Source of the DNA: Paracoccaceae bacterium
GTDB lineage: Bacteria > Pseudomonadota > Alphaproteobacteria > Rhodobacterales > Rhodobacteraceae
Length of the DNA: 64,000 nucleotides
Assembly: GCA_020628545.1 (NCBI GenBank)
Contig: JAHDEX010000013.1
Coordinates: 1-64,000 of the forward strand
Reading direction: 5' to 3'
Part shown: positions 1 through 64,000 of the stretch, piece after piece
Layout: each line of letters opens with the position of its first letter
Position numbering within the stretch: the first letter of the stretch is position 1
Program-made: the position numbers and the translations under genes
The notes under the pieces: generated by a model
The model's input: the letters and a program-made list of their open reading frames with translations, nothing else
The model's database searches: none
What the model was told of the DNA's origin: nothing

Positions 1-584
1 ACGACCTTTGGACAACGATCATCGTCTTTCCAATGATGCTGTCCCCAGCGGTGGTAGGGAACTTCTGGACGTTTCTTTACCAACCGCAGATTGGCCTGTT
101 CAACTATGTGATCGCCTTCTTTACCGGCGCTGACCCTGCCAGCTTTTCGATGATCGGCGATGTCAACCTTGCACCATGGGCCATCATCATTGTCGACACA
201 TGGATGTGGACACCCTTCGTGATGCTGATCTGTCTTGCGGGGCTCAGGTCGATCCCAGACAGCATCTATGAAGCTGCAGAATGTGATCGCGCCAGCAAAT
301 GGCGCCAGTTCTGGACCATCACAATACCAATGGCGCTGCCATTCCTGATGCTGGCCGTGCTTTTCCGTGGCATTGAAAACTTCAAGATGTTTGACCTTGT
401 CGTTCAGCTGACCGGTGGCGGGCCCGGCAACCTTACGACGCTGACGTCAATTGATCTCAAACGCGAAGCCTTTGAGAGATGGCGAACCGGCTATTCCTCT
501 GCCTATGCCGTCATCCTTTTTGTCACCGTCTTTGGGCTTGCCTCGATCTACGTCAAAGCCCTCAACAAGGTAAAAGAGAGATGA
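1..584 (+). CDS. ABC transporter permease (carbohydrate/polyol), 5'-truncated
   Basis: Inner-membrane permease of a binding-protein-dependent importer of the MalF/UgpA class. The reading frame is already open at base 3, so the start lies before the window; about 193 residues are visible. They include several hydrophobic membrane segments and the cytoplasmic coupling loop (EAAECDRASKWRQF followed by P-x3-P), which docks onto the ATPase. The stop overlaps the next permease start (ATGA at 581-584), so the two permeases are translationally coupled and probably form a heterodimer. The solute-binding protein should lie just upstream, outside the window. The substrate cannot be read from this gene; the kinase at the operon end suggests a polyol or triose precursor. 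Confidence 0.9.
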   Translation, partial: DLWTTIIVFPMMLSPAVVGNFWTFLYQPQIGLFNYVIAFFTGADPASFSMIGDVNLAPWAIIIVDTWMWTPFVMLICLAGLRSIPDSIYEAAECDRASKWRQFWTITIPMALPFLMLAVLFRGIENFKMFDLVVQLTGGGPGNLTTLTSIDLKREAFERWRTGYSSAYAVILFVTVFGLASIYVKALNKVKER

Positions 585-1519
585 GCTTTTCGGTCACAGA
601 ACCCTCGAAGGGCACAAAATGGTTCGCCGGGATCCTGGTGGTTGGATATGCCATCATCACCATCATTCCATTGCTCTGGATCATCGCGACGGGCTTCAAG
701 TCGCCAACGGATTCAATCGCCTATCCCCCGGTTATTGTTTTTGAACCCACGCTGGAAGGCTATGTGAATCTTTTCACAGACCGAACCCGCGCGACCGAGC
801 AGATGCTGGAAGATGCAGGCCCGCCACAAACCTGGTACGAGGAAATCGCGCGGGAACGTGGAACGGTTATCTCCGGACCGTCGCGCTATGGCGAACGGTT
901 CCTCAATTCGGTAATTATCGGGTTCGGCTCGACCGCATTGTGTATGATCCTCGGCACCATGGCGGCCTATGCCTTTAGCCGGTTCCGCGTACCTCTCAAG
1001 GATGATCTGTTATTCTTCATCCTCTCCACACGGATGATGCCCCCAATCGCCGTTGCGATCCCGATCTTCCTGATGTTTCGCCAGCTGGGTTTGAACGATA
1101 CACATCTTGGGATGATCCTGCTTTATACGGCTGTGAACTTGTCCTTGTCGGTTTGGCTTCTCAAAGGGTTCATTGACGAGATCCCGATTGAGTATGAAGA
1201 AGCGGCGCTGATCGATGGATACACACGCTTTCAGGCGTTCTACAAAGTTGTGTTGCCGCAAGCGGCGACGGGCATCGCATCCACAACGATCTTCTGTCTC
1301 ATCTTTGCTTGGAATGAGTATGCCTTCGCGGTGCTTTTGACTTCGGGTGAGGCGCAGACCGCACCTCCCTTCATACCAAATATCATCGGCGTCAATGGCA
1401 AGGACTGGCCCGCAGTAGCCGCCGGCGCAACGATCTTCCTTGTCCCGGTCATGGTGTTCACAGTCCTGCTACGCAAACACCTGCTACGCGGCATCACATT
1501 CGGGGCGGTACGCAAATGA
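581..1519 (+). CDS. ABC transporter permease (carbohydrate/polyol), MalG-type
   Basis: Second inner-membrane permease (312 aa) of the same importer. The ATG at 581 overlaps the previous stop; a longer frame from 479 exists but lies inside the preceding gene and adds no recognisable sequence. TM1 is at about residues 17-39. It is followed by an unusually long periplasmic loop (about 50-110, charged) before the remaining membrane spans. The coupling motif EYEEAALIDGYTRF sits near residue 205. The protein ends in a basic tail (KHLLRGITFGAVRK), as MalG-type permeases do. It pairs with the upstream permease and with the two ATPases downstream. Confidence 0.93.
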   Translation: MSFSVTEPSKGTKWFAGILVVGYAIITIIPLLWIIATGFKSPTDSIAYPPVIVFEPTLEGYVNLFTDRTRATEQMLEDAGPPQTWYEEIARERGTVISGPSRYGERFLNSVIIGFGSTALCMILGTMAAYAFSRFRVPLKDDLLFFILSTRMMPPIAVAIPIFLMFRQLGLNDTHLGMILLYTAVNLSLSVWLLKGFIDEIPIEYEEAALIDGYTRFQAFYKVVLPQAATGIASTTIFCLIFAWNEYAFAVLLTSGEAQTAPPFIPNIIGVNGKDWPAVAAGATIFLVPVMVFTVLLRKHLLRGITFGAVRK

Positions 1520-1704
1520 TGAATTTTATTAACGGACTGCTCAAATGCCGGCGCGGACCGTGGGAGATGGTCGCCACGATCCTGATCGCGGCAGGGGTCA
1601 TCATGCTGATGCAACCCCTTGTCCTGTGGCTCTACACCTATTCCTTCATAGTAACCCTTGTCGGCACGGTGATGTTCATCATCGTCAGCCATTTCCCGGA
1701 GTAG
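1516..1704 (+). CDS. Small two-TM membrane protein of the ABC operon
   Basis: A 62-residue protein with a short basic N-terminus (KCRRGPWE) and two hydrophobic segments (about 17-37 and 40-58). Its ATG overlaps the permease stop (ATGATG at 1516-1521), and the next ATPase starts 3 bp after its stop, so it is embedded in the operon. The position matches that of the small membrane protein GlpU in the glpSTPQUV glycerol importers of rhizobia, but it is shorter than the DUF2160 proteins found there and I cannot claim homology. It may be an accessory subunit of the permease complex. The coupling supports a real gene; the function is unknown. Confidence 0.75.
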   Translation: MMNFINGLLKCRRGPWEMVATILIAAGVIMLMQPLVLWLYTYSFIVTLVGTVMFIIVSHFPE

Positions 1705-1707
1705 CCA

Positions 1708-2805
1708 ATGGCGCAGATTAGAATTGAGAACGTGCGCAAAGACTTTGGAAGCTTCACAGCCGTCCAATCCTCCTCGTTCACGATTGAGGATGGCGAGTTC
1801 TTCATGCTTCTCGGGCCATCTGGCTGCGGCAAGACGACAACCTTGCGCATGATGGCCGGGCTGGAACTGCCGACATCTGGTGAAATCTATATCGACGGCG
1901 AAGAGGTCGGGATGAAACGCGCCAGTGAGCGCGACATTGCCTTCGTGTTCCAGATGTTCGCGCTTTACCCGCATATGAACGTGGGCAAGAACATCAGCTA
2001 CCCACTCGTGAGCCAAGGCATGCCCAAAGCGCAGGTCAAAAAGAAGGTTGGCGAGATTGCCGAGATTCTAGGGATCACCGACATTCTCAACCGGCCCGTT
2101 GGCGGCCTGTCCGGCGGAGACAGACAGCGCGTTGCCCTTGGGCGTGCGATTGTGCGGGACCCAAAAGCTTTTTTCATGGACGAACCGCTTGGCGCGCTCG
2201 ATGCAGAATTTCGAGAGCATATGGCCGAGGAGTTGCGCGCACTGCACGATCGGATGAATGCCACCACGGTCTACGTAACGCACGATCAACTTGAGGCCAT
2301 GCAGATGGGCGACAAGATCGTTGTGATGAACCACGGCGTCGTCGAACAGTTCGGCATTCCGCAAGATATCTATGATTGGCCTGCAACCAAGTTCGTCGCA
2401 GAGTTTATCGGCTCGCCGCCTATGAACTTCCTGAACTTCAACGGAACGGTTGAGCCTGGTGCGGTAACGGTTGCGATGTCGGACGTATCTTTCGCTGTTC
2501 CCCAGCAGATCGATGGCGCAAACGGAGCGCTGACCTTCGGTGTCCGGCCTGAACATATCCGGTTAGATGATGCAGCACCTTTCAAAGGTCGTGTCGCTGC
2601 GACCGAATATCTGGGCACCACGCAAATCGTCAGCCTCGACACCGCAAACGGCACGGTGAAGGCACGCGTTGCCAGTTCTGACCCGGTGTCGGTGGGGCAG
2701 ACAACAGGCCTGCACTTCGATGCGCGCACCGTGACCCTTTTTGACGCAGACAGCGGCAAAGCCCTGAAATCCCACGCGAATGCAAAGGTTCTGGTCAATG
2801 GCTGA
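1708..2805 (+). CDS. ABC transporter ATP-binding protein (first of two)
   Basis: Cytoplasmic ATPase (365 aa) of the MalK/UgpC type. Walker A is GPSGCGKTT (about residue 36-44). The signature is LSGGDRQRVALGRA, with Asp where Gln is usual. Walker B is AFFMDEPLGALDA and the switch His lies in YVTHDQ. A C-terminal TOBE-like regulatory domain (about 240-365) contains the FGVRPEHIRL motif. Two non-identical ATPases in one importer, each with a non-canonical LSGG-x, is the arrangement of the GlpS/GlpT glycerol transporter. The stop overlaps the start of the second ATPase by 8 bp, which favours equal expression of a heterodimer. Confidence 0.93.
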   Translation: MAQIRIENVRKDFGSFTAVQSSSFTIEDGEFFMLLGPSGCGKTTTLRMMAGLELPTSGEIYIDGEEVGMKRASERDIAFVFQMFALYPHMNVGKNISYPLVSQGMPKAQVKKKVGEIAEILGITDILNRPVGGLSGGDRQRVALGRAIVRDPKAFFMDEPLGALDAEFREHMAEELRALHDRMNATTVYVTHDQLEAMQMGDKIVVMNHGVVEQFGIPQDIYDWPATKFVAEFIGSPPMNFLNFNGTVEPGAVTVAMSDVSFAVPQQIDGANGALTFGVRPEHIRLDDAAPFKGRVAATEYLGTTQIVSLDTANGTVKARVASSDPVSVGQTTGLHFDARTVTLFDADSGKALKSHANAKVLVNG

Positions 2806-3793
2806 GGTAAAACTGACAGGTATTTCAAAGTCATTTGGCGACGATGTTGCGCTGGACAACGTGGATATGACGGTGCCCGATGGATCCTTTGTGGTACTGC
2901 TTGGGCCCACTGGCGCGGGAAAAACCACAACCCTGCGGATGGTCTCCGGCTTGGATCAGCCTGATGCGGGTGATGTCCATATCGACGGTTCTTCAATGGC
3001 CGGTCTGACACCCGCACAGCGTGATGTTGCGATGGTCTTTCAGCAATACTCGCTCTATCCGCACCTGTCAGTGCGCCAGAATCTGGAATTTCCCCTCAGA
3101 TCCCCAATGCTCAAGACGGCCCAGAGCGAAATCGACAGGAAGGTTGGCGAAGTCGCCGAAATCCTGCAGATCTCCCATAAGCTTGACAACAAAGCCACGG
3201 CCCTATCAGGCGGCGAGATGCAGCGCGTGTCGATCGGGCGGGCCTTGGTACGGGACCCTTCGGTTTATCTCATGGATGAGCCGCTAAGTTCGTTGGATGC
3301 AAAACTGCGGGCTGATCTCCGGATCGAACTTAAGTCCATTCAATCTGACTCTGGCGCGACACTGCTCTACGTGACGCACGACCAGATCGAAGCAATGACA
3401 ATGGCCACACATGTTGGCGTCTTGGACCACGGCAAGCTCGTCCAATTCGGCACGCCGCGGCAAATCTACGAAGATCCTGTGAGCGTTTATGCGGCCAGCC
3501 GTTTGGGCCAGCCCCGCATCAACGTACTGCCGGCGTCGGTCTTTGGTGGGGCGCCAAGCGGCGCAACGCAAATCGGCCTGCGCCCTGAGCAAATTATTCA
3601 GGGCGAGGGAGAAGACTGCCAGGTCGATCGCGTTGAACATCTGGGGGATCAAACGCGGCTGCATCTGACATTCAAAGCGCAGAACATCATTACGGTCACA
3701 GACGCGCATACTGAACTTAGGTCGGGCGACAACCTCAAGATCCGGCCGCACAATCCGTTCTATTTTGACGCCGATGGCGTCCGCATCGCTTAA
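2798..3793 (+). CDS. ABC transporter ATP-binding protein (second of two)
   Basis: Second ATPase (331 aa from the ATG at 2798, chosen because MAEVKLTGISKSFG aligns with the usual ATPase N-terminus; the frame is open back to 2780). Walker A is GPTGAGKTT, the signature LSGGEMQRVSIGRA has Glu in the fifth position, Walker B is VYLMDEPLSSLDA, and the H-loop is YVTHDQIEAM. The C-terminal TOBE-like part is shorter than in its partner but keeps the IGLRPEQI motif. The gene overlaps the upstream ATPase and lies 11 bp before the dihydroxyacetone kinase, so transport and phosphorylation are probably co-expressed. Confidence 0.93.
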   Translation: MAEVKLTGISKSFGDDVALDNVDMTVPDGSFVVLLGPTGAGKTTTLRMVSGLDQPDAGDVHIDGSSMAGLTPAQRDVAMVFQQYSLYPHLSVRQNLEFPLRSPMLKTAQSEIDRKVGEVAEILQISHKLDNKATALSGGEMQRVSIGRALVRDPSVYLMDEPLSSLDAKLRADLRIELKSIQSDSGATLLYVTHDQIEAMTMATHVGVLDHGKLVQFGTPRQIYEDPVSVYAASRLGQPRINVLPASVFGGAPSGATQIGLRPEQIIQGEGEDCQVDRVEHLGDQTRLHLTFKAQNIITVTDAHTELRSGDNLKIRPHNPFYFDADGVRIA

Positions 3794-3804
3794 GGGAGGG
3801 CGTC

Positions 3805-5421
3805 ATGGCACAGTTTATTAACAAGAAAGAAGACACCGTAATCGAAGCGATTGATGGCACGATCCGGGCCTCCGGTGGCGCGCTCGCCCGGCTTGACGGG
3901 TATCCGCATATCCGCGTCGTCGTGCGCAATGACTGGGACAAATCGAAGGTTGCCTTGGTCTCGGGCGGCGGATCCGGACATGAGCCTGCCCACGCCGGGT
4001 TTGTCGGGGAAGGCATGCTGACCGCAGCCGTCTGCGGCGATGTATTCGCCTCGCCCTCCGTCGATGCTGTTCTGGCCGGAATTCTCGCCGTGACAGGGCC
4101 ATCAGGTTGTCTGCTCATCGTGAAAAACTACACTGGCGACCGTCTTAATTTTGGTCTTGCAGCAGAGCGCGCACGCGCCTTCGGCCTAAAGGTCAATATG
4201 GTGATCGTTGATGACGATATCGCGCTCCCCGATCTGCCACAGCCGCGCGGCGTCGCCGGGACGCTGTTCGTTCACAAGATCGCGGGTGCCATGGCCGAAA
4301 GCGGCGCGTCGCTCGACGACGTCACAAAGGCGGCGGAACGGGTGATCGCAGGAACCAAGTCCATTGGAATGTCCCTCGATACCTGCACCGTCCCCGGCTC
4401 TCCAAAGGAGAACCGTATCGCTACGGGCATGGCGGAGCTGGGTTTGGGCATTCATGGAGAGGCCGGAGTTCAACAGGTCGAATATGTTGGCGCCAAACAG
4501 GCAATGACTGCGGTGACCGAAAAATTGCTTGCTGTAATGGAAAACAAGCCGCACGTTGCGTTGCTCAACAATCTGGGTGGCGCATCCATGCTGGAGATGT
4601 CGATCCTTGCCAACGAGTTGGCGCAGTCCCCTATCGCAAAAAACCTCAAGCTGATTGTGGGTCCAGCGGCAATGATGACATCATTGGACATGCGCGGCTT
4701 TTCGGTTTCGGTCTATCCACTTTCGGCAGAAGATCATGCCCTGCTTTCAGCACCCTGCGAACCAAGTGCTTGGCCAAAATGCCACTCCGTTAAGGCGGTA
4801 ACGACGATTGAACTTCCCGATGGGCTCACACCCATCAGACCGATGGCGTCGGATGACCCGGAGATGCGGGCCTTCCTGACCCAGTGCTGCCAGATCCTGA
4901 TCGAAGAAGAAGGTGATTTGAATGCTCTTGATGCAAAGTCAGGCGATGGGGATACCGGCTCAACCCTGGCCGGGGCTGCGCGCGCGTTAATTGCGGCACT
5001 GGACAGACTGCCACTGGCGGATCACACCCAGCTTTACCGCGCAATTGGGCAGGAGTTAAGCCAGACAATGGGCGGCTCGTCAGGTGTGCTTCTTGCGATA
5101 TTCTTCACCGCGGCCGGCGATGCGGCCTCCAGTGGTCTGTCGATGGTGGGGGCTCTCAAGGAAGGCCTCAACCGGATGCAGCAAATCGGGGGCGCACAAC
5201 TGGGCGACCGCACTATGGTCGACGCATTGAAGCCAGCACTTGATGAACTTGAAACTGGCATCGCCGGCGCGGCGGTTGCCGCACGCAAGGGCGCCGACCA
5301 TACTGCAACCATTGTGCAGGCGAAGGCGGGACGTGCAGCCTATATTAACGCAGAGCAGCTCCAAGGGCACAACGATCCTGGTGCAGAAGCCGTGGCGAGA
5401 CTGTTTGAGAAATTGTCTTGA
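3805..5421 (+). CDS. Dihydroxyacetone kinase, fused DhaK-DhaL
   Basis: Cytoplasmic ATP-dependent kinase (538 aa) phosphorylating dihydroxyacetone to DHAP, or possibly a related short-chain ketose. The DhaK half (about 1-325) has the SGGGSGHEPAHAG loop at residues 53-65 and the His that binds substrate covalently, in GLGIHGEAG (His217). The DhaL half (about 345-538) has the nucleotide/Mg loop SGDGDTGSTLA near residue 380. Both halves in one chain mark the ATP-using type rather than the PTS-dependent DhaKLM type. It is the last gene of the ABC operon (11 bp after the second ATPase, with a GGGAGG ribosome-binding site), so the imported substrate is probably converted to dihydroxyacetone or an analogue. 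Confidence 0.93.
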   Translation: MAQFINKKEDTVIEAIDGTIRASGGALARLDGYPHIRVVVRNDWDKSKVALVSGGGSGHEPAHAGFVGEGMLTAAVCGDVFASPSVDAVLAGILAVTGPSGCLLIVKNYTGDRLNFGLAAERARAFGLKVNMVIVDDDIALPDLPQPRGVAGTLFVHKIAGAMAESGASLDDVTKAAERVIAGTKSIGMSLDTCTVPGSPKENRIATGMAELGLGIHGEAGVQQVEYVGAKQAMTAVTEKLLAVMENKPHVALLNNLGGASMLEMSILANELAQSPIAKNLKLIVGPAAMMTSLDMRGFSVSVYPLSAEDHALLSAPCEPSAWPKCHSVKAVTTIELPDGLTPIRPMASDDPEMRAFLTQCCQILIEEEGDLNALDAKSGDGDTGSTLAGAARALIAALDRLPLADHTQLYRAIGQELSQTMGGSSGVLLAIFFTAAGDAASSGLSMVGALKEGLNRMQQIGGAQLGDRTMVDALKPALDELETGIAGAAVAARKGADHTATIVQAKAGRAAYINAEQLQGHNDPGAEAVARLFEKLS

Positions 5422-5747
5422 GCGGCCACGATGGATAGATCTGTTTCTATTGGCTTCGAATGACGCGTTACTAGAGCATGGATCGAGGTGTTGCCGATGT
5501 CCCTTTTGAGATCGTCGGGCGACTCTGGTCCCATAGTATTTCTAATTATCTTCCGCCTGGAAGCATGAATGGCTGCGTTAGCAAAATGTCGGCTTCGTTC
5601 CGCAAAGCCAAACCTACCAAGGTTGATCCGAGGCGGAAAATCCAGGTAAGAGCGCCAGCGTTGGATTGACGGGGCGGTCCGCTGACGGCCTGAAGGCTGC
5701 GCCCAGATGGCCGGATCGTGGATTAATTCAAACACAAAAAGGACGAC
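5422..5747. other. Non-coding interval between two operons
   Basis: About 326 bp without a convincing gene. Reading frames on both strands are short, or shadow the end of the kinase gene, and their translations have no domain I recognise. The composition is slightly more AT-rich than the neighbouring genes, with the hexamer-like stretch taattatcttc near 5542. No clear rho-independent terminator was seen after the kinase. The promoter of the ynj-like operon probably lies in the last 150 bp. Confidence 0.5.
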
Positions 5748-5882
5748 ATGGACGCCCAACTCGCCAATACGATTTGCTTCGTCCCAGTTACCTCTCACAT
5801 TCCCGTGCCCCTGATTGCACCCTCACGCCTGATCGGTCACAACAACGCGCATGTTGGATCGTCACATGCGCAGATGGATTGA
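5748..5882 (+). CDS. Putative 44-codon leader ORF overlapping the ynjF-like start
   Basis: A short frame (MDAQLANTICFVP... ending SSHAQMD) starts with ATG at 5748, preceded by AAAGGA four bases upstream, and stops at TGA 5880-5882. The start of the phosphatidyltransferase gene (5851) lies inside it and has no purine-rich ribosome-binding site of its own, so translation of this frame could deliver ribosomes to the next start. The peptide resembles nothing I know and has no membrane segment. It could equally be a chance frame. Confidence 0.35.
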   Translation: MDAQLANTICFVPVTSHIPVPLIAPSRLIGHNNAHVGSSHAQMD

Positions 5883-6474
5883 CCCGCCGCTGAATATGGC
5901 CGGGGCCGGAATTGCCCGGGCGGGTTTGTCCGCCAATGCGGTGACGCTCATTGGTCTGGCGCTTGGCCTGCTTGCGGCTGTCATGATTGCGCTAAGCTAT
6001 CCGTTACAGGCGCTGATCCCACTGCTTCTGAGCCGTATCGCGGACGGGCTTGATGGCGCCGTCGCGCGGGCGACGGAAAAGACGGACTTTGGCGGCTACC
6101 TCGATATTGCTGCCGATTTCCTTTTTTACGGGGCCATACCGCTCGCATTCGTCTTCTTTGACCCAGCCGCCAATGGCCTGGCAGGGGCCTTCCTGCTTGC
6201 GTCGTTCTACTTCAACGGCACCAGTTTCCTTGGCTACGCGATCCTTGCCGAAAAGCACGACATGGCGACCGCAGCACAAGGGCAAAAGTCGCTTTACTAC
6301 TCGAACGGTATTCTTGAGGGGACGGAGACGATTATTTTCTTCGTCATCCTCTGCCTCTTCCCGCTTTACTTCGCGCCGCTCGCATGGGTCTTTGGGACGG
6401 CCTGCTTCGCGACTGGTATCCTGCGCGTCTACGGCGCCTATCAGACCTTTCACCACTCAAAGGACGACACATGA
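5851..6474 (+). CDS. CDP-alcohol phosphatidyltransferase family protein (YnjF-like)
   Basis: Integral membrane enzyme (207 aa) of the CDP-alcohol phosphatidyltransferase family, which transfers a phosphatidyl or substituted phosphate group from a CDP-activated donor to an alcohol. The family motif DG-x2-AR-x7-G-x3-D-x3-D is complete (Asp68, Gly69, Ala72, Arg73, Gly81, Asp85, Asp89), so catalysis should be intact. Roughly five or six hydrophobic segments follow. The gene is read into a YnjB/YnjC/YnjD-like ABC importer; in E. coli ynjF also sits with ynjBCD, and the acceptor alcohol is not known there. The stop overlaps the next start by 4 bp (ATGA). Confidence 0.88.
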   Translation: MLDRHMRRWIDPPLNMAGAGIARAGLSANAVTLIGLALGLLAAVMIALSYPLQALIPLLLSRIADGLDGAVARATEKTDFGGYLDIAADFLFYGAIPLAFVFFDPAANGLAGAFLLASFYFNGTSFLGYAILAEKHDMATAAQGQKSLYYSNGILEGTETIIFFVILCLFPLYFAPLAWVFGTACFATGILRVYGAYQTFHHSKDDT

Positions 6475-7667
6475 AACACCTCGCCTTAATCGCCGCCCTC
6501 ACACCATTTGCGGCATGGGCTGACACAGATCCGGCAGATTGGGATTCCGTGATTGCGGGCGCTGCTGGCCAGACTGTCTACTGGAACGCCTGGGGCGGAT
6601 CGACCAATACGAATGATTTCATTGCTTGGGTCGGTGAACAGGTGAAAGCGGAATATGACGTGACGCTGGAACACGTGAAACTGACGGATACCGCAGACGC
6701 GGTGACACGTGTATTGACCGAGAAACAGGCCGGTCAGGATCAGAACGGCGCTGTCGACATGATCTGGATCAACGGTGCGAACTTCGCCGCGATGAAAGAG
6801 GCGGATTTGCTGTTTGGTCCGTTCGCCGAAGCATTGCCGAACTGGGACATCGTCGATGTTGACGGCAAAACGGTCCAGACCGACTTTACCGTGCCCACCG
6901 AAGGCTATGAAAGCCCGTGGGCCATGGCGCAGGTCGTGTTCATTTATGACACGGCGGATGTGGCTGAGCCGCTCGGCTCCATGCAGGAGATCTTGGAATG
7001 GGCGAAGGCCAACCCCGGTCGTTTCACCTATCCACAGCCGCCTGATTTTCTTGGCACAACCTTCCTCAAGCAAGTCCTGGTCGACATCCTGCCTGATCCG
7101 TCTGTCCTACAGGAGCCTGTTTCGGACGAGACCTACGCCGAAGTCGTCGCCCCATTGTGGGCCTACCTTGACGATCTGACGCCGGTCATGTGGCGCGAAG
7201 GGCGCGCCTATCCCGTGACGGGTGACGCGACCTATCAGTTGATCAACGACGGCGAAGTAGACCTCGCGATTTCGTTCAGCCCTGGTGCGGCCTCTGCCGC
7301 AATTGCGAATTTTGAATTGCCGGATACCGTGCGCACTTTCGTTCTCGACAAAGGCACCATTGGCAACGCGTCTTTCGTTGCGATCCCTTACAACTCTGGC
7401 TCCAAAGAAGCGGCGATGGTTGTTGCGAACTTTATCCTGTCGCCAGAAGCACAAGCCCGGGCCCAAGACCCCGAGTTGCTGGGCTATGGCACGGTGCTTA
7501 ATCTTGAGGCGCTGGCGGCTGACGACAAAGCACTGTTTGACGCGCTTGATCTGGGCATCGCGACGTTGACGCCTGAAGAGCTTGGCACTGCCGTTGCTGA
7601 ACCGCACCCAAGCTGGATGACGCGGATCGCGGAAGACTGGATCACCCGATACGGCGTGACCCAGTAA
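6471..7667 (+). CDS. ABC transporter substrate-binding protein (YnjB-like)
   Basis: Periplasmic solute-binding protein of 398 aa. The start at 6471 gives a classical signal peptide (MKHLALIAALTPFAAWA, cleaved about residue 17) and overlaps the ynjF-like stop; the longer frame from 6384 would bury the signal peptide. The mature part opens with the strand AGQTVYWNAWGGS, typical of family 1 extracellular binding proteins such as ThiB and YnjB. No metal or lipid ligand is evident. The gene lies 6 bp before the fused permease. The substrate is unknown; YnjB family members are often annotated as thiamine-like transporters, but no thiamine genes are nearby. Confidence 0.88.
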   Translation: MKHLALIAALTPFAAWADTDPADWDSVIAGAAGQTVYWNAWGGSTNTNDFIAWVGEQVKAEYDVTLEHVKLTDTADAVTRVLTEKQAGQDQNGAVDMIWINGANFAAMKEADLLFGPFAEALPNWDIVDVDGKTVQTDFTVPTEGYESPWAMAQVVFIYDTADVAEPLGSMQEILEWAKANPGRFTYPQPPDFLGTTFLKQVLVDILPDPSVLQEPVSDETYAEVVAPLWAYLDDLTPVMWREGRAYPVTGDATYQLINDGEVDLAISFSPGAASAAIANFELPDTVRTFVLDKGTIGNASFVAIPYNSGSKEAAMVVANFILSPEAQARAQDPELLGYGTVLNLEALAADDKALFDALDLGIATLTPEELGTAVAEPHPSWMTRIAEDWITRYGVTQ

Positions 7668-7673
7668 ACGGAT

Positions 7674-9368
7674 ATGGCGCAGCGCCGGTTCCTGCCCGCC
7701 TTACCGGCGCTGACCTTGCTTGCCATGCTTGGCCCGGTGGTGGCCGGGCTTTACGGAACGATACTTCCCGCTTTCGGTCACATGCCAACGGTTGGTGCAT
7801 TTGGTCCGAATCTCGACGCGTTTCGCGCGCTCTTTGAGTGGCCGGGCTTACCGAGCGCGATCCGGCTGTCACTCACAACCGGCCTCATCGCGACAGCCAC
7901 TTCCTTGCTGATCGTGGCGCTGATCACGGCGGGATGGTCAGGCACGCGGGCGTTTCTGTTACTGGAACGTATGTTATCGCCACTGTTGTCCGTCCCCCAC
8001 GCGGCGGCAGCTTTTGGCATTGCGTTCCTGATCGCCCCGTCAGGCTGGCTGGCCCGGTTCTTTTCACCGTGGCTGACGGGATGGGAGAGGCCCCCGGACC
8101 TCCTGATCGTGCAAGACCCTTGGGGCATCGCGATGACGCTGGGATTGATCACGAAGGAAGTCCCGTTTCTGCTCTTGATGACCCTCGCCGCACTTGCGCA
8201 GGCCGACGCGCAACGGTCCACAACAGTGGCGCAAGCGCTTGGCTATCAACGGATGACAGGCTGGTTGAAAACCGTCTTTCCACGGGTCTATGCGCAAATC
8301 CGTTTGCCTGTCTATGTCACGCTCGCCTATGCGATGTCGGTCGTTGATGTGGCGGTGATCCTCGGGCCGAACACACCGCCCACGCTCGCGGTGCAGATTG
8401 TGAAATGGATGTCCGACCCCGACCTGACGATGCGATTGCAAGCGGCCGCCGCAGCAATCTTGCAACTGGGGCTGGTGGTTGGCGCGTTAGCATTTTGGCG
8501 CTTCGGCGAATGGCTGGTAGAGCGGCTAGGCTGTCGCTGGGTGATGGCCGGTCGGCGGTCGCATGGCGATGGCATCATCGCGGGCGCAGCGCTTGGCCTC
8601 GGGATGCTGTCGGCACTGGCGGTCCTGCTTGGCATCACAGTGCTGGCGATCTGGTCGTTCGCAGCGCAATGGCAGTATCCAAACATCTTGCCCGACGCCC
8701 TGACGACCCGCAGTTGGATGCGGCATAGCAGTGGCACACTGGAAGCGCTGGGCGAGACCACGATCATCGCACTCGTCGCAACTGCCGCCGCTGCGATCCT
8801 AACGATAGGGTGCCTGGAGGCAGAACATCGCTACGGTCTGCGTCTGACAAAACGTGGCCTTTGGCTGCTATACCTCCCACTCCTCATCCCGCAGGTCGCC
8901 TTTTTGCCGGGCTTACAAACGCTGTTCCTGTCGGTAGGGGCAGACATGGGTCGGGGCCCTGTAATGATGGCGCACCTGATCTTCGTGCTGCCCTATGTTT
9001 TTCTGTCACTGGCCGATCCCTACCGGGCATGGGACCCGCGCTATGGCACTATTGCCGGAGCGCTAGGGGCCACGCCAGACCGCACCCTGTGGTGTGTGCG
9101 TTTGCCGATGCTGTTGCGCCCGCTGCTCACGGCCTTGGCCGTTGGTGTTGCGGTCTCGGTTGGGCAATACCTGCCAACACTTTTGATCGGCGGCGGGCGT
9201 GTCGCGACGCTGACGACGGAAGCACTTGCACTGTCATCTGGCGGAGACCGCCGCGCGATTGGCGTCTACGGCTTGATGCAAACCGGAGCCGCCCTGGTGC
9301 CGTTTGCGATGGCACTCATGGTCCCAGCAATAGTATGGCGCAATCGAAAGGGCCTGCGGCATGGATAA
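7674..9368 (+). CDS. ABC transporter permease, fused two-domain (YnjC-like)
   Basis: Inner-membrane permease of 564 aa made of two homologous halves (about 1-280 and 300-564), each with about six membrane spans. Each half has a degenerate EAA-type loop (AQALGYQRMTGWLKTVFPRV; AGALGATPDRTLWCVRLPMLL). This arrangement is that of YnjC and ThiP, where one chain forms the whole pore. The stop overlaps the ATPase start by 8 bp. It works with the binding protein upstream and the ATPase downstream. Confidence 0.9.
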   Translation: MAQRRFLPALPALTLLAMLGPVVAGLYGTILPAFGHMPTVGAFGPNLDAFRALFEWPGLPSAIRLSLTTGLIATATSLLIVALITAGWSGTRAFLLLERMLSPLLSVPHAAAAFGIAFLIAPSGWLARFFSPWLTGWERPPDLLIVQDPWGIAMTLGLITKEVPFLLLMTLAALAQADAQRSTTVAQALGYQRMTGWLKTVFPRVYAQIRLPVYVTLAYAMSVVDVAVILGPNTPPTLAVQIVKWMSDPDLTMRLQAAAAAILQLGLVVGALAFWRFGEWLVERLGCRWVMAGRRSHGDGIIAGAALGLGMLSALAVLLGITVLAIWSFAAQWQYPNILPDALTTRSWMRHSSGTLEALGETTIIALVATAAAAILTIGCLEAEHRYGLRLTKRGLWLLYLPLLIPQVAFLPGLQTLFLSVGADMGRGPVMMAHLIFVLPYVFLSLADPYRAWDPRYGTIAGALGATPDRTLWCVRLPMLLRPLLTALAVGVAVSVGQYLPTLLIGGGRVATLTTEALALSSGGDRRAIGVYGLMQTGAALVPFAMALMVPAIVWRNRKGLRHG

Positions 9369-9990
9369 GGGACTGACGCTTCACAACGTTGACATCAGAC
9401 GTGGCAAAGAACGTCTGTTGCAGGTTAACCACCACATCGCGCCGGGCGATGTGCTGACGGTCATGGGGCCATCCGGTGTAGGAAAATCAACGCTGCTGTC
9501 CTACATCACCGGCACGCTTGCGCCGACGTTTACGGCAACGGGTCGGGTTACGCTGAATGGCAGGGACATCACTGCGGCGGCTTCGCACACCCGCCGTGTC
9601 GGTATTCTCTTTCAAGACGACCTGCTGTTCCCGCATCTGTCTGTCGGTGCAAATCTTGCCTTTGGCCTGCGCGCAGATGCGACAGACCGCGCCGCAAAAG
9701 TGGCAGAGGCGTTGGCAGAGGTAGGTCTTGACGGTTTTGCGGACCGCGATCCTGCAACACTGTCAGGCGGTCAGAAAGCCCGGGTTGCGCTGATGCGGAT
9801 GCTCTTGTCAGAGCCGGAAGCCCTACTGCTGGACGAGCCTTTTTCGCGCCTCGACGCTGCCCTGCGCGCGCAAGTGCGAGAGATGGTTTTTGCCCGCGCG
9901 ATGGCACGGGATTTGCCGGTGTTGATGGTCACCCACGATGCACAGGACGCAGAGGCGGCTGGCGGTGTGATGATCGAACTCAAGCCGTGA
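9361..9990 (+). CDS. ABC transporter ATP-binding protein (YnjD-like)
   Basis: Small cytoplasmic ATPase (209 aa) with only the core nucleotide-binding domain and no TOBE extension. Walker A is GPSGVGKST (about 32-40), the Q-loop is GILFQDDLLFPH, the signature is LSGGQKARVALMR, Walker B is ALLLDEPFSRLDA and the switch His is in MVTHDAQDAE. The length and compact form match YnjD and ThiQ. It is the last gene of the operon; a perfect palindrome 57 bp after the stop probably terminates transcription. Confidence 0.92.
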   Translation: MDKGLTLHNVDIRRGKERLLQVNHHIAPGDVLTVMGPSGVGKSTLLSYITGTLAPTFTATGRVTLNGRDITAAASHTRRVGILFQDDLLFPHLSVGANLAFGLRADATDRAAKVAEALAEVGLDGFADRDPATLSGGQKARVALMRMLLSEPEALLLDEPFSRLDAALRAQVREMVFARAMARDLPVLMVTHDAQDAEAAGGVMIELKP

Positions 9991-10046
9991 TGGGTAATCG
10001 ACGTTAATTTTTGATTAATATCAAAGGCTTAATGTCTCACTATATG

Positions 10047-10070
10047 AAACCTTCCCCGCGGGGAAGGTTT
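10047..10070. terminator. Bidirectional terminator between ynjD-like gene and 10084 gene
   Basis: A perfect 24-bp palindrome, with AAACCTTCCCCG as the left arm. It lies between two convergent genes and can fold on either strand. Short T runs follow on both sides only weakly, but position and stability fit a shared terminator. Confidence 0.75.
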
Positions 10071-10083
10071 CGGTTTGGACGGC

Positions 10084-10587
10084 TTAGTTGTTGCCCGGCA
10101 CAGTGGCTCCGGCCTCCATCATGGCTTCAAAGAAACCAGACTCCTGGCTCGCTGCGATTTGCAGATCCATCATCCCGCAGGAATCGTTGATTTCCAGTGT
10201 GCGATCCAGGCTCATGCCTGCGGGCGACATGTCATCTAAAGATCCGCTTTCTTCTGACTCGGTCACTGTCATGGTCGCCATTTGCGGCAAGACCTCATCC
10301 ATCCGGTCCATCATCGCGTTAACTTCGTCAGACCCGACCTCTTCCACATAGCTGTCGATGATACAGCCAGCGGCTGCTCTGATCTCATCGGTCCAAGGGG
10401 GAAACATCCCGTCCAGTTCTCGCAAGGCCGCGCCATCGCCACCCTGACTTTCGATCTCATTGATCATCATCTGCAGCATGGCGGTGTTCATCTCTTCCGC
10501 AATGCCCTCAAACCGTTCAAGTTGGGTTTCGGCTGAGGCACCTGTCGCCATCAACAGACAGACGGTGTTGAGCACTTTTGCTTTCAT
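10084..10587 (-). CDS. Exported acidic protein of unknown function
   Basis: A 167-residue protein with a signal peptide (MKAKVLNTVCLLMATGASA, cleavage about 19-20). The mature chain is acidic and rich in Met, Glu and Asp, apparently helical, with two cysteines (AAGCIIDSY and NDSCGMMD) that could pair in the periplasm. I do not recognise the family. It stands alone between the ynj-like operon and crtC. It ends at the shared palindrome and has its own promoter region upstream (10588-10666). It has no evident link to photosynthesis. Confidence 0.75.
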   Translation of the reverse strand: MKAKVLNTVCLLMATGASAETQLERFEGIAEEMNTAMLQMMINEIESQGGDGAALRELDGMFPPWTDEIRAAAGCIIDSYVEEVGSDEVNAMMDRMDEVLPQMATMTVTESEESGSLDDMSPAGMSLDRTLEINDSCGMMDLQIAASQESGFFEAMMEAGATVPGNN

Positions 10588-10666
10588 AACAAAACCTTTT
10601 TGATCTCTGGTAGGTTTACCAGAGCCGATACGTCTGGGAACAGCAATAGGTCCAACGGCTTATGCG

Positions 10667-11677
10667 TCACCATGACCAACTGGCACGACGAGGAACGCGT
10701 ACCGCTAGCATCGGTTTCAGGAATGGGGATCGGAAGCGGACCAAATCAAGCGCCTCATGCACACCTGTGACGACTTCCCCGTTGATCTGCGTTTGCACGG
10801 CAGAGCGGGAATAGAACGGCGCATCCAGCATCGGCAGAACCTGTTTTGGTGTCACGCCCGGGTCTGCGCGGGTTTCGCGGTAGACTTGCCAAAGGGTGCG
10901 TTTGAACTTTGTGCGCGGCGGGGCCTGCACGCGCGCCGCGTTCCCGTCCGCGTCAAAGGCGATGGCGGTATCAATCGCTGATCCGTCCCGCCGTTCGGCG
11001 TCATAGATACAAATGGCACCGTCTTTTGTGGGGTAGCGACCCCAGGTCCAGAACGTGAAATCGGTTTCCAAAGCGCGCGTCCCAAAATTGGCATCGAAAT
11101 ACCCGTGTCCCTCCCATTGCCAGTCGTCGGCTTCGAGGTCGACAGTGATGTCGCTGTCCGGCGCAAAGGGGCGCCACACATGTGCGCCATCATCTGTCAA
11201 CGCAAGTTCAACGGATGTCAGCGCTTTTGGAGTGACCGTGATTGTCCCACGTACACGGCTGATTAACGGTGGGCTGCTGATCTCATTGATCGATATGACC
11301 AGTTTTTCACCATCCCAATGCATGGACGATGGGCCAACCTCAAACGTGTCTTGAGATGTGCGCAGTGCCTGCCGCCCACGGTCCGTCATCGTGAAACGTC
11401 CGCCCTTTCCGTAGGTGGCCACGTTGATGCAGCAATGGTTCGCGGGGTCCTTGCGGCCTGACCATTTGTACCAGGGTGAAAACACCGACCCGATAAAGCC
11501 AATGACCGAGACGGCCTTTGTGCCGCAGTGGCTTATGCCGTCGACATACCACCATGCGTAGCCATCTGGGGGGACGGCGATGTCAAACTGTGGTCGTGCA
11601 TGATCGCCGCGGCCGCGTGCTGGCCGGAGAGGGTCGCCATTGGCACCCCCGCTCCCGGGTGCGCTCCGCCCCCGCAC
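10667..11677 (-). CDS. crtC: Carotenoid 1,2-hydratase (hydroxyneurosporene synthase) CrtC
   Basis: Adds water across the terminal 1,2 double bond of neurosporene or lycopene ends in the spheroidene pathway. Recognised by the conserved core GYAWWYVDGIS, GSVFSPWYKWSGR, NHCCINVATYG and FTMTDRGR, and by FDANFGTRALE towards the C-terminus. The start is uncertain. The frame is open to 11881, but that far upstream it only shadows crtD. The conserved N-terminal segment begins near 11590 without any ATG, GTG or TTG between it and the GTG at 11677, which is the start used here (336 aa). Its first 145 bp would then overlap the crtD 3' end. Translational coupling from crtD is likely. Confidence 0.88.
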   Translation of the reverse strand: MRGRSAPGSGGANGDPLRPARGRGDHARPQFDIAVPPDGYAWWYVDGISHCGTKAVSVIGFIGSVFSPWYKWSGRKDPANHCCINVATYGKGGRFTMTDRGRQALRTSQDTFEVGPSSMHWDGEKLVISINEISSPPLISRVRGTITVTPKALTSVELALTDDGAHVWRPFAPDSDITVDLEADDWQWEGHGYFDANFGTRALETDFTFWTWGRYPTKDGAICIYDAERRDGSAIDTAIAFDADGNAARVQAPPRTKFKRTLWQVYRETRADPGVTPKQVLPMLDAPFYSRSAVQTQINGEVVTGVHEALDLVRFRSPFLKPMLAVRVPRRASWSW

Positions 11678-13044
11678 AGGTACAGCCCCGGCACTGCCGT
11701 CCGCGCCGTCGGGCGCTTGAACGCCGCCATCAGGCCTTGTGGGGAACGCCCGTAAAGGGACCCCTGACTGGCGGGAAACAGAGTGTCGAATTGCATCGGT
11801 GTGGTCAGCGCCGTCCGATCCGGCATCGGGTCGAAGCTCAGGCCAAATTGGCGCAGCCGGTCGAAAATCTGTGTCTGACATCTCTGGCGGTCCTCTTGTG
11901 TTTCGGTCAGCCCGGCCGGCGCGTTCCGGATAATTTCAAAACGCTGGCGTGTGCTCGCAGTTGTTGGATGATCCTGGGCGCAGATATACAGCGTCGCGTC
12001 GTCAGGGCGGTTGCCCCCGGCAATTGGGTTGAACTCATCCTCTTCGCGATCTGCGAAGAAAACGGTATGATGTGCGAGCTGGGGGCCGTTGTAAGTTGCA
12101 GAGAATGCCATCACATCAGCAGATAGACTGCGCGGCGTGACGGCTTCGGCTGGTACAGCTGTTGTTGCGGCCGGTCCGAGGTGACCTTCATGCAATGCGC
12201 GCGGATCGCCGTTGAACAGAACAAAGTCCGCAGCAAAGCGTTGGTCGGCGGTCTCAACATGTGTAATCCGACCGCCCTGTTTGACCAACCGGGTCGCTGG
12301 CGTATCAAATTGAAAGCGCGCACCTCGGGCCTTAGCGAGTTTCATCAGAGTTTCCGCAAGCTGATGCATCCCGCCCTCGACGGTCCACACGCCTTGGGCC
12401 TCCGCCTGCCAGATCAGCGACAGAATTGCGGGAACACGATCCGGTATGCCGCCAACATAAGTGGCATAGCGGCCAAAGAGCTGGATCAACTTCGGCTCCC
12501 GAAAGCACCCTCGTAGTAATCGATGCAGGGTCTTGTGGGGCGCCATGTCTCCGATCGAGCGGGGATTGCGCAGAACCTCTAACGTCAACCCAAGCTGCGT
12601 TGGAGCCGCAGATTGCATCATCGGTTTGTCTAAGGCGTTGAACAGTCGCGCCGCGCGGTCGGAGAATTTGCTGAAGTCTTTCGCAGCACCATTTCCGAAA
12701 GTTTCCGCAATCGCGGACGCGCTCTCTTCCCGCTTGGAAAACAAGTCAAGTCGCGTGCCATCCGACCAGTAATGACGGGCGAACATAGTGAGTGGATTAA
12801 GTTTCAGGCGATCCGAAAGGTTTTCGCCGACATCTTCAAACAGTTGTTCAAACACAGGTCGCATCGTGAGGACTGTCGGGCCTGCATCAACCGGGCCAGC
12901 CGGCGACGGCACAGTGCGCATCTTGCCGCCGGGCGCGGGATGGGCTTCTAGCACGGTGACGTCAAAGCCAGCATGGGACAGCCGCAAAGCCGCCGCTAAT
13001 CCCCCAATTCCGGCGCCAATAATGATGACAGGTGCAGCGCGCAT
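11533..13044 (-). CDS. crtD: Methoxyneurosporene (1-HO-carotenoid) 3,4-desaturase CrtD
   Basis: FAD-dependent desaturase of the CrtI family (503 aa) acting after CrtC and CrtF in spheroidene synthesis. The N-terminal dinucleotide fold is IIIGAGIGGLAAALR with VTVLEAHPAPGGK. The C-terminal carotenoid-desaturase signature is GLYLCGGGAHPGAGVP. Assigned as CrtD rather than CrtI because it overlaps crtC and is divergent from crtE-crtF, as in Rhodobacter. The ATG at 13044 is chosen because ACGGAGG lies 6 bases upstream; a frame start at 13080 has no such site. The promoter is shared with crtE and carries two PpsR-type operators. Confidence 0.93.
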   Translation of the reverse strand: MRAAPVIIIGAGIGGLAAALRLSHAGFDVTVLEAHPAPGGKMRTVPSPAGPVDAGPTVLTMRPVFEQLFEDVGENLSDRLKLNPLTMFARHYWSDGTRLDLFSKREESASAIAETFGNGAAKDFSKFSDRAARLFNALDKPMMQSAAPTQLGLTLEVLRNPRSIGDMAPHKTLHRLLRGCFREPKLIQLFGRYATYVGGIPDRVPAILSLIWQAEAQGVWTVEGGMHQLAETLMKLAKARGARFQFDTPATRLVKQGGRITHVETADQRFAADFVLFNGDPRALHEGHLGPAATTAVPAEAVTPRSLSADVMAFSATYNGPQLAHHTVFFADREEDEFNPIAGGNRPDDATLYICAQDHPTTASTRQRFEIIRNAPAGLTETQEDRQRCQTQIFDRLRQFGLSFDPMPDRTALTTPMQFDTLFPASQGSLYGRSPQGLMAAFKRPTARTAVPGLYLCGGGAHPGAGVPMATLSGQHAAAAIMHDHSLTSPSPQMATHGGMSTA

Positions 13045-13086
13045 GAAAGCCTCCGTGAGACGGAGTGTTGACTCGATCATCGAATG

Positions 13087-13129
13087 TGTCCAGTCTAATT
13101 GACAAATATACTGTCAATAAAGAATGACA
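13087..13129. promoter_or_regulatory. Two PpsR/CrtJ operators between crtD and crtE
   Basis: Two TGT-N12-ACA palindromes at 13087-13104 and 13112-13129, separated by 7 bp, in the 96-bp divergent spacer between crtD and crtE. PpsR/CrtJ is the aerobic repressor of photosynthesis genes in purple bacteria and binds pairs of such sites cooperatively. Their placement should repress both directions under oxygen. The motif and spacing are seen directly; the regulator gene is not in the window. Confidence 0.85.
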
Positions 13130-13140
13130 TAGAGGTGCTG

Positions 13141-14016
13141 ATGACCATCGCTGACCGGATCGAAAGCACAATGGCCGCGGCAATTGCCAGCGGGCAAGGT
13201 GGGTACGCGCCGCCAAAACTGGCCGCTGCGCTGAATTATGCGGTGAATCCCGGGGGTGCGCGGATCAGGCCAACGATTTTGATGTCGGTGGCCATGGCCT
13301 GTGGCGATGACCGCCCCGATCTGACAGATGCGGCCGCGACCGCGCTGGAACTGATGCATTGCGCGAGCCTCGTGCATGATGATCTGCCTTGTTTTGACAA
13401 CGCTGACCTGCGGCGCGGCAAACCAGCGGTCCACCGGGCGTTCTCAGAACCCTTGGCCGTTCTGACGGGCGACAGTCTCATCATCATGGCGTTTCAGATC
13501 CTGGCCCGCGCGGCAAAGCATATGCCGCACCGGACGCTGACGTTGATTGATATCCTCGGGACGCGCAGCGGGATGCCCTTCGGGATTTGCGCGGGGCAGG
13601 GTTGGGAAAGCGAAGACAAGATTGACCTGTCTGCTTACCATCAGGCCAAAACCGGTGCGTTGTTCATTGCGGCCACACAGATGGGTGCCGCCGCCGCGGG
13701 GCAGGAACCGGAGGCCTGGGAAGAATTGGGTGCGCGCATTGGTGAGGCGTTTCAGGTTGCCGACGACCTGCGCGATGCGCTGTGTGATGAAAGCACGCTT
13801 GGCAAACCTGCGGGGCAGGATGACCTGCACGGTCGGCCAAATGCGGTTTCGGTTTATGGTGTTCAGGGGGCCATCCGCCGGTTTGATGACATTCTGGGCG
13901 GTGCCATCGCCTCTATCCCCGCGTGCCCCGGTGAAGCGGCGCTTGCCCAGATGGTGCGGGCCTACGCCGACAAACTTGTTCCGGCTGGGGCGCGACCAAC
14001 CGTCGCCGGAGAATAA
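13141..14016 (+). CDS. crtE: Geranylgeranyl diphosphate synthase CrtE
   Basis: Prenyltransferase (291 aa) making the C20 precursor for carotenoids and the bacteriochlorophyll tail. First Asp-rich motif DDLPCFD in VHDDLPCFDNADLRRGKPAVH-like context (about residues 79-99); second motif ADDLRD near 205. The ATG at 13141 is used; the frame opens at 13099 but that stretch holds the operators. The stop and the crtF start share one base (TAATG), so the two are coupled. Transcription begins at the operator-controlled promoter facing crtD. Confidence 0.94.
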   Translation: MTIADRIESTMAAAIASGQGGYAPPKLAAALNYAVNPGGARIRPTILMSVAMACGDDRPDLTDAAATALELMHCASLVHDDLPCFDNADLRRGKPAVHRAFSEPLAVLTGDSLIIMAFQILARAAKHMPHRTLTLIDILGTRSGMPFGICAGQGWESEDKIDLSAYHQAKTGALFIAATQMGAAAAGQEPEAWEELGARIGEAFQVADDLRDALCDESTLGKPAGQDDLHGRPNAVSVYGVQGAIRRFDDILGGAIASIPACPGEAALAQMVRAYADKLVPAGARPTVAGE

Positions 14017-15158
14017 TGGCGGATGTGACCGCTTCTGGCCCTGTGCCACCATCATCTTCGCCACAGCGACCGCCGTGGACCGTGCGTTTGGTGGCGTCGC
14101 CCGCATTTCAAAAATGGGCAGCGCGGTTTCCTCTGACGCGCAGACAGGTGCGCCGCGATGGCGAAGCGATGTTCGATCTCGTTGCAGGCTTTTGCCACGC
14201 GCAGATCCTGCAAGCGCTCGTTTCCTTTGATATTCCCGATATGCTTCTGGAAGCGGAACTCTCACCCGAGAAACTGGCGCAGCGCTGTCGCGTGCCGCTG
14301 CCCCGCATGGAGGTTCTTTTTCAAGGCGGTGCGGCGCTGGGGCTGCTCAAACGTCGTCGCAACGGTTGCATTGGTTTGACAACCCGCGGTGCGGCACTTG
14401 CAGGTGTTCCCGGCTTGCAGGGCATGATCAAGCACCATGACGTTCTCTACCGGGACCTCGCTGATCCGGTGGCTTTCTTCCGGGGGGAAACCAGCACAGA
14501 GCTGGCACATTTCTGGCCCTACGTCTTCGGGGCGGGCAGCGCAGAGGACCCAAGTGTCGCGCAGACCTATTCGCAGTTGATGAGCGACAGCCAAGGGCTC
14601 GTCGCGCAAGACACGCTCGCCACGGTGTCCTTCAAAGGTGTGTCACATCTGATAGACGTTGGCGGTGGTACAGGCGCTTTTCTGGCGGCGGCTGCGGAAG
14701 AGCATCCGCATCTCCAGATGACGCTTTTCGATTTACCCGCGGTCGTGCCAGGTGCGACAGAGCGCTTCGCCAACTCGGGCATAAGCGATCGCGTCAGGAT
14801 CATTCCCGGTTCTTTCCGCGATAGTCCACTTCCACAAGGTGCGGACATGATAAGCCTTGTTCGGGTTCTCTATGATCATGCTGACGAGACAGTGTCGCAA
14901 CTTCTTTCAGCTGTATTCGCCGCACTTCCTGCGGGTGGACGGCTCCTCATTTCAGAGCCGATGACGGGCGGATCACGGCCAGAGCGGGCGGGCGACGCGT
15001 ATTTTGCTCTGTATTGCATGGCGATGCGCACCGGACGCGCCCGATCTGCCCAGCAAATTGGGACATTGCTAACTGCTGCCGGCTTCCGGAATATCCAGTC
15101 CCCGAAGGCCAGACGTCCTTTCGTGACTTCTGTTGTTACTGCCGTAAAGCCAAGCTGA
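14016..15158 (+). CDS. crtF: Demethylspheroidene O-methyltransferase CrtF
   Basis: SAM-dependent methyltransferase (380 aa) forming the 1-methoxy group of spheroidene. An N-terminal dimerisation/winged-helix region (about 50-160) precedes the Rossmann domain with motif I LIDVGGGTGAF (about 208-218), the acidic residue in LFDLPAVV, and a late LLISEPMTGGSRPERAG segment typical of the hydroxyneurosporene methyltransferases. It overlaps crtE by one base. A small inverted repeat TGACACTCGAAGTGT lies just after the stop and merges with the bchC operator region. Confidence 0.93.
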   Translation: MADVTASGPVPPSSSPQRPPWTVRLVASPAFQKWAARFPLTRRQVRRDGEAMFDLVAGFCHAQILQALVSFDIPDMLLEAELSPEKLAQRCRVPLPRMEVLFQGGAALGLLKRRRNGCIGLTTRGAALAGVPGLQGMIKHHDVLYRDLADPVAFFRGETSTELAHFWPYVFGAGSAEDPSVAQTYSQLMSDSQGLVAQDTLATVSFKGVSHLIDVGGGTGAFLAAAAEEHPHLQMTLFDLPAVVPGATERFANSGISDRVRIIPGSFRDSPLPQGADMISLVRVLYDHADETVSQLLSAVFAALPAGGRLLISEPMTGGSRPERAGDAYFALYCMAMRTGRARSAQQIGTLLTAAGFRNIQSPKARRPFVTSVVTAVKPS

Positions 15159-15167
15159 CACTCGAAG

Positions 15168-15211
15168 TGTAACTTACAATTGACACCTGAGATTGTCCTA
15201 CTAGACTGACA
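15168..15211. promoter_or_regulatory. Two PpsR/CrtJ operators upstream of bchC
   Basis: TGT-N12-ACA sites at 15168-15185 and 15194-15211 with an 8-bp gap, about 55 to 100 bp before bchC. The same 8-bp spacing of paired palindromes is known for CrtJ at the bchC promoter of Rhodobacter capsulatus. This should set an oxygen-repressed start for bchCXYZ-puf in addition to read-through from crtEF. Confidence 0.87.
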
Positions 15212-15266
15212 CTTAGACAAAATGTCGCACCCGGCGATTCACTTCGCGCGCGACGGGGAGAGGTAA

Positions 15267-16199
15267 GTGCACACTGAAGCAGTCATTCTCAACGCTCCCG
15301 GAGACGTTGGCATTGGCACTGTGGGTCTGATTGACCCCGGTCCGGATGACCTTGTTGTGCAAATCCATCATTCGGGCATTTCAACGGGGACAGAGAAGCT
15401 TCTTTGGACCGGGAAGATGCCGCCGTTTCCCGGCATGGGGTATCCTTTGATCCCGGGTTATGAAGCCGCTGGTGAGGTGGTCGAGGCGGGGATCAACACC
15501 AACTTCGTCGTGGGTGAGCAGGTCTTTGTGCCTGGGTCTACGGGATACGAAGGCGCGCGCGGGCTTTTCGGCGCCGCCGCCGCAACAATCGTCACGCACG
15601 CCGACCGTGTGACACGGATCGACAAGGCGTTAGGCCCGTCCGGGGCGCTACTCGCGCTGGCGGCAACCGCGCGACACGCGTTGGCAGGGCAAACCGCCCC
15701 TGACTTGATTGTTGGCCATGGTGTCCTCGGACGGCTTCTGGCGCGATTGAGCGTGGCTATAGGTGCGCCTGCACCGACCGTCTGGGAAATTGACCCGTCG
15801 CGCCAGGGCGGTGCGGACGGTTATCAGGTTTGTCATCCAGATGACGACGCGCGCCACGACTACAATGCTGTCTACGACGCGTCGGGCCAAGCAGCACTTC
15901 TCGATGACCTCATCCGCCGCATTCAAAAAGGGGGCGAGGTTGTTCTCGCCGGTTTCTACGATGCGCCGCTGCAGTTCGCCTTCCCACCGGCTTTTATGAA
16001 AGAAGCGCGGTTGCGCATCGCGGCGGAATGGACGCCCGCAGATATGTCCGCAACGCGCGACTTGGTCGAAGACGGCGCTTTGCGCCTTGACGACCTGATC
16101 ACCCACACCCTTCCGGCGGACGAAGCCACGCTCGCCTACGAGACGGTATTCGCTGATCCGACCTGCCTGAAAATGATCCTCGATTGGAGCACCCAATGA
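15267..16199 (+). CDS. bchC: 3-hydroxyethyl bacteriochlorophyllide a dehydrogenase BchC
   Basis: Medium-chain dehydrogenase/reductase-like enzyme (310 aa) oxidising the 3-hydroxyethyl group to the 3-acetyl group of bacteriochlorophyllide a. Motifs: [15 protein letters not shown] near the N-terminus, [18 protein letters not shown], and the cofactor loop [14 protein letters not shown]. The start is GTG at 15267 with GGGGAGAGG upstream. The stop overlaps the bchX start (ATGA). Its position at the head of bchCXYZ is conserved in purple bacteria. Confidence 0.93.
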
Positions 16200-17197
16200 A
16201 AGATGAAGTCCCGAACCTGAAGGACTACGATCAGACGCTCCGCGATGAGGCGGCAGAGCCGTCGCTCGAGGTTCCGCAGGGGGAGCCGACCTCCAAAACC
16301 CAGATCATTGCGATCTACGGGAAGGGTGGCATTGGTAAGTCGTTCACGCTGGCGAACCTGAGCCACATGATGGCGGAGATGGGCAAGCGGGTCTTGCTGA
16401 TCGGGTGTGACCCGAAGTCTGACACCACCAGCCTGCTGTTTGGCGGGAAGGCCTGCCCGACAATCATTGAGACCTCTGCCAAGAAGAAGATCGCGGGCGA
16501 AGAGGTGAAGATCGGCGACGTTTGCTTCAAGCGCGGCGGTGTCTTCGCGATGGAGCTTGGCGGGCCGGAAGTTGGCCGTGGCTGTGGTGGTCGCGGGATC
16601 ATCCATGGGTTTGAGCTGCTTGAGAAGCTTGGGTTCCATGACTGGGACTTTGACTATGTCCTGCTCGATTTCCTGGGCGATGTTGTTTGCGGCGGATTTG
16701 GTCTGCCGATTGCGCGGGATATGGCGCAGAAAGTGATCCTTGTGGGGTCCAACGACCTGCAGTCGCTTTATGTGGCGAACAACGTGTGTTCCGCTGTGGA
16801 ATACTTCCGCAAGATGGGCGGCAACGTTGGTGTTGCTGGCCTTGTGATCAACAAGGACGACGGGACGGGTGAGGCGCAGGCCTTTGCTGATGCTGTCGAT
16901 ATTCCGATCCTTGCGTCGATCCCTGCAGACGATGATCTGCGCAAGAAATCCGCCAATTATCAGATTGTTGGCACGGCAGACGGCCCATGGGGCGCTTTGT
17001 TTGCTGAGCTTGCCGACAATGTCAGTGATGCCCCGCCGGTGCGCCCGCAGCCTCTCAACCAAGATGAACTGCTTGAACTATTCGATGGCTCCGACACCGG
17101 TGCGGGCGTCGTTCTGGACCCGGCGACCGACGCAGATATGCGCGGCAAGAATGCGAAGCCGAAAGTGAGCCTGGAGGTGATTTATGACGATGCCTGA
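16196..17197 (+). CDS. bchX: Chlorophyllide a reductase iron protein subunit BchX
   Basis: NifH-like ATPase (333 aa) passing electrons to BchYZ for reduction of ring B of chlorophyllide a. P-loop GKGGIGKS near residue 42; [14 protein letters not shown]; cluster-ligand cysteines in GRGCGGRGI and in [11 protein letters not shown]. The ATG at 16196 overlaps the bchC stop; a TTG at 16184 in frame is not favoured. The C-terminus extends about 40 residues beyond typical NifH, as in BchX. It overlaps bchY by 14 bp. Enzymes of this class are oxygen-sensitive, yet phototrophs of this kind are aerobic, so local protection is implied. Confidence 0.95.
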
Positions 17198-18782
17198 TGG
17201 CCAAGACCGGCAAGGCTATGAAGTGGGCTACGACGAAACGGGCAACGTCCAGATCGTCGAAGGCCGACCGCGTGAGGCATCTCAAGAAGTCGTGAAGGCG
17301 ACCGCCTTGGACGGCGGATGCACGGCAGGTGCGGCCACGATGGAAGCGGCGGCGCGCGAGGCGGGTAAGTCCGATATCCTTGACCAATTCGCGCAAGACT
17401 ATCCGCAAGGGCCCCATGACCAGCCACAGTCGATGTGTCCGGCGTTTGGGTCTTTGCGCGTGGGCTTGCGGATGAAGCGGGTGGCGACGGTGCTGTCCGG
17501 GTCTGCCTGCTGTGTCTATGGCCTGACGTTTGTGTCGCATTTCTACGGTGCGCGCCGGTCGGTTGGCTATGTGCCGTTTAATTCTGAGACGCTGGTCACA
17601 GGTAAGCTGTTTGAGGACATCCGGGACTCCGTGCATGAGATGGCGGATCCGGCGAAGTATGACGCGATTGTCGTGACAAACCTTTGCGTGCCAACTGCGT
17701 CCGGCGTGCCGTTGCGTTTGCTGCCGTCCGAGATCAATGGCGTGCGGATCGTGGGCATTGATGTGCCTGGGTTCGGCGTGCCGACCCATGCGGAAGCAAA
17801 AGATGTGCTGGCCGGCGCAATGCTCAACTACGCCCGGCAAGAAATTGCAGCGGGGCCGGTGCAAGCGCCTGTTGGTGGAAAGTCTGATCGCCCGACTGTG
17901 GCAATGTTGGGAGAGATGTTCCCAGCCGATCCGATGATGATTGGCGCGATGTTGGCGCCACTTGGGTTGGCAGCGGGGCCAACTGTGCCGACGCGGGAGT
18001 GGCGAGAGCTTTATGCAGCGCTCGACTGCGGTGCGGTTGCAGCGATCCACCCGTTCTACACAGCGTCCATTCGGGAATTTGAAGCGGCGGGTCGCCAGAT
18101 CATTGGCTCTGCGCCTGTCGGGTATCACGGGACAGCGGCGTGGCTGAAGAGTATTGGTGAGGCGTTCAATGTCCCCGCCGCACAAGTTGGCGGGGCGTTG
18201 AATGCGTTTCTCCCGGCAGTGAAGGGCGCGCTTGAGGGTGCGCGGATCGACGGAACGATCACATTGTCCGGGTATGAAGGGTCAGAACTGCTCGTGGCCC
18301 GTCTGCTGATCGAAAGCGGGGCGCAGGTGCCTTACGTCGGCACGGCGTGCCCGAAGACACCGTGGTCTGCCGATGATGCGGCCTGGCTTGAGGGCAAGGG
18401 CGTGAAAGTCAAGTTTCGGGCGTCCTTGGAAGATGATCTGGCGGCGGTGGATGCAATCAAGCCGAACCTCGCCATTGGGACCACCCCGGTTGTGCAGCAC
18501 GCGAAGGAACGCGCCATTCCGGCGCTCTATTTCACCAATCTGATCTCTGCACGCCCATTGATGGGGCCCGCCGGTGCCGGGTCTTTGGCGCAGGTGGTCA
18601 ACGCGGCCATCGGTGGTGCTGAGAAGATGTCGAAGATGAAAGCTTTCTTCGAAGGTGTCGGGCGCGACGATACGGCCGGTGTTTGGGAGGGCAGCCCCAA
18701 TCTGCGTCCGGATTTTCGCGCCCAACATCAAAAGAAGCTCGACAAAGCAGCGCGCGCGGCGAAGGCGGCGCAGATGATATGA
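17184..18782 (+). CDS. bchY: Chlorophyllide a reductase subunit BchY
   Basis: NifD/BchN-like catalytic subunit (532 aa) of chlorophyllide a oxidoreductase. The N-terminal region has cluster-binding cysteines ([11 protein letters not shown] and [11 protein letters not shown]), followed by [14 protein letters not shown]. The protein ends in a basic Ala/Lys-rich tail. ATG at 17184 with GGAGGTGA upstream, inside the end of bchX. After the stop comes a 109-bp spacer carrying a GC-rich repeat before bchZ. Confidence 0.95.
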
Positions 18783-18807
18783 GCTTGGTCTGCTTGGCAT
18801 ATGTTCT

Positions 18808-18880
18808 TGCGGGGGCCCGCCCCCCCACCCCCATTCGGGGCTTCGCCCCGGACCCCAAGGTATTTGGGGCAAGAAGAAAT
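18808..18880. repeat. GC-rich Rhodobacteraceae-type intergenic repeat between bchY and bchZ
   Basis: The spacer contains a GGGGGCCCGCCCCCC block, then CGGGGC-TTC-GCCCCG (18836-18850), a tight hairpin, then GGTATTTGGGGCAAGAAG. A related element lies at 46955-46995. Elements of this look are frequent between genes in Rhodobacteraceae genomes. Here it sits inside an operon, where its hairpin could affect mRNA processing or polarity between bchY and bchZ. Confidence 0.65.
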
Positions 18881-18891
18881 GGGGTGAGTCC

Positions 18892-20352
18892 ATGCTGATT
18901 ACGGATCATGATCGCGCAGGCGGGTACTGGGGGGCAGTCTATGCCTTCTGTGCAGTCAAAGGCTTACAGGTTGTCGTGGATGGCCCGGTGGGGTGTGAGA
19001 ACCTGCCTGTGACCTCCGTGTTGCATTACACCGATGGCTTGCCCCCGCACGAGTTGCCGATTGTGGTGACCGGGCTTGGCGAGAGCGAGATGGGGGAAGG
19101 CACCGAAGAAGCGATGAAACGCGCCTGGGAGGTGCTTGATCCGGCTTTGCCTGCCGTTGTTGTGACCGGCTCCATCGCGGAGATGATTGGCGGGGGTGTG
19201 ACGCCCCAGGGCACCAATATTCAGCGGTTTTTGCCGCGCACCATTGATGAAGATCAGTGGGAATGCGCCGACCGCGCGATGACCTGGATTTTCACCGAGT
19301 TCGGGATGACGAAGGGTCGCATGCCGCCCGAGAAGAAGCGCGAAGAGGGTGCAGCGCCGCGCGTGAATATTCTTGGGCCGATGTACGGCACATTCAATAT
19401 GCCTTCCGATCTGGCTGAAATTCGGCGTTTGGTGGAAGGGATTGGTGCTGAGGTCAACATGGTGATGCCGCTTGGCGCGCATTTGGCCGAGATGCGGAAC
19501 CTTGTGAATGCTGATGTGAACATCTGCATGTATCGGGAGTTTGGTCGCGGGCTGTGTGAAGTGCTGGGTAAGCCCTATCTGCAAGCGCCGTTTGGTGTGG
19601 ATTCGACGACGAAGTTCCTGCGTGCTTTGGGTGATCTGACGGGGCTGGACCCGGAGCCGTTTATCGAGAAAGAGAAGCATTCGACGCTGAAACCCGTCTG
19701 GGATCTTTGGCGGTCAGTCACGCAGGATTTCTTTGCAACGGCCACTTTCGGGATTGTCGGGACAGAGACCTATGCTCGGGGTATCCGCAACTACCTTGAA
19801 AACGACCTTGGGTTTCCTTGCGCTTTCGCTGTGGCGCGGACGCGTGGCAAGAAGACCAACAATGACGAAGTGCGTGACCTGATCCACACGAAGCGCCCCT
19901 TGGTCGTTTTCGGGTCGATCAACGAGAAGATGTACTTGGCAGAGGCCAAAGGCGGGCATGGGCCGGCACCTGCCTTCATTCCGGCTAGTTTCCCGGGCGC
20001 TGCGATCCGGCGCCATACCGGCACGCCCTTTATGGGTTACGCAGGGGCGACTTACGTGCTGCAGGAGGTCTGCAATGGCCTGTTTGATAGCCTGTTCCAT
20101 ATCCTGCCGCTGGCCACGGATATGGACGCCACCGATGCCACGCTCACGCCGCTGCGGCGCGATTTCCCCTGGGATGCCGATGCGCAAGCCAAGCTGGATG
20201 AGATCGTAGCCCAACACCCCATTCTGACGCGGATTTCCGCGGCAAAATCCCTGCGCGATGCGGCTGAAAAAGCCGCACTCGACGCAGGCAATGACCGTGT
20301 CGTCCTTGAGACAGTCGCGGCGCTTGAAACAACACCGGGAGGACAATCATGA
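18892..20352 (+). CDS. bchZ: Chlorophyllide a reductase subunit BchZ
   Basis: NifK/BchB-like partner (486 aa) of BchY. The N-terminus [26 protein letters not shown]-like segment and [20 protein letters not shown] carry a cluster-ligand cysteine. [13 protein letters not shown] and [12 protein letters not shown] are also typical. Its ribosome-binding site (GGGGTGAG) is supplied by the end of the repeat element upstream. The stop overlaps pufQ (ATGA at 20349-20352), linking bacteriochlorophyll synthesis to the puf genes as in Rhodobacter. Confidence 0.95.
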
Positions 20353-20573
20353 CCGATTTCACGACCGACGCACCCATGGTGCGCCCACGCACGGCGCCAC
20401 CGAAGCGGGAGTACTATGCCTACTTTGCCATCATTTTTCTGGCGGCCCTGCCGCTGGCCTTTCTGACATGGGGGTTGGCCGCAGCGCGCCAGTTCGCCCT
20501 GCCGGAAAAAGGCCCGCTCGCCAAAGCCTGGACACAAGCGCGGATCATCACGCCGCACATTTTCTCTGCATGA
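20349..20573 (+). CDS. pufQ: PufQ, bacteriochlorophyll/light-harvesting assembly factor
   Basis: A 74-residue single-span membrane protein. The cytoplasmic N-terminus is rich in Pro and Arg ([13 protein letters not shown]), followed by a hydrophobic helix at about 25-45 ([18 protein letters not shown]). PufQ is needed for normal pigment-protein formation in Rhodobacter and is thought to act in tetrapyrrole delivery. Identified from its place between bchZ and pufB and from the R-x-EYYAYF start of the helix. It is translationally coupled to bchZ. Confidence 0.88.
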
Positions 20574-20592
20574 CAGTGCAGAACACGAGGTT

Positions 20593-20640
20593 CGTCGTTC
20601 CCCCCCGGAGCGACGGATTAGGGCAGGGGAAGAGCCCCTG
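20593..20640 (+). promoter_or_regulatory. Hairpins in the pufQ-pufB spacer
   Basis: Two small stem-loops, CGTCG/CGACG (20593-20615 region) and CAGGGG-N5-CCCCTG (20624-20640), precede pufB. In Rhodobacter the pufQ-pufB region is a site of mRNA processing that separates a long unstable message from the stable pufBA message; these structures could mark the same step. The function is inferred from position. Confidence 0.5.
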
Positions 20641-20696
20641 TCGTAACCCGGCCGCGGGGGGTGCGCGGCGTCAGTACAGAATTTTGGAGACAAAAC

Positions 20697-20855
20697 ATGG
20701 CTGACAAATCTGATCTGTCCTTCACAGGTCTCACTGATGAGCAGGCCCAGGAGCTGCACGCAGTCTACATGAGCGGGTTTACGTTGTTCACCATCGTAGC
20801 CGTCGTTGCGCATGTGCTGACGTACATCAAGCTTCCCTGGTTCTCTTGGGGTTAG
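20697..20855 (+). CDS. pufB: Light-harvesting 1 (B870) beta subunit PufB
   Basis: A 52-residue antenna polypeptide. Hydrophilic N-terminus ([16 protein letters not shown]) and one membrane helix ending [14 protein letters not shown]; the His in VVAHVLTY ligates bacteriochlorophyll. The ATG at 20697 follows TTGGAGA at good distance; the frame is open from 20661 but the upstream codons are not antenna-like. It forms the LH1 ring with PufA, around the PufLM reaction centre. The gene ends 12 bp before pufA. Confidence 0.96.
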
Positions 20856-20867
20856 GGAGTCTGACGC

Positions 20868-21032
20868 ATGGCACAGTTTTATAAAATCTGGCTGGTGTTC
20901 GACCCGCGCCGCGTTTTCGTGGCCCAGGGCGTATTCCTTTTCTTGCTGGCAGCGATGATTCACCTCGTCCTGCTGAGCAATCCAGAGACCAACTGGTTCG
21001 AACGCGCCTTCGCCGCTGAAGACGTCGAGTAA
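20868..21032 (+). CDS. pufA: Light-harvesting 1 (B870) alpha subunit PufA
   Basis: A 54-residue antenna polypeptide. The start [17 protein letters not shown] is typical of LH1 alpha; the membrane helix [14 protein letters not shown] contains the bacteriochlorophyll-ligating His. The acidic C-terminal tail is [10 protein letters not shown]. Start ATG at 20868 preceded by TAGGGAG. It is followed by a stable stem-loop before pufL, which in purple bacteria protects the pufBA message and raises antenna to reaction-centre ratio. Confidence 0.96.
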
Positions 21033-21049
21033 CGAACGCATCAATCAAA

Positions 21050-21082
21050 GCTGCGGGCGGATGCAAGACAACCGCCCGCAGC
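21050..21082 (+). promoter_or_regulatory. mRNA-stabilising stem-loop between pufA and pufL
   Basis: A hairpin with an 11-bp perfect stem (GCTGCGGGCGG pairing with CCGCCCGCAGC) and an 11-nt loop, 17 bp after the pufA stop. In Rhodobacter the pufA-pufL intercistronic hairpins block 3' decay so that pufBA outlasts pufLM; the same role is inferred. Confidence 0.82.
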
Positions 21083-21105
21083 AAGCAGACCGAGAATAAC
21101 GACAG

Positions 21106-21136
21106 GACAGGCCCGGCGTGGCCCGAGCGGCCTGTC
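21106..21136 (+). promoter_or_regulatory. Second stem-loop upstream of pufL
   Basis: GACAGGCC (21106-21113) pairs with GGCCTGTC (21129-21136), an 8-bp perfect stem ending 18 bases before the pufL ATG. It may add to the stabilising hairpin or modulate pufL initiation. Confidence 0.6.
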
Positions 21137-21154
21137 ATGGATGGAGTGAAACAC

Positions 21155-22006
21155 ATGGCGCAACTCAGCTTTGAGCGGAAATATCGCGTCAAGGGCGGCA
21201 CCCTTTTGGGTGGGGACCTGTTCGACTTCTGGGTTGGCCCCTTTTATGTGGGCTTCTTTGGGGTCACGACGTTCTTCTTTGCTGTCCTTGGGACGATCCT
21301 GATTTTTTACGGGGCCAGCCAAGGCCCGACTTGGAACCCCTGGTTGATCTCCATTGATCCACCACCGCTGGAATATGGCTTAGGCGCCGCGCCGTTACTC
21401 GAAGGCGGGCTTTGGCAGATCATCACGATTTGCGCCATCGGGGCCTTTAGCAGTTGGGCGCTGCGCGAAGTGGAAATATGCAACAAGCTGGGCATGGGTT
21501 ACCACGTCCCGATTGCTTTCAGCTTCGCGATCCTGGCCTATGTGACGCTGGTGGTTATTCGCCCGGTGTTGCTGGGGGCCTGGGGGCATGGTTTTCCCTA
21601 CGGGATCTTCAGCCACCTCGATTGGGTGAATAATGTGGGCTACGCCTATGGCAACTTCCACTACAACCCGGCGCATATGGTGGCGATCACCTTCTTCTTC
21701 ACCACCTGTCTGGCTTTGGCGTTGCACGGGTCGCTGGTTTTGTCGGCGGTCAACCCCGGCAACAAGGCGGACGAAATCCGGACGCCTGATCACGAAGACA
21801 CCTATTTCCGCGATCTAATCGGCTATTCCATCGGGCCGCTTGGTATTCACCGCTTGGGCTTGTTCCTGGCGCTGAACGCGGGCTTTTGGTCGGCGGTCTG
21901 CATCGTGATTTCTGGCACGGTCTGGTTCGATGCATGGGCTGACTGGTGGTACTGGTATGTCGACCTGCCGTGGTGGGTCAATCTGGAGGGCGGCGTCAAT
22001 GGCTGA
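21155..22006 (+). CDS. pufL: Photosynthetic reaction centre L subunit PufL
   Basis: Five-helix membrane protein (283 aa) binding the special pair, accessory pigments and the quinone QA/QB system with PufM. It begins [20 protein letters not shown] and carries [20 protein letters not shown] and the helix-D/E histidines ([26 protein letters not shown]). The ATG at 21155 is used because a purine-rich GGATGGAGTGAA precedes it; a frame start at 21137 adds only a short non-conserved stretch. It overlaps pufM by 8 bp. Confidence 0.97.
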
Positions 22007-22913
22007 GTATCAGAACATCTTTACACAGGTGCAGGTCCAAGGGCCGCCTGAGATGGGCGTCGGTGATGTGGAGGACCGGACAGACAAGGCCGGTTTCTCT
22101 ACCCTTGCGGGGCTCTTTGGAAACGCGCAGCTCGGTCCGGTTTATCTTGGTGCCTTCGGCGTGATTTCCTTGGCGACCGGTTTGATCTGGTTCGTGATGG
22201 TTGGCCTCGCCTTCTGGGAGCAGGCTGGCTACAACGCGGGCGTCTTCCTGCGCGACCTCTTCTATCTGTCGCTTGATCCGCCTGTGCCCGGCTACGGCCT
22301 CTCAATGCCGCCCATGGACGAAGGTGGGTATTACCTGATCGCCTCGTTCTTCCTGCTGATCTCGGTGTTGACCTGGTGGGTGCGGACTTACCTGCGGGCT
22401 GAGGCGCTGGGGATGGGTAAACACGTAGCTTGGGCCTTTGCCTCTGCCATCTGGTTGTTCCTTGTGCTGGGTCTGTTCCGTCCGATCCTGATCGGAGATT
22501 GGTCCGAGATGGTGCCCTACGGGATCTTCACACACCTTGACTGGACCAACCTGTTCTCAATCAACCACGGTAACCTGTTCTACAACCCGTTCCACGCGCT
22601 GAGCATTGTATTCCTTTATGGGTCTGCCCTGCTGTTTGCGATGCATGGGGCGACGATCCTTGCAGTCAGCCGTTATGGCGGCGAGCGTGAGATTGAACAG
22701 ATCATCGACCGCGGGACTGCATCCGAACGCGCGGGTTTGTTCTGGCGCTGGACGATGGGCTTTAACGCCACGATGGAAGGCATTCACCGCTGGGCTTGGT
22801 GGTTCGCCGTTCTGACCACCCTGACCGGAGGGATCGGAATTTTGCTGTCCGGCACGGTTGTCGACAATTGGTACGTCTGGGCGCAGGTCCATGGCTTTGC
22901 CCCTGTAGAATAA
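21999..22913 (+). CDS. pufM: Photosynthetic reaction centre M subunit PufM
   Basis: Reaction-centre core partner of PufL (304 aa). Typical features are [16 protein letters not shown] at the start, [21 protein letters not shown], the pigment and iron ligands [20 protein letters not shown], and [13 protein letters not shown] near the C-terminus. ATG at 21999 lies inside the pufL end (ATGGCTGA overlap). No pufC follows; pufX is next, 10 bp downstream, so the special pair must be reduced by a soluble or separately anchored cytochrome. Confidence 0.97.
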
Positions 22914-22923
22914 GGAGAAGATG

Positions 22924-23169
22924 ATGCCAGAGATGGAAGAAATTCTGGGTACAGACCGGCGTGGTCGGCTTACGGCAGACATCACCTACCTGATGTTGAA
23001 AGGTGCCGGTTATGGGCTGATCGTGTTTCTTGCGCTGATCTTCACGATCCTGATCATCGCCGCAATTGGCCGGGCTTTGCCAGAAGACAGCCGCTTTCAA
23101 CCCGATCCCATCAATCGGAGTTCGATTGAGTTGCAGGTCGTTCCGGGCTCCACACACCGGGTGACCTAA
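22924..23169 (+). CDS. pufX: PufX, LH1-reaction centre quinone-channel protein
   Basis: An 81-residue single-span protein that opens the LH1 ring and helps quinone exchange and dimerisation of core complexes. Recognised by its place after pufM and by the signature LKGAGYG at the start of the helix (PufX of Rhodobacter has MKGAGW), a hydrophobic helix (about 27-46), and GRALPE just after it. The second of two adjacent ATGs (22924) is preferred because AGGAG is then 6 bases upstream. The C-terminal tail (about 30 residues) may be processed, as in Rhodobacter. Confidence 0.88.
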   Translation: MPEMEEILGTDRRGRLTADITYLMLKGAGYGLIVFLALIFTILIIAAIGRALPEDSRFQPDPINRSSIELQVVPGSTHRVT

Positions 23170-23177
23170 GCCATCGG

Positions 23178-23266
23178 GGCAGGTGGCTATCCCATATCGC
23201 CATCTGTCCTGACCCCGTCGGGCCCACCCTCCCTGGTTGGCCCGTCATGAAGGGGAATTCCCCTTC
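23178..23266 (+). terminator. Three tandem stem-loops after pufX
   Basis: Within 90 bp after the pufX stop lie three stem-loops. The first is a 10-bp stem with two G-U pairs (23178-23187 with 23199-23208). The second is CGGGCC/GGCCCG (23219-23244). The third is a perfect 18-bp palindrome with left arm GAAGGGGAA (23249-23266). Together they should end the puf message or protect its 3' end. Confidence 0.7.
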
Positions 23267-23302
23267 AGTTCCCTTCCTGTTGGCTACAGGAACTTGGCGC
23301 TG

Positions 23303-23322
23303 CAAACCAGGCTCGGTTTGCG
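23303..23322. terminator. Hairpin between pufX and the LysR-type gene
   Basis: GCAAACC and GGTTTGC form a 7-bp stem with a 6-nt loop, just 22 bp from the end of the convergent regulator gene. Followed on the plus strand by GGCGTCATTTTGG, a weak T run. It is probably the terminator shared by the two convergent units. Confidence 0.55.
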
Positions 23323-23344
23323 GCGTCATTTTGGTTTGGTGCAA

Positions 23345-24160
23345 TCAAGTCGCAAAGAGGTCGTAGAGCCGGTTGAGCACACGCCGGACATCCGACTGAT
23401 TGCGGTCGTCCTGATGCGTGACAATCCATTGGGTATGGGACAAGGCGCCAACGACGGGGCCGCGCGGTGCGAGGGTCGGATAGGCCGCGGCAACGAAGGT
23501 GGGTAAGATCGCAATACCAACACCACACAAAGCAAGATCAAGGCTATTGCGCGGTGCGGTGACCTCACAAGCAATTGCGTCGCCAGCGTTTTCCATTACC
23601 CACTTGGCTGAGGGGGTTTCAGACAAAACCCTAATCCAGCGATCGGGCGCTGACTCGGTCGCAAAGGGTGCAAACTGCACATCGCGGACCTGTTTACCCG
23701 CAAGGTTTTGTTCCGTTGGTCGCGCGTTCCGCAGGCCGATGGTCACAGCTCTGTGCGGCATATCGAGAACGGTCTCGGAGGCAACAAAACAAAGGCGCAC
23801 GTCTGGCGGATCACCACTGAGGCGCGTCACGTGGTTCAGCAGCCAAAGCGTCGTCCAGGAACCCGCCGAGACTTTGATGACCGGGAGGGCCTCTGTCGTT
23901 GCAGGTTGTAAAAGTGCTTCGAGACCAGCCGCAACACCGGCGGCGTCTGCCAGAAGGGCCTCTCCGTCCGGGGTGAGTGTGTAGCCCCGGTCATGTCGCA
24001 CAAACAGGGTCTTGCGCAACGCTTGTTCCAGCGCGAGCATCCGCCGCGACAATGTAGCAGGACTCTTGCCGGTCTGTTGGGCGGCTGGTGACAGGCCGCC
24101 CTCACGCGCAACAGCAAGAAAGAGACGCAGGTCATCCCAAGCGGGGGTCGTTTCATTCAT
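23345..24160 (-). CDS. LysR-family transcriptional regulator
   Basis: DNA-binding regulator of 271 aa. N-terminal winged helix (about residues 6-65: DLRLFLAVAREGGLSPAAQQ, SPATLSRRMLALEQAL, GYTLTPDGEALL), then a co-inducer-binding domain. The domain is somewhat short, and several positions (LLNHVTRLSGDPPDVRL; GVGIAILPTFVAA) match the GcvA/YafC-like subgroup. The ATG at 24160 is chosen; the frame continues to 24196. It stands between pufX and idi, where Rhodobacter carries dxs. It is codirectional with the idi-bchP-bchG block and only 44 bp after idi, so it might be read with it. The target is unknown. Confidence 0.88.
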   Translation of the reverse strand: MNETTPAWDDLRLFLAVAREGGLSPAAQQTGKSPATLSRRMLALEQALRKTLFVRHDRGYTLTPDGEALLADAAGVAAGLEALLQPATTEALPVIKVSAGSWTTLWLLNHVTRLSGDPPDVRLCFVASETVLDMPHRAVTIGLRNARPTEQNLAGKQVRDVQFAPFATESAPDRWIRVLSETPSAKWVMENAGDAIACEVTAPRNSLDLALCGVGIAILPTFVAAAYPTLAPRGPVVGALSHTQWIVTHQDDRNQSDVRRVLNRLYDLFAT

Positions 24161-24204
24161 GAAAAGATGTATAGCGCCCGTTCCAAACGCGCGCACCCAT
24201 CGGC

Positions 24205-24738
24205 TTATTCAGCCACGACAGTCTCGCCGACGATCAGCCCCAGATGTTCAGCGAGGTAGATCCGCAGCCAAGGCGTGAAGTGCTCCGGATGACGTTTCAC
24301 TTCGGCTGCAAGATCGTAAATATCGACCCAGCGTGTCGCCATGACCTCATCCGGGTTCAGGTCCATCGCAGGCTCGTCGCTGGTCTCGGCCACAAAGACG
24401 GCAACGACTTCGTGTTCAATCAGACCTCCGCCGACGTCGGCGCGATACTCGATCGTATCCTTGTAAGACGGAAAGATGCCCGTAATACCGAGTTCTTCTT
24501 TCAAACGTCGCACGGCACAATCGGCGTCTTTCTCATCCCATTCGGGATGTGTGCAGCACGTGTTCGCCCATTGCCCTGGGGTATGATACTTGCTCATCGC
24601 ACGCTGCTGGATCAGCACGCGGCCTTTGTTCAGGACGAAGATGCTGACCGCTTTGTGTTTCAGTCCTTTTTGATGGGCTTCCAGTTTCTCAACTGGTTTC
24701 AATTCGCCGTTCACCCAGGCCGGGATCATAATCGTCAT
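24205..24738 (-). CDS. idi: Isopentenyl-diphosphate delta-isomerase, type 1
   Basis: Nudix-fold enzyme (177 aa) interconverting IPP and DMAPP, feeding carotenoids and the phytyl/geranylgeranyl tail of bacteriochlorophyll. Catalytic Cys in WANTCCTHP (about residue 62) and the Nudix-type glutamates in VRRLKEELGITG; metal-binding His in KHKAVSIFVLN and STKYHTPGQW-like region. It corresponds to the 176-residue ORF of the Rhodobacter capsulatus cluster. The start overlaps the bchP stop by 4 bp. Confidence 0.94.
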   Translation of the reverse strand: MTIMIPAWVNGELKPVEKLEAHQKGLKHKAVSIFVLNKGRVLIQQRAMSKYHTPGQWANTCCTHPEWDEKDADCAVRRLKEELGITGIFPSYKDTIEYRADVGGGLIEHEVVAVFVAETSDEPAMDLNPDEVMATRWVDIYDLAAEVKRHPEHFTPWLRIYLAEHLGLIVGETVVAE

Positions 24739-25922
24739 GTGCGTAAGGGTGAGACCAGTCTTGTCAGGTGAGCGAGGTTCTTAATCCCGATTTTCAGATG
24801 TGCCAAGGGCCGCGCCTTGACGAGCTTCTTGTTCATATAAGCCTCAAAGGTGAGCCTTTGCACGTCGACATCATGACACAGGGAGACAAACCGCTCACGC
24901 CGCTCATCTGAGCGGTAATAGGCGTTCTGCATGGCACCCAGGACGCGGAAGACTTGCTTGTGTTCTTTCATGAACATTTTGCGCGCAAGTTGCAGGTCTT
25001 TGATGCGTCCGGAGGCCAATGTCGCAGCGGCCGCTGTCGCCGCAACCCGTCCTCCAACCATCGCATAATAGATACCTTCACCGGATGACGGTGCAACGAC
25101 ACCAGCCGCATCGCCAGCCAACACGACATCTTTGCCATTGTCCCAGCGGTCGAGGGGTTTCAGGGGGATCGGAGCGCCTTCTTTGCGGAGGGTTTCGCAA
25201 CCGGAAAGACCCGCCGTCTTGCGGAGCGCGGCGGTCGCTTGTTTGAGATCCACCTCTTTGACCATCGACCCCATGCCAACGCTGGCGGACGACCCATGTG
25301 GGAAAATCCAGCCGTAAAAATCAGGACTGATCTGGCCGTCGTAGATCACATCGCAGCGCATCGGGTCGTAGTCTTCGGTCGGCTCGGGCGCCGCAATGAT
25401 CTCGTGGTAGGCAATGACGTATGGGATCACATCGCCGCCTTCGACCTCGGCCGCCGCAACCTTTGACCGGGCACCATCCGCGCCGATGACAAGTTGCGTC
25501 TTCAGCGACATCTCATTCCCGCTGATCTTATCGCGGTAGACGACGTGGGTGCCGTCTTCGTCGCGGTCGATTCTGACGAATGTGCCGCGATACGGATGCG
25601 CGCCTGCTTGGGCTGCGCGATCGCGGAGATATGGATCGAAGTCCTTGCGGTCGACCATGCCAACAAAGCCGTTCTCAATCGGAATATCAACGTGGCGCTG
25701 GGTGGGTGAGATCATGCGCGCAGTTGTCACTTTCGCCACAAGCTGCTCATCGGGAATGAAAAAGTCTTCGATCAAACGGGGTGGGATCGCGCCGCCGCAA
25801 GGCTTGATCCGCCCATCGCGGTCGATAAAGGCGACCTTATGACCACTTCGGGCGAGGTCTTCAGCCGCGGTTGCACCCGACGGGCCTGCGCCCACGACAA
25901 CAACGTCATATTCCATCATCAT
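24735..25922 (-). CDS. bchP: Geranylgeranyl reductase BchP
   Basis: FAD-dependent reductase (395 aa) that hydrogenates the geranylgeranyl tail of bacteriochlorophyll to phytyl. N-terminal dinucleotide fold VVVVGAGPSGATAAEDLARSG, then the family marker RIKPCGGAIPPRLIEDF, the VIGADGARSKVA motif and a second FAD site VVLAGDAAGVVAPSSGEGIYYA. Three ATGs in a row (25922, 25919, 25916) could start it; the first overlaps the upstream stop. Lies in the operon bchG-ORF428-bchP-idi. Confidence 0.94.
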   Translation of the reverse strand: MMMEYDVVVVGAGPSGATAAEDLARSGHKVAFIDRDGRIKPCGGAIPPRLIEDFFIPDEQLVAKVTTARMISPTQRHVDIPIENGFVGMVDRKDFDPYLRDRAAQAGAHPYRGTFVRIDRDEDGTHVVYRDKISGNEMSLKTQLVIGADGARSKVAAAEVEGGDVIPYVIAYHEIIAAPEPTEDYDPMRCDVIYDGQISPDFYGWIFPHGSSASVGMGSMVKEVDLKQATAALRKTAGLSGCETLRKEGAPIPLKPLDRWDNGKDVVLAGDAAGVVAPSSGEGIYYAMVGGRVAATAAAATLASGRIKDLQLARKMFMKEHKQVFRVLGAMQNAYYRSDERRERFVSLCHDVDVQRLTFEAYMNKKLVKARPLAHLKIGIKNLAHLTRLVSPLRT

Positions 25923-27199
25923 TCTCCCGGGACCAAAACACCTGCCGGAGCAGGGCGCGTCATGATTTTGGCGGCCATGACCGTGGCCGCAATGAAGAGT
26001 GAGGCTTCAAACAGGAAGACCGTGCCAAATGCCTGCGCATTGGGCAGCGAGAAACGCAGAACATCGACCATCGCGGCCCCTATGAGCCCGCCAAATCCAG
26101 CCGCAATCGCCTGCGCGGCACCCCATAGCCCCATCCGCGTGCCTTCGCGTTGCTCGCGCCCTTGACCGGCAAGCGCCATCATTGATCCAATGGCCGCAAC
26201 TGCGAACATCCCGTTGAAAAAGCCAAGTGCAACAACCGCAGGCACCAGCGGCGCGCCGGGGCCGAGCGGGCCAAGAAGCGTGATCACAGCCAGTGCGGCA
26301 GCCGACCCGAGGCAACCTGCCATGACCCAATTGCGCAGCGACCCGAATTTAAAGCCGGTTGCGATAATGCCGACTGTCAGCATCCCCAAGAACACCCCGC
26401 CGTTTTGTGCGCCTGACAGGGACGTCGATTGTCCGGGCGTGAACGCGAAGACGAGCCCTGCGTAAGGCTCCAGGATCAATTCCTGCATGAAATAGGCTGT
26501 CATCGACAGGAAGACGAAGATGGTGAAATTGCGTGCGGCGCGTTCGCTCCAGACCTCGCGTAGCCCATCCCAGAAGGGTGTCGCATCGGACGCGCGGACA
26601 ACAGCGAGCTTTCGTTCAATACCCCAAACCGCAAGGCACGTCATGATCACCGCGCCGGTGACGACTATCGCGACGATCCGGATCAGCAAGGCTGGTGTGT
26701 AGGGATCCAACATGGACCCCACGACGCCTGCCGTTACTGCAATCCCGAAGATCATCATGAGCCATGTGATCGTCGCAGCGGCGGCGCGACGATGTGGTTC
26801 TGTCGTCGTCGCAAGGAGCGCGAGAAGCGAGGTGCCAGAAGCGCCCACGCCCAGGCCAATCAGCGCATAAGCCAATATCGAAATGGCAAGGCCCATCCAG
26901 AATGATGTTGTAAACACGAATACGCCCAAGGCTGCGATGAATGCTCCGACAGCTAAAGCCACCATGCCGCCGATGATCCACCGTGTGCGCTTGCCCCCCG
27001 CGTCAGAAGCAAAACCCCACTTCGGGCGGGTCATTTGAATACCGTAGTGCAAGGCGACCAGCAGCCCCGGCAAAACCGCAGGCAAAGCCAGTTCGACCAC
27101 CATCAGGCGGTTCAACGTGGATGTGGTCAGGACAACAATCGCCCCGAGCGCCATTTGTACGAGCCCTAGTCGGGCGATTTGAACCCAAGACAACGTCAT
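25919..27199 (-). CDS. PucC/ORF428-family MFS protein (bacteriochlorophyll delivery type)
   Basis: Membrane protein (426 aa) of the BCD/PucC branch of the major facilitator superfamily, with about 12 hydrophobic segments. Markers: RLGLVQMALGAIVVLTTSTLNRLMVVE at the start is typical of PucC/LhaA/ORF428 relatives, as is QDLILEPYAG-like MQELILEPYAGLVF. It corresponds in length and position to Rhodobacter capsulatus ORF428, between bchG and bchP. Such proteins are thought to help bacteriochlorophyll reach antenna proteins. The ATG at 27199 follows GGGGG; upstream codons to 27277 lie in bchG. Confidence 0.9.
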   Translation of the reverse strand: MTLSWVQIARLGLVQMALGAIVVLTTSTLNRLMVVELALPAVLPGLLVALHYGIQMTRPKWGFASDAGGKRTRWIIGGMVALAVGAFIAALGVFVFTTSFWMGLAISILAYALIGLGVGASGTSLLALLATTTEPHRRAAAATITWLMMIFGIAVTAGVVGSMLDPYTPALLIRIVAIVVTGAVIMTCLAVWGIERKLAVVRASDATPFWDGLREVWSERAARNFTIFVFLSMTAYFMQELILEPYAGLVFAFTPGQSTSLSGAQNGGVFLGMLTVGIIATGFKFGSLRNWVMAGCLGSAAALAVITLLGPLGPGAPLVPAVVALGFFNGMFAVAAIGSMMALAGQGREQREGTRMGLWGAAQAIAAGFGGLIGAAMVDVLRFSLPNAQAFGTVFLFEASLFIAATVMAAKIMTRPAPAGVLVPGE

Positions 27200-27201
27200 C
27201 G

Positions 27202-28107
27202 TCACAACCCCCTTATGGCAAAGGCGGCAATCATCATGCCGCTGATGTAGAAAAGAATGCCCATGCCCTGATACCAAGGCGTCTTGCCTTCCGGGTCACG
27301 CAGCAGGACTTGCATCGCGGCAAGTTGCACAGCGAGGAGGACAAGGACGCCTGCGGCGTGCTGCGGTTTGTCCCACAGGATCAGCAAGAAAACGACCAGC
27401 GCTTGAGGTATCGCCATCACCCAGCATGCGACTTTGGCAGCGCGGTCAGGTCCCAGCACAACGGGTAGGCTCCGCAAACCCATGCGCCTATCGCCGTCGA
27501 TGGCTTTGAAATCGTTCAGCGTCATGATCCCGTGCGCGCCGAGGCCATAAAGAATGGCGATGATGATCACTTCCGATTTGGGTGCACCAGCAGACAACAC
27601 TGCGGCGCCCGTAATCCAAGGCAGGGTTTCGTAGGCCAATCCGCAAAGGCCCGGCCCCCAGAGACCTGATTGCTTGGCGCGAATAGGCTCAGACGAATAA
27701 GCCCACGCGGCGGCAACAGCGAGGATCGTCGCACTTAATCCCCATGGTCCCAAGAATGTGCCCACGAAGATCGAAAACCACGACATCGCGATTGCGATCC
27801 ACAGTCCCCAGCGTCCGGGGATCCGACCCGATGGGATGGGGCGGTCAGGCTCATTGATGGCGTCGACATGTCGGTCACACCAATCATTTGCCACTTGCGA
27901 CATCGCGCAAACGAGCGGTCCGGCGAGGATAACACCCAAGATCACCAGTCCCCAGCGCCCTTCAGGGCTCACCCCGGCAGACACCGCGCCGCACAGATAC
28001 GCCCACATTGGCGGGAACCACGTGTGCGGTTTCACCAGCTGCGCTAGCGCCGCAGGTTGCGGGTAGCGTCGGGCCTGTGGTGGCTGTAAGTCTGATGAGA
28101 CGCTCAT
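27202..28107 (-). CDS. bchG: Bacteriochlorophyll synthase BchG
   Basis: UbiA-family membrane prenyltransferase (301 aa) attaching the C20 alcohol to bacteriochlorophyllide a. The allylic-diphosphate binding motif NDWCDRHVDAINEPDRP is at about residues 75-91, the second Asp-rich motif DFKAIDGDRRMG at about 192-203, and about eight membrane segments are visible. It begins the leftward operon; two PpsR-type operators lie directly upstream. The next gene starts 2 bp after its stop. Confidence 0.94.
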   Translation of the reverse strand: MSVSSDLQPPQARRYPQPAALAQLVKPHTWFPPMWAYLCGAVSAGVSPEGRWGLVILGVILAGPLVCAMSQVANDWCDRHVDAINEPDRPIPSGRIPGRWGLWIAIAMSWFSIFVGTFLGPWGLSATILAVAAAWAYSSEPIRAKQSGLWGPGLCGLAYETLPWITGAAVLSAGAPKSEVIIIAILYGLGAHGIMTLNDFKAIDGDRRMGLRSLPVVLGPDRAAKVACWVMAIPQALVVFLLILWDKPQHAAGVLVLLAVQLAAMQVLLRDPEGKTPWYQGMGILFYISGMMIAAFAIRGL

Positions 28108-28110
28108 AAG

Positions 28111-28163
28111 TGTAAACTTAGCGAGACATACGGCAGAGTCGCAAGTGTAATCTCAACCTGACA
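28111..28163. promoter_or_regulatory. Two PpsR/CrtJ operators upstream of bchG
   Basis: TGT-N12-ACA sites at 28111-28128 and 28146-28163, 17 bp apart, in the spacer between bchG and the divergent SDR gene. The first site begins 3 bp from the bchG ATG, so binding should block transcription directly. The wider gap would place both sites on roughly similar faces of the helix. They could also affect the divergent gene at 28257. Confidence 0.83.
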
Positions 28164-28256
28164 CCCGCGACATATGCGCCGCGACCGATGGCGAAGATGG
28201 ACTCCGGTGAGAATTACGCTGGCTGTCGCAGGTCTACCGACCTAACCCCTCGGGAT

Positions 28257-29567
28257 ATGATGGCAGAACGTGACACACCCACCGCTCTTGTTCTTGGAGG
28301 ATATGGTCTTATTGGTGCGGCCTGCTGCCGCGCGCTATTGGCCAGCGGGTTTCGCGTGGTCGGGGTGGGAAGATCGCCTCTCGCGGCGAAGCGATTACCT
28401 GATGAAGTCGACTGGATCTTTCGCGACCTGACGACGGTGGATGTCGATGAGTGGCGCACCATCCTCGATGGCGTTGATGTCGTGGTCAATGCGGCAGGCG
28501 CGCTGCAGGACGGTCCAGAAGATGATCTGGAGGCCATCCATGTCAGCCTGATCGAGAGACTGACCGCGGCTGCCCCGCAGCATCTTCGCATCATCCAGAT
28601 CTCAGCGGCAGGCGTGGCGCTGGATGCTACCACTGCCTTTTTTGAGACTAAGGCACGCGGTGATGCACTCTTGGCGACCACCGATTTGAACTGGGTCATC
28701 TTGCGCCCCTCGCTTGTTCTCGCGCCAGATGCTTACGGTGGAACTGCCCTGCTACGCGGGGCTGCGGCCCTGCCTGGAATTTTACCGAAACTGTGGCCGA
28801 GTACACAGGTGCAGACAGTTCATATCGATGATCTGGCAAACGCCGTGGCTTTTGCAGCCAGGGGCAGCGTCCCCGCTGGGACAATCGCTGATATCTCAGA
28901 AGCATCCGCGACGTATTTTCCTGACCTGGTTTTGAAGGTACGACTTTGGTTGGGACTGTGTGCGCCGTTGATCCAAGTCGCTTTGCCTCAAGTGGTGATC
29001 CGATTGGTTGGTAGATGCGCGGACATGCTGGGACGCCTTGGCTGGCGATCCCCTTTACGCACGACGGCTTTGACAGTGCTGGAAGATGGAATCTGCGCGG
29101 ATCCCAAGACTTGGGAAGGCCTTGGTGGTTCACCCTGCAGGTCCTTCGATGCGACGCTTCAATCCCTTCCCTCAACCCGGCAGGAGCGGTTATTTGCGCG
29201 GCTTTATTTTGCAGTGCCGTTTGCGATTGGGGTGCTGTCGCTTTTTTGGATCGTATCTGGTCTAGTGGCACTGGCCTTCCCGTCGGCTGCCGCGGACTAT
29301 CTGGCGGATAGCAGGATGTCCGGGCTTATGGTGTGGACACTCGTCTTTGGTGGTGCCATTGCCGACATCTTGTTGGGTATTGCTATTCTATTCCGACGAT
29401 GGTGTCGGCCCGCTGCCATGGGAATGATTGCGCTTGCCGTCGCTTATCTGATTGGCGGTGCCATTGCCGCCCCGACACTTTGGGTTGATCCGCTTGGACC
29501 AATGGTCAAAGTCATTCCGTCGATTGCGTTGGCGCTGATCGTTTGGCTGGGCGTGGAAAAGAGATGA
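28257..29567 (+). CDS. SDR-family NAD(P)-binding protein fused to DoxX-like membrane domain
   Basis: 436 aa from the ATG at 28257 (another ATG follows at once; the frame extends to 28188 but those codons have no ribosome-binding site). The N-terminal atypical SDR domain (about 8-290) has the cofactor loop LVLGGYGLIGAACCRAL and VVNAAGALQDG, as in NDUFA9/epimerase-like proteins. The C-terminal 130 residues contain four membrane helices resembling DoxX-like domains. Substrate unknown. It is divergent from bchG across a spacer with two PpsR-type sites and overlaps the DUF2269 gene by 4 bp. Confidence 0.85.
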   Translation: MMAERDTPTALVLGGYGLIGAACCRALLASGFRVVGVGRSPLAAKRLPDEVDWIFRDLTTVDVDEWRTILDGVDVVVNAAGALQDGPEDDLEAIHVSLIERLTAAAPQHLRIIQISAAGVALDATTAFFETKARGDALLATTDLNWVILRPSLVLAPDAYGGTALLRGAAALPGILPKLWPSTQVQTVHIDDLANAVAFAARGSVPAGTIADISEASATYFPDLVLKVRLWLGLCAPLIQVALPQVVIRLVGRCADMLGRLGWRSPLRTTALTVLEDGICADPKTWEGLGGSPCRSFDATLQSLPSTRQERLFARLYFAVPFAIGVLSLFWIVSGLVALAFPSAAADYLADSRMSGLMVWTLVFGGAIADILLGIAILFRRWCRPAAMGMIALAVAYLIGGAIAAPTLWVDPLGPMVKVIPSIALALIVWLGVEKR

Positions 29568-30037
29568 TCTTCGATCTTATTCTTTTCCTGCATGTGCTTG
29601 GCGCAACCGTCTTGCTTGGGACGGGCGCTGGCATCGCATTTTTCATGGTCGTCTCGCATCGTTCCGGAGACCCGGCACTAATTGCGCATGTTGCCGGCAT
29701 CGTCGTGCTGGCCGATACAATTTTTACTGCAACAGCCGCGATCGTGCAGCCGATAACGGGCTATCTTCTTGCGACGATGGCAGGGTGGCCGCTGACAAGT
29801 GGATGGGTCGCAGTGTCGCTTGGCTTATACGTCTTCGTCGGTGTTTTCTGGCTTCCCGTTGTCTTTATGCAAATCCGGATGCGCAACCTCGCGCGGGAAG
29901 CGCGAGATGAGGAAGGTGCTTTGCCCGACAGCTATCACCGGCTTTTCAGATGGTGGTTTGCGTTCGGGTTCCCCGCCTTCGCGGCTGTCTTGGCAATTGT
30001 TTGGCTCATGTTAACCAAACCGGCGATAGGCTGGTGA
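29564..30037 (+). CDS. DUF2269-family integral membrane protein
   Basis: A 157-residue protein with four hydrophobic helices and His residues placed in helices (LILFLHVLGATVLLGTGAGIAFF; a further His in VVSHRSGD). Such a layout is seen in DUF2269 proteins, which sometimes look like small cytochrome-type membrane proteins; no heme binding is claimed. Its ATG overlaps the SDR-DoxX stop, and the pair recurs as a unit in other proteobacteria as far as I recall. Function unknown. Confidence 0.8.
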   Translation: MIFDLILFLHVLGATVLLGTGAGIAFFMVVSHRSGDPALIAHVAGIVVLADTIFTATAAIVQPITGYLLATMAGWPLTSGWVAVSLGLYVFVGVFWLPVVFMQIRMRNLAREARDEEGALPDSYHRLFRWWFAFGFPAFAAVLAIVWLMLTKPAIGW

Positions 30038-30151
30038 GACCCGCCGCATTTGTGATCCACGCCACTTCAGAACAAAATCAAGCCTGATTCGGGTGTTAGC
30101 GCGGTTTGGCCCCGGAAACATATGGGGGAAAACGCGCAGGAAAGGTTGCAC

Positions 30152-30940
30152 ATGCAGTTGTCAGTGCATTTCGAGAATACGACTGGAACAGGCGCGGGAG
30201 GCGGCCCAGTCCAAGTCGGTTGGTTTCTGAGTGAGCGGAATGGCGGCATCATTTACGATCCGCCCGAACGTGTGCGTTCCGTCGATATGAATCGTGAACA
30301 TGCCAAGTCAGCCTCACGCTGCCCGGCGGTCATTAACCTTGAAAGTCGCTACTTTGCGGTCAAGTGCCCGTTCGACATTCATATCGGTTTCGCGCGTGAC
30401 AAGGACGGCAAACCAGCCCTGCGCAATCTTGCGGGACCGAAAAGCACCGTGCGGGCCAGCAAACTGGGCGAGAAACTCCACCTGACAAATGAAGTTGAAT
30501 GGCGCTACAAGGACGTCCCAACGATCCAGCTGTCATTGCCTTACGTGTTCATCGCAGATGAGCCCGTCTACATGTCGCAAGTTGCGCCATTTATGCATTA
30601 TAAGAAGGATCCCTTGCCGGGCACGATCTTTGGGGGTCGTTTCCCCATCAACGTATGGCCACGGCCCCTGATGTGGGCTTTCGAATGGCATGAGCCGGAA
30701 AAGCCGATCAAGATCGCGCGGGGAGAGCCGCTGTTTTACGCGACATTTGAAACCATGCCACAAGATCGTAGCGTTGCACTGACGGAAGCGGCGGTCACGC
30801 CTGAGTTGGATGATTATATGGAGCTGATTTCGGGGGCGGTGAACTACGTCAATCAGACGTTTTCGCTTTTCGAGGCCGCAGAGGCGCGACGTCCTCGGAC
30901 TTTGGTGACACCGGTCAAACGAGACCCTCCAGGCTCATGA
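30152..30940 (+). CDS. Conserved protein of unknown function, first gene of a glycan-type operon
   Basis: A 262-residue soluble protein without signal peptide or membrane helix. The ATG at 30152 follows AGGAAAGG; the frame begins at 30122. The sequence has many aromatic and Pro residues (FPINVWPRPLMWAFEWHEPEKP, then IARGEPLFYATFE), which suggests a beta-rich fold. It somewhat resembles DUF6065-type proteins, but I cannot confirm this. Its stop overlaps the start of the TPR-glycosyltransferase (ATGA), so it belongs with the three genes that follow and may act on the same glycan or protein target. Confidence 0.75.
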   Translation: MQLSVHFENTTGTGAGGGPVQVGWFLSERNGGIIYDPPERVRSVDMNREHAKSASRCPAVINLESRYFAVKCPFDIHIGFARDKDGKPALRNLAGPKSTVRASKLGEKLHLTNEVEWRYKDVPTIQLSLPYVFIADEPVYMSQVAPFMHYKKDPLPGTIFGGRFPINVWPRPLMWAFEWHEPEKPIKIARGEPLFYATFETMPQDRSVALTEAAVTPELDDYMELISGAVNYVNQTFSLFEAAEARRPRTLVTPVKRDPPGS

Positions 30941-32307
30941 CAGACCAAACCCCGCCAGTAGACCTCACGGCGCTGCGCCGTGCTGCGCACCGTGCGCACC
31001 GAGAGGGCGATCCAAATGCATTGCAGGCCTATGCGAAGTACCTCGCACTTGCGCCCCATGATGCACCGATTTGGTCAAACCTCGGGGCATTGCATCGTGC
31101 GCATCAGCGGTACGATGCTGCTTTGCGCGCACAGGAGCGGGCACAGGCGATCAGCCCAGAAGATCCGGCACTGACCAATAACTACGCCAATATCCTGAGT
31201 GATCTGGGCCGATATGACGACTCGATCAAAGCGCGACGCTGGATCCTGACACAAAAGCCGGAAGACGCCGGACAGAAAGCGATGATTGGGCGCTGTCTGC
31301 GCGGGAAGGGCGACTATCAGGGGGCGGTGAATTACCTCAGCTCTGCAATTACCGATCACCCGGACGATACCGAATTGCAAATGCAACTGGCTTTTGCTCA
31401 GCTTGGCGCTGGCGACTATGCAAAGGCTTTTGAGACGTACCGCGTCCGTTGGAAAACCGCAGAGATGAAGCCGCGCGATCTGCCTTATCCGGAGTGGGCG
31501 GGAGAGCCGCTGGACGGCAAGACAGTTTTGGTGATGCCAGAACAAGGCTTTGGCGACGCGATCCTGTTCGCGCGCTTCATCCCCAGCCTAAAGGCGCAGG
31601 GCGCGCGTGTCTTGTTCCTGACTGAAAAGCCAGTTGCTCCACTTTTTGAGGACCTTGATGGCGCTGATTGGGTTGGAACGGGGTTGCCGAAATCCACGCC
31701 CATCGACTTCTGGATCAACAGCATGGATGTCGCGCGCCTCCATTTTGGTGGCACGGATGTGATCCCGAAGCCGACGTCCATCAATGTACCGAACGCGTCC
31801 AAGGCGCGGGCGAAGGCACTCGTCGCCCCGCACCAACAAAGCTTCAAAGTTGGCGTCGTCTGGACCGGGTCAGTGACATACAAGGGTAACGCGTTCAGAT
31901 CTTTTAGCCATCGTGATCTTCTTCCCCTTACCGATTTAACCGCTGTCCAACTGTTCTCCCTCTACAAAGGGCCGGAATTGAAACCATTCCTCGCCGACGG
32001 GACCGATGCTTTCATCCTCAACGCGGCAGAGAGCGAAAAGCACTTTGGTGACAGTGCCGCCATGATGCAGGAGATGGACTTGATCATCAGTTCTGATACG
32101 GCGACATTACACCTTGCCGGAAGTTTGGGTGTGCCAACCTGGGCGGTTCTTCATTGGGATCCCTTCTGGGTGTGGCGGCATACCGGCGACACGACAGTGT
32201 GGTATCCCGGCATGCGGTTGTTCCGCCAGACGGAGCCTTTGCAGTGGTCGGGTGTAATCGATCAGGTCCGGGACGCATTGGTGCAGCAAGTCAAGGCGCT
32301 CGCATGA
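30937..32307 (+). CDS. TPR protein with glycosyltransferase-like C-terminal domain
   Basis: 456 aa, cytoplasmic. Residues about 15-170 form four or five tetratricopeptide repeats (for example APIWSNLGALHRAHQRYDAA, ALTNNYANILSDLGRYDDSI). The C-terminal part resembles the nucleotide-sugar half of family 9/41-like glycosyltransferases: VLVMPEQGFGDAILFARFIP and DLIISSDTATLHLAGSLGVPTWAVL. Proteins of this build often glycosylate flagellin or act in surface glycan assembly. Coupled on both sides by 4-bp overlaps. The acceptor is unknown. Confidence 0.83.
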   Translation: MTDQTPPVDLTALRRAAHRAHREGDPNALQAYAKYLALAPHDAPIWSNLGALHRAHQRYDAALRAQERAQAISPEDPALTNNYANILSDLGRYDDSIKARRWILTQKPEDAGQKAMIGRCLRGKGDYQGAVNYLSSAITDHPDDTELQMQLAFAQLGAGDYAKAFETYRVRWKTAEMKPRDLPYPEWAGEPLDGKTVLVMPEQGFGDAILFARFIPSLKAQGARVLFLTEKPVAPLFEDLDGADWVGTGLPKSTPIDFWINSMDVARLHFGGTDVIPKPTSINVPNASKARAKALVAPHQQSFKVGVVWTGSVTYKGNAFRSFSHRDLLPLTDLTAVQLFSLYKGPELKPFLADGTDAFILNAAESEKHFGDSAAMMQEMDLIISSDTATLHLAGSLGVPTWAVLHWDPFWVWRHTGDTTVWYPGMRLFRQTEPLQWSGVIDQVRDALVQQVKALA

Positions 32308-32702
32308 CAGATATACTGGTCCCCATCTCACCGGGAGAGCTAATCGACAAGCTGACAATCCTGCGGATCAAACTGGATCAGATCGAAGACCCGGAAAAAC
32401 GTGCGAATATCCAGTATGAGAAGACACAACTGGAAGCAGTCGCAGATCAGCATGTCCAGCCGTCGCAAGCGCTGTCCGCGCTTTGGGAACAGCTTTATCA
32501 CATCAACAGATCGCTTTGGCAGATCGAGGACGATATTCGCGCCAGCGATGCGCGCGGGGACTTTGGCGACAGATACATCGCCCTCGCGCGGGCGGTTTAT
32601 GTGACAAATGATGAACGCGCTGCTGTCAAAAAACGGATCAACCTGCTTCTCGGATCAGCCATCGTTGAAGAGAAGTCTTACCACAGCGTGGGCCCGACTT
32701 GA
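32304..32702 (+). CDS. DUF6165-like small protein
   Basis: A 132-residue, charged, mostly helical protein (ISPGELIDKLTILRIKLDQIEDPEKR; SLWQIEDDIRASDARGDFGDRYI). It resembles the DUF6165 family, which is regularly found beside TPR-glycosyltransferases. No catalytic motif is visible; a scaffold or small regulatory role is possible. Start at 32304 overlaps the previous stop and its stop overlaps the next ATG by one base. Confidence 0.8.
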   Translation: MTDILVPISPGELIDKLTILRIKLDQIEDPEKRANIQYEKTQLEAVADQHVQPSQALSALWEQLYHINRSLWQIEDDIRASDARGDFGDRYIALARAVYVTNDERAAVKKRINLLLGSAIVEEKSYHSVGPT

Positions 32703-33466
32703 TGTCGCGCGAGCGCATGAACGCAATGCGGCGGGAGCTGATTGACATGCAGACCGCCCTTGTCGAGGCGTTGAAGGACGAAAAGACGCGCAAGCGCGCC
32801 GCACTGAACCGGCAACTGCACGAACTGCGGCAGATGATGACGCCGGCCTACGCCTACATGTCTCAGGCAGGCCAAGACGCCGTCATCGACCGCCATTTCC
32901 GCAACAAGATGGGCGGCACCTTTATCGATGTCGGCGGATACGATGGGATCACTGGGTCCAATACCGTCTTTTTTGAAAAATGGCGTGGCTGGACCGGTGT
33001 TTTGATTGAGCCGGTTGCCGCGAATCTCGATCAGGCGAAACGCGTCCGAGATTGCCCCTGCCTCGGCTTTGCCGTGGCCGCGAAAGCGGGAAGGGCTTCA
33101 TTTATCTCTGTTACCGAAGGTTTTACACAAATGAGCGGTTTGTCGGACAGCTACGATCCCGACATGCTGCAAAAGGTACGCGCCAATCCACGCCACAAAG
33201 AGGACAGAATTGAGATCGAGACGAAACCGTTGCCGACGATCTTGGAAGAGGCTGGCATTGCGCATCCCGATTTCATCTCTTTAGACATTGAGGGGGGCGA
33301 ACTTGCCATCTTGGAGGCTTTTTCGTTCGCCGACCACCGCGTTGGCGCTTGGGCGATTGAGAACAATACCGGCACTCGCGACATCGCTCAGCTGATGCGT
33401 AGCCACAATTATGACCTGATTGATTTCTGTGGCCCGGACGAAATATACGCGCTGCGAAAAGGCTAA
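32702..33466 (+). CDS. FkbM-family SAM-dependent methyltransferase
   Basis: 254 aa. A charged N-terminal helix (about 1-45, likely coiled coil) precedes a Rossmann methyltransferase domain. Motif I is FIDVGGYDGITGSNT, motif II VLIEPVAAN and the catalytic-region signature FISLDIEGGELAIL, as in FkbM enzymes that O-methylate sugars. ATG at 32702 overlaps the previous stop (TGATG). It ends the four-gene operon, 84 bp before motB. Probably methylates a sugar put on by the upstream glycosyltransferase (inference). Confidence 0.87.
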   Translation: MSRERMNAMRRELIDMQTALVEALKDEKTRKRAALNRQLHELRQMMTPAYAYMSQAGQDAVIDRHFRNKMGGTFIDVGGYDGITGSNTVFFEKWRGWTGVLIEPVAANLDQAKRVRDCPCLGFAVAAKAGRASFISVTEGFTQMSGLSDSYDPDMLQKVRANPRHKEDRIEIETKPLPTILEEAGIAHPDFISLDIEGGELAILEAFSFADHRVGAWAIENNTGTRDIAQLMRSHNYDLIDFCGPDEIYALRKG

Positions 33467-33473
33467 GTTTCTT

Positions 33474-33504
33474 CTTAAACACCGCGATTAAGACGCTGTT
33501 TAAG
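33474..33504. promoter_or_regulatory. TTAA array and inverted repeat upstream of motB
   Basis: CTTAAACA (33474-33481) and TGTTTAAG (33497-33504) form an 8-bp inverted repeat, with a third TTAA at 33488. TTAA half-sites spaced at 12-13 bp resemble, imperfectly, the CtrA box (TTAA-N7-TTAA) used for flagellar genes in alphaproteobacteria. A hairpin terminator for the fkbM operon is the alternative. Confidence 0.4.
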
Positions 33505-33550
33505 TTCCGCCTCATACCCCTTGCGTCGTGGGTAGTCAGAGGTGGACATC

Positions 33551-34396
33551 ATGAGCGCATTGGCCAACAGACCAATTATTATCAAAAAGAAACGCGGCGG
33601 CGGTGGCGACGGGCACCACGGCGGGGCGTGGAAGGTCGCTTATGCCGACTTTGTCACGGCAATGATGGCGTTCTTCATGCTGATGTGGCTGTTGAACGCG
33701 ACATCTGAACAGCAACGCGCTGGTCTTGCTGACTATTTCGCGCCCACCACCTCCATCAACCGAACCTCCGGCGGAGGGGATGGCATGTTTGGTGGCGACA
33801 GCATCTTTGCAGACGATACGCTTGTCAAAACCGGCCAAGGGGCCGCAATGAAACATGAAGGGTCGCAGGTGAACTCTGTGTTGGATCCTGACAAGGCGAA
33901 GGAAAGCGGTGAAGAAGTCGCGAAGGTTGAAGCGCTTGAAAACCTCGAAGAGGTTTTGCTGGGTCGCGGCGGCGAAAGCGTGCTTTCGCAAGAAGCGCTT
34001 CGCCATATTGTCACGCGTCAAACCGACGAGGGACTGATCATTGAAATCTTTGATCGCGACAATGCGGTCCTGTTCGTCGCAGATAGTGATCAGCCCAATC
34101 CGATTGCTGTTGAGATTGGAAAAGTGCTCGCAAACTATCTCGGAATTGTAACCAACCCACTCGCCATCAGGGCGCATGTCGAGGCGCAACCGATTGTGCG
34201 TGCCGAGAATACCGTTTGGCAACTTTCATTGGATCGGGCGACAACCATGCGCAAACTGCTCGAAGACGGCGGCTACGAGCCCAGTAAGATTGCAGAAGTC
34301 ACCGGCCGTGCTGACCGTGACCCAGCAATGCCGAGCAACCCAACCGCCATCCGCAATAATCGGATCGAGATTATCGTCCTGCGCAGTGACCTTTAA
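33551..34396 (+). CDS. motB: Flagellar motor stator protein MotB
   Basis: 281 aa from ATG 33551 (AGAGGTGG upstream; a GTG at 33542 is in frame). Basic Gly-rich N-terminus, a single membrane helix (about 27-47) with the proton-binding Asp in YADFVTAMMAFFMLMWLLNA, a linker, and a C-terminal OmpA-like peptidoglycan-binding domain (about 150-281) ending VTGRADRDPAMPSNPTAIRNN. Anchors the stator to the wall; its partner motA is not in the window. First gene of the flagellar block. Confidence 0.93.
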   Translation: MSALANRPIIIKKKRGGGGDGHHGGAWKVAYADFVTAMMAFFMLMWLLNATSEQQRAGLADYFAPTTSINRTSGGGDGMFGGDSIFADDTLVKTGQGAAMKHEGSQVNSVLDPDKAKESGEEVAKVEALENLEEVLLGRGGESVLSQEALRHIVTRQTDEGLIIEIFDRDNAVLFVADSDQPNPIAVEIGKVLANYLGIVTNPLAIRAHVEAQPIVRAENTVWQLSLDRATTMRKLLEDGGYEPSKIAEVTGRADRDPAMPSNPTAIRNNRIEIIVLRSDL

Positions 34397-34493
34397 CCAT
34401 TATCGGGAAATCTCAGGGTGGATTAGGTCGGCATTAAGGCTGTCTGGGGTAAGCCATTTGGGGAAACATGTCTTGATCCAGAAAGGTCATTGA

Positions 34494-35798
34494 ATGACGA
34501 TCTCTTCCTCGTTGAACGCCGGTGTTGCTGGGCTCTTTGCAAATGCGACACGTCTCTCGACGATCTCAGACAATATCGCCAATGCGTCGACGTTTGGCTA
34601 CAAACGGGTCGTCACGGACTTTGAAAGTCTGGTGATCAGCAATTCCAAAAGCAGCTACTCAGCGGGCGGGGTGCGCACCACAACCAATCGCTTGATTGAT
34701 GAACGCGGGTCGCTGATTTCGACGTCGAACCCAACCGATCTTTCAGTGCGGGGCCGCGGAATGCTGCCCGTCACGCCGGAAGCAGCGGTCAGGGTCGGCA
34801 ATGGCGATAATCCGCTTCTGATGACAACAACAGGGTCCTTTCGGCCAGACGAAGATGGCTTTCTCCTCAGCCCGACCGGGATGATCCTGCTGGGGTGGCC
34901 TGCGAATGCCGACGGGACCGTGCCGTCCAATCCACGCGACTCGACAGTTGGGCTGGAACCGATCCGGATCAATAGCAACCAGTTCGCGGGAGAACCGACA
35001 ACCGAAGTCAATGTGGCGGTTAACCTGCCCGCTACTTCGACCGAGGCAGGTTCAGTAACAGGCCCTGAAACATTGTCGGTTGAATATTTTGACAACCTCG
35101 GCAAATCCGCAAACCTGCAACTGACATTCACACCAAACGTTCCCGGCGCTGGCTCGTCCAACCAATGGGATATGACCATCACGGATTCCGCATCAGGTGG
35201 AGCGGTCATTGGCCAATACACGCTTGATTTCGACCCCAGCCGCGCCGGAGGTGGTACACTCTTGAACGTGACACCCGTGGGTGGCTCCCCTGCATATGTT
35301 GGGGCCACCGGCGCGATGACCCTGACAGTGGCCGGGGGCCCGATGGAATTGACCATCGGCGAATTGGGAAGCGCGACAGGTTTAACGCAATTGTCCGATA
35401 CATTTGCGCCGACTTCAATCAACAAAAATGGATCTGCTGTGGGCGCGCTGACGTCAATTGAGGTCGATCAAAACGGGTTCTTACGCGCAACGTTCGACAG
35501 TGGAGTGAACCGTGTGCTTTACCAGATCCCGCTCGCCGATGTGTCCAATATCAATGGCCTCGAAGCGCTAGATCAGCAAACTTACCGTGTTTCTCCTGAA
35601 AGCGGCACCTTCTTTCTGTGGGACGCTGGAGATGGCCCAACAGGTGATCTGGTCGCCTTCTCGCGCGAGGAATCTGCAACCGACGTAGCAGGCGAACTAA
35701 CATCCTTGATCCAGACACAGCGAGCCTACTCCTCAAACGCCACGGTGATCCAGACCGTGGATGAAATGCTGCAGGAAACAACGAACCTCAAACGATAA
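34494..35798 (+). CDS. flgE: Flagellar hook protein FlgE
   Basis: 434 aa. The conserved N-terminal rod/hook segment SDNIANASTFGYKRV and the C-terminal helix SLIQTQRAYSSNATVIQTVDEML are both present, with Gly- and Thr-rich beta domains between. Length fits a hook subunit rather than FlgF/FlgG (about 250 aa). Export is by the flagellar type III system, so no cleavable signal is expected. A CtrA-like TTAACCAT box lies at 34393-34400, about 95 bp upstream. Confidence 0.93.
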   Translation: MTISSSLNAGVAGLFANATRLSTISDNIANASTFGYKRVVTDFESLVISNSKSSYSAGGVRTTTNRLIDERGSLISTSNPTDLSVRGRGMLPVTPEAAVRVGNGDNPLLMTTTGSFRPDEDGFLLSPTGMILLGWPANADGTVPSNPRDSTVGLEPIRINSNQFAGEPTTEVNVAVNLPATSTEAGSVTGPETLSVEYFDNLGKSANLQLTFTPNVPGAGSSNQWDMTITDSASGGAVIGQYTLDFDPSRAGGGTLLNVTPVGGSPAYVGATGAMTLTVAGGPMELTIGELGSATGLTQLSDTFAPTSINKNGSAVGALTSIEVDQNGFLRATFDSGVNRVLYQIPLADVSNINGLEALDQQTYRVSPESGTFFLWDAGDGPTGDLVAFSREESATDVAGELTSLIQTQRAYSSNATVIQTVDEMLQETTNLKR

Positions 35799-35821
35799 CT
35801 TGGTATGATTAGGTCAATGAT

Positions 35822-37258
35822 ATGGGACTTTCGAGCGCACTAAATAGTGCCGTCAGCGGCATGGCGCTGGCGACGCGCATGGCACAAACGACGTCTGAAA
35901 ACCTCGCCAACGCCCAGACCGAGGGATACGGGCGTCGCGATGTTGTACGTTCGTCGGCAGAGCTTGGCGGTGTACGCTTCGAAGGTATTCGCCGCAATGT
36001 TGATCAAGCGATTATCAAAGACAGGCGCGCGGCCGACTCTGACGTGGGGCGCGGGCAGGCAGGCGCCATCGCATTGTCGCGGCTTGAGCAAGCTGTCGGG
36101 CCTGTGGGCGATGCCAATAGTCTATCGGGGCGGCTCTCGGCGTTGGAACAGGCTTTGATTTCTGCCGGTGGCGATCCGTCGTCGGATGTCCGTCTGCGCA
36201 GTGTCGTCAACCGATTGAGCGATGTCACGACGGTCATACGACGCGATGCCGAGGCGATCAAAACGCAGCGTGAGGAAGCTGATCGCGCGATCGCGCGAGA
36301 TGTCGAAAGTCTCAATACCTCGCTCAAGCAAGTGGAAGAGCTGAACGCAGATATCGCCTTGCTCCGCAACAGCGGGCAGGACCCGTCCGCGCTTCTGGAT
36401 GCGCGGCAATTGGTGGTCGACAAGATCGCGTCAATCACGACCATCAGGCTGATTGACCGGCCGAATGACCAGATCGCGCTCTATACCCTCGGGGGGCAAT
36501 CCTTGATCGATGGATCCGCCGCAGAGTTTACCTTCGATCAAACGCCGACAATTGTGCCTGCGATGACGTTTGCAGGCGGCGGTTTGGGCGGGATCAGCAA
36601 AGATGGTGTCCCGCTTGATCCCAATAACGGCTTCGGTCGCTTACGCGGCGGCTCATTAGAAGCGAATTTCCGTCTGCGCGACGAAACCCTGACGGGTCTC
36701 CAGACCAGTCTCGACCAAATCGCGGTTGATCTTGTCCGGCGCTTTGAGGATCCAACTGTCGATCCTACACTTGGACCGGGCGATGTGGGCTTGATCACGG
36801 ATAGTGGTGCCGCTCTTGACCCGCTGGATACGGTTGGGCTGTCACTTCGGCTTGAGGTAAATGCCAACGTGGACCCCGACCGTGGTGGTTTGCTCAGCAA
36901 CTTGCGCGATGGCGTGAATGCCGTTGCTGCGGGTCCTGTGGGAAACGGTGTGCAAATCGACAGTTGGCTCTCGGCTCTGCGCGACGGAACGACGGTTGTG
37001 CCCGGCGGTGCGCGTCTGTCTGCAGCCGGTCACGCGGGCGCGTTCATCGCGGATGTTGGAAAGCAGCGACTCGACGCCGAAGAATCTCTTAGTTTCGCGC
37101 AGGCCAGACAAGAACGGCTTCTCTCTGCCGAACTCGCGAATGGTGTGGATTCCGACCTTGAGTTGCAAAACCTGCTGCGGATCGAACAGGCCTATGCCGC
37201 GAATGTGCGGGTGGTGCAGGCGGTCGATCAGATGATGCGCAATTTGTTGGAGATTTAA
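35822..37258 (+). CDS. flgK: Flagellar hook-associated protein 1 FlgK
   Basis: 478 aa. N-terminal signature TTSENLANAQTEGYGRRDV and C-terminal helix RIEQAYAANVRVVQAVDQMM mark FlgK, which joins the hook to the filament. The central part has long charged helices (about 90-200), as in this family. It follows flgE by 23 bp and precedes flgL by 1 bp. Confidence 0.93.
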   Translation: MGLSSALNSAVSGMALATRMAQTTSENLANAQTEGYGRRDVVRSSAELGGVRFEGIRRNVDQAIIKDRRAADSDVGRGQAGAIALSRLEQAVGPVGDANSLSGRLSALEQALISAGGDPSSDVRLRSVVNRLSDVTTVIRRDAEAIKTQREEADRAIARDVESLNTSLKQVEELNADIALLRNSGQDPSALLDARQLVVDKIASITTIRLIDRPNDQIALYTLGGQSLIDGSAAEFTFDQTPTIVPAMTFAGGGLGGISKDGVPLDPNNGFGRLRGGSLEANFRLRDETLTGLQTSLDQIAVDLVRRFEDPTVDPTLGPGDVGLITDSGAALDPLDTVGLSLRLEVNANVDPDRGGLLSNLRDGVNAVAAGPVGNGVQIDSWLSALRDGTTVVPGGARLSAAGHAGAFIADVGKQRLDAEESLSFAQARQERLLSAELANGVDSDLELQNLLRIEQAYAANVRVVQAVDQMMRNLLEI

Positions 37259-37259
37259 G

Positions 37260-38264
37260 ATGACGGTCACTTCCATTGGCGATAGTGCTCGCTATCTTTC
37301 GCAGGCCTTGGCGAACACAAACCTGAAATCAGAACTGAACCGGCTGTCTGCGCAATTGAGCGATGGAGAGATTGCCGACAAGGCCAAGGCGCTCAACGGC
37401 GACACGATCCGTTTTAGTGCGATTGATCATTCGCTGAAGACACTCGACACAGCCATTGTGCGGAACCAGGAAACGGCGTTGATGTTGGGCGCAATGCAAC
37501 GCACGCTTGACGGGATCAATCGTCAACGCACAGAGATGGTCGAGACGCTGACAAAAATCACCCGTGAAAGCTCAAGCGTGCAAATTGACCAATCCGCGCG
37601 CAATGCTTCTGAGCGATTTGCGACGATGGTAAACACCTTGAACACCGAAGCCGCTGGCCGCCGATTGTTTGCCGGGACTGCCGTGAACCAGCCGGCGCTG
37701 GCGTCCGCAGATGTGATGATCGCAGATATCATTACAGCGATCGGCGGCGCGACCGATTTCGCCGCGATAGAAACCGCGGTCGATGCGTGGTTTGACACAC
37801 CCGGCGGTGGATTTGAAACCGTAGGCTACCTCGGTGACGCCGGTGCCCCTTTGTCCCGCCGATTAGATGAAACGCGTTCTGCGAGTATCACGGCGCGGGC
37901 AGATAACCCTGAAATTCGAGAAGTTCTGAAGGGGGCGGCACTTGCCGCGCTGGCTGAAGAGGTGCCAGGTCTGCCGCGTGATACGCGCACGGATCTGCTC
38001 TTCCAGGGCGGGCTGCGTCTTCAGTCTGCGGGATCAGACCTCATCGGTGTGCAGGCGCAACTGGGTTTCCTTGAGGGAGAGGTCGAACGTGTCATTACAT
38101 TCCAGAATGCCGAAGAGACTGCGCTTGGCCAGATCCGAAACGATCTTGTCAACGACGATCCTTTTGAGACCGCAAGCGCCTTGCAGGCCGTGCAGATACA
38201 GTTGGAGACGCATTATCAAATGACCGCGCGCCTATCGCGCCTCAGCCTCGCGAATTACATCTGA
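37260..38264 (+). CDS. flgL: Flagellar hook-associated protein 3 FlgL
   Basis: 334 aa, flagellin-like hook-filament junction protein. Helical N- and C-terminal regions (YLSQALANTNLKSELNRLSAQLSDG; YQMTARLSRLSLANYI) flank a variable centre. The GRRLFAGTAVNQPAL segment near residue 137 resembles the flagellin-type RLFAGT loop. Position after flgK is the usual one. Its stop overlaps the flgI start by one base. Confidence 0.9.
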   Translation: MTVTSIGDSARYLSQALANTNLKSELNRLSAQLSDGEIADKAKALNGDTIRFSAIDHSLKTLDTAIVRNQETALMLGAMQRTLDGINRQRTEMVETLTKITRESSSVQIDQSARNASERFATMVNTLNTEAAGRRLFAGTAVNQPALASADVMIADIITAIGGATDFAAIETAVDAWFDTPGGGFETVGYLGDAGAPLSRRLDETRSASITARADNPEIREVLKGAALAALAEEVPGLPRDTRTDLLFQGGLRLQSAGSDLIGVQAQLGFLEGEVERVITFQNAEETALGQIRNDLVNDDPFETASALQAVQIQLETHYQMTARLSRLSLANYI

Positions 38265-39373
38265 TGGTCTTCAAAGCGCTCCTCCGACTCTCAGTTTTGT
38301 TGTGCATTCTCACCGCATCCGCGTCTGCCGCGCCAATCCGGTTGAAAGACCTCGTTGAGTTCGATGGCGTGCGCACAAACGACCTGGTCGGGTATGGTTT
38401 GGTTGTGGGGCTCAATGGCACAGGGGATGGTCTGCGAAATGCCCCCTTCACCGAAGACATCATGACAAACATCCTTGAGCGGCTTGGTGTGAACGTCACT
38501 GGGGAACAGTTCCGCCCGAACAACGTTGCAGCTGTTATTGTCACCGCCTCGCTGCCGCCTTTTTCGCGTGCAGGCAGCACGCTTGACGTCACAGTCTCGG
38601 CGATTGGCGATGCCAATTCCCTTCTGGGTGGAACGTTGATTATGACGCCGCTGAATGCCGCAGATGGAGAGATTTATGCCGTAGCGCAGGGCACGATCAT
38701 TGCCGGTGGGGTCACGGCGCAAGGTCAGGCGGCGCAGGTCACGCAAGGGGTTCCAACGGCAGGTGTTATCCCGTCGGGCGCCATCGTCGAGCGTGAGGTC
38801 GACTTTGATTTCTCAACACTCTCTCATATCCGGCTCGCACTCCGGACGCCGGATTTTACCACCGCGGCGCGTATTGAGCAGGCGATCAACGGTAGTTACG
38901 GACGCGCAGTGGCGCGGATGTTGGATGCGGGAACCGTCCAGATCGACATCACAGCGACGCGGCAGGCTTCCCCCGCACATGCGCTCGGGTTCATTGAGAA
39001 TATCAGGGTTGAACCAGAACGCCGCGCGCGCGTCGTCGTTGATCAACGCTCTGGGACAATTGTGATGGGGGAAGACGTGCGGATCAGCCGGGTTGCGGTC
39101 AGCCAAGGGGGGCTCACGCTTCGTATTGAGGAGGCCCCCGTTGTGTCGCAACCGAACCCGTTTGCGGATGGGGAAACGATTGTCGTGCCGCGCACGGCGG
39201 CGGGAATTGAAGAAGAACCTGGTATCGGCCTCGCCGAAATCAGGGAAGGGACATCGTTAAGCGAAGTCGTCGCAGGTCTGAACGCTTTGGGCGTCGCCCC
39301 ACGGGATATGATCGATATCCTCAAAAGCATCAAAGCAAGTGGCGCATTGCACGCCGAATTTATCGTGCGCTAA
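38264..39373 (+). CDS. flgI: Flagellar P-ring protein FlgI
   Basis: 369 aa with a Sec signal peptide (about 1-23, ending ASASA). The mature start PIRLKDLVEFDGVRTNDLVGYGLVVGLNGTGDG is diagnostic of FlgI, as are AVIVTASLPPFSRAGSTLDVTVSAIGDA and GTIVMGEDVRIS. It is a periplasmic ring around the rod in the peptidoglycan. The 3' end overlaps the convergent AbrB-type transporter gene by 14 bp, so no terminator separates the two. Confidence 0.96.
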   Translation: MVFKALLRLSVLLCILTASASAAPIRLKDLVEFDGVRTNDLVGYGLVVGLNGTGDGLRNAPFTEDIMTNILERLGVNVTGEQFRPNNVAAVIVTASLPPFSRAGSTLDVTVSAIGDANSLLGGTLIMTPLNAADGEIYAVAQGTIIAGGVTAQGQAAQVTQGVPTAGVIPSGAIVEREVDFDFSTLSHIRLALRTPDFTTAARIEQAINGSYGRAVARMLDAGTVQIDITATRQASPAHALGFIENIRVEPERRARVVVDQRSGTIVMGEDVRISRVAVSQGGLTLRIEEAPVVSQPNPFADGETIVVPRTAAGIEEEPGIGLAEIREGTSLSEVVAGLNALGVAPRDMIDILKSIKASGALHAEFIVR

Positions 39374-40406
39374 GACCGCGCAGAAACCGGAAGGCCAGAG
39401 GTGCGGCGGCAATGACCATCGTGATCCTGATCAGATGGACGGTCGAGACGTAGGCGGGGTCTTGGTCCATAGCGAGCGCAAGAAGCGACATCTCCGTCAG
39501 TCCACCGGGCGCGAAACCAAGAAAGGCCTGACTGAGTGGCACCCCGGCCCGCACCAACCCCTCAGCTGTGATCGCTGCGACCAGAAGCATGAGGATGGAA
39601 GAGAGCAGGCCAAGGCGAATGTCGCCGCCAACTTCTCTCCAAGTCGTTCCGACAAAGCGTGACCCGATCACTGTTCCCATGACCATCTGCGCGATGATGA
39701 CAAGCACGGTGGGTGGCGGCAGCGTGACCCACCCTGCCACATGCACAAGTCCACTCAAAATCATGGGGCCAAACACGGGTGCTGCGGGCAGCCGCAATTT
39801 GCGCCCAGCCCAAACGCCTGCGATGGCACAGAGCCCCAGGATACCATAATCGCTCAACGATAAGGCGTCGAAGGCGATCCACGTACCCGTTCCCACTGTC
39901 CTCACGCCAAAGAAGATCGAGAAGACCGCAACGACACAGAAAATGACCAGAAGAACGCGACAGGCGTGGGCAAGTGCGATCTTTCTTTCGTCCCCGCCAG
40001 CCTCTGCGCCCATCAACATCATCTCGTTCAGCCCGCCAGGCATCGCCGCATAGTAGGCTGTGACCGGATCGTATTTGCCGATCCGTCGGTAGACAAAGAA
40101 TGACACAGCGGCGGCTGCCGCCAAACAAATCGGTAGAGCGATCAGCGTCGCAACCCACGGGCCGATTTCTGCAAAAAGCGCTGGGGTAATCGCGGAGCCG
40201 AGCATTACACCGATGATCGGAATGACGTAGATGCGCAGCGCCATTGGCCCCTTGATCGGCACACCAGATATCGCTGCGATCGTGTTGCCAATCATCGGGC
40301 CCAGCATCCAGGGCAGGGGCATTCCGATCGCGAACGCGACGAACCCGCCGAGAATGCTGATCAAGAGGGCGAGCAGGACAGGTTTGTGCTGCTCAAACCG
40401 TCTCAC
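39360..40406 (-). CDS. AbrB-family membrane transporter
   Basis: 348 aa with about ten hydrophobic segments in two similar halves (PLPWMLGPMIGNTIAA in the first; APVFGPMILSGLVHVAG in the second), and repeated PGG motifs (AMPGGLNEMMLMG; FAPGGLTEMSLLA). This is the AbrB-duplication family, often misannotated as ammonia monooxygenase. A transporter or regulatory membrane role is likely, substrate unknown. It starts 1 bp upstream of the trhO stop; the 3' end overlaps flgI. Confidence 0.85.
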   Translation of the reverse strand: MRRFEQHKPVLLALLISILGGFVAFAIGMPLPWMLGPMIGNTIAAISGVPIKGPMALRIYVIPIIGVMLGSAITPALFAEIGPWVATLIALPICLAAAAAVSFFVYRRIGKYDPVTAYYAAMPGGLNEMMLMGAEAGGDERKIALAHACRVLLVIFCVVAVFSIFFGVRTVGTGTWIAFDALSLSDYGILGLCAIAGVWAGRKLRLPAAPVFGPMILSGLVHVAGWVTLPPPTVLVIIAQMVMGTVIGSRFVGTTWREVGGDIRLGLLSSILMLLVAAITAEGLVRAGVPLSQAFLGFAPGGLTEMSLLALAMDQDPAYVSTVHLIRITMVIAAAPLAFRFLRGLSAR

Positions 40407-41312
40407 TTACAGGCTACCCATGTGCTTTTCGCCGCGCGATTTTGACAAAGCGACCTGCTTTTGTCGCTCGCGAAATCGCGTTTTGTCATCTTCGGATGTC
40501 TCGTCAACGCATTGATAGCACGAGACCCCTTCTTCGAAACTCGGCAGCTCGCGATGTTCTGGGCTGATCGGGCGGCGACACGCATAGCAAAGCTGATGCG
40601 GCCCTTCTTTAAGCCCGTGCCCCACACTTACCCGCGCGTCAAAGACAAAGCATTCGCCGTCCCAAGTGCTGTCGTCTGCAGGCACTTCTTCAAGGTATTT
40701 CAGGATGCCGCCTTTGAGGTGATAGACTTCATCAACGCCCTGGCCGATCAGAAAATTCGTTGATTTTTCGCAGCGTATCCCACCGGTGCAGAACATGGCG
40801 ATTTTCTTGTTGTGGAAGCGCTCTTTGTTTTCCTCCCACCATGCCGGAAATTCGCCAAAGCTCTTGGTTTGAGGATCAATCGCGCCGTCAAATGTGCCAA
40901 TCGCAACTTCATAGTCGTTCCGTGTGTCGATCACCGCAACATCGGGCGATTTGATCAGAGCGTTCCAATCTGCTGGATCAACGTAATGCCCGGTGCCCTC
41001 TGCCGGGTTCACGTCCGGCTGACCCATCGTCACGATTTCTTTTTTCAGTCGCACTTTCATGCGGTTGAAGGGCGGGACCTCGGAGAAGCTTTCCTTGTGT
41101 TCAAGGGTCGCGCAGCCGGGCAGGGCGCGAATATGCGCGAGCACGGCATCGATGCCATCACGCGTTCCTGCAATCGTGCCGTTGATCCCCTCGCGCGCGA
41201 GCAACAATGTACCGCCGATGCGATGTTGATTGCAAAGCGCTAGCAGCGGGTCGCGCAGGCTTGCTGGATCGTCGAAGCGCGTGAAATGATAAAGGGCAGC
41301 GATGGTGTACAT
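40407..41312 (-). CDS. trhO: tRNA uridine(34) hydroxylase TrhO
   Basis: 301 aa, oxygen-dependent hydroxylase making 5-hydroxyuridine at tRNA position 34. N-terminal acylphosphatase-like region (YHFTRFDDP; GTLLLAREGINGTIAG), a rhodanese domain (about 120-225) with active Cys in IAMFCTGGIRCEKS, and a C-terminal Cys-rich zinc-type part (CYACRRPIS, VSCYQCVDE). The ATG at 41312 is the conserved start (MYTIAALYHF); the frame extends to 41348. Confidence 0.93.
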   Translation of the reverse strand: MYTIAALYHFTRFDDPASLRDPLLALCNQHRIGGTLLLAREGINGTIAGTRDGIDAVLAHIRALPGCATLEHKESFSEVPPFNRMKVRLKKEIVTMGQPDVNPAEGTGHYVDPADWNALIKSPDVAVIDTRNDYEVAIGTFDGAIDPQTKSFGEFPAWWEENKERFHNKKIAMFCTGGIRCEKSTNFLIGQGVDEVYHLKGGILKYLEEVPADDSTWDGECFVFDARVSVGHGLKEGPHQLCYACRRPISPEHRELPSFEEGVSCYQCVDETSEDDKTRFRERQKQVALSKSRGEKHMGSL

Positions 41313-41351
41313 GGCGGTTCGATTACGCCTGCAAGGCGTGCGGGGCAAGAC

Positions 41352-42608
41352 CTACCGCGCGGCATCCGCTTGAGCAGCGGCCATAGCCAGGCCAGTTGCG
41401 ACTGCGGTAAAGGCTTCCGATTGTTCCAGTCGCGCCTGCGGGAAGACCAAGGCCATCGTGTCGCGCACCACGTGCATCAGGCTCGATCCACCTACAAAAA
41501 CGACGGTTGAGATGTCCTCTGACGAGATATCAGCCATGGCGAGGGCTTCTTCCGCGCAGGTAGAGATGGCATCGGCGAAGGGGCCGAGGTCTGCCACTAG
41601 GTCTGCCGTCGTCAATGGTGCGGCAAGGTCCGGTTCCAGAAGTCCGAGGTCAATCTGCGATGCAGAGGCGTCGGCCGTATTCACCGCGATTTTCCCGGCT
41701 TCGACAGCGAATGCAATATCATGCCCCAATTCCAGTTCGAGCACATCATGCAACCTTTTGAACAAGCGTGGCTTAAGGCCGCGCTTTGCAAAAGTCGCGG
41801 CCATCCTGCGGTTCTCAGGTGTGTACTGAAATGGAATCTTTTCCCAACTGGCCAGGTCATTGTAGAGCGCGCGGGGGGCCGTGTAGGTGCCCTCGCCGAT
41901 GTCGTTTCGGATCTTCGCCTCTTGCCCTAGAAGCGGCATGACGTGTCCCAGCGAAACGGCTTTATCAAAATCGGTGCCGCCGACCCGGACGCCGTGCGAC
42001 GCGAGGATTTTTGTTTCGCCTTCCACGCGTTCAAAAATGGAAAAGTCAGATGTGCCGCCGCCGATGTCGACAATCAGGCCCTTCTGCCCAGCTTCAAGCG
42101 CCCCGGCAGCCAGCGCTGCGGCTTCGGGTTCGTACATGAACGTGACTTTCTCAAAGCCAGCCAGATGATAGGCTTCGGTCAGATCAACCAGCGCGCGCGT
42201 GTTGCGGTCTGCGTCGCGAGAGTGGAAGACGACCGGACGGCCCGCGATCGCATCGGTTATCGTCAGCCCTGTTGCGGACTCGGCCTGTTTTTTGACCTGC
42301 CCCAGAAAGCGGGCGACGACCTCGATCAACGTGAGGCGTTCGTAGGCAATCTGACGCTCTTCACGCATCAAGGGCGTCCCCAGCACGGACTTCAACGCGC
42401 GCATAAAGCGCCCTTCTCGGCCATCGATGATCGCGCGGTTCGCAGCGGATCCGTAGATCGTCACCTTACGTTGCGTGTCAAAGAAGATGCATGTGGGTAG
42501 CGTCGTTTTGCCGGGTTCGACCTCGATAAGATAGGGTCTGTCCCCCGCCATCAAACCCGCCGCCGTGTTTGACGTGCCAAAGTCTATGCCGAGTGTTTGT
42601 GGGCGCAT
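41352..42608 (-). CDS. Hsp70-family protein, YegD-like
   Basis: Actin/Hsp70-fold ATPase (418 aa) without the long substrate-binding domain of DnaK. Phosphate loops LGIDFGTSNTAAG (N-terminus) and GLIVDIGGGTSDFSIF (about residue 190), and the adenosine motif VVFVGGSSLMHVV near the end. An alternative ATG lies at 42623; AGAGG before 42608 favours the shorter form. YegD-like proteins are widespread chaperone relatives of unclear role. It stands 39 bp upstream of trhO. Confidence 0.88.
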   Translation of the reverse strand: MRPQTLGIDFGTSNTAAGLMAGDRPYLIEVEPGKTTLPTCIFFDTQRKVTIYGSAANRAIIDGREGRFMRALKSVLGTPLMREERQIAYERLTLIEVVARFLGQVKKQAESATGLTITDAIAGRPVVFHSRDADRNTRALVDLTEAYHLAGFEKVTFMYEPEAAALAAGALEAGQKGLIVDIGGGTSDFSIFERVEGETKILASHGVRVGGTDFDKAVSLGHVMPLLGQEAKIRNDIGEGTYTAPRALYNDLASWEKIPFQYTPENRRMAATFAKRGLKPRLFKRLHDVLELELGHDIAFAVEAGKIAVNTADASASQIDLGLLEPDLAAPLTTADLVADLGPFADAISTCAEEALAMADISSEDISTVVFVGGSSLMHVVRDTMALVFPQARLEQSEAFTAVATGLAMAAAQADAAR

Positions 42609-42721
42609 CTCATCCTCTGCCATATGGCTTCAAAGACCGCGTGGATTACGTCAACTACGAAACGATTCCAAGGGACGATTGTCGGCTTTCAGTCAAAAGC
42701 GATGCGCCTTAGAAAGTGGTC

Positions 42722-43252
42722 ATGCAAAGGGTGATGATCAACGGCGGTCCCGGATCGGGCAAAAGCACACTTGCGCGGGCGCTCGGTACCGCGACGGGCC
42801 TGCCTGTGTATCACATGGATCAGATCCATCATATGCCCCGGTGGGAGCCGCGCCCGTTGGCAGAGAAAATACCAATGGCCAATGCTATTGAGGCTAAAGA
42901 GCAATGGATTTTTGAGGGCGGGTTTTCAGCAACCTACAACAATCGGGCCGCTCGGGCGGATACGCTCATTTGGCTCGACTTACCGTTTGGGTTGCGCATG
43001 CGGCGGGTGATCGGGCGATTGATCAAGGACTACGGTAAACCCCGGCCAGACTCCGCCCCTGATTGCCCTGAAGAATTCAGCCTTGAAACCCTCGCATTCT
43101 GGAAATGGATTTGGGACACCCGCAAAACCCATCGGATCAAGCTGATCAACTTGATCGACGCCCATCCCCATCTGACAGTGCGCCACCTTACCTCGACCAA
43201 GGCGGTGCGTGACTTCTACCAGCAGATCGGCGAAAACCCCGCTGACCATTGA
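42722..43252 (+). CDS. P-loop NTPase, adenylate kinase-like (FlaR/topology-modulation type)
   Basis: 176 aa. Walker A MINGGPGSGKSTLARAL at the N-terminus, then VYHMDQIHHMPRWEPR and WIFEGGFSATY, the pattern of small kinase-like proteins annotated as DNA topology modulation protein. Substrate not known; the fold suggests nucleotide or small-molecule phosphorylation. The ATG at 42722 is favoured over the GTG at 42716. Precedes pncA by 11 bp, probably one transcript. Confidence 0.85.
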   Translation: MQRVMINGGPGSGKSTLARALGTATGLPVYHMDQIHHMPRWEPRPLAEKIPMANAIEAKEQWIFEGGFSATYNNRAARADTLIWLDLPFGLRMRRVIGRLIKDYGKPRPDSAPDCPEEFSLETLAFWKWIWDTRKTHRIKLINLIDAHPHLTVRHLTSTKAVRDFYQQIGENPADH

Positions 43253-43263
43253 AGGAGACCGCC

Positions 43264-43857
43264 ATGAAAGCCTTGATCGTGATCGACGTGCAAAATGACT
43301 TCTGCCCGGGGGGCGCATTGGCGGTGACTGAAGGAGATCAGATTGTACCGGGCATCAATGCGTTGATGGAGGATTTCGACGCGGTGGTTTTGACGCAAGA
43401 CTGGCACCCGGCTGGACATTCTTCTTTCGCGTCGAGCCATGAAGGCAAGGAACCAATGTCAGTGATTGATATGCCCTATGGACCTCAGGTGCTTTGGCCA
43501 GACCATTGTGTGCAGGGCGGCGGTGGTGCCGCGTTCCACAAGGACCTGAGGACGGACCCGGCCGATCTGATCATCCGCAAAGGTTACAATCCGGCCATCG
43601 ACAGTTATTCGGCGTTCTTTGAAAATGATCATTCGACGCCAACGGGTCTGCACGGATACCTCGAAACGCGGGGGATCAAGGATGTAACGATGGTTGGCCT
43701 CGCGACCGATTTTTGCGTGAATTATTCTGCGGTGGACGCGGCCAAACTGGGTTATGCGGTCACCGTTCGCACGGACCTGTGTCGCGGTATCGACTTTGAT
43801 GGATCGCTCGCCGCCGCGCTCGCAGGAATGGCTGATGCGGGCGTAACCGTTTCTTAA
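43264..43857 (+). CDS. pncA: Nicotinamidase PncA
   Basis: Cytoplasmic amidohydrolase (197 aa) converting nicotinamide to nicotinate in NAD salvage. Catalytic Asp in IDVQNDFCPGG, metal-binding DWHPAGH, the Lys in IRKGYNP, and the nucleophile Cys in GLATDFCVNYSAVDA. The ATG at 43264 has GAAGGAGA at ideal distance. The next enzyme of the route, nicotinate phosphoribosyltransferase, is at 61434 in this window. Confidence 0.95.
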   Translation: MKALIVIDVQNDFCPGGALAVTEGDQIVPGINALMEDFDAVVLTQDWHPAGHSSFASSHEGKEPMSVIDMPYGPQVLWPDHCVQGGGGAAFHKDLRTDPADLIIRKGYNPAIDSYSAFFENDHSTPTGLHGYLETRGIKDVTMVGLATDFCVNYSAVDAAKLGYAVTVRTDLCRGIDFDGSLAAALAGMADAGVTVS

Positions 43858-43955
43858 CAGTGTTCACAATCCGGGCCGTCACCGCGATGTGACTTGCTGC
43901 CAACAGGCCTTTTGGGGTTGAGTGGGGGTAAGCATAACAATCAGCGGAGGGTCCC

Positions 43956-44420
43956 ATGACCATATCACGAATAGCGGCCAGCCTGTTGGCACCGGCCCTT
44001 CTGGCGTGGGGCGCACCGGCGCTTGCCACAGAAGGGGAGCGGATTGAGGTCACGGGAGAGATTATCGACACCTGGTGCTATTTCTCTGGCGTGATGGGCG
44101 GCCCTGACGCGGTGGTCGGCACGGCGCACCACACTTGCGCACTGTGGTGTTCCGCCGGTGGTATCCCTGTGGGTCTGCTTGCCGAAGATGGCACGGTCTA
44201 CATGGTTCTCAAGATCAAAGAAGATGACGCGAGCGCTGGGGGCGATACACAACTGAGATTGGCCAGCCATACGGTTACGGCTGACGGTATGCTCTACCAG
44301 CGTGATGGCTTGAACTATCTGGTGGTGGAAGACGTCGTTTCAGACCTCGATATCACAAACTTCAACGCTGAAGACTACGGCACTGTGCCACCCTTCGCGA
44401 TCCCCAAAGAGGAAAGGTAA
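43956..44420 (+). CDS. Exported cysteine-rich protein A, unknown function
   Basis: 154 aa with a signal peptide (about 1-24, ending PALA). The mature domain reads EVTGEIIDTWCYF, then HHTCALWCSAGGIPVGLLAEDGTVYMVL, and a later beta segment around YLVVEDVV. Three cysteines and two adjacent histidines could bind a metal or form a disulfide. The order of strands suggests a small beta-barrel (OB-like). The neighbouring protein at 44426 has the same arrangement, so the two look like diverged duplicates. It begins a cluster with a SCO copper chaperone and a rhodanese. I know no characterised relative. Confidence 0.8.
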   Translation: MTISRIAASLLAPALLAWGAPALATEGERIEVTGEIIDTWCYFSGVMGGPDAVVGTAHHTCALWCSAGGIPVGLLAEDGTVYMVLKIKEDDASAGGDTQLRLASHTVTADGMLYQRDGLNYLVVEDVVSDLDITNFNAEDYGTVPPFAIPKEER

Positions 44421-44425
44421 GCGTC

Positions 44426-45010
44426 ATGAAAGCATTACTGACAGCTGCACTTTGCCTGACAACAAGCGTTGCGATGGCACAGGAAAACGATCCGTGGGCG
44501 TTTGAGGAAGGATCCGAGGCGCGGTCCTGGAACCTGTTCGCGGAAATTCCGGCGACGTTCGAGGCGGAAGTTGTGGATTTGCTGTGCGAAGTTGCAGGTA
44601 ATTGCGTTGACAACTGCGGTGACGGCAAGCGCCAGCTTGGCCTGCTGCGCACGGCAGACAACGCTTTGATTTACCCGAACAAGAACAACCAGACGTCCTT
44701 CAACGGTGCCGTGGCAGACCTTCTGCCCTACTGCGGCCAGATGGTTGAGGTTGATGGTTTGATCCTTGATGATCCGGACCTCGGCGCGGTGAATATCTAC
44801 CAGCTTCAAACAATCCGTCTTGCAGGCGAGACCGAGTGGAATAAAGCGAACCAGTGGACAAAAGCCTGGGAGGCGGCCAATCCCGGTGCCGAGGGCAAAG
44901 GCCCGTGGTTCCGCCGCGATCCGCGTGTGCTGGCTGAGATCGCCGAGGAAGGCTATTTTGGTCTTGGGCTGGAAAAGGATGAAGAAATCAAGGACGCGAT
45001 CTTCGAATGA
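44426..45010 (+). CDS. Exported cysteine-rich protein B, unknown function
   Basis: 194 aa with a signal peptide (about 1-19, ending AMA). The core AEVVDLLCEVAGNCVDNCGDGKRQLGLL, then ALIYPNKN and PYCGQMVEVDGLILDD, mirrors protein A: a V-x-x-E-VVD-x-x-C strand, a second C-x3-C or C-x2-C group, then GLL and a DG/N-turn strand. A Trp- and charge-rich C-terminal extension (about 135-194) is specific to B. Its stop overlaps the SCO gene start by 4 bp, so it is coupled to copper delivery. Function unknown; a periplasmic thiol or metal protein is inferred. Confidence 0.8.
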   Translation: MKALLTAALCLTTSVAMAQENDPWAFEEGSEARSWNLFAEIPATFEAEVVDLLCEVAGNCVDNCGDGKRQLGLLRTADNALIYPNKNNQTSFNGAVADLLPYCGQMVEVDGLILDDPDLGAVNIYQLQTIRLAGETEWNKANQWTKAWEAANPGAEGKGPWFRRDPRVLAEIAEEGYFGLGLEKDEEIKDAIFE

Positions 45011-45561
45011 TGCGCGTTCTGATACTCTTTGGCCTTTGTGCGGCCCCGTCTGGGGTCGCAGCACAGGGCCTGCCTGGTATGGTCGGGGGGGAATATTCCC
45101 TGACCAACCAATACGGTGACACGCATACGCAGGCCGATCCTGACGGCAAAACGCAGCTCTTGTTCTTTGGGTACGCGAATTGCCAGCAAATCTGCTCGTC
45201 CGTCCTGCCGCAAATGGCTGTCGTCGCGGATGAGATTGCGGCCAAGACAGGGACTGAAATCCGCCCGGTGATGATCACCGTTGATCCAGTTGTTGATACG
45301 GTCGAAAATATCGGACCGGCGCTGATGCTGTACCACGATGATTTTATCGGTTTAACAGGCAGTGATGCGGCGCTTCAGGTGGCCTATGACGCTTTCTCGA
45401 TCGAGAAAGAGTTTCTGTTTGAAGATCCGGAATACGGCCCCGTTTATGCGCATGGGAGCTTTATGTATCTGCTGGATGGCGACGGGAACACATTAACCCT
45501 GATCCCCCCGATCCTGTCAGATGATGAGATCGTGGCAATCATTTCCAACTATGTGGGCTGA
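45007..45561 (+). CDS. SCO1/SenC-family copper chaperone
   Basis: 184 aa, exported thioredoxin-fold protein (signal peptide about 1-20). The Cu-binding motif C-x3-C in GYANCQQICSSVLP and the distal His in YAHGSFMYLLD are present, so copper binding should be intact. The ITVDPVVDTVENIGP segment follows the family pattern. SCO proteins load copper into cytochrome oxidase Cu-A or act as thiol reductants. No oxidase gene is near; its partners are the two cysteine-rich proteins and the rhodanese. Confidence 0.92.
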   Translation: MMRVLILFGLCAAPSGVAAQGLPGMVGGEYSLTNQYGDTHTQADPDGKTQLLFFGYANCQQICSSVLPQMAVVADEIAAKTGTEIRPVMITVDPVVDTVENIGPALMLYHDDFIGLTGSDAALQVAYDAFSIEKEFLFEDPEYGPVYAHGSFMYLLDGDGNTLTLIPPILSDDEIVAIISNYVG

Positions 45562-45563
45562 CG

Positions 45564-46046
45564 ATGGATCGACGCGCATTTATCGGGGCGGGGGCGCTCG
45601 TCGCTTTATCGGCGGGTGGCTTCGTCGCCGCTGACGGGCAAAACCTCTTTTACACCGCGATCACGCCAGATTTTCCGGGCGGCGTAATCTCTGCCCCTGA
45701 TGCGCATGCCAAAGCCGTCGCAGGTGATATCGTTCTGGTTGATATCCGCAGGCCAGACGAATGGGACAAAACAGGGTCAGGCGAAGGGGCGCATCGTATC
45801 GATCTGCGTGTGGCCGACTTTGCCGAGCAGGTAAAAGCGGCGGCCGACGGAAACTTTGATGCGCCGATTGCGCTGATCTGCGCGCGCGGCGTGCGCTCTG
45901 CACGAACGTCCAACCAGCTGCTGGAGGCGGGCTTTACCAACATCATTGATGTGCCGGAGGGAATGCTTGGATCGGCCGCAGGGCCCGGTTGGCTGGAGAG
46001 AGGACTACCGCTTGTTCACGAAGATTACGCGCCGCCTGGCGCTTAG
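45564..46046 (+). CDS. Exported single-domain rhodanese
   Basis: 160 aa. The N-terminus MDRRAFIGAGALVALSAGG looks like a twin-arginine (Tat) signal. A rhodanese domain follows (about 45-145) with DIRRPDEW and active-site Cys in LICARGVRSARTS. The loop has the six residues after Cys typical of sulfur-handling rhodaneses. It begins 2 bp after the SCO stop. Likely role: carrying or transferring sulfane sulfur in the periplasm, perhaps for proteins A and B (inference). Confidence 0.88.
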   Translation: MDRRAFIGAGALVALSAGGFVAADGQNLFYTAITPDFPGGVISAPDAHAKAVAGDIVLVDIRRPDEWDKTGSGEGAHRIDLRVADFAEQVKAAADGNFDAPIALICARGVRSARTSNQLLEAGFTNIIDVPEGMLGSAAGPGWLERGLPLVHEDYAPPGA

Positions 46047-46863
46047 CCTCGTCGCGACAGGGTTTGCGACCAGTGCGCAGGCGGGGTGTGGCCCCGACCC
46101 GGACCCGTGCGAAGTGGCTTTGGGCACATACCATATCGCTTTGCCGGACGACCCCGGCAGCGCAGTTCCAGCGCTGATGTTTCTGCATGGCGCGGGCGGG
46201 TCTGGCAATGGCTCGACGCGGCCGGGTGGAATGGCGGACAATCTGAATGCGCGCGGCTATGCGGTTATTGGCCCGAACGGTCTGCAACGCCCGAACAGTC
46301 GCTTCGGACCGGGATGGTCCTTCCATCCTGAAAGACCGCAACAGCGCGATGAGATGGCGTTTTTCAAACAGATTGCTGATGATGCCGCCGCGCGTTTTGG
46401 GATTGATCGATCTCAGATCGTGTTGGGTGGTTTCTCCATTGGTGGGTCCATGGCGAGCTACATCGCCTGCCAGGAACCAACAGTCTTTGCAGCTTACGCG
46501 CCTGTCGGCGGCAGTTTCTGGCGGCCGCATCCCACCGAGTGTGCGGGACCTGTGAAGCTGCTCCACACCCATGGGTGGCAAGACAAGACAGTGCCGCTGG
46601 AAGGTCGCCCTTTAGGTGGGGGCGCGATTTATCAGGGTGATGTCTGGCATGCGATGGGCGTCTGGCGCGCTGAAAACAGCTGCGACGGCCTGCGCGCTGA
46701 CACGTTTGACACCGATGGCGCCTTCTGGGTGCGCCGCTGGGAGGAATGTGCACCGGGCACGGCGCTGGAGTTTCTGTTGCACCCCGGCGGGCATGGCATT
46801 CCACGGGGTTGGTCGGGCTACATGGCGGATTGGTTTGAAACCGTGACACAGGATCAAGACTGA
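46012..46863 (+). CDS. LpqC-like polyhydroxybutyrate depolymerase/esterase family protein
   Basis: 283 aa, exported alpha/beta hydrolase. The start used is TTG at 46012, giving a signal peptide (ITRRLALSLVATGFATSAQA) and preceded by GGAGAGAGG; the earlier in-frame ATGs at 45946 lie in the rhodanese gene and give no signal. Oxyanion and nucleophile motifs: MFLHGAGGSGNG and the GFSIGGSMA elbow (Ser). Catalytic His probably in HPGGHGIPRGW. Cysteines at C24, C29 and others suggest disulfides. Overlaps the rhodanese by 35 bp. Confidence 0.83.
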   Translation: MFTKITRRLALSLVATGFATSAQAGCGPDPDPCEVALGTYHIALPDDPGSAVPALMFLHGAGGSGNGSTRPGGMADNLNARGYAVIGPNGLQRPNSRFGPGWSFHPERPQQRDEMAFFKQIADDAAARFGIDRSQIVLGGFSIGGSMASYIACQEPTVFAAYAPVGGSFWRPHPTECAGPVKLLHTHGWQDKTVPLEGRPLGGGAIYQGDVWHAMGVWRAENSCDGLRADTFDTDGAFWVRRWEECAPGTALEFLLHPGGHGIPRGWSGYMADWFETVTQDQD

Positions 46864-46872
46864 CCTTATTGC

Positions 46873-46888
46873 GCGCCCTGCCGGGCGC
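46873..46888 (+). terminator. GC hairpin after the LpqC-like gene
   Basis: GCGCCC-TGCC-GGGCGC, a 6-bp stem with a 4-nt loop, 10 bp after the stop. No T run follows, but the position fits a transcript end for the exported-protein cluster. Confidence 0.5.
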
Positions 46889-46954
46889 ACGACATGAATT
46901 GGTTTCTCATAGCGCAGCTTGGTCAGTCCGCAAAACCTACCTGCTCAAGGGGCT

Positions 46955-46995
46955 GGGTGGGAGCCTCCGGCGGAGGTATTTTTATCCAAAAGAAG
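46955..46995. repeat. Rhodobacteraceae-type intergenic repeat near opgH
   Basis: The sequence GGGAGCCTCCGGCGGAGG (hairpin CCTCC-GGC-GGAGG at 46964-46976) is followed by TATTTTTATCCAAAAGAAG. The order hairpin, GGTATTT, then A-rich AAGAAG is shared with the element at 18808-18880. It lies between convergent genes. Confidence 0.6.
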
Positions 46996-47003
46996 ACCAG
47001 CCG

Positions 47004-48899
47004 TTATTCCGCCGGGACGGTCGGATCAGGCTGTGAAAGGACATGGGCGAAGCGTTTCCGTTCCGCCATAGCCGTACGAATAATGTCGGGCGCATTCAGG
47101 TGTTCCGGGGTGCCCATCTGGCGTGCGGACCAGCGCGCGGCGCCGAGGTTCAGGCCGCTGAGAGCCGACAGCAGGACCGCGCCTGCAAGGCTGATGGCGA
47201 TGGGGAGAAGCCACAAGGTCACAAGCCCTTGCGCCATACCGATCACCAGCAGCCACCCCATCACGGTCTCAACAAGATGAAACTTGATCATCGCGGCCCA
47301 TGAATAGCGGCCACCGCGCCGTTGTTGCGGCGCCCAACTTTCCCGGAAGCCCAAGGCGGTCCGGATCACGGCAATGGTCTGCTGCACCATCATGATGGGG
47401 GCGTAGAGGATCGACAGGGTGATTTCGAGGATCAGGGACCAGACGAATTGGAAGAAGCCTCCCATCTCACGCATTTTGATGCCCGCGTGGTTGGCGGCGG
47501 CTGCACCCATCATCTTTGGAGCCAGCAGCATGCCGTACATGAACGCAAGGATGGCGACGGCATTGCCGGTTGTCATTTTGGGCCAGCTGACCTGCGGATC
47601 AAAGCCAGAGAAATACGTAATCGCGCTCGTCTCCTGACCGTTACCGATCAGGGCCCAGACCAGAAGAAGTGCGAACCAGGCCGGTGACATCAGATACCCC
47701 ATCGCGCCACTGACAAGATGAAAGCGGCTGACGGCATGAAAGCCGCGGGTTCCGACAAGACCAAGGTGTTGCAGGTTGCCCTGGCACCAACGCCTGTCAC
47801 GCAGCACGTAGTCGATGAGTGTCGCTGGCACCTCTTCGTAGGAGCCACCGATGCGCGGCAGGAAGCGCACGGACCACCCGGCGCGGCGCAACAGCCCGGC
47901 TTCGACAAAGTCATGGCTGAGGATCAGTTTTCCTTTGCCGCCCCGCCCCTTCACCTTTGGAAGTCCTGCGCAGGAGGCAAAAGCCGCCGTCCGGATGATG
48001 GCGTTATGGCCCCAATAGTTGCCTTCCCGATCCGTCCATTTCGCAAGGCCCTCTGCCAGCGCCGCGCCGTAGACACGGTTGGAGAATTGCTGCACGCGCC
48101 CGAATAAGGTTTGCGCCCCAAAGAGGGTTGGGAAAGATTGGATCAGGCCAGCACTGTCGTCCATGGCCATGGCATCCGTGAGGCCGATAATCGCATCGCC
48201 GCTCATCAGACTATCGGCGTCGAGCACGAGCATCGCGGCGTAGCGGCCACTCCACTGTGCGATCCAGTCGCTCAGGTTGCCAACTTTCCTATCGGTATTC
48301 GTTTCGCGCCTGCGGTAGTACAAATTGGACGAAAATCCGCGCTCTGCGCGCAACGCGAGAAACGCGCGTTCCTCCTGGTCGGCGATCACCGGGTCGCGCG
48401 TGTCTGACAGGATGAAGAGGTCATAACTGTGGACATGTGGATGGTTGTCCAGTGCCGTGAGCATCGCCACGGCATTGCCAAAAACATCCGCAGTATCTTC
48501 ATTGTAAATCGGTACCAGCAGCGCGACGTCGAGGGGTTCAACGGGTCCACGCACCCGCAGCTTGGGGCGGGATAACATGAGGGTCGTCACGCCCAAAAGG
48601 GCGGTGCTGACAGACAATGCGATCCAGAAGAAGGTAAAGGCGATCAGCCCGATGACGACGCCTTCGAAGGCCGAAAAGCCGTCCATGGCAAACCAGTCCG
48701 TGAAGGCAGCGATCAACGCACCTGTTGCCAGGATCGCAGGCAGGAAGGTTGCAATGCGCCAGAAACGTGTGATCGAGGCCGATGACGTCTCAGGCGCAGC
48801 GTCATCGCGGTAGGGGCGATCAAGTGCCTGTACAGGCATCGCCGTGGGTGCCACGGGTGGCATCCAATCAGTGGATAGAGGCGCCCTTAAATCGTCCAT
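47004..48899 (-). CDS. opgH: Glucans biosynthesis glucosyltransferase H (OpgH/MdoH)
   Basis: 631 aa inner-membrane family 2 glucosyltransferase polymerising UDP-glucose to the backbone of osmoregulated periplasmic glucans. Two N-terminal helices (about 45-105). The catalytic cytoplasmic domain has VALLVPIYNED, the Asp in LVLDADSLMSGD, and the RDRRWCQGNLQH (QxxRW-like) motif. Several helices lie in the C-terminal half. ATG at 48899 lies within the opgG stop region; a TTG at 48911 is possible. Last of opgC-opgG-opgH. Confidence 0.94.
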   Translation of the reverse strand: MDDLRAPLSTDWMPPVAPTAMPVQALDRPYRDDAAPETSSASITRFWRIATFLPAILATGALIAAFTDWFAMDGFSAFEGVVIGLIAFTFFWIALSVSTALLGVTTLMLSRPKLRVRGPVEPLDVALLVPIYNEDTADVFGNAVAMLTALDNHPHVHSYDLFILSDTRDPVIADQEERAFLALRAERGFSSNLYYRRRETNTDRKVGNLSDWIAQWSGRYAAMLVLDADSLMSGDAIIGLTDAMAMDDSAGLIQSFPTLFGAQTLFGRVQQFSNRVYGAALAEGLAKWTDREGNYWGHNAIIRTAAFASCAGLPKVKGRGGKGKLILSHDFVEAGLLRRAGWSVRFLPRIGGSYEEVPATLIDYVLRDRRWCQGNLQHLGLVGTRGFHAVSRFHLVSGAMGYLMSPAWFALLLVWALIGNGQETSAITYFSGFDPQVSWPKMTTGNAVAILAFMYGMLLAPKMMGAAAANHAGIKMREMGGFFQFVWSLILEITLSILYAPIMMVQQTIAVIRTALGFRESWAPQQRRGGRYSWAAMIKFHLVETVMGWLLVIGMAQGLVTLWLLPIAISLAGAVLLSALSGLNLGAARWSARQMGTPEHLNAPDIIRTAMAERKRFAHVLSQPDPTVPAE

Positions 48900-50407
48900 C
48901 GATAGAGCCAAACCTCACTGATCGGGGTGCCATCGACGTGCATCTGCGCCCGCATTTCAACGGCTTTCGCGTCACCCGGCAGAAACGAGAATGCCAGACG
49001 TACGCCACCGGTGCCTGGATTGCGTTGCAAGATACCTTCGGAGATTTCACCGGTGTTGGAGCGGACAGTCAGCGTGACCTCCGATAGGTCGTCTGGCAGC
49101 ATTGGGTGATCGGCAAAATCAATTGCGACGACGTTTTTGACCTGATCGAAGCCCTTGCCGATGCGGGTGTTTGTCACACGGGCCACGTCAGGCACATTGT
49201 CCGGCTCATCGCCCCAAGCCATTTGATAGCTAAAGCTGTAGTTCGATCCAGCCGGGATCGGTTCTCTTGGGCGCCAGTAGGCGACAATGTTGTCGTAGAT
49301 TTCTTTGTCCGCCGGAATCTCAACCAGTTCGACGATGCCGGCGCCCCAATCCTCACCTGGTGTGATCCAAAGGGATGGGCGGTTTTCGTAGTGAGCCTCA
49401 AGGTCGGCGTAGTCGTCGGCGCGACGATTGCGTTGCATCAGGCCAAACCCTTTTGGGTTCTCGTCAACGAATGAGCTGATCTGGACGCGTGTTGGGTTCG
49501 CGAGCGGCCGCCACAGCTTTTCGCCGTTTCCGTTCCAGACCATCAGGCCTTCGCTGTCGTGGACGGCGGGCCGGAAATCATCAAACCGGACACGGTTTGT
49601 CTCATCGAAGAAGAACATCGATGTGAGCGGGCCGAGACCCACGTGGAGGAGATCAACGCGGGGATAAAGCGTGCCAGCGACATCCACCATCGTTGGCTCG
49701 CCCGGTGCGCCATGACTGATACGGAACGTATAGGCACCGGTTGTCGATGGACCATCGAGGAGAGCGTGCACGACGAACTCAGTATCGCCGGGTTCGGCGG
49801 CTTCGACCCAGAAATGCGTAAAGTCGGGAAATTCTTCGCCATTGGGGTCGCCGGTGCGCAACGCCAGACCGCGCGCAGAGAGGCCGTAGTTCTGACCGTT
49901 CGCAATGCCCCGGAAATAGGAGGCACCCTGGAATACGAAGAATTCGTTGAAGAGGCCTTTTTCGGCAAGTTCAGCCCGCAAGCGGAAACCGGAATAGCCC
50001 ATCGTCTCGTCAATCGGCAGTTCTGGAAACTGATCTGTGGTGGCGAAAAGGTTGATATCAAAGCCAAGGGTTTTCGCGATCCCGTCTTCGACAAGGTTCA
50101 CCTGGGTGGGACGCGGCACGTAAAGACCGGCGGTGAAGAGGTCCATCTTCATCGGGCGGTCCTCGTCGATCCAAACCGCATTGCGTGGATCAAACCAGAT
50201 ATGGTTGAACTCATCATAGCTCAGATCAAGCCATGGCTGCGGGATCATCGGCTGGGGAACGTAGTCGCGACCGGCGAGATTCTTGGCCATCTCATGCACC
50301 ATGGATGGGTCAAACGGGGTTTCCGCGATCACCAGTTCTGGTTTCGCAAAAACGGGTGTTGCAGCAGTTGCGGCCAGACCGGCCAATAGGGCGCGACGTG
50401 AAATCAT
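48887..50407 (-). CDS. opgG: Glucans biosynthesis protein G (OpgG/MdoG), Tat-exported
   Basis: 506 aa periplasmic protein with two beta domains, required to form or branch the glucan backbone. The N-terminus MISRRALLAGLAATAATPVFA is a Tat-type signal, more like OpgD than the Sec-exported OpgG of E. coli. Motifs: LSYDEFNHIWFDPRNAVW, HYENRPSLWITPGEDWG and SYQMAWGDEPD. The ATG at 50407 overlaps opgC by 4 bp; upstream codons to 50512 belong to opgC. Overlap with opgH is 13 bp. Confidence 0.93.
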   Translation of the reverse strand: MISRRALLAGLAATAATPVFAKPELVIAETPFDPSMVHEMAKNLAGRDYVPQPMIPQPWLDLSYDEFNHIWFDPRNAVWIDEDRPMKMDLFTAGLYVPRPTQVNLVEDGIAKTLGFDINLFATTDQFPELPIDETMGYSGFRLRAELAEKGLFNEFFVFQGASYFRGIANGQNYGLSARGLALRTGDPNGEEFPDFTHFWVEAAEPGDTEFVVHALLDGPSTTGAYTFRISHGAPGEPTMVDVAGTLYPRVDLLHVGLGPLTSMFFFDETNRVRFDDFRPAVHDSEGLMVWNGNGEKLWRPLANPTRVQISSFVDENPKGFGLMQRNRRADDYADLEAHYENRPSLWITPGEDWGAGIVELVEIPADKEIYDNIVAYWRPREPIPAGSNYSFSYQMAWGDEPDNVPDVARVTNTRIGKGFDQVKNVVAIDFADHPMLPDDLSEVTLTVRSNTGEISEGILQRNPGTGGVRLAFSFLPGDAKAVEMRAQMHVDGTPISEVWLYRWTI

Positions 50408-51618
50408 CCGGTTGCAGACTTTCTCCAAGGTTGGCTTTTGAACCAAGCGGCTGTGTAGGCGATGCCGATCAAGAATGCCCAGCCCAACACGTTGCTTAAC
50501 GCAACAGGCCAAGCACCGTTCCCAGTCTGATCAAGAATAAAGCCCACAAAGATGGACAGCATCATTGAGACCATGAATACAGCGAGAGATTGCTGACCGA
50601 CCTTCGTCAGCACGGTGACAAGGAACTTGCCCACTTTGCCGATTGCCGTGCGCCCCTCTACGATCAGGCGGCGACCACCGTTACCTGCGATGGCATAGGC
50701 CAGATAGGCCACGCAAAGGAAGTGGATGAAGCGCACAAGCCCAATGTCTGTCTTGGAAATCCACATAGCGTTCGCGACGCGCCAGTCCTGCGCCCATGAA
50801 AAACCCCACTCACGGATTGCAACGTGGCTCAGGCTCATGAAACCGATCGTGATAATTGCGGCGATGGTCACCAGGACCTTGTTCACTGGTGGAGTTGGGA
50901 TCCAACCGCGCACGAGGGCGAAGCCGGTAAAGAAGACTAGTTGCCAGGCAAACGGGTTGAAGAACCACTGGCGGTCATTTGTGAAGGACGCGGGCAGGCC
51001 GATGATGAACCTCTCAAGCCCAAGCGACTGGAGAAGCCGCGTCTGCCCCATGAACCAAACCACTGCCATAAACGCGAAAACCAGCTCTATCCGGACATAA
51101 GATAGCGCCATGATCAGCGGCATCATCAGCAGGATCACGATATACATCGGCAGGATGTCAAAATAGTTTGGCACGTAGGTCATGGTCAGCAGACCAAACA
51201 ATGCCTCCGGTGTGTTATTCAAAAACACCTGCAATGCGAGGGAGTTCACGTAAAGCTTTTCAAACGCGAAGCTGTCCAAAATGATCAGCATGAACAAAAG
51301 CGCAAAGAACAGGCAGATGTGGGCCCAGTAGACCTGCCAGCAGCGGAACAACACGCGTGCAGTGCCGAGCACCCAGCCGCGACGGTCGTAACTTGTGCCG
51401 AACGCGATGGCTGAAGCCATGCCGGAGCAGAAGACAAAGATCTCTGTTGCGTCCGAGAACCCGAACCGCCCGGGAATCCAGTCACCCCAATAGTTGTTGG
51501 GCGCGTGGCTCGTGAAAATGATGAGCATGGCGATGCCGCGATAGAAGTCGAGCCGCGGATCGCGGACTCGCCCCTGAACTGGGGGCGCGAGTGTGGGAGT
51601 GGCAGCAGCCATATTCAT
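50404..51618 (-). CDS. opgC: OpgC-family membrane acyltransferase
   Basis: 404 aa with about ten membrane helices, of the acyltransferase-3-like OpgC family that transfers succinyl groups to periplasmic glucans. Starts with RDPRLDFYRGIAMLIIFTSHAPNNYWG, the conserved first helix with the catalytic-type His. ATGs at 51618 and 51612 are both possible. First gene of the opg operon; 17 bp after the TPR gene stop in the same direction, so the TPR gene may be read with it. Confidence 0.9.
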   Translation of the reverse strand: MNMAAATPTLAPPVQGRVRDPRLDFYRGIAMLIIFTSHAPNNYWGDWIPGRFGFSDATEIFVFCSGMASAIAFGTSYDRRGWVLGTARVLFRCWQVYWAHICLFFALLFMLIILDSFAFEKLYVNSLALQVFLNNTPEALFGLLTMTYVPNYFDILPMYIVILLMMPLIMALSYVRIELVFAFMAVVWFMGQTRLLQSLGLERFIIGLPASFTNDRQWFFNPFAWQLVFFTGFALVRGWIPTPPVNKVLVTIAAIITIGFMSLSHVAIREWGFSWAQDWRVANAMWISKTDIGLVRFIHFLCVAYLAYAIAGNGGRRLIVEGRTAIGKVGKFLVTVLTKVGQQSLAVFMVSMMLSIFVGFILDQTGNGAWPVALSNVLGWAFLIGIAYTAAWFKSQPWRKSATG

Positions 51619-51635
51619 GCGTTTTCAGGTCCGGG

Positions 51636-53009
51636 TTATTCAGCCGGGCAACGGGCAGCCATGCCAGCAGCAGCACGGCCGTCGGAAATCAAGGCGCGAC
51701 GGGCGGCCGCATATCCGTCTTCATGCCCGCCGCGGCGCATTGCGCGCGCAGCGAGGATGTCCTCGGCCTCGTCGAGATAGCCCGCACGGATGCCGCTATC
51801 GATTGTCAGGCGTTCAAACACGTCACGTTGTGCATGGCTTCCGCCAGCGTCCTGCATCGTGCGCCGTGCGCGTGCCAGATTGACGAATGCCTTGTCGTAT
51901 TCGGCCTCTCCAAAGGCTTCCAAGCCGACTGCTGCGGCAACACCGGGTGCAGCCATGGCTTTTTGCATATCGGTTTTGTTGTCCTGTGCATCGCGGTGCA
52001 GACGGCCCAGAAGTGTCTTGATTTCTGCATCGCGGTTATCGCCTACGAGGGCCAGCATGTAGTGCAGGTCAGCAAAGATCAGGCAGCCGTCCTCAGTCCG
52101 ATTTGCGGACAGATCAGCAAGTTCTTCCCAACGGTCGCCGACATTGACGCCATCCAGTTCCAGACGAGACAGCAAAGAGGTCGCGTTTGAAATGTCGCGG
52201 TAGTCGTCTGTTTTGTCTTGACGGATCTCACGGTCATAGAGGTCCAGCACAACATCGTGCTGGCCGAGGTCAAGGTGCATCAGCGCCTTGTGCCACCAGA
52301 CGTGGTAGCGAAAGTTGTTGCAGTGCGCCCAAGCGTTCTCACGCCCAGTAAGCCATTCGATGCCGCCTTTAGCGTCGGCCGTCATATCGTGAACATGCGC
52401 GACTGCGTGTAGACCCCACGCATCGTCTGGAGAAATCAACATGCCTTCGCGGCCTACAGATTTTGCGCGTGAGAAGTCGCCGGTTTCTTCAAGTGCAAAG
52501 GCATAGCAGCCCATCAAATAGCCGCGACCAGGGTGGTCCGGGCCGTAGGCAGGCATCACCTGCTCAAGCACCGCGCGCATGCCTTTGTTGTCACCGAGAA
52601 CGAACCGTGTTGCATGGTCGAGCTTGACGGCCAGAATGTCGTCGGGTGCTTTGGCGATGATTTCGGAAAAGTGGACGATGGCCTTGCTGGGATTGCCATT
52701 GACCCAACCTTCCAGCGCATCAATGAATTGCTGTTCACGCGTAGAGATTGGTGTCGCAACCGCAGCGGTTTTTGCGGCCTGCAGCGCCTCGCGCGCGGTG
52801 GGCATCAACTCCCGACGGCCGAGCAGCGTGTAGAACATGCCTTTCACCGCATGTGCCAAAGCAAAATCCGGGGCTGCCGTAAGCGCATCACCCAAGTGTC
52901 CGGGTGTCGCTGCGCCATGTGCCAAGAATGCCAACTGGGTTTTGTTCCATGCGTCGAGCGCGGGGCCAGGTGCCACTGTGGTGGTTTGGCCAAAAATATC
53001 CTGCGTCAT
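51636..53009 (-). CDS. TTC38-like tetratricopeptide repeat protein
   Basis: 457 aa, predicted soluble and almost entirely helical, with TPR-like repeats. It resembles the TTC38 family: AWGLHAVAHVHDM and NFRYHVWWHKALMHLDLGQ, where the paired His residues are conserved. TTC38-type proteins occur in bacteria and eukaryotes without a settled function. No signal peptide. Followed by opgC after 17 bp; a link to glucan synthesis would be speculation. Confidence 0.83.
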   Translation of the reverse strand: MTQDIFGQTTTVAPGPALDAWNKTQLAFLAHGAATPGHLGDALTAAPDFALAHAVKGMFYTLLGRRELMPTAREALQAAKTAAVATPISTREQQFIDALEGWVNGNPSKAIVHFSEIIAKAPDDILAVKLDHATRFVLGDNKGMRAVLEQVMPAYGPDHPGRGYLMGCYAFALEETGDFSRAKSVGREGMLISPDDAWGLHAVAHVHDMTADAKGGIEWLTGRENAWAHCNNFRYHVWWHKALMHLDLGQHDVVLDLYDREIRQDKTDDYRDISNATSLLSRLELDGVNVGDRWEELADLSANRTEDGCLIFADLHYMLALVGDNRDAEIKTLLGRLHRDAQDNKTDMQKAMAAPGVAAAVGLEAFGEAEYDKAFVNLARARRTMQDAGGSHAQRDVFERLTIDSGIRAGYLDEAEDILAARAMRRGGHEDGYAAARRALISDGRAAAGMAARCPAE

Positions 53010-53156
53010 ACGTCCATCCGATTACTGTCTACCTGCATGGGACTACCCAAGCTGTTGTCCCAATCTCACATACAGGTTTACGTAGCATGGCAAACCTCAC
53101 AGACCCGTGTGTCACGTATCTGTGACTGAGATTTCAGCACCCAAAGTCCTGAAATA

Positions 53157-54338
53157 TCAACGTTTAGGCTGAATCCTGCTCAAAACGCGTTCAGTATCTG
53201 CACCAAAAATGGGCGGAGCGCTGCGATATGTGACAGGCGTTTTTGACAACTTCAGGGGATTCCCGATCACCCGTACTTCGCCTGCCGCTGCGTCACCTGA
53301 GGGAATCGTCGCGATCATGTCCCGCGCCTTCACTTGCTCACTGCCAAAAACCTGATCAAGGGTCTGCACGGGTCCAACCGGCACCTTCAATGCCTCTAGC
53401 CCTTTGATCAGATCAGCCGTTGGCACATTTTGAATCAGCGGCACCAAAACACTCAATAAAGCGTCGCGATTTTCAAGTCGCGCCGGATTGGTCGCATAGT
53501 CTGGATGGGTCGCCAAAGTTGGCACCTGAAGGAAGTCGCAAAACCGGCGGAACTGCCCGTCGTTGCCGACCGCGACAATGGCGTAGCCGTCGGCGGTCTG
53601 AAACACTTGGTAGGGCACAATGTTTGGATGCCCGTTGCCGCGCCGTTTTGGGTTTTTGCCGGTCGTAAGGTGGTTGACCCCTTCGTTGATCAGCCAAGCC
53701 ACCTGAGTGTCCACCAATGCGACATCGATATGCTGGCCATCGCCCGTCAGATCCCGGTGGCGCAAGGCGGCAAGGATGCCGATGGTCGCATACATCCCGC
53801 ACATAACATCAGCGATACCGACGCCGACCTTCATCGGCTCGCCTTCGGGCTCGCCAGTCAAAGACATGATGCCGCCAAAGCCCTGGGCCATCAGGTCGTA
53901 GCCCGGCTTGCTTGCGTTCGGTCCGGTCTGCCCAAAGCCGGAAATTGAACAGTAAACCAGCGCCGGGTCCGCCGCCATCAGGCTTTCCGCATCGAGCCCG
54001 TATTTCGCAAGGCCGCCGGGCTTGAAGTTTTCGATCACCACGTCGCAGTCGGCAGCGAGGGCTTTCACCGCCGCTTGCCCCTCTTCTGTTGTGATGTCGA
54101 TTGCCACGGACAGCTTATTGCGGTTGGCACTCATGAAATAGGCGCTGAGGTCTGTGGGTTCACCGTCCGGGCCTTCCACAAAGGGTGGCCCCCATGAGCG
54201 TGTATCATCGCCACCAGTCGCGGGGTTTTCGATCTTGATCACCTCGGCGCCGAGATCGCCTAACAGCTGCGTGCAGGTCGGCCCGGCCAGAATACGGCTG
54301 AGGTCTAGAATACGAAGACCATCAAGTGCGCCTGCCAT
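53157..54338 (-). CDS. CaiB/BaiF-family CoA-transferase
   Basis: 393 aa family III CoA-transferase. N-terminal GLRILDLSRILAGPTCTQLLGDLGAEVIKIE and the catalytic Asp in PGYDLMAQGFGGIMSLTG (about residue 145). It moves CoA between carboxylic acids; candidates include dicarboxylates or formyl/oxalyl-CoA, but nothing fixes the pair. Its ATG overlaps the stop of the ThDP enzyme by one base, so the two proteins probably act in one pathway. Confidence 0.92.
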   Translation of the reverse strand: MAGALDGLRILDLSRILAGPTCTQLLGDLGAEVIKIENPATGGDDTRSWGPPFVEGPDGEPTDLSAYFMSANRNKLSVAIDITTEEGQAAVKALAADCDVVIENFKPGGLAKYGLDAESLMAADPALVYCSISGFGQTGPNASKPGYDLMAQGFGGIMSLTGEPEGEPMKVGVGIADVMCGMYATIGILAALRHRDLTGDGQHIDVALVDTQVAWLINEGVNHLTTGKNPKRRGNGHPNIVPYQVFQTADGYAIVAVGNDGQFRRFCDFLQVPTLATHPDYATNPARLENRDALLSVLVPLIQNVPTADLIKGLEALKVPVGPVQTLDQVFGSEQVKARDMIATIPSGDAAAGEVRVIGNPLKLSKTPVTYRSAPPIFGADTERVLSRIQPKR

Positions 54339-55951
54339 CAGATACGCCCGTCGTATGACTTCTTGTCGATGACGGTTGCAATCAGAGTGAAGCTGTCTGC
54401 ACTTTCCGCCGCTTGCAACGCGGCGCGCAATTGCTCTCGGTTGTGGACTGTATGCCCTTCACCGCCAAAAGCACGCCCAATTGCCGCGTAATCGTGCCCC
54501 CGGAAATCGACGCCAGTGTTCCTAAGCTGCCGTTGGCGTTGCTTCAGTTCGATCAATGCAAGGCTTTCATCGACAAAGACAACAAATACGGTGTTCTGCC
54601 CATGCTCTGCCGCTGTCGACAAATCGCCAGCAATCATCAAGAGACCTGCATCACCCGAAAAGCTGACAACCCGGCGGTCCGGCGAAGCGAGATGTGCACC
54701 AATGGCCAAAGGCACTGCGCAGCCCATCGTGCAAAGTCCGGAAGACTGCAGCAACGTCCGTGGTTCCTGACAGGCCCACATCTGCGACAGCAAGATACGA
54801 TGCGCGCCGCTATCGACCGTCGCAATCGCGTCGGCTGGCAAGGCCGACCGACATTCTGCAATGACCGCAGCGGGGCCCCATTCATCATCTTGCGGAAACG
54901 CTGCGGCCAATTTCGCCTTCACGGCAGCAACTTCACCACCCTGCCACGTGTTGCAGGGCGGGATGGCTTCTGACAGGGCAGCAAGCGTTGCCCCCGTGTC
55001 TGCGATGAACGACAGCGTTGCTTGATGCATAAAGTGGTGGTTTGGGGCAGCCGTGATGTCGATCACGTTCTGCGCCGATGGATCCCATGGGTCCTGCCAG
55101 CCGGGACGCATTTCAATCGGGTCGTAGCCGACGCAAATCACCAGATCGGCGCTTTGCACAAATGGCACCAGATGCTTGTCCGCTAGCGGAGACAGTCCTG
55201 CACCACCAAGGCAAAGCGGATGATCTTCAGGGATCACGCCTTTCGCCTTGTAGGACGTGATCACTGGCACGCCGTGAATATCGGCAAAGGCGCGGACAGT
55301 TTCGCATGCTTTGTCTTTTAGAACGTCCAGTCCGACGATCATCACGGGCTTTTTGGCTTCCGCAAGCCATCCTCGCGCGATGTTTAGGTCGGGACCAGAT
55401 GGGACGTTATCGCTGGCCGCAACGCGGCGCTGGGCGTAGGGCTGTGCCGGTGCATCAGCGACCGAGATTGGCACATCAATATGCACGGGGCCAGAGCGAC
55501 CTTCGGTTGCGATCCCCAACGCCTTTTCGGCAATCACGCCTGCTGCTTCGGCGCTGAGTGTAAAAGTTGCCTTGGTGATCGGTTCAAAAACCTTGCGATG
55601 GTCGAGCACCTGATGGGTATAGCGTTCGGCCTCATGTGCATCCACACACCCGGTCAGCACAATCAGAGGTACACGATCCTGTTCTGCGTTGGCGATCACG
55701 TTGACGCCGTTCATCGCACCTGGACCAACGGTGGCGACCAGAATGGCGGGCGCGCCATCGACGTGATGCACACCTTCCGCCATGAAGCCCGCCGCGTTCT
55801 CGTGCCGTGCAAGATGGAAGGTGATGCCTGCCTTTTCCAACGCGTCGATCAGCGTGAGCACTTCACCTCCCGGCATTCCGAAAGCGTGGCGGCACCCGGC
55901 CTCATACAAGCGCTGGGCGAGCACATCAGCTGCGCGAAGTGGTTCAGTCAT
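54338..55951 (-). CDS. Thiamine diphosphate-dependent enzyme, acetolactate synthase-like
   Basis: 537 aa (ATG 55951; frame open to 56023). Three-domain ThDP enzyme: the N-terminal PYR domain has the catalytic Glu in LARHENAAGFMAEG; a central domain covers about 190-330; the C-terminal PP domain holds the metal/ThDP motif beginning FSGDAGLLMIAGDL and ending in VFVDESLALIELKQ, with Asp at the usual Asn ligand place. It lacks the features of oxalyl-CoA decarboxylase that I would expect beside a formyl-CoA transferase. Substrate unknown; probably a 2-oxo acid. Coupled to the CoA-transferase. Confidence 0.88.
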   Translation of the reverse strand: MTEPLRAADVLAQRLYEAGCRHAFGMPGGEVLTLIDALEKAGITFHLARHENAAGFMAEGVHHVDGAPAILVATVGPGAMNGVNVIANAEQDRVPLIVLTGCVDAHEAERYTHQVLDHRKVFEPITKATFTLSAEAAGVIAEKALGIATEGRSGPVHIDVPISVADAPAQPYAQRRVAASDNVPSGPDLNIARGWLAEAKKPVMIVGLDVLKDKACETVRAFADIHGVPVITSYKAKGVIPEDHPLCLGGAGLSPLADKHLVPFVQSADLVICVGYDPIEMRPGWQDPWDPSAQNVIDITAAPNHHFMHQATLSFIADTGATLAALSEAIPPCNTWQGGEVAAVKAKLAAAFPQDDEWGPAAVIAECRSALPADAIATVDSGAHRILLSQMWACQEPRTLLQSSGLCTMGCAVPLAIGAHLASPDRRVVSFSGDAGLLMIAGDLSTAAEHGQNTVFVVFVDESLALIELKQRQRQLRNTGVDFRGHDYAAIGRAFGGEGHTVHNREQLRAALQAAESADSFTLIATVIDKKSYDGRI

Positions 55952-55985
55952 CGTCGTGTGGTCCTTGCATGAACTTTGCGGGTTC

Positions 55986-56453
55986 TTAGCGGGCAGCTTC
56001 GGCAATCGCCAGAAAAATGGCATCCAGTTCAGCTGCGGCAGCGGTCAGATCCGCGCCAGCCTCTCCCATGTAGGGCGAGAAAACGAAGCTGGGGGTCTTG
56101 TATGAAAGCGTTGCGTTTCCGTCGGCATCGTCTGTCACATAGAACCGGATCGGTGCTTCGATCATGGCCGCTGTCGACAATTCCAGAATGCGCACAGCGA
56201 AGATATTGTTGAAGACTCCTACCACCCGATTGTTGGGGATCGTTATCCCGCGATTTGCGGCGGCGCCCGTTGGTCCTGCTTGCGTCACAACTGCCATCTT
56301 GTTGTCGCTGACGGCGGCTTTGAGATCATCGAGTAGCACATCAAACGGTTTCTCGCTTGGCATGACGACCCAGCCATCGCGCGGCTCCAGCGCCTGTGCA
56401 TGGGCAACCACGCCCCAAAACAATAAAGAAAAAGCAGCAATAAGACGTGTCAT
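55986..56453 (-). CDS. DUF302-family exported protein
   Basis: 155 aa with a signal peptide (MTRLIAAFSLLFWGVVAHA). The mature part fits DUF302: FDVLLDDLKAAVSDNKMAVVTQAGPTG, then PNNRVVGVFNNIFAVRILELS and IEAPIRFYVTDD. ATG at 56453 with AGGAGA 6 bases upstream. Function of DUF302 is not known; small size and periplasmic location suggest binding of a small molecule. It is 34 bp upstream of the ThDP enzyme in the same direction. Confidence 0.87.
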   Translation of the reverse strand: MTRLIAAFSLLFWGVVAHAQALEPRDGWVVMPSEKPFDVLLDDLKAAVSDNKMAVVTQAGPTGAAANRGITIPNNRVVGVFNNIFAVRILELSTAAMIEAPIRFYVTDDADGNATLSYKTPSFVFSPYMGEAGADLTAAAAELDAIFLAIAEAAR

Positions 56454-56525
56454 CAGATTCTCCTGTCGCTGCCATCGCCATGCCATCTCTGCGGGCGCAC
56501 CGTAAATCACATTTGCGACAGACGG

Positions 56526-57377
56526 TCAGGATGCGCGGCGCAAAACCCAAAACGTCGCGCCGCCAGATGCCACGATGATGAACAGACCAATCAATGCCAC
56601 AAGGTCCGGCCACTCACCAAAAACCAGAAGGCCCAAGATCGTCGCAATGACAATCTGACTGTAGATCAGCGGCGCAATGACAGAGGCCTCTGCCTGGCGG
56701 TTAGCGAGAACAAGCAGCAGATTGCCCAATGCAGAGCCAAGCGCGCTCATCAAGACGAAACTGGCAAGCGTTGGTGTAAGGGCGGGGAGGGGACCAACCG
56801 CCAAGGGGGCGAGCAGTACCGCCCCGATCAGGAGCTGCGAGAAAAGAAGGAACCGCGGTCGATAGCCATGTGCCAGCCAGCGGGTCGCAACAAGGTAGCT
56901 GCCGTGAAACACCCCGGCGAGGAGCGCCCAGCCAACACCAAACGTCATCCCGAACCCGGGCCTGACAACCAAAAGAACACCGCAAAAGCCGATCAATAGC
57001 AGAATGGCGCGTGTCACCGTGACCTTCTCACCGAGAAGAATTGCGGACAGGCAAAAAGAAACCAGTGGGCCTACAAAAAAGGCGCCGAACACGGTTGCCA
57101 GTTCCTCAGTCCGCAGTGCCGTGAGAATACAAGCGATGCCACCAGCGATCAGAGCGGCACGGAGGATGAGTTGCGGACGTAGCAGCATCGCGAACTCGTG
57201 CCGCTTCAGCCCGCAAAACGGTGCAAGCACGACAACGGCCAAAGCAAACCGTGCCCAAGCGACAAAAAATGGCGAAAATCCAGCAGTTGTTAGCATGCGG
57301 CCCGCAACATCCCCTGAAACGATCAGGGTCATCGCACCAACAACCATAAAGACAACCTGCCACTGTCCCGCTTGCAC
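56526..57377 (-). CDS. DMT-superfamily (EamA) transporter
   Basis: 283 aa, ten hydrophobic helices in two EamA repeats (about 1-135 and 145-283). Features such as FSPFFVAWARFALAVVVL and LIYSQIVIATILGLLVFGEWPDLVALIG are typical of drug/metabolite exporters. The start is a GTG at 57377 (a GTG/ATG further in at about residue 11 is possible). Substrate unknown. Divergent from the lipoprotein gene at 57567. Confidence 0.88.
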   Translation of the reverse strand: MQAGQWQVVFMVVGAMTLIVSGDVAGRMLTTAGFSPFFVAWARFALAVVVLAPFCGLKRHEFAMLLRPQLILRAALIAGGIACILTALRTEELATVFGAFFVGPLVSFCLSAILLGEKVTVTRAILLLIGFCGVLLVVRPGFGMTFGVGWALLAGVFHGSYLVATRWLAHGYRPRFLLFSQLLIGAVLLAPLAVGPLPALTPTLASFVLMSALGSALGNLLLVLANRQAEASVIAPLIYSQIVIATILGLLVFGEWPDLVALIGLFIIVASGGATFWVLRRAS

Positions 57378-57566
57378 GGTTTCCCCTCCGACGAACTTGC
57401 GCAGACTGCGGTAAATGGGCGGCCTTCTGCAACGCTAATCGACGTCGCCTGCAAATACGCGTCTTTCAACATCATTCTGCCCACTTGCGAGCCTAGCCAA
57501 GTCTCGTTGGGTATTTGCCTGGCCCCGCGATGCGGGCACAAAAATCAAATTCATTGGACCACTGAG

Positions 57567-58403
57567 ATGAACAAATCGGCCTTCTTATTCGCAACGAGTG
57601 CGTGCGCACTTCTTTCAGCATGTGGTGGCGGCAGCACCAGCGCGACAGATGCAAATGGTATTCAGACCGGGCCGCTGTCAGGTGCCGAGATCGAAAGAAC
57701 TATTAATGGCGTTGCCAATGCCACTGGCACGGGCGTCAGTTTTGATGAGCTCGTCGCGATTGGCGATGCGGCAAGTACCTTTGATAGCGAGGATCTTTCA
57801 CCACGTGATCTGACCGCGTCAGGCAGTGCGACGTACACTGGTGTCGTCCTCCTGGCAGATTTTGATACGTCCGATCTTTTTGATCTTTTGACCACCGATA
57901 GCACGATAGACGCAGCTATTGATGAGACGGCCCCTGATCCGACTTTCGCAATGCTGGGCCGCTCTCAGTTGCGAGTTACATTCGGCGAAGATCCGGCTGT
58001 GTCTGGTGGCGCGAATGGTTTCATCGGATTGAATGGTGAGACACTTTTGGCAACTGAAGAATTCGCCGACGTGGGCGAAAATCCTGACCTGCAAACCATT
58101 ATCGATGCGCTGCCAACGGTGAATGTGCCTGGGTCGTTGACGTACTCAGGTGGGTCCATCTTTGACATCGATCCTGAGACAGACTCGATTGACGATTTGG
58201 GGTTGGGATTTGATGTTACCGGGTCGCTCACGCTGACAAGTGCTCTGACGGGGCAAAGCAGCAGCCAAACGCTGAACGTCGATGGTCAAGGCATCGCTGC
58301 AATGACGGATACCTTCGGTGTCGGCCTCCTTGACCTCGGCGCCACCGGCGGCGGGAACAGTATTCCGATTGGTGGTGTCGTCATTGGCGTCGCCGACGAC
58401 TAA
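57567..58403 (+). CDS. Putative lipoprotein, unknown function
   Basis: 278 aa. The lipobox LLSACGGGS at residues 16-20 predicts cleavage before Cys19 and lipid anchoring; the next residues are a Ser/Thr/Gly linker. The mature chain is strongly acidic, low in Lys/Arg, and rich in Asp, Thr, Ser and Gly with regular strands, which suggests a beta-barrel or beta-sandwich domain exposed at the surface. No family recognised. The ATG at 57567 was chosen for the lipobox; the frame opens at 57372. Monocistronic, ending in a hairpin. Confidence 0.8.
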   Translation: MNKSAFLFATSACALLSACGGGSTSATDANGIQTGPLSGAEIERTINGVANATGTGVSFDELVAIGDAASTFDSEDLSPRDLTASGSATYTGVVLLADFDTSDLFDLLTTDSTIDAAIDETAPDPTFAMLGRSQLRVTFGEDPAVSGGANGFIGLNGETLLATEEFADVGENPDLQTIIDALPTVNVPGSLTYSGGSIFDIDPETDSIDDLGLGFDVTGSLTLTSALTGQSSSQTLNVDGQGIAAMTDTFGVGLLDLGATGGGNSIPIGGVVIGVADD

Positions 58404-58410
58404 AAACTGA

Positions 58411-58434
58411 ACCCGGGGGCAAAAGTCCCCGGGT
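58411..58434 (+). terminator. Terminator after the lipoprotein gene
   Basis: ACCCGGGG and CCCCGGGT form a perfect 8-bp stem with an 8-nt loop, 7 bp after the stop. The T run after it is weak (GTCTGGTCGTTTGG). Confidence 0.7.
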
Positions 58435-58494
58435 GTCTGGTCGTTTGGATTTGTACGGTCTAGGGTTTGCGCACGACAAAACAATTAGACCGAC

Positions 58495-58941
58495 ATGTTC
58501 CAGCGCATCCTTTCGCTTTTCCAAAGCAATACACACGTTACCCCCTTGCCCGAGGCGGACGCAAAACACGCATTGGGTGCTTTGCTTGTGCGGGCCGCGA
58601 AGGTTGATCGCGTCTACATGTTCGAGGAAATCGAACATATCGACGACCTTCTCGCTCATCGGTTCAAGCTCAATCCGGTTGAGGCCGCAAAGCTGCGCGC
58701 GGAATGCGAGGTGCTCGAGGCAACGATGCCAGACACCGAGGCGCTTGCAAATGTTTTGCACGATGCGATTGATGTGGAAGAACGCGAAGCCACCGTCCTT
58801 GCCTTGTGGGAAGTCGTTTTTGCCGACGGTGTCGAAGTGGAAGCTGAAGACAATCTGCTCCATCAGCTGGAAAACCTGCTTGGCGTCTCACCCGCGCGAA
58901 GCAAGGAACTGCACGATTTGGCCCAGAAAGCCAGCATTTAG
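58495..58941 (+). CDS. TerB-like (tellurite resistance type) protein
   Basis: 148 aa, helical and acidic. It matches the TerB/DjlA-like fold: ALGALLVRAAKVDRVYMFEEIEHIDDLLAHRF and VLALWEVVFADGVEVEAEDNLLHQLENLLGVS, with the D/E residues that could bind divalent metal. Location cytoplasmic. No terZCDE genes are near, so tellurite resistance is not implied. It precedes a multispanning membrane protein by 3 bp and both may act together at the membrane. Confidence 0.88.
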   Translation: MFQRILSLFQSNTHVTPLPEADAKHALGALLVRAAKVDRVYMFEEIEHIDDLLAHRFKLNPVEAAKLRAECEVLEATMPDTEALANVLHDAIDVEEREATVLALWEVVFADGVEVEAEDNLLHQLENLLGVSPARSKELHDLAQKASI

Positions 58942-58944
58942 GCT

Positions 58945-59904
58945 ATGGCACCCGACCGGCGCCATCTGATCTGGGTCGTCCTACCCGTTCTGCCGGTCTT
59001 TCTTGGGTTCTGCTTGCTGAATGTTCTCAGCAATGGATCGATGACCCTGCTGGCGGATGCGATCCCCGCTGACAACTTACTTACCGATGCCCCCCAGCTC
59101 CGTTTTTTCAATGCGATGCTCGTGTTTGGTGCTGTCGGGCTGTTTCAGGTAATTGGGTGTTTCGCCGTTGCCGTTTTTGCCGCGTCGCGCGTTCATCAGA
59201 TGCCCGCCACGTTGCGGACATCAGCGTTGACCGTTTTTGCTGCGTCTCTTGTTTTGGTCGCGCTGATCAGCTTTGCGGCCCGCCAGCCCTTCTTTGATGG
59301 CGCTCTGACACTGGCGTATCGCACAACCTGCACAGCGCTCGTCGACGCAAAACTTGGATCACATCTTCTTCCCGGTGAATGCGATGAAAACGGGTTAAGC
59401 CATTTGGCGTGGTTAGGCCTGCTTCCTTATATGGCGGGCATACTCGCGGCCGCGGCTGCGTCTGCCGCAGTCAGCGTGGCACCCCGGATCGGCGATCTGA
59501 ACGCATGGGCCGACCTGCTCGAGCAAGCGTTTCGCGCAACGGCTTTTGTCCTCGTCGCCAGCACGATCACGATGATGTTGTTCTACTACTTGCCGCAGGC
59601 GTTGGTTGCGACGAGCGATGACACAAAAACAACGCACGCGCTTGTCAGTGACTTCGCGCAGGGGATGACACTGTTCTGGGGCATCGTATTTTCCTTGACG
59701 CTTCTTGCTGTTTTTGGCCCGGCCCACCTGCTGTTGTCGCGCGCAGTTGCGCGGGAAGAGGCCGCGGGCACGGACCTCAAGAAACAGATGGCAGAACGCA
59801 GCCTCACCCAGCAGGCCACGCGCGTATTGACGACACTTGCACCCGTGATCGTCGGGTCATCCGCCTCCATCATTGATCTGCTGTCAGGCGCCTTCGGCGG
59901 CTAA
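58945..59904 (+). CDS. Multispanning membrane protein of unknown function
   Basis: 319 aa with about six hydrophobic segments (about 10-30, 55-80, 92-112, 150-175, 195-215, 240-262) and a cytoplasmic charged C-terminus. A periplasmic loop between helices 3 and 4 (about 115-148) holds two cysteines (TTCTALVDAK, LPGECDENG) that could form a disulfide. No family recognised. It starts 3 bp after the TerB-like gene. A short gap separates it from the convergent WYL regulator (12 bp). Confidence 0.75.
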   Translation: MAPDRRHLIWVVLPVLPVFLGFCLLNVLSNGSMTLLADAIPADNLLTDAPQLRFFNAMLVFGAVGLFQVIGCFAVAVFAASRVHQMPATLRTSALTVFAASLVLVALISFAARQPFFDGALTLAYRTTCTALVDAKLGSHLLPGECDENGLSHLAWLGLLPYMAGILAAAAASAAVSVAPRIGDLNAWADLLEQAFRATAFVLVASTITMMLFYYLPQALVATSDDTKTTHALVSDFAQGMTLFWGIVFSLTLLAVFGPAHLLLSRAVAREEAAGTDLKKQMAERSLTQQATRVLTTLAPVIVGSSASIIDLLSGAFGG

Positions 59905-59916
59905 AGCCCATCGCCG

Positions 59917-60648
59917 CTATATGAAGTGATCCTGTTCAAGCGCGGATCGAAATTGCGCTTTGTCCAATAGTCGAAATGTCTCTGCCGTTGGCTCTGCCGC
60001 GAGTATGCGGTCATAGCGGAATGTGCGTGGCGCTTCGCGCAAATGATCCCAGGCCAAGACATACCAGACAGGGTAATTCAGCAGCAGATAATGCGGCGCA
60101 ATGTGGCGTTCGGTAGGTGCGCCACCCTCTGCCTGATACGTGATCCGCAAGACCTTTCGTGACAGGAAGGCTTGGTGAAGGTCCTGCATCACGCGCCGTT
60201 GTCCTTCAACGATGGTCTGCTGCACCGCGGTTGAAGCCGACTGGCCGATAAGGATGCGGGCCTTGATCTGATCAACCTGGAACCGCTTGTCTGCCGAGAA
60301 GCTTGCCACCAACTGCCGCCGGACTGTGGCAAGCTGCGACAGGAAGATCGGAGAATTCATCTGCTCTGCCACCGCAAGACTGATGAGCAAATCGACGGCT
60401 TCCGCGTAGCTGAGGTTTAAGCGGCCGACCCCCCAATGCCGATCCAGGCGCACGCCACCACCGCGTCCGCGATCCGCATCAATCGGTAAGCCCTGATCGC
60501 GCATGAGGTTCAGGTCGCGTGCGATGGTACGACGGCTGACACCATGAGCCTCAGCAAGGTCGGCCATTGTAGCGAATCCGGTCTCCTTTAGTTGGGCCGC
60601 AATCAATTCCATGCGGCGGATCCGGTCGGGTGTGCTAGCGCGGAGCAT
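59917..60648 (-). CDS. WYL-domain transcriptional regulator (YafY type)
   Basis: 243 aa. N-terminal HTH_11-type winged helix (about 8-60: RIRRMELIAAQLKETGFATMADLAEAHGVSRRTIARDL), then a WYL domain with PVWYVLAWDHLREAPRTFRYDRI. WYL proteins bind ligands or nucleic acid and control various stress and metabolic genes. It is divergent from the ABM-fold protein across a 70-bp spacer (60649-60718) and probably regulates that gene. Start ATG at 60648. Confidence 0.9.
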   Translation of the reverse strand: MLRASTPDRIRRMELIAAQLKETGFATMADLAEAHGVSRRTIARDLNLMRDQGLPIDADRGRGGGVRLDRHWGVGRLNLSYAEAVDLLISLAVAEQMNSPIFLSQLATVRRQLVASFSADKRFQVDQIKARILIGQSASTAVQQTIVEGQRRVMQDLHQAFLSRKVLRITYQAEGGAPTERHIAPHYLLLNYPVWYVLAWDHLREAPRTFRYDRILAAEPTAETFRLLDKAQFRSALEQDHFI

Positions 60649-60718
60649 GAATCAAATAAGCCATAAAATGTCATATTAGGGAATAGACCGGGGCCACAAA
60701 CGATCGAAAGGAAAAACC

Positions 60719-61039
60719 ATGATCCCCGTTACCGTTCTCGCACCTGCCAAATTGGCACCCGGCGTTACCGAGGAGCAATTGCTCGCTGGTTCGCAAAAAT
60801 TTCAGGATGAGTTTGTAGCACATGAACCGGGCGTGCTGCGGCGCGAAATCGTGCGTAAACCCGATGGGACTTATTTGGACATCGTGCAATTTCGCTCTGA
60901 AGCAGACATGGCAGACGTCCTGGAAAAAGAGATGCAAAGCCCGGTCTGCGCAGCGTTCTTTGCGCTGATGGACATGTCTGACTTTGACCCAGAGGCACCG
61001 ATGGAAAGCTACGCATCGCTTGCGACCTATACGCGTTAA
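60719..61039 (+). CDS. ABM-fold (monooxygenase/dimeric alpha-beta barrel) protein
   Basis: 106 aa, small dimeric alpha+beta barrel type. Sequence PGVTEEQLLAGSQKFQDEFVAHEPGVLRREIVRKPDGTYLDIVQF matches the pattern of antibiotic biosynthesis monooxygenase-like proteins. No catalytic residues certain. ATG at 60719 with GAAAGGAAAAACC upstream. Likely target of the divergent WYL regulator. Confidence 0.78.
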   Translation: MIPVTVLAPAKLAPGVTEEQLLAGSQKFQDEFVAHEPGVLRREIVRKPDGTYLDIVQFRSEADMADVLEKEMQSPVCAAFFALMDMSDFDPEAPMESYASLATYTR

Positions 61040-61050
61040 TCAAAGGGGGC

Positions 61051-61066
61051 GCGGCCTGCGGGCCGC
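61051..61066. terminator. GC hairpin between the ABM gene and the small ORF
   Basis: GCGGCC-TGCG-GGCCGC, 6-bp stem, 12 bp after the ABM gene stop and 16 bp from the end of the convergent small ORF. It can serve either direction. Confidence 0.5.
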
Positions 61067-61081
61067 AACCCTGATCGCAAG

Positions 61082-61240
61082 CTATTTTGATTCAATTTCT
61101 GCTGGTTTCCACGCGAGGTACGCCTGAAATGCTGCGGTTTCGCGATTGACGCGCCCGGTCGGATCGACCGAAAGCCGCCATCTGATGATGAGAAACGTCA
61201 GGCACAGGCAGGCAAATAGTAAGGGCAGTAGAGTCGTCAT
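61082..61240 (-). CDS. Small single-span membrane protein (52 aa)
   Basis: Short frame with ATG at 61240-61238 and TAG at 61082-61084. GAGGTG lies a few bases upstream of the start. The peptide MTTLLPLLFACLCLTFLII is a hydrophobic helix, followed by RWRLSVDPTGRVNRET and an Ala/Trp/Lys-containing tail. Coding-like codon use and a good ribosome-binding site argue for a real gene; the function and family are unknown. It is divergent from pncB and convergent with the ABM gene. Confidence 0.55.
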   Translation of the reverse strand: MTTLLPLLFACLCLTFLIIRWRLSVDPTGRVNRETAAFQAYLAWKPAEIESK

Positions 61241-61433
61241 GATCACCTCAACCAAAAGGCATCACAGGACGCGCAGTGATGCCGCACACAAAACCACCCA
61301 TGCTCACTATAGCAGGCCGTTTATGAACGAGAGATGAACGAAAAGACGCCCGTCCAAGTCTGGCGCCGCCGCATGTGACTTGCACCACATCGCGACAGTT
61401 GCTCTAACCCCGGCCAGCCAAAGGGGAATGCAC

Positions 61434-62726
61434 ATGGTTGATATCGCCACCCGCGTCTGGAACCACAAATGGAAGATCGACCCGATTGTGAGGTCGCTGA
61501 TCGACACGGACTTCTACAAGCTGTTGATGTGTCAATCGATCTTCCGCAACAAGCCGGACACCCATGTCACATTTTCCCTGATCAACCGGTCAAAACATGT
61601 GCGTCTTGCTGACCTGGTCGATGAAGGTGAGTTGCGCGAGCAGTTGGATCACATTCGCTCGCTTTCACTGTCCCGTGGTGAAAGCACATGGCTGCGCGGG
61701 AACACGTTCTATGGCAAACGCCAGATGTTCCGCTCTGATTTTATGGAGTGGTTCGAAAACCATCGCTTGCCTGATTACCACCTTGAAAAGCGTGACGGTC
61801 AGTATGAGCTGACGTTCGAAGGGAAATGGCATGAAGTCATGCTCTGGGAGATCCCCGCGCTTTCCACTTTGATGGAATTGCGCGGTCGCGCGGTGCTCAA
61901 AGACATGGGCAAGTTCGAACTGCAGGTGCTCTATGCTCGCGCGATGACGAAGCTGTGGGAAAAGGTCGAACGGCTGCGGGACATTGATGGATTGATGCTG
62001 GCAGACTTTGGCACCCGGCGGCGGCATTCCTATCTTTGGCAAGATTGGTGCGTACAGGCCCTGAAAGAAGGGCTGGGCAGCAGTTTTGCGGGCACGTCCA
62101 ACTGTCGGATCGCGATGCAGCGAGAATTGGAAGCGATTGGCACCAACGCGCACGAACTCCCGATGGTCTATGCCGCCTTGGCAGATGGGGATGAGGCGCT
62201 GCGGCAGGCCCCTTACGATGTTTTGGCTGACTGGCACGAGGAACACGATGGGAACCTGCGCATTATCCTGCCGGACACCTATGGCACAGACGAGTTCCTC
62301 GCAGGAGCGCCCGACTGGCTAGCTGGTTGGACCGGAATCCGCATTGACAGCGGCGACCCGGCGACGGGGGCAGAGAAGGCGATCCGCTGGTGGCAAGACC
62401 GCGGCGAAGACCCGACCGAGAAGCTGGTGATCTTCTCTGACGGATTGGATGTCGAAAAAATCGCTGCCCTGCATGCGCAGTTTGCCGGTCGCGTGCGGGT
62501 GTCGTTCGGCTGGGGCACGATGCTGACCAATGATTTCAAAGGTCTGGCGGAAGGTGACGCTTTGGCGCCATTCTCACTGGTCTGCAAAGCCGTGGCAGCA
62601 GATGGTCGGGCGACAGTGAAACTGTCTGACAACCCCAACAAAGCAATGGGTCCGGACGCAGAGATCGCGCGGTATAAGCGGGTGTTTGGGGTGGGGGAAC
62701 AGATTGCGGAAGAGGTGGTGGTTTAG
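61434..62726 (+). CDS. pncB: Nicotinate phosphoribosyltransferase PncB
   Basis: 430 aa enzyme making nicotinate mononucleotide in the Preiss-Handler route of NAD salvage. Conserved start SLIDTDFYKLLMCQSIF, FEGKWHEVMLWEIP, the phosphorylated-His region GTNAHELPM, and IRIDSGDPATGAEKA for PRPP binding. The ATG at 61434 has AAGGGG upstream; an in-frame TTG at 61380 is not needed. It acts after PncA (43264). Confidence 0.95.
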   Translation: MVDIATRVWNHKWKIDPIVRSLIDTDFYKLLMCQSIFRNKPDTHVTFSLINRSKHVRLADLVDEGELREQLDHIRSLSLSRGESTWLRGNTFYGKRQMFRSDFMEWFENHRLPDYHLEKRDGQYELTFEGKWHEVMLWEIPALSTLMELRGRAVLKDMGKFELQVLYARAMTKLWEKVERLRDIDGLMLADFGTRRRHSYLWQDWCVQALKEGLGSSFAGTSNCRIAMQRELEAIGTNAHELPMVYAALADGDEALRQAPYDVLADWHEEHDGNLRIILPDTYGTDEFLAGAPDWLAGWTGIRIDSGDPATGAEKAIRWWQDRGEDPTEKLVIFSDGLDVEKIAALHAQFAGRVRVSFGWGTMLTNDFKGLAEGDALAPFSLVCKAVAADGRATVKLSDNPNKAMGPDAEIARYKRVFGVGEQIAEEVVV

Positions 62727-62845
62727 GGGTAACCATCTACATCTAAGGCACACCCTATACATTCCTATGATCACACAGTAGACGCCAATCTTCACTCGCA
62801 CTGACGGCGCAGCCGCGCCCGTCCCTCATACAGATTGCCGCACTC

Positions 62846-64000
62846 GTGAAGAAAACTATCGCCGACGCCCTTGCCCGAAAGGGCTATGACGCTTTGACCC
62901 CTGTGCAGCAGGCCGTCACACAGCCCGAACTTGACGGGCGAGACCTGCTTGTCTCGGCGCAGACCGGATCGGGGAAAACCATTGGGTTCGGGCTTGCGAT
63001 TGCGCCGACGATTTTGGGCGATGCTGATGCATTTGGACCTGCGGCCGCACCCATGGCACTTGTCATCGCGCCCACGCGGGAACTGGCGATGCAGGTTAAG
63101 CGCGAGCTTGGCTGGCTCTATGCGGACGCTGGTGCGGCACTTGCGTCCTGCGTCGGTGGTATGGAAATGCGCGATGAACGCCGGGCGCTTGCGCGCGGTG
63201 CGCATATCGTCGTGGCAACCCCCGGGCGGCTGCGCGATCACATCATGCGCGGCTCCATCGACTTGACGGCGGTGCGTGCTGTTGTGCTGGATGAAGCCGA
63301 TGAGATGCTTGATCTTGGGTTCCGCGAAGATCTTGAGTTCATTCTTGATGAGACGCCAACAACCCGCCAGACGCTGATGTTCTCAGCGACCGTGCCTGCC
63401 GCGATCGCCAAACTTGCCAAAAGCTATCAACGCGACGCTGAACGTGTCTCGACAGTCGGAGAGCGTACGCAGCACGCGGACATCGGTTACCGCGCGATGC
63501 TGGTCAGCCCGCGAGATGGTGAGAATGCGATCATCAACGTGTTACGCTACTATGAAGCGCCAAACGCCATTGTCTTCTGCAACACCCGCGCGATGGTCGC
63601 CCGCCTCACGGCGCGCCTGTCGAACCGGGGGTTTTCGGTGGTGGCGCTGTCAGGAGAGCTGACGCAAAGCGAGCGGTCAAATGCCCTGCAGGCGATGCGC
63701 GATGGCCGTGCGCGGGTTTGTGTGGCGACGGACGTGGCCGCGCGCGGAATTGACCTGCCGAACCTCGATCTTGTGGTGCATGCTGAACTGCCCAGCAGTC
63801 ATGAGACTTTGCTGCACCGCTCCGGCCGGACTGGCCGCGCGGGCCGCAAAGGGGTGAGTACGCTTGTTGTGGTGCCATCCGCGCGCAAAAAGGCGGAACG
63901 CATTCTGAAGTTCGCCAAGCTGACGGCGGAATGGGGCGCGGCCCCCTCGGCTGATGAGGTCTATGAGCGTGATCAGACCCGGATGCTGGCTGCCGACGAT
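62846..64000 (+). CDS. DEAD-box RNA helicase, 3'-truncated
   Basis: ATP-dependent RNA helicase; the frame is open to the last base of the window, giving the first 385 residues. The start is GTG at 62846 (VKKTIADALARKGYDALTP matches related helicases); no clear ribosome-binding site is seen. All core motifs are visible in order: Q motif ALTPVQQAV, AQTGSGKT, APTRELA, TPGRLRD, DEAD in VVLDEADEMLD, SAT, IVFCNT, ATDVAARGID and HRSGRTGRAG. Similar to DeaD/CsdA, involved in ribosome assembly and mRNA decay at low temperature. The C-terminal extension is outside the window. Confidence 0.93.
   Translation, partial: MKKTIADALARKGYDALTPVQQAVTQPELDGRDLLVSAQTGSGKTIGFGLAIAPTILGDADAFGPAAAPMALVIAPTRELAMQVKRELGWLYADAGAALASCVGGMEMRDERRALARGAHIVVATPGRLRDHIMRGSIDLTAVRAVVLDEADEMLDLGFREDLEFILDETPTTRQTLMFSATVPAAIAKLAKSYQRDAERVSTVGERTQHADIGYRAMLVSPRDGENAIINVLRYYEAPNAIVFCNTRAMVARLTARLSNRGFSVVALSGELTQSERSNALQAMRDGRARVCVATDVAARGIDLPNLDLVVHAELPSSHETLLHRSGRTGRAGRKGVSTLVVVPSARKKAERILKFAKLTAEWGAAPSADEVYERDQTRMLAADD

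Follow-up and report, generated by a model that had tools for sequence, protein, structure and literature searches.

Two putatively exported, paralogous proteins encoded beside an SCO1/SenC gene in Rhodobacteraceae and other Alphaproteobacteria: a probable periplasmic module with candidate SCO clients

The adjacent genes A and B and the SCO1/SenC gene that follows them (Table 1) probably constitute a compact periplasmic module whose members usually travel together from genome to genome, and A and B are the most constant partners of this linked SCO. The three genes were analysed within a stretch of 64,000 nucleotides, hereafter the window (assembly GCA_020628545.1 of a Paracoccaceae bacterium, contig JAHDEX010000013.1), for which the gene coordinates given by a first-pass annotation were all right. 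Signal-peptide-like starts, called by eye, suggest that A, B, and SCO are exported; A and B belong to no Pfam or NCBIfam family, are undescribed, and on the strength of their profiles are true paralogues. They may be clients of the linked SCO, most likely copper proteins, a reading that is held tentatively and placed a little short of an even chance.

Table 1. Features of the A-B-SCO locus and its downstream neighbours in the window (nucleotide positions, except for the residue positions of the ligand-type residues)
Feature	Position	Strand	Description
Gene A, putative exported protein	43956-44420	+	154 aa; signal peptide called by eye
Ligand-type residues of A	C41, M47, H58, C61, C65		C-x5-M-x10-H-x2-C-x3-C; invariant
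Gene B, putative exported paralogue of A	44426-45010	+	194 aa; C54, C60, C64, C103
SCO1/SenC protein	45007-45561	+	184 aa; C59-x3-C63, H149
Rhodanese, twin-arginine N-terminus	45564-46046	+	160 aa; active-site C106; facultative neighbour
LpqC / short-chain PHA depolymerase-like alpha/beta hydrolase	46012-46863	+	TTG start; facultative neighbour

Conservation was counted over 111 loci, namely the window, 18 other loci from the Rhodobacteraceae, 80 from named genomes, and 12 from outside the family; at least three pairs of these share a genome, and L158, L167, and L168, in which A-B-SCO is also present, are excluded from the set. In the alignment of A, the five ligand-type residues are kept in 110/110 rows with a letter there, and H59 in 109 of the 110. 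The spacing is C-x5-M-x10-H-x2-C-x3-C in 101 loci, with x6 replacing x10 in nine, which gives C-x5-M-x(6 or 10)-H-x2-C-x3-C in 110/111, the remaining locus (L153) being read in part. From the motif onward A holds exactly three cysteines (110/110), and this odd number implies that one of them lies outside any internal disulfide. The search of window A and B against Pfam matched zero families at E 10, and the NCBIfam search gave A no match above the cut-off, its sole match being YehD (E 0.012, 15.4 bits against a cut-off of 136, covering residues 1-46); the DUF4431 match of the distant A of L154 (E 0.0056, 16.9 bits over 14 residues) is likewise below its cut-off of 24. Searches of solved structures by sequence returned no credible match for A or B, and neither window A nor the B of L154 was found in a plasmid collection. 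Among the best-matching named genomes, the nearest relatives of A are from Tateyamaria, Litoreibacter, Roseovarius, and their kin.

In B, C54, C60, and C64 are present in 111/111 aligned loci and C103 in 110/111, with four cysteines from the motif onward in 108/111. The core of B (about residues 36-137) was modelled as an OB fold, accompanied by a C-terminal helical tail, and the structure matches listed for the model are mostly OB folds; the same fold, modelled for B, is inferred for A, and the Cys-x3-Cys loop of both proteins would then be placed between strands 1 and 2. A match of B to 4qks (E 0.0026) was set aside, as this is a designed protein and the match covers profile positions 124-170, and that of the distant B of L169 to DUF3833 (E 0.01, 15.9 bits) is below the cut-off of 25.

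The first-pass annotation had described A and B as diverged duplicates sharing one order of elements (E-I/V-I/V-D-x2-C, a Cys group, G-L-L, and a D-G strand) and had proposed a profile-profile comparison. That order is borne out and duplication is supported by the comparison. BLASTP of window A against window B gave nothing useful, and hhalign with profiles of 19 close sequences each gave a probability of 56.7, which rose to 96.3 (E 1.7e-9, 88 columns) with other families added (20 A and 21 B), the register of the alignment being that of the shared elements. The match, rebuilt by script, reached 95.0, compared with at most 11.3 for 100 column-shuffled versions of A, and the probability of the A or B profile against SCO, rhodanese, or LpqC was at most 5.5. 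When the B profile was searched over 8668 ORFs (80 codons or longer) drawn from 116 loci, the A proteins ranked directly behind the B proteins, 99/111 of the script-classed A ORFs having E values of 0.01 or lower, and the first match whose position assigns it to neither protein had an E value of 1.5. The reverse search, from the A profile to B, was weak (best B, E 0.014), and tblastn with window A recovers the position of B in distant loci (E 1.8e-7, 30%, in L154).

The linkage of these genes was counted by tblastn. In a sample of 149 Rhodobacteraceae genomes, the source genome among them, B was found in 19 and a strong A in the same 19, two more genomes having a weak A-like match without B. 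A and B are adjacent in all of the 18 other loci of the family, with SCO next in 17 of them (the exception is L047), in 80/80 of the loci retained from named genomes, with SCO next in 78, and in 12/12 loci from other alphaproteobacterial families, with SCO next in nine. The named loci are the best 80 of 265, that is, the closest relatives and not a random draw, and their two SCO-less members are near contig ends, with 1172 and 789 bases left past the start of A. The neighbourhood test set by the first-pass annotation, whether A and B are linked to SCO elsewhere, is answered in its favour by these counts. In a sample of 398 genomes of the phylum, strong A and strong B matches occur in one and the same set of nine, a count that leaves out a weak B match (G563) and weak A-like matches. 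With starts chosen automatically, A and B overlap or are separated by no more than 20 bases in 109/111 loci, and B and SCO in 83/105. The commonest other neighbour cluster, of ABC-transporter ATPase type (by eye), includes 9/21 sequences (20 loci and the window), with the qualification that the gene picker behind the clusters missed genes and that the annotation of neighbours was not systematic. In L047, an ORF that lacks the SCO motif occupies the slot behind B (7672-8181), where SCO similarity amounts to a weak trace (E 0.10); past the hydrolase are ORFs that look transposase-like by eye. Upstream of A, the motif GTGAT[CT][GTC], often behind A-rich bases, was observed in 51/111 stretches (L062, L085, and L093, for example), located 50-109 bases before A in 48 of the 51, and the window lacks a good copy; 8-base words were found in 19/102 regions upstream of A, against a maximum of 8 among three crudely shuffled sets, and scanning for a consensus promoter gave no match.

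The linked SCO scores 116.4 bits against SCO1-SenC (PF02630; cut-off 22.8), and two points reported previously are confirmed: its coupling to B by 4 bp, which is an ATGA overlap, and the intact C-x3-C and distal His. C59, C63, and H149 are found in 105/105 linked SCOs, with zero further cysteines past residue 25, and the protein is predicted to bind copper. The source genome has four SCO genes, of which the A-B-linked one has the lowest score (116.9 bits versus 147 to 169). A tree was built from 33 sequences, 22 A-B-linked SCOs (of the 105) and 11 others from six genomes, with the exclusion of L195 (motif ORF absent), L193 and L198 (linked SCOs), and L197 (weak, below the cut-off). The labels linked and unlinked change twice on this tree, compared with a mean of 9.5 after shuffling, and none of 500 shuffles was as low; a branch at 100/100 sets off 15 linked SCOs, that of the window included, and 10/11 of the other SCOs cluster apart from the linked ones, the sole unlinked SCO among them being L194 from genome G435, where A-B is present and SCO is not adjacent. 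The linked SCOs therefore cluster together, although as a single clade they are unsupported, being recovered as such in 12% of bootstrap trees. Genome G229 contains A-B and has just one SCO, placed among the unlinked SCOs on the tree; since this SCO is not of the linked type, strict A-B/SCO pairing is weakened and confidence in the SCO-client reading was lowered. Two more SCO genes, about 2 kb apart, were observed in G000 (contig C29, 43236-45798), and a similar pair in G066.

A precedent for an SCO gene placed beside those encoding its probable copper client is mtoX-SCO1/SenC-mauG, found also in roseobacters (PMC5739008). The A-B-SCO operon resembles this arrangement in the coupling of an SCO gene to a likely copper client and differs from it in that the window operon contains neither MtoX nor MauG, SBP56 being located on contig C122 of the same genome. 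Sco1 coordinates Cu(I) through two Cys residues together with a distal His and has CuA as its target, the Cys-bridged site being metallated or reduced by SCO (PMC7558416). With the CuA proteins (cytochrome c oxidase, NosZ), A would have in common a periplasmic location, Cys-x3-Cys, Met and His, and an SCO partner. CuA is a cupredoxin with the ligand order C-x3-C-x3-H-x2-M; this order is not that of A, 110/111 carrying the other one, and the paralogue B was modelled as an OB fold. Small periplasmic OB-fold proteins that bind copper or silver are known in CusF/SilF, to which A and B may be likened in size, putative location, and the OB fold modelled for B. A search of the open-access literature found no paper joining SenC, an OB fold, and copper, which leaves absence in print unproven.

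A and B are read as SCO clients because of these precedents, together with their being the constant partners of SCO and both carrying Cys-x3-Cys; as clients, they are most likely copper proteins in the first place and members of a thiol relay in the second. They may be exported OB-fold paralogues that form an old pair, each with a putative metal site, most likely for copper, formed by Cys/Met/His/Cys/Cys in A and by the four Cys in B. SCO would be their maturation factor, reducing the Cys-x3-Cys of A and B, donating Cu(I), or both, by analogy with its action on CuA, the Cys-bridged site of cytochrome c oxidase, and matured A and B would probably constitute one redox or copper-handling unit. 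Metal binding, the identity of the metal, contact between A and B, and the direction of transfer are all points that we infer. On this reading, A and B would be a novel pair of copper or thiol proteins located beyond the inner membrane; with regard to the client of each of the four SCO genes, this compact operon names one SCO and its likely clients, and it offers a direct test of whether SCO acts as a copper donor or as a thiol reductase.

The superfamily of A extends to membrane redox proteins of rhizobia, and one biochemical result might thus serve to annotate many hypothetical proteins. Seven distinct distant relatives of A were identified (L059, L060, L181, L182, L183, and two on Rhizobium plasmids), all of which keep C-x(4,5)-M-...-H-x2-C-A-x2-C-x2-G-G-x-P and match the A profile with a probability of 98.1, versus 4.2 for the B profile. 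In 7/7 the gene adjoins one for a ferric-reductase-like/Rieske protein, recognized by Pfam in L059 and L060, by eye in L181-L183, and from the annotation in the two Rhizobium records. These proteins (e.g. WP_020052525.1, 'hypothetical protein') have the same C/M/H/CX3C signature as A and differ from it in being, by eye, membrane-anchored and two-domain; a B or SCO match is absent in L059 and L060, and none is annotated in the two Rhizobium stretches. The match of the L059 protein to DUF5818 (E 0.079, 13 bits) is below the cut-off of 27 and covers residues 100-124, outside the Cys motif. A bolder and doubtful extension of the client reading would give A a CuA-like copper centre of a new kind, assembled by SCO, with the same ligand types reordered, a third Cys, and an OB fold in place of a cupredoxin; it would make B a four-Cys copper-holding partner and the membrane relatives an electron-transfer branch within one metalloprotein superfamily. 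On the plasmid of R. leguminosarum WSM1689 (L206, 4998-8565), the A-like/Rieske genes are followed by TetR, a sigma-70/DUF1109 pair, and a chlorite dismutase family gene, a set that is perhaps a stress regulon. In L059 (8083-13470), the A-like/Rieske-cytochrome b genes have in their vicinity one for a protein that looks YHS-like by eye, and the same region includes a rhodanese-LpqC stretch and then relatives of window 50404-52838.

A thiol relay without copper, in which SCO would be a thioredoxin-like reductase for the Cys-x3-Cys of A and B, for example in repair or peroxide defence, is considered unlikely. It accords with a T. thermophilus model (PMC7558416) in which SCO may be an oxidoreductase and not a copper donor, with the Cys-x3-Cys common to A, B, and SCO, and with the membrane redox proteins adjoining the relatives of A. 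Nevertheless, the Met and His that are invariant in A and its distant relatives suit metal binding better, and the retention of the distal His in every linked SCO argues in the same direction.

A and B could also be copper chaperones or adaptors that supply SCO and thereby the usual oxidases, in the manner of PCuAC; however, copper oxidases are as a rule general, whereas A-B is rare (19/149 family genomes), no PCuAC profile match was obtained for window A or B in the Pfam search at E 10, and no oxidase was recognized among the recurring neighbours as far as these were annotated. Small periplasmic copper carriers do work with SCO (PMC7558416), and the four SCO genes of the source genome fit such a role, which we nonetheless regard as decidedly unlikely. 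Highly improbable in our estimation is the proposal that the Cys groups bind zinc or form structural disulfides and that the SCO linkage has another cause: the four Cys of B might make up a zinc site or a pair of disulfides, OB folds serve as general scaffolds, and G229 has A-B without an SCO of the A-B type, but the odd number of Cys in A and the SCO linkage across many families speak against it.

The first-pass annotation had also taken the rhodanese as part of the module. The protein matches PF00581 (37 bits; cut-off 22.2), and its active-site Cys, said to be intact, is so in 33/33 rhodanese loci; the gene was found within 4 kb of A-B in only 29 of the best 80 of 265 named loci and near A-B in 3/18 family loci besides the window, once on the opposite strand. 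LpqC is near A-B in 23 of these 80 named loci, usually with rhodanese, and mdoH is within 4 kb in 18 of the 23; this association, and the occurrence of rhodanese-LpqC without A-B in L059, indicate that the two genes are part of another conserved stretch. On these neighbourhood counts rhodanese and LpqC were rejected as core parts, and they look like passengers, neighbours and not parts. A relay of sulfane sulfur from rhodanese into A, B, and SCO is scarcely credible, since rhodanese is missing from the surrounding 4 kb in 51 of the best 80 named loci and rhodanese-LpqC is found without A-B, even if rhodanese is behind SCO (20 bases or fewer, or overlapping) in 31/33 loci with both genes (on the opposite strand in two) and is enriched in A-B genomes. 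Of the metal/sulfur relay proposed earlier, it is thus a link of SCO with A and B through metal or thiols that is better backed, the sulfur part having only the association with rhodanese.

That association, uncorrected for kinship, is present in the family sample: a rhodanese match with an E value of 1e-36 or lower was found in 10/19 A-B genomes versus 14/130 others (Fisher p 7e-5, with a cut picked post hoc from a list already seen and a statistic that ignores relatedness), and at the preset cut of 1e-15 in 10/19 versus 34/130. Among the same 149 genomes, SBP56/MtoX was found in 14/19 A-B genomes versus 38/130 others (Fisher p 0.0004), or 12 versus 33 (p 0.002) without seven partial or weak-match genomes picked by the authors; NosZ above the cut-off was found in 5/19 versus 37/130 (p 1), and the photosynthetic reaction centre in 12/19 versus 49/130 (p 0.046). 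These p values are uncorrected for relatedness and multiple tests and were kept out of the mechanism; the co-occurrence of MtoX, rhodanese, and photosynthesis with A-B provides hints, and that of NosZ provides none. In the window itself, two Photo_RC matches mark genes of the photosynthetic reaction centre at 21242-22898, about 21 kb before A.
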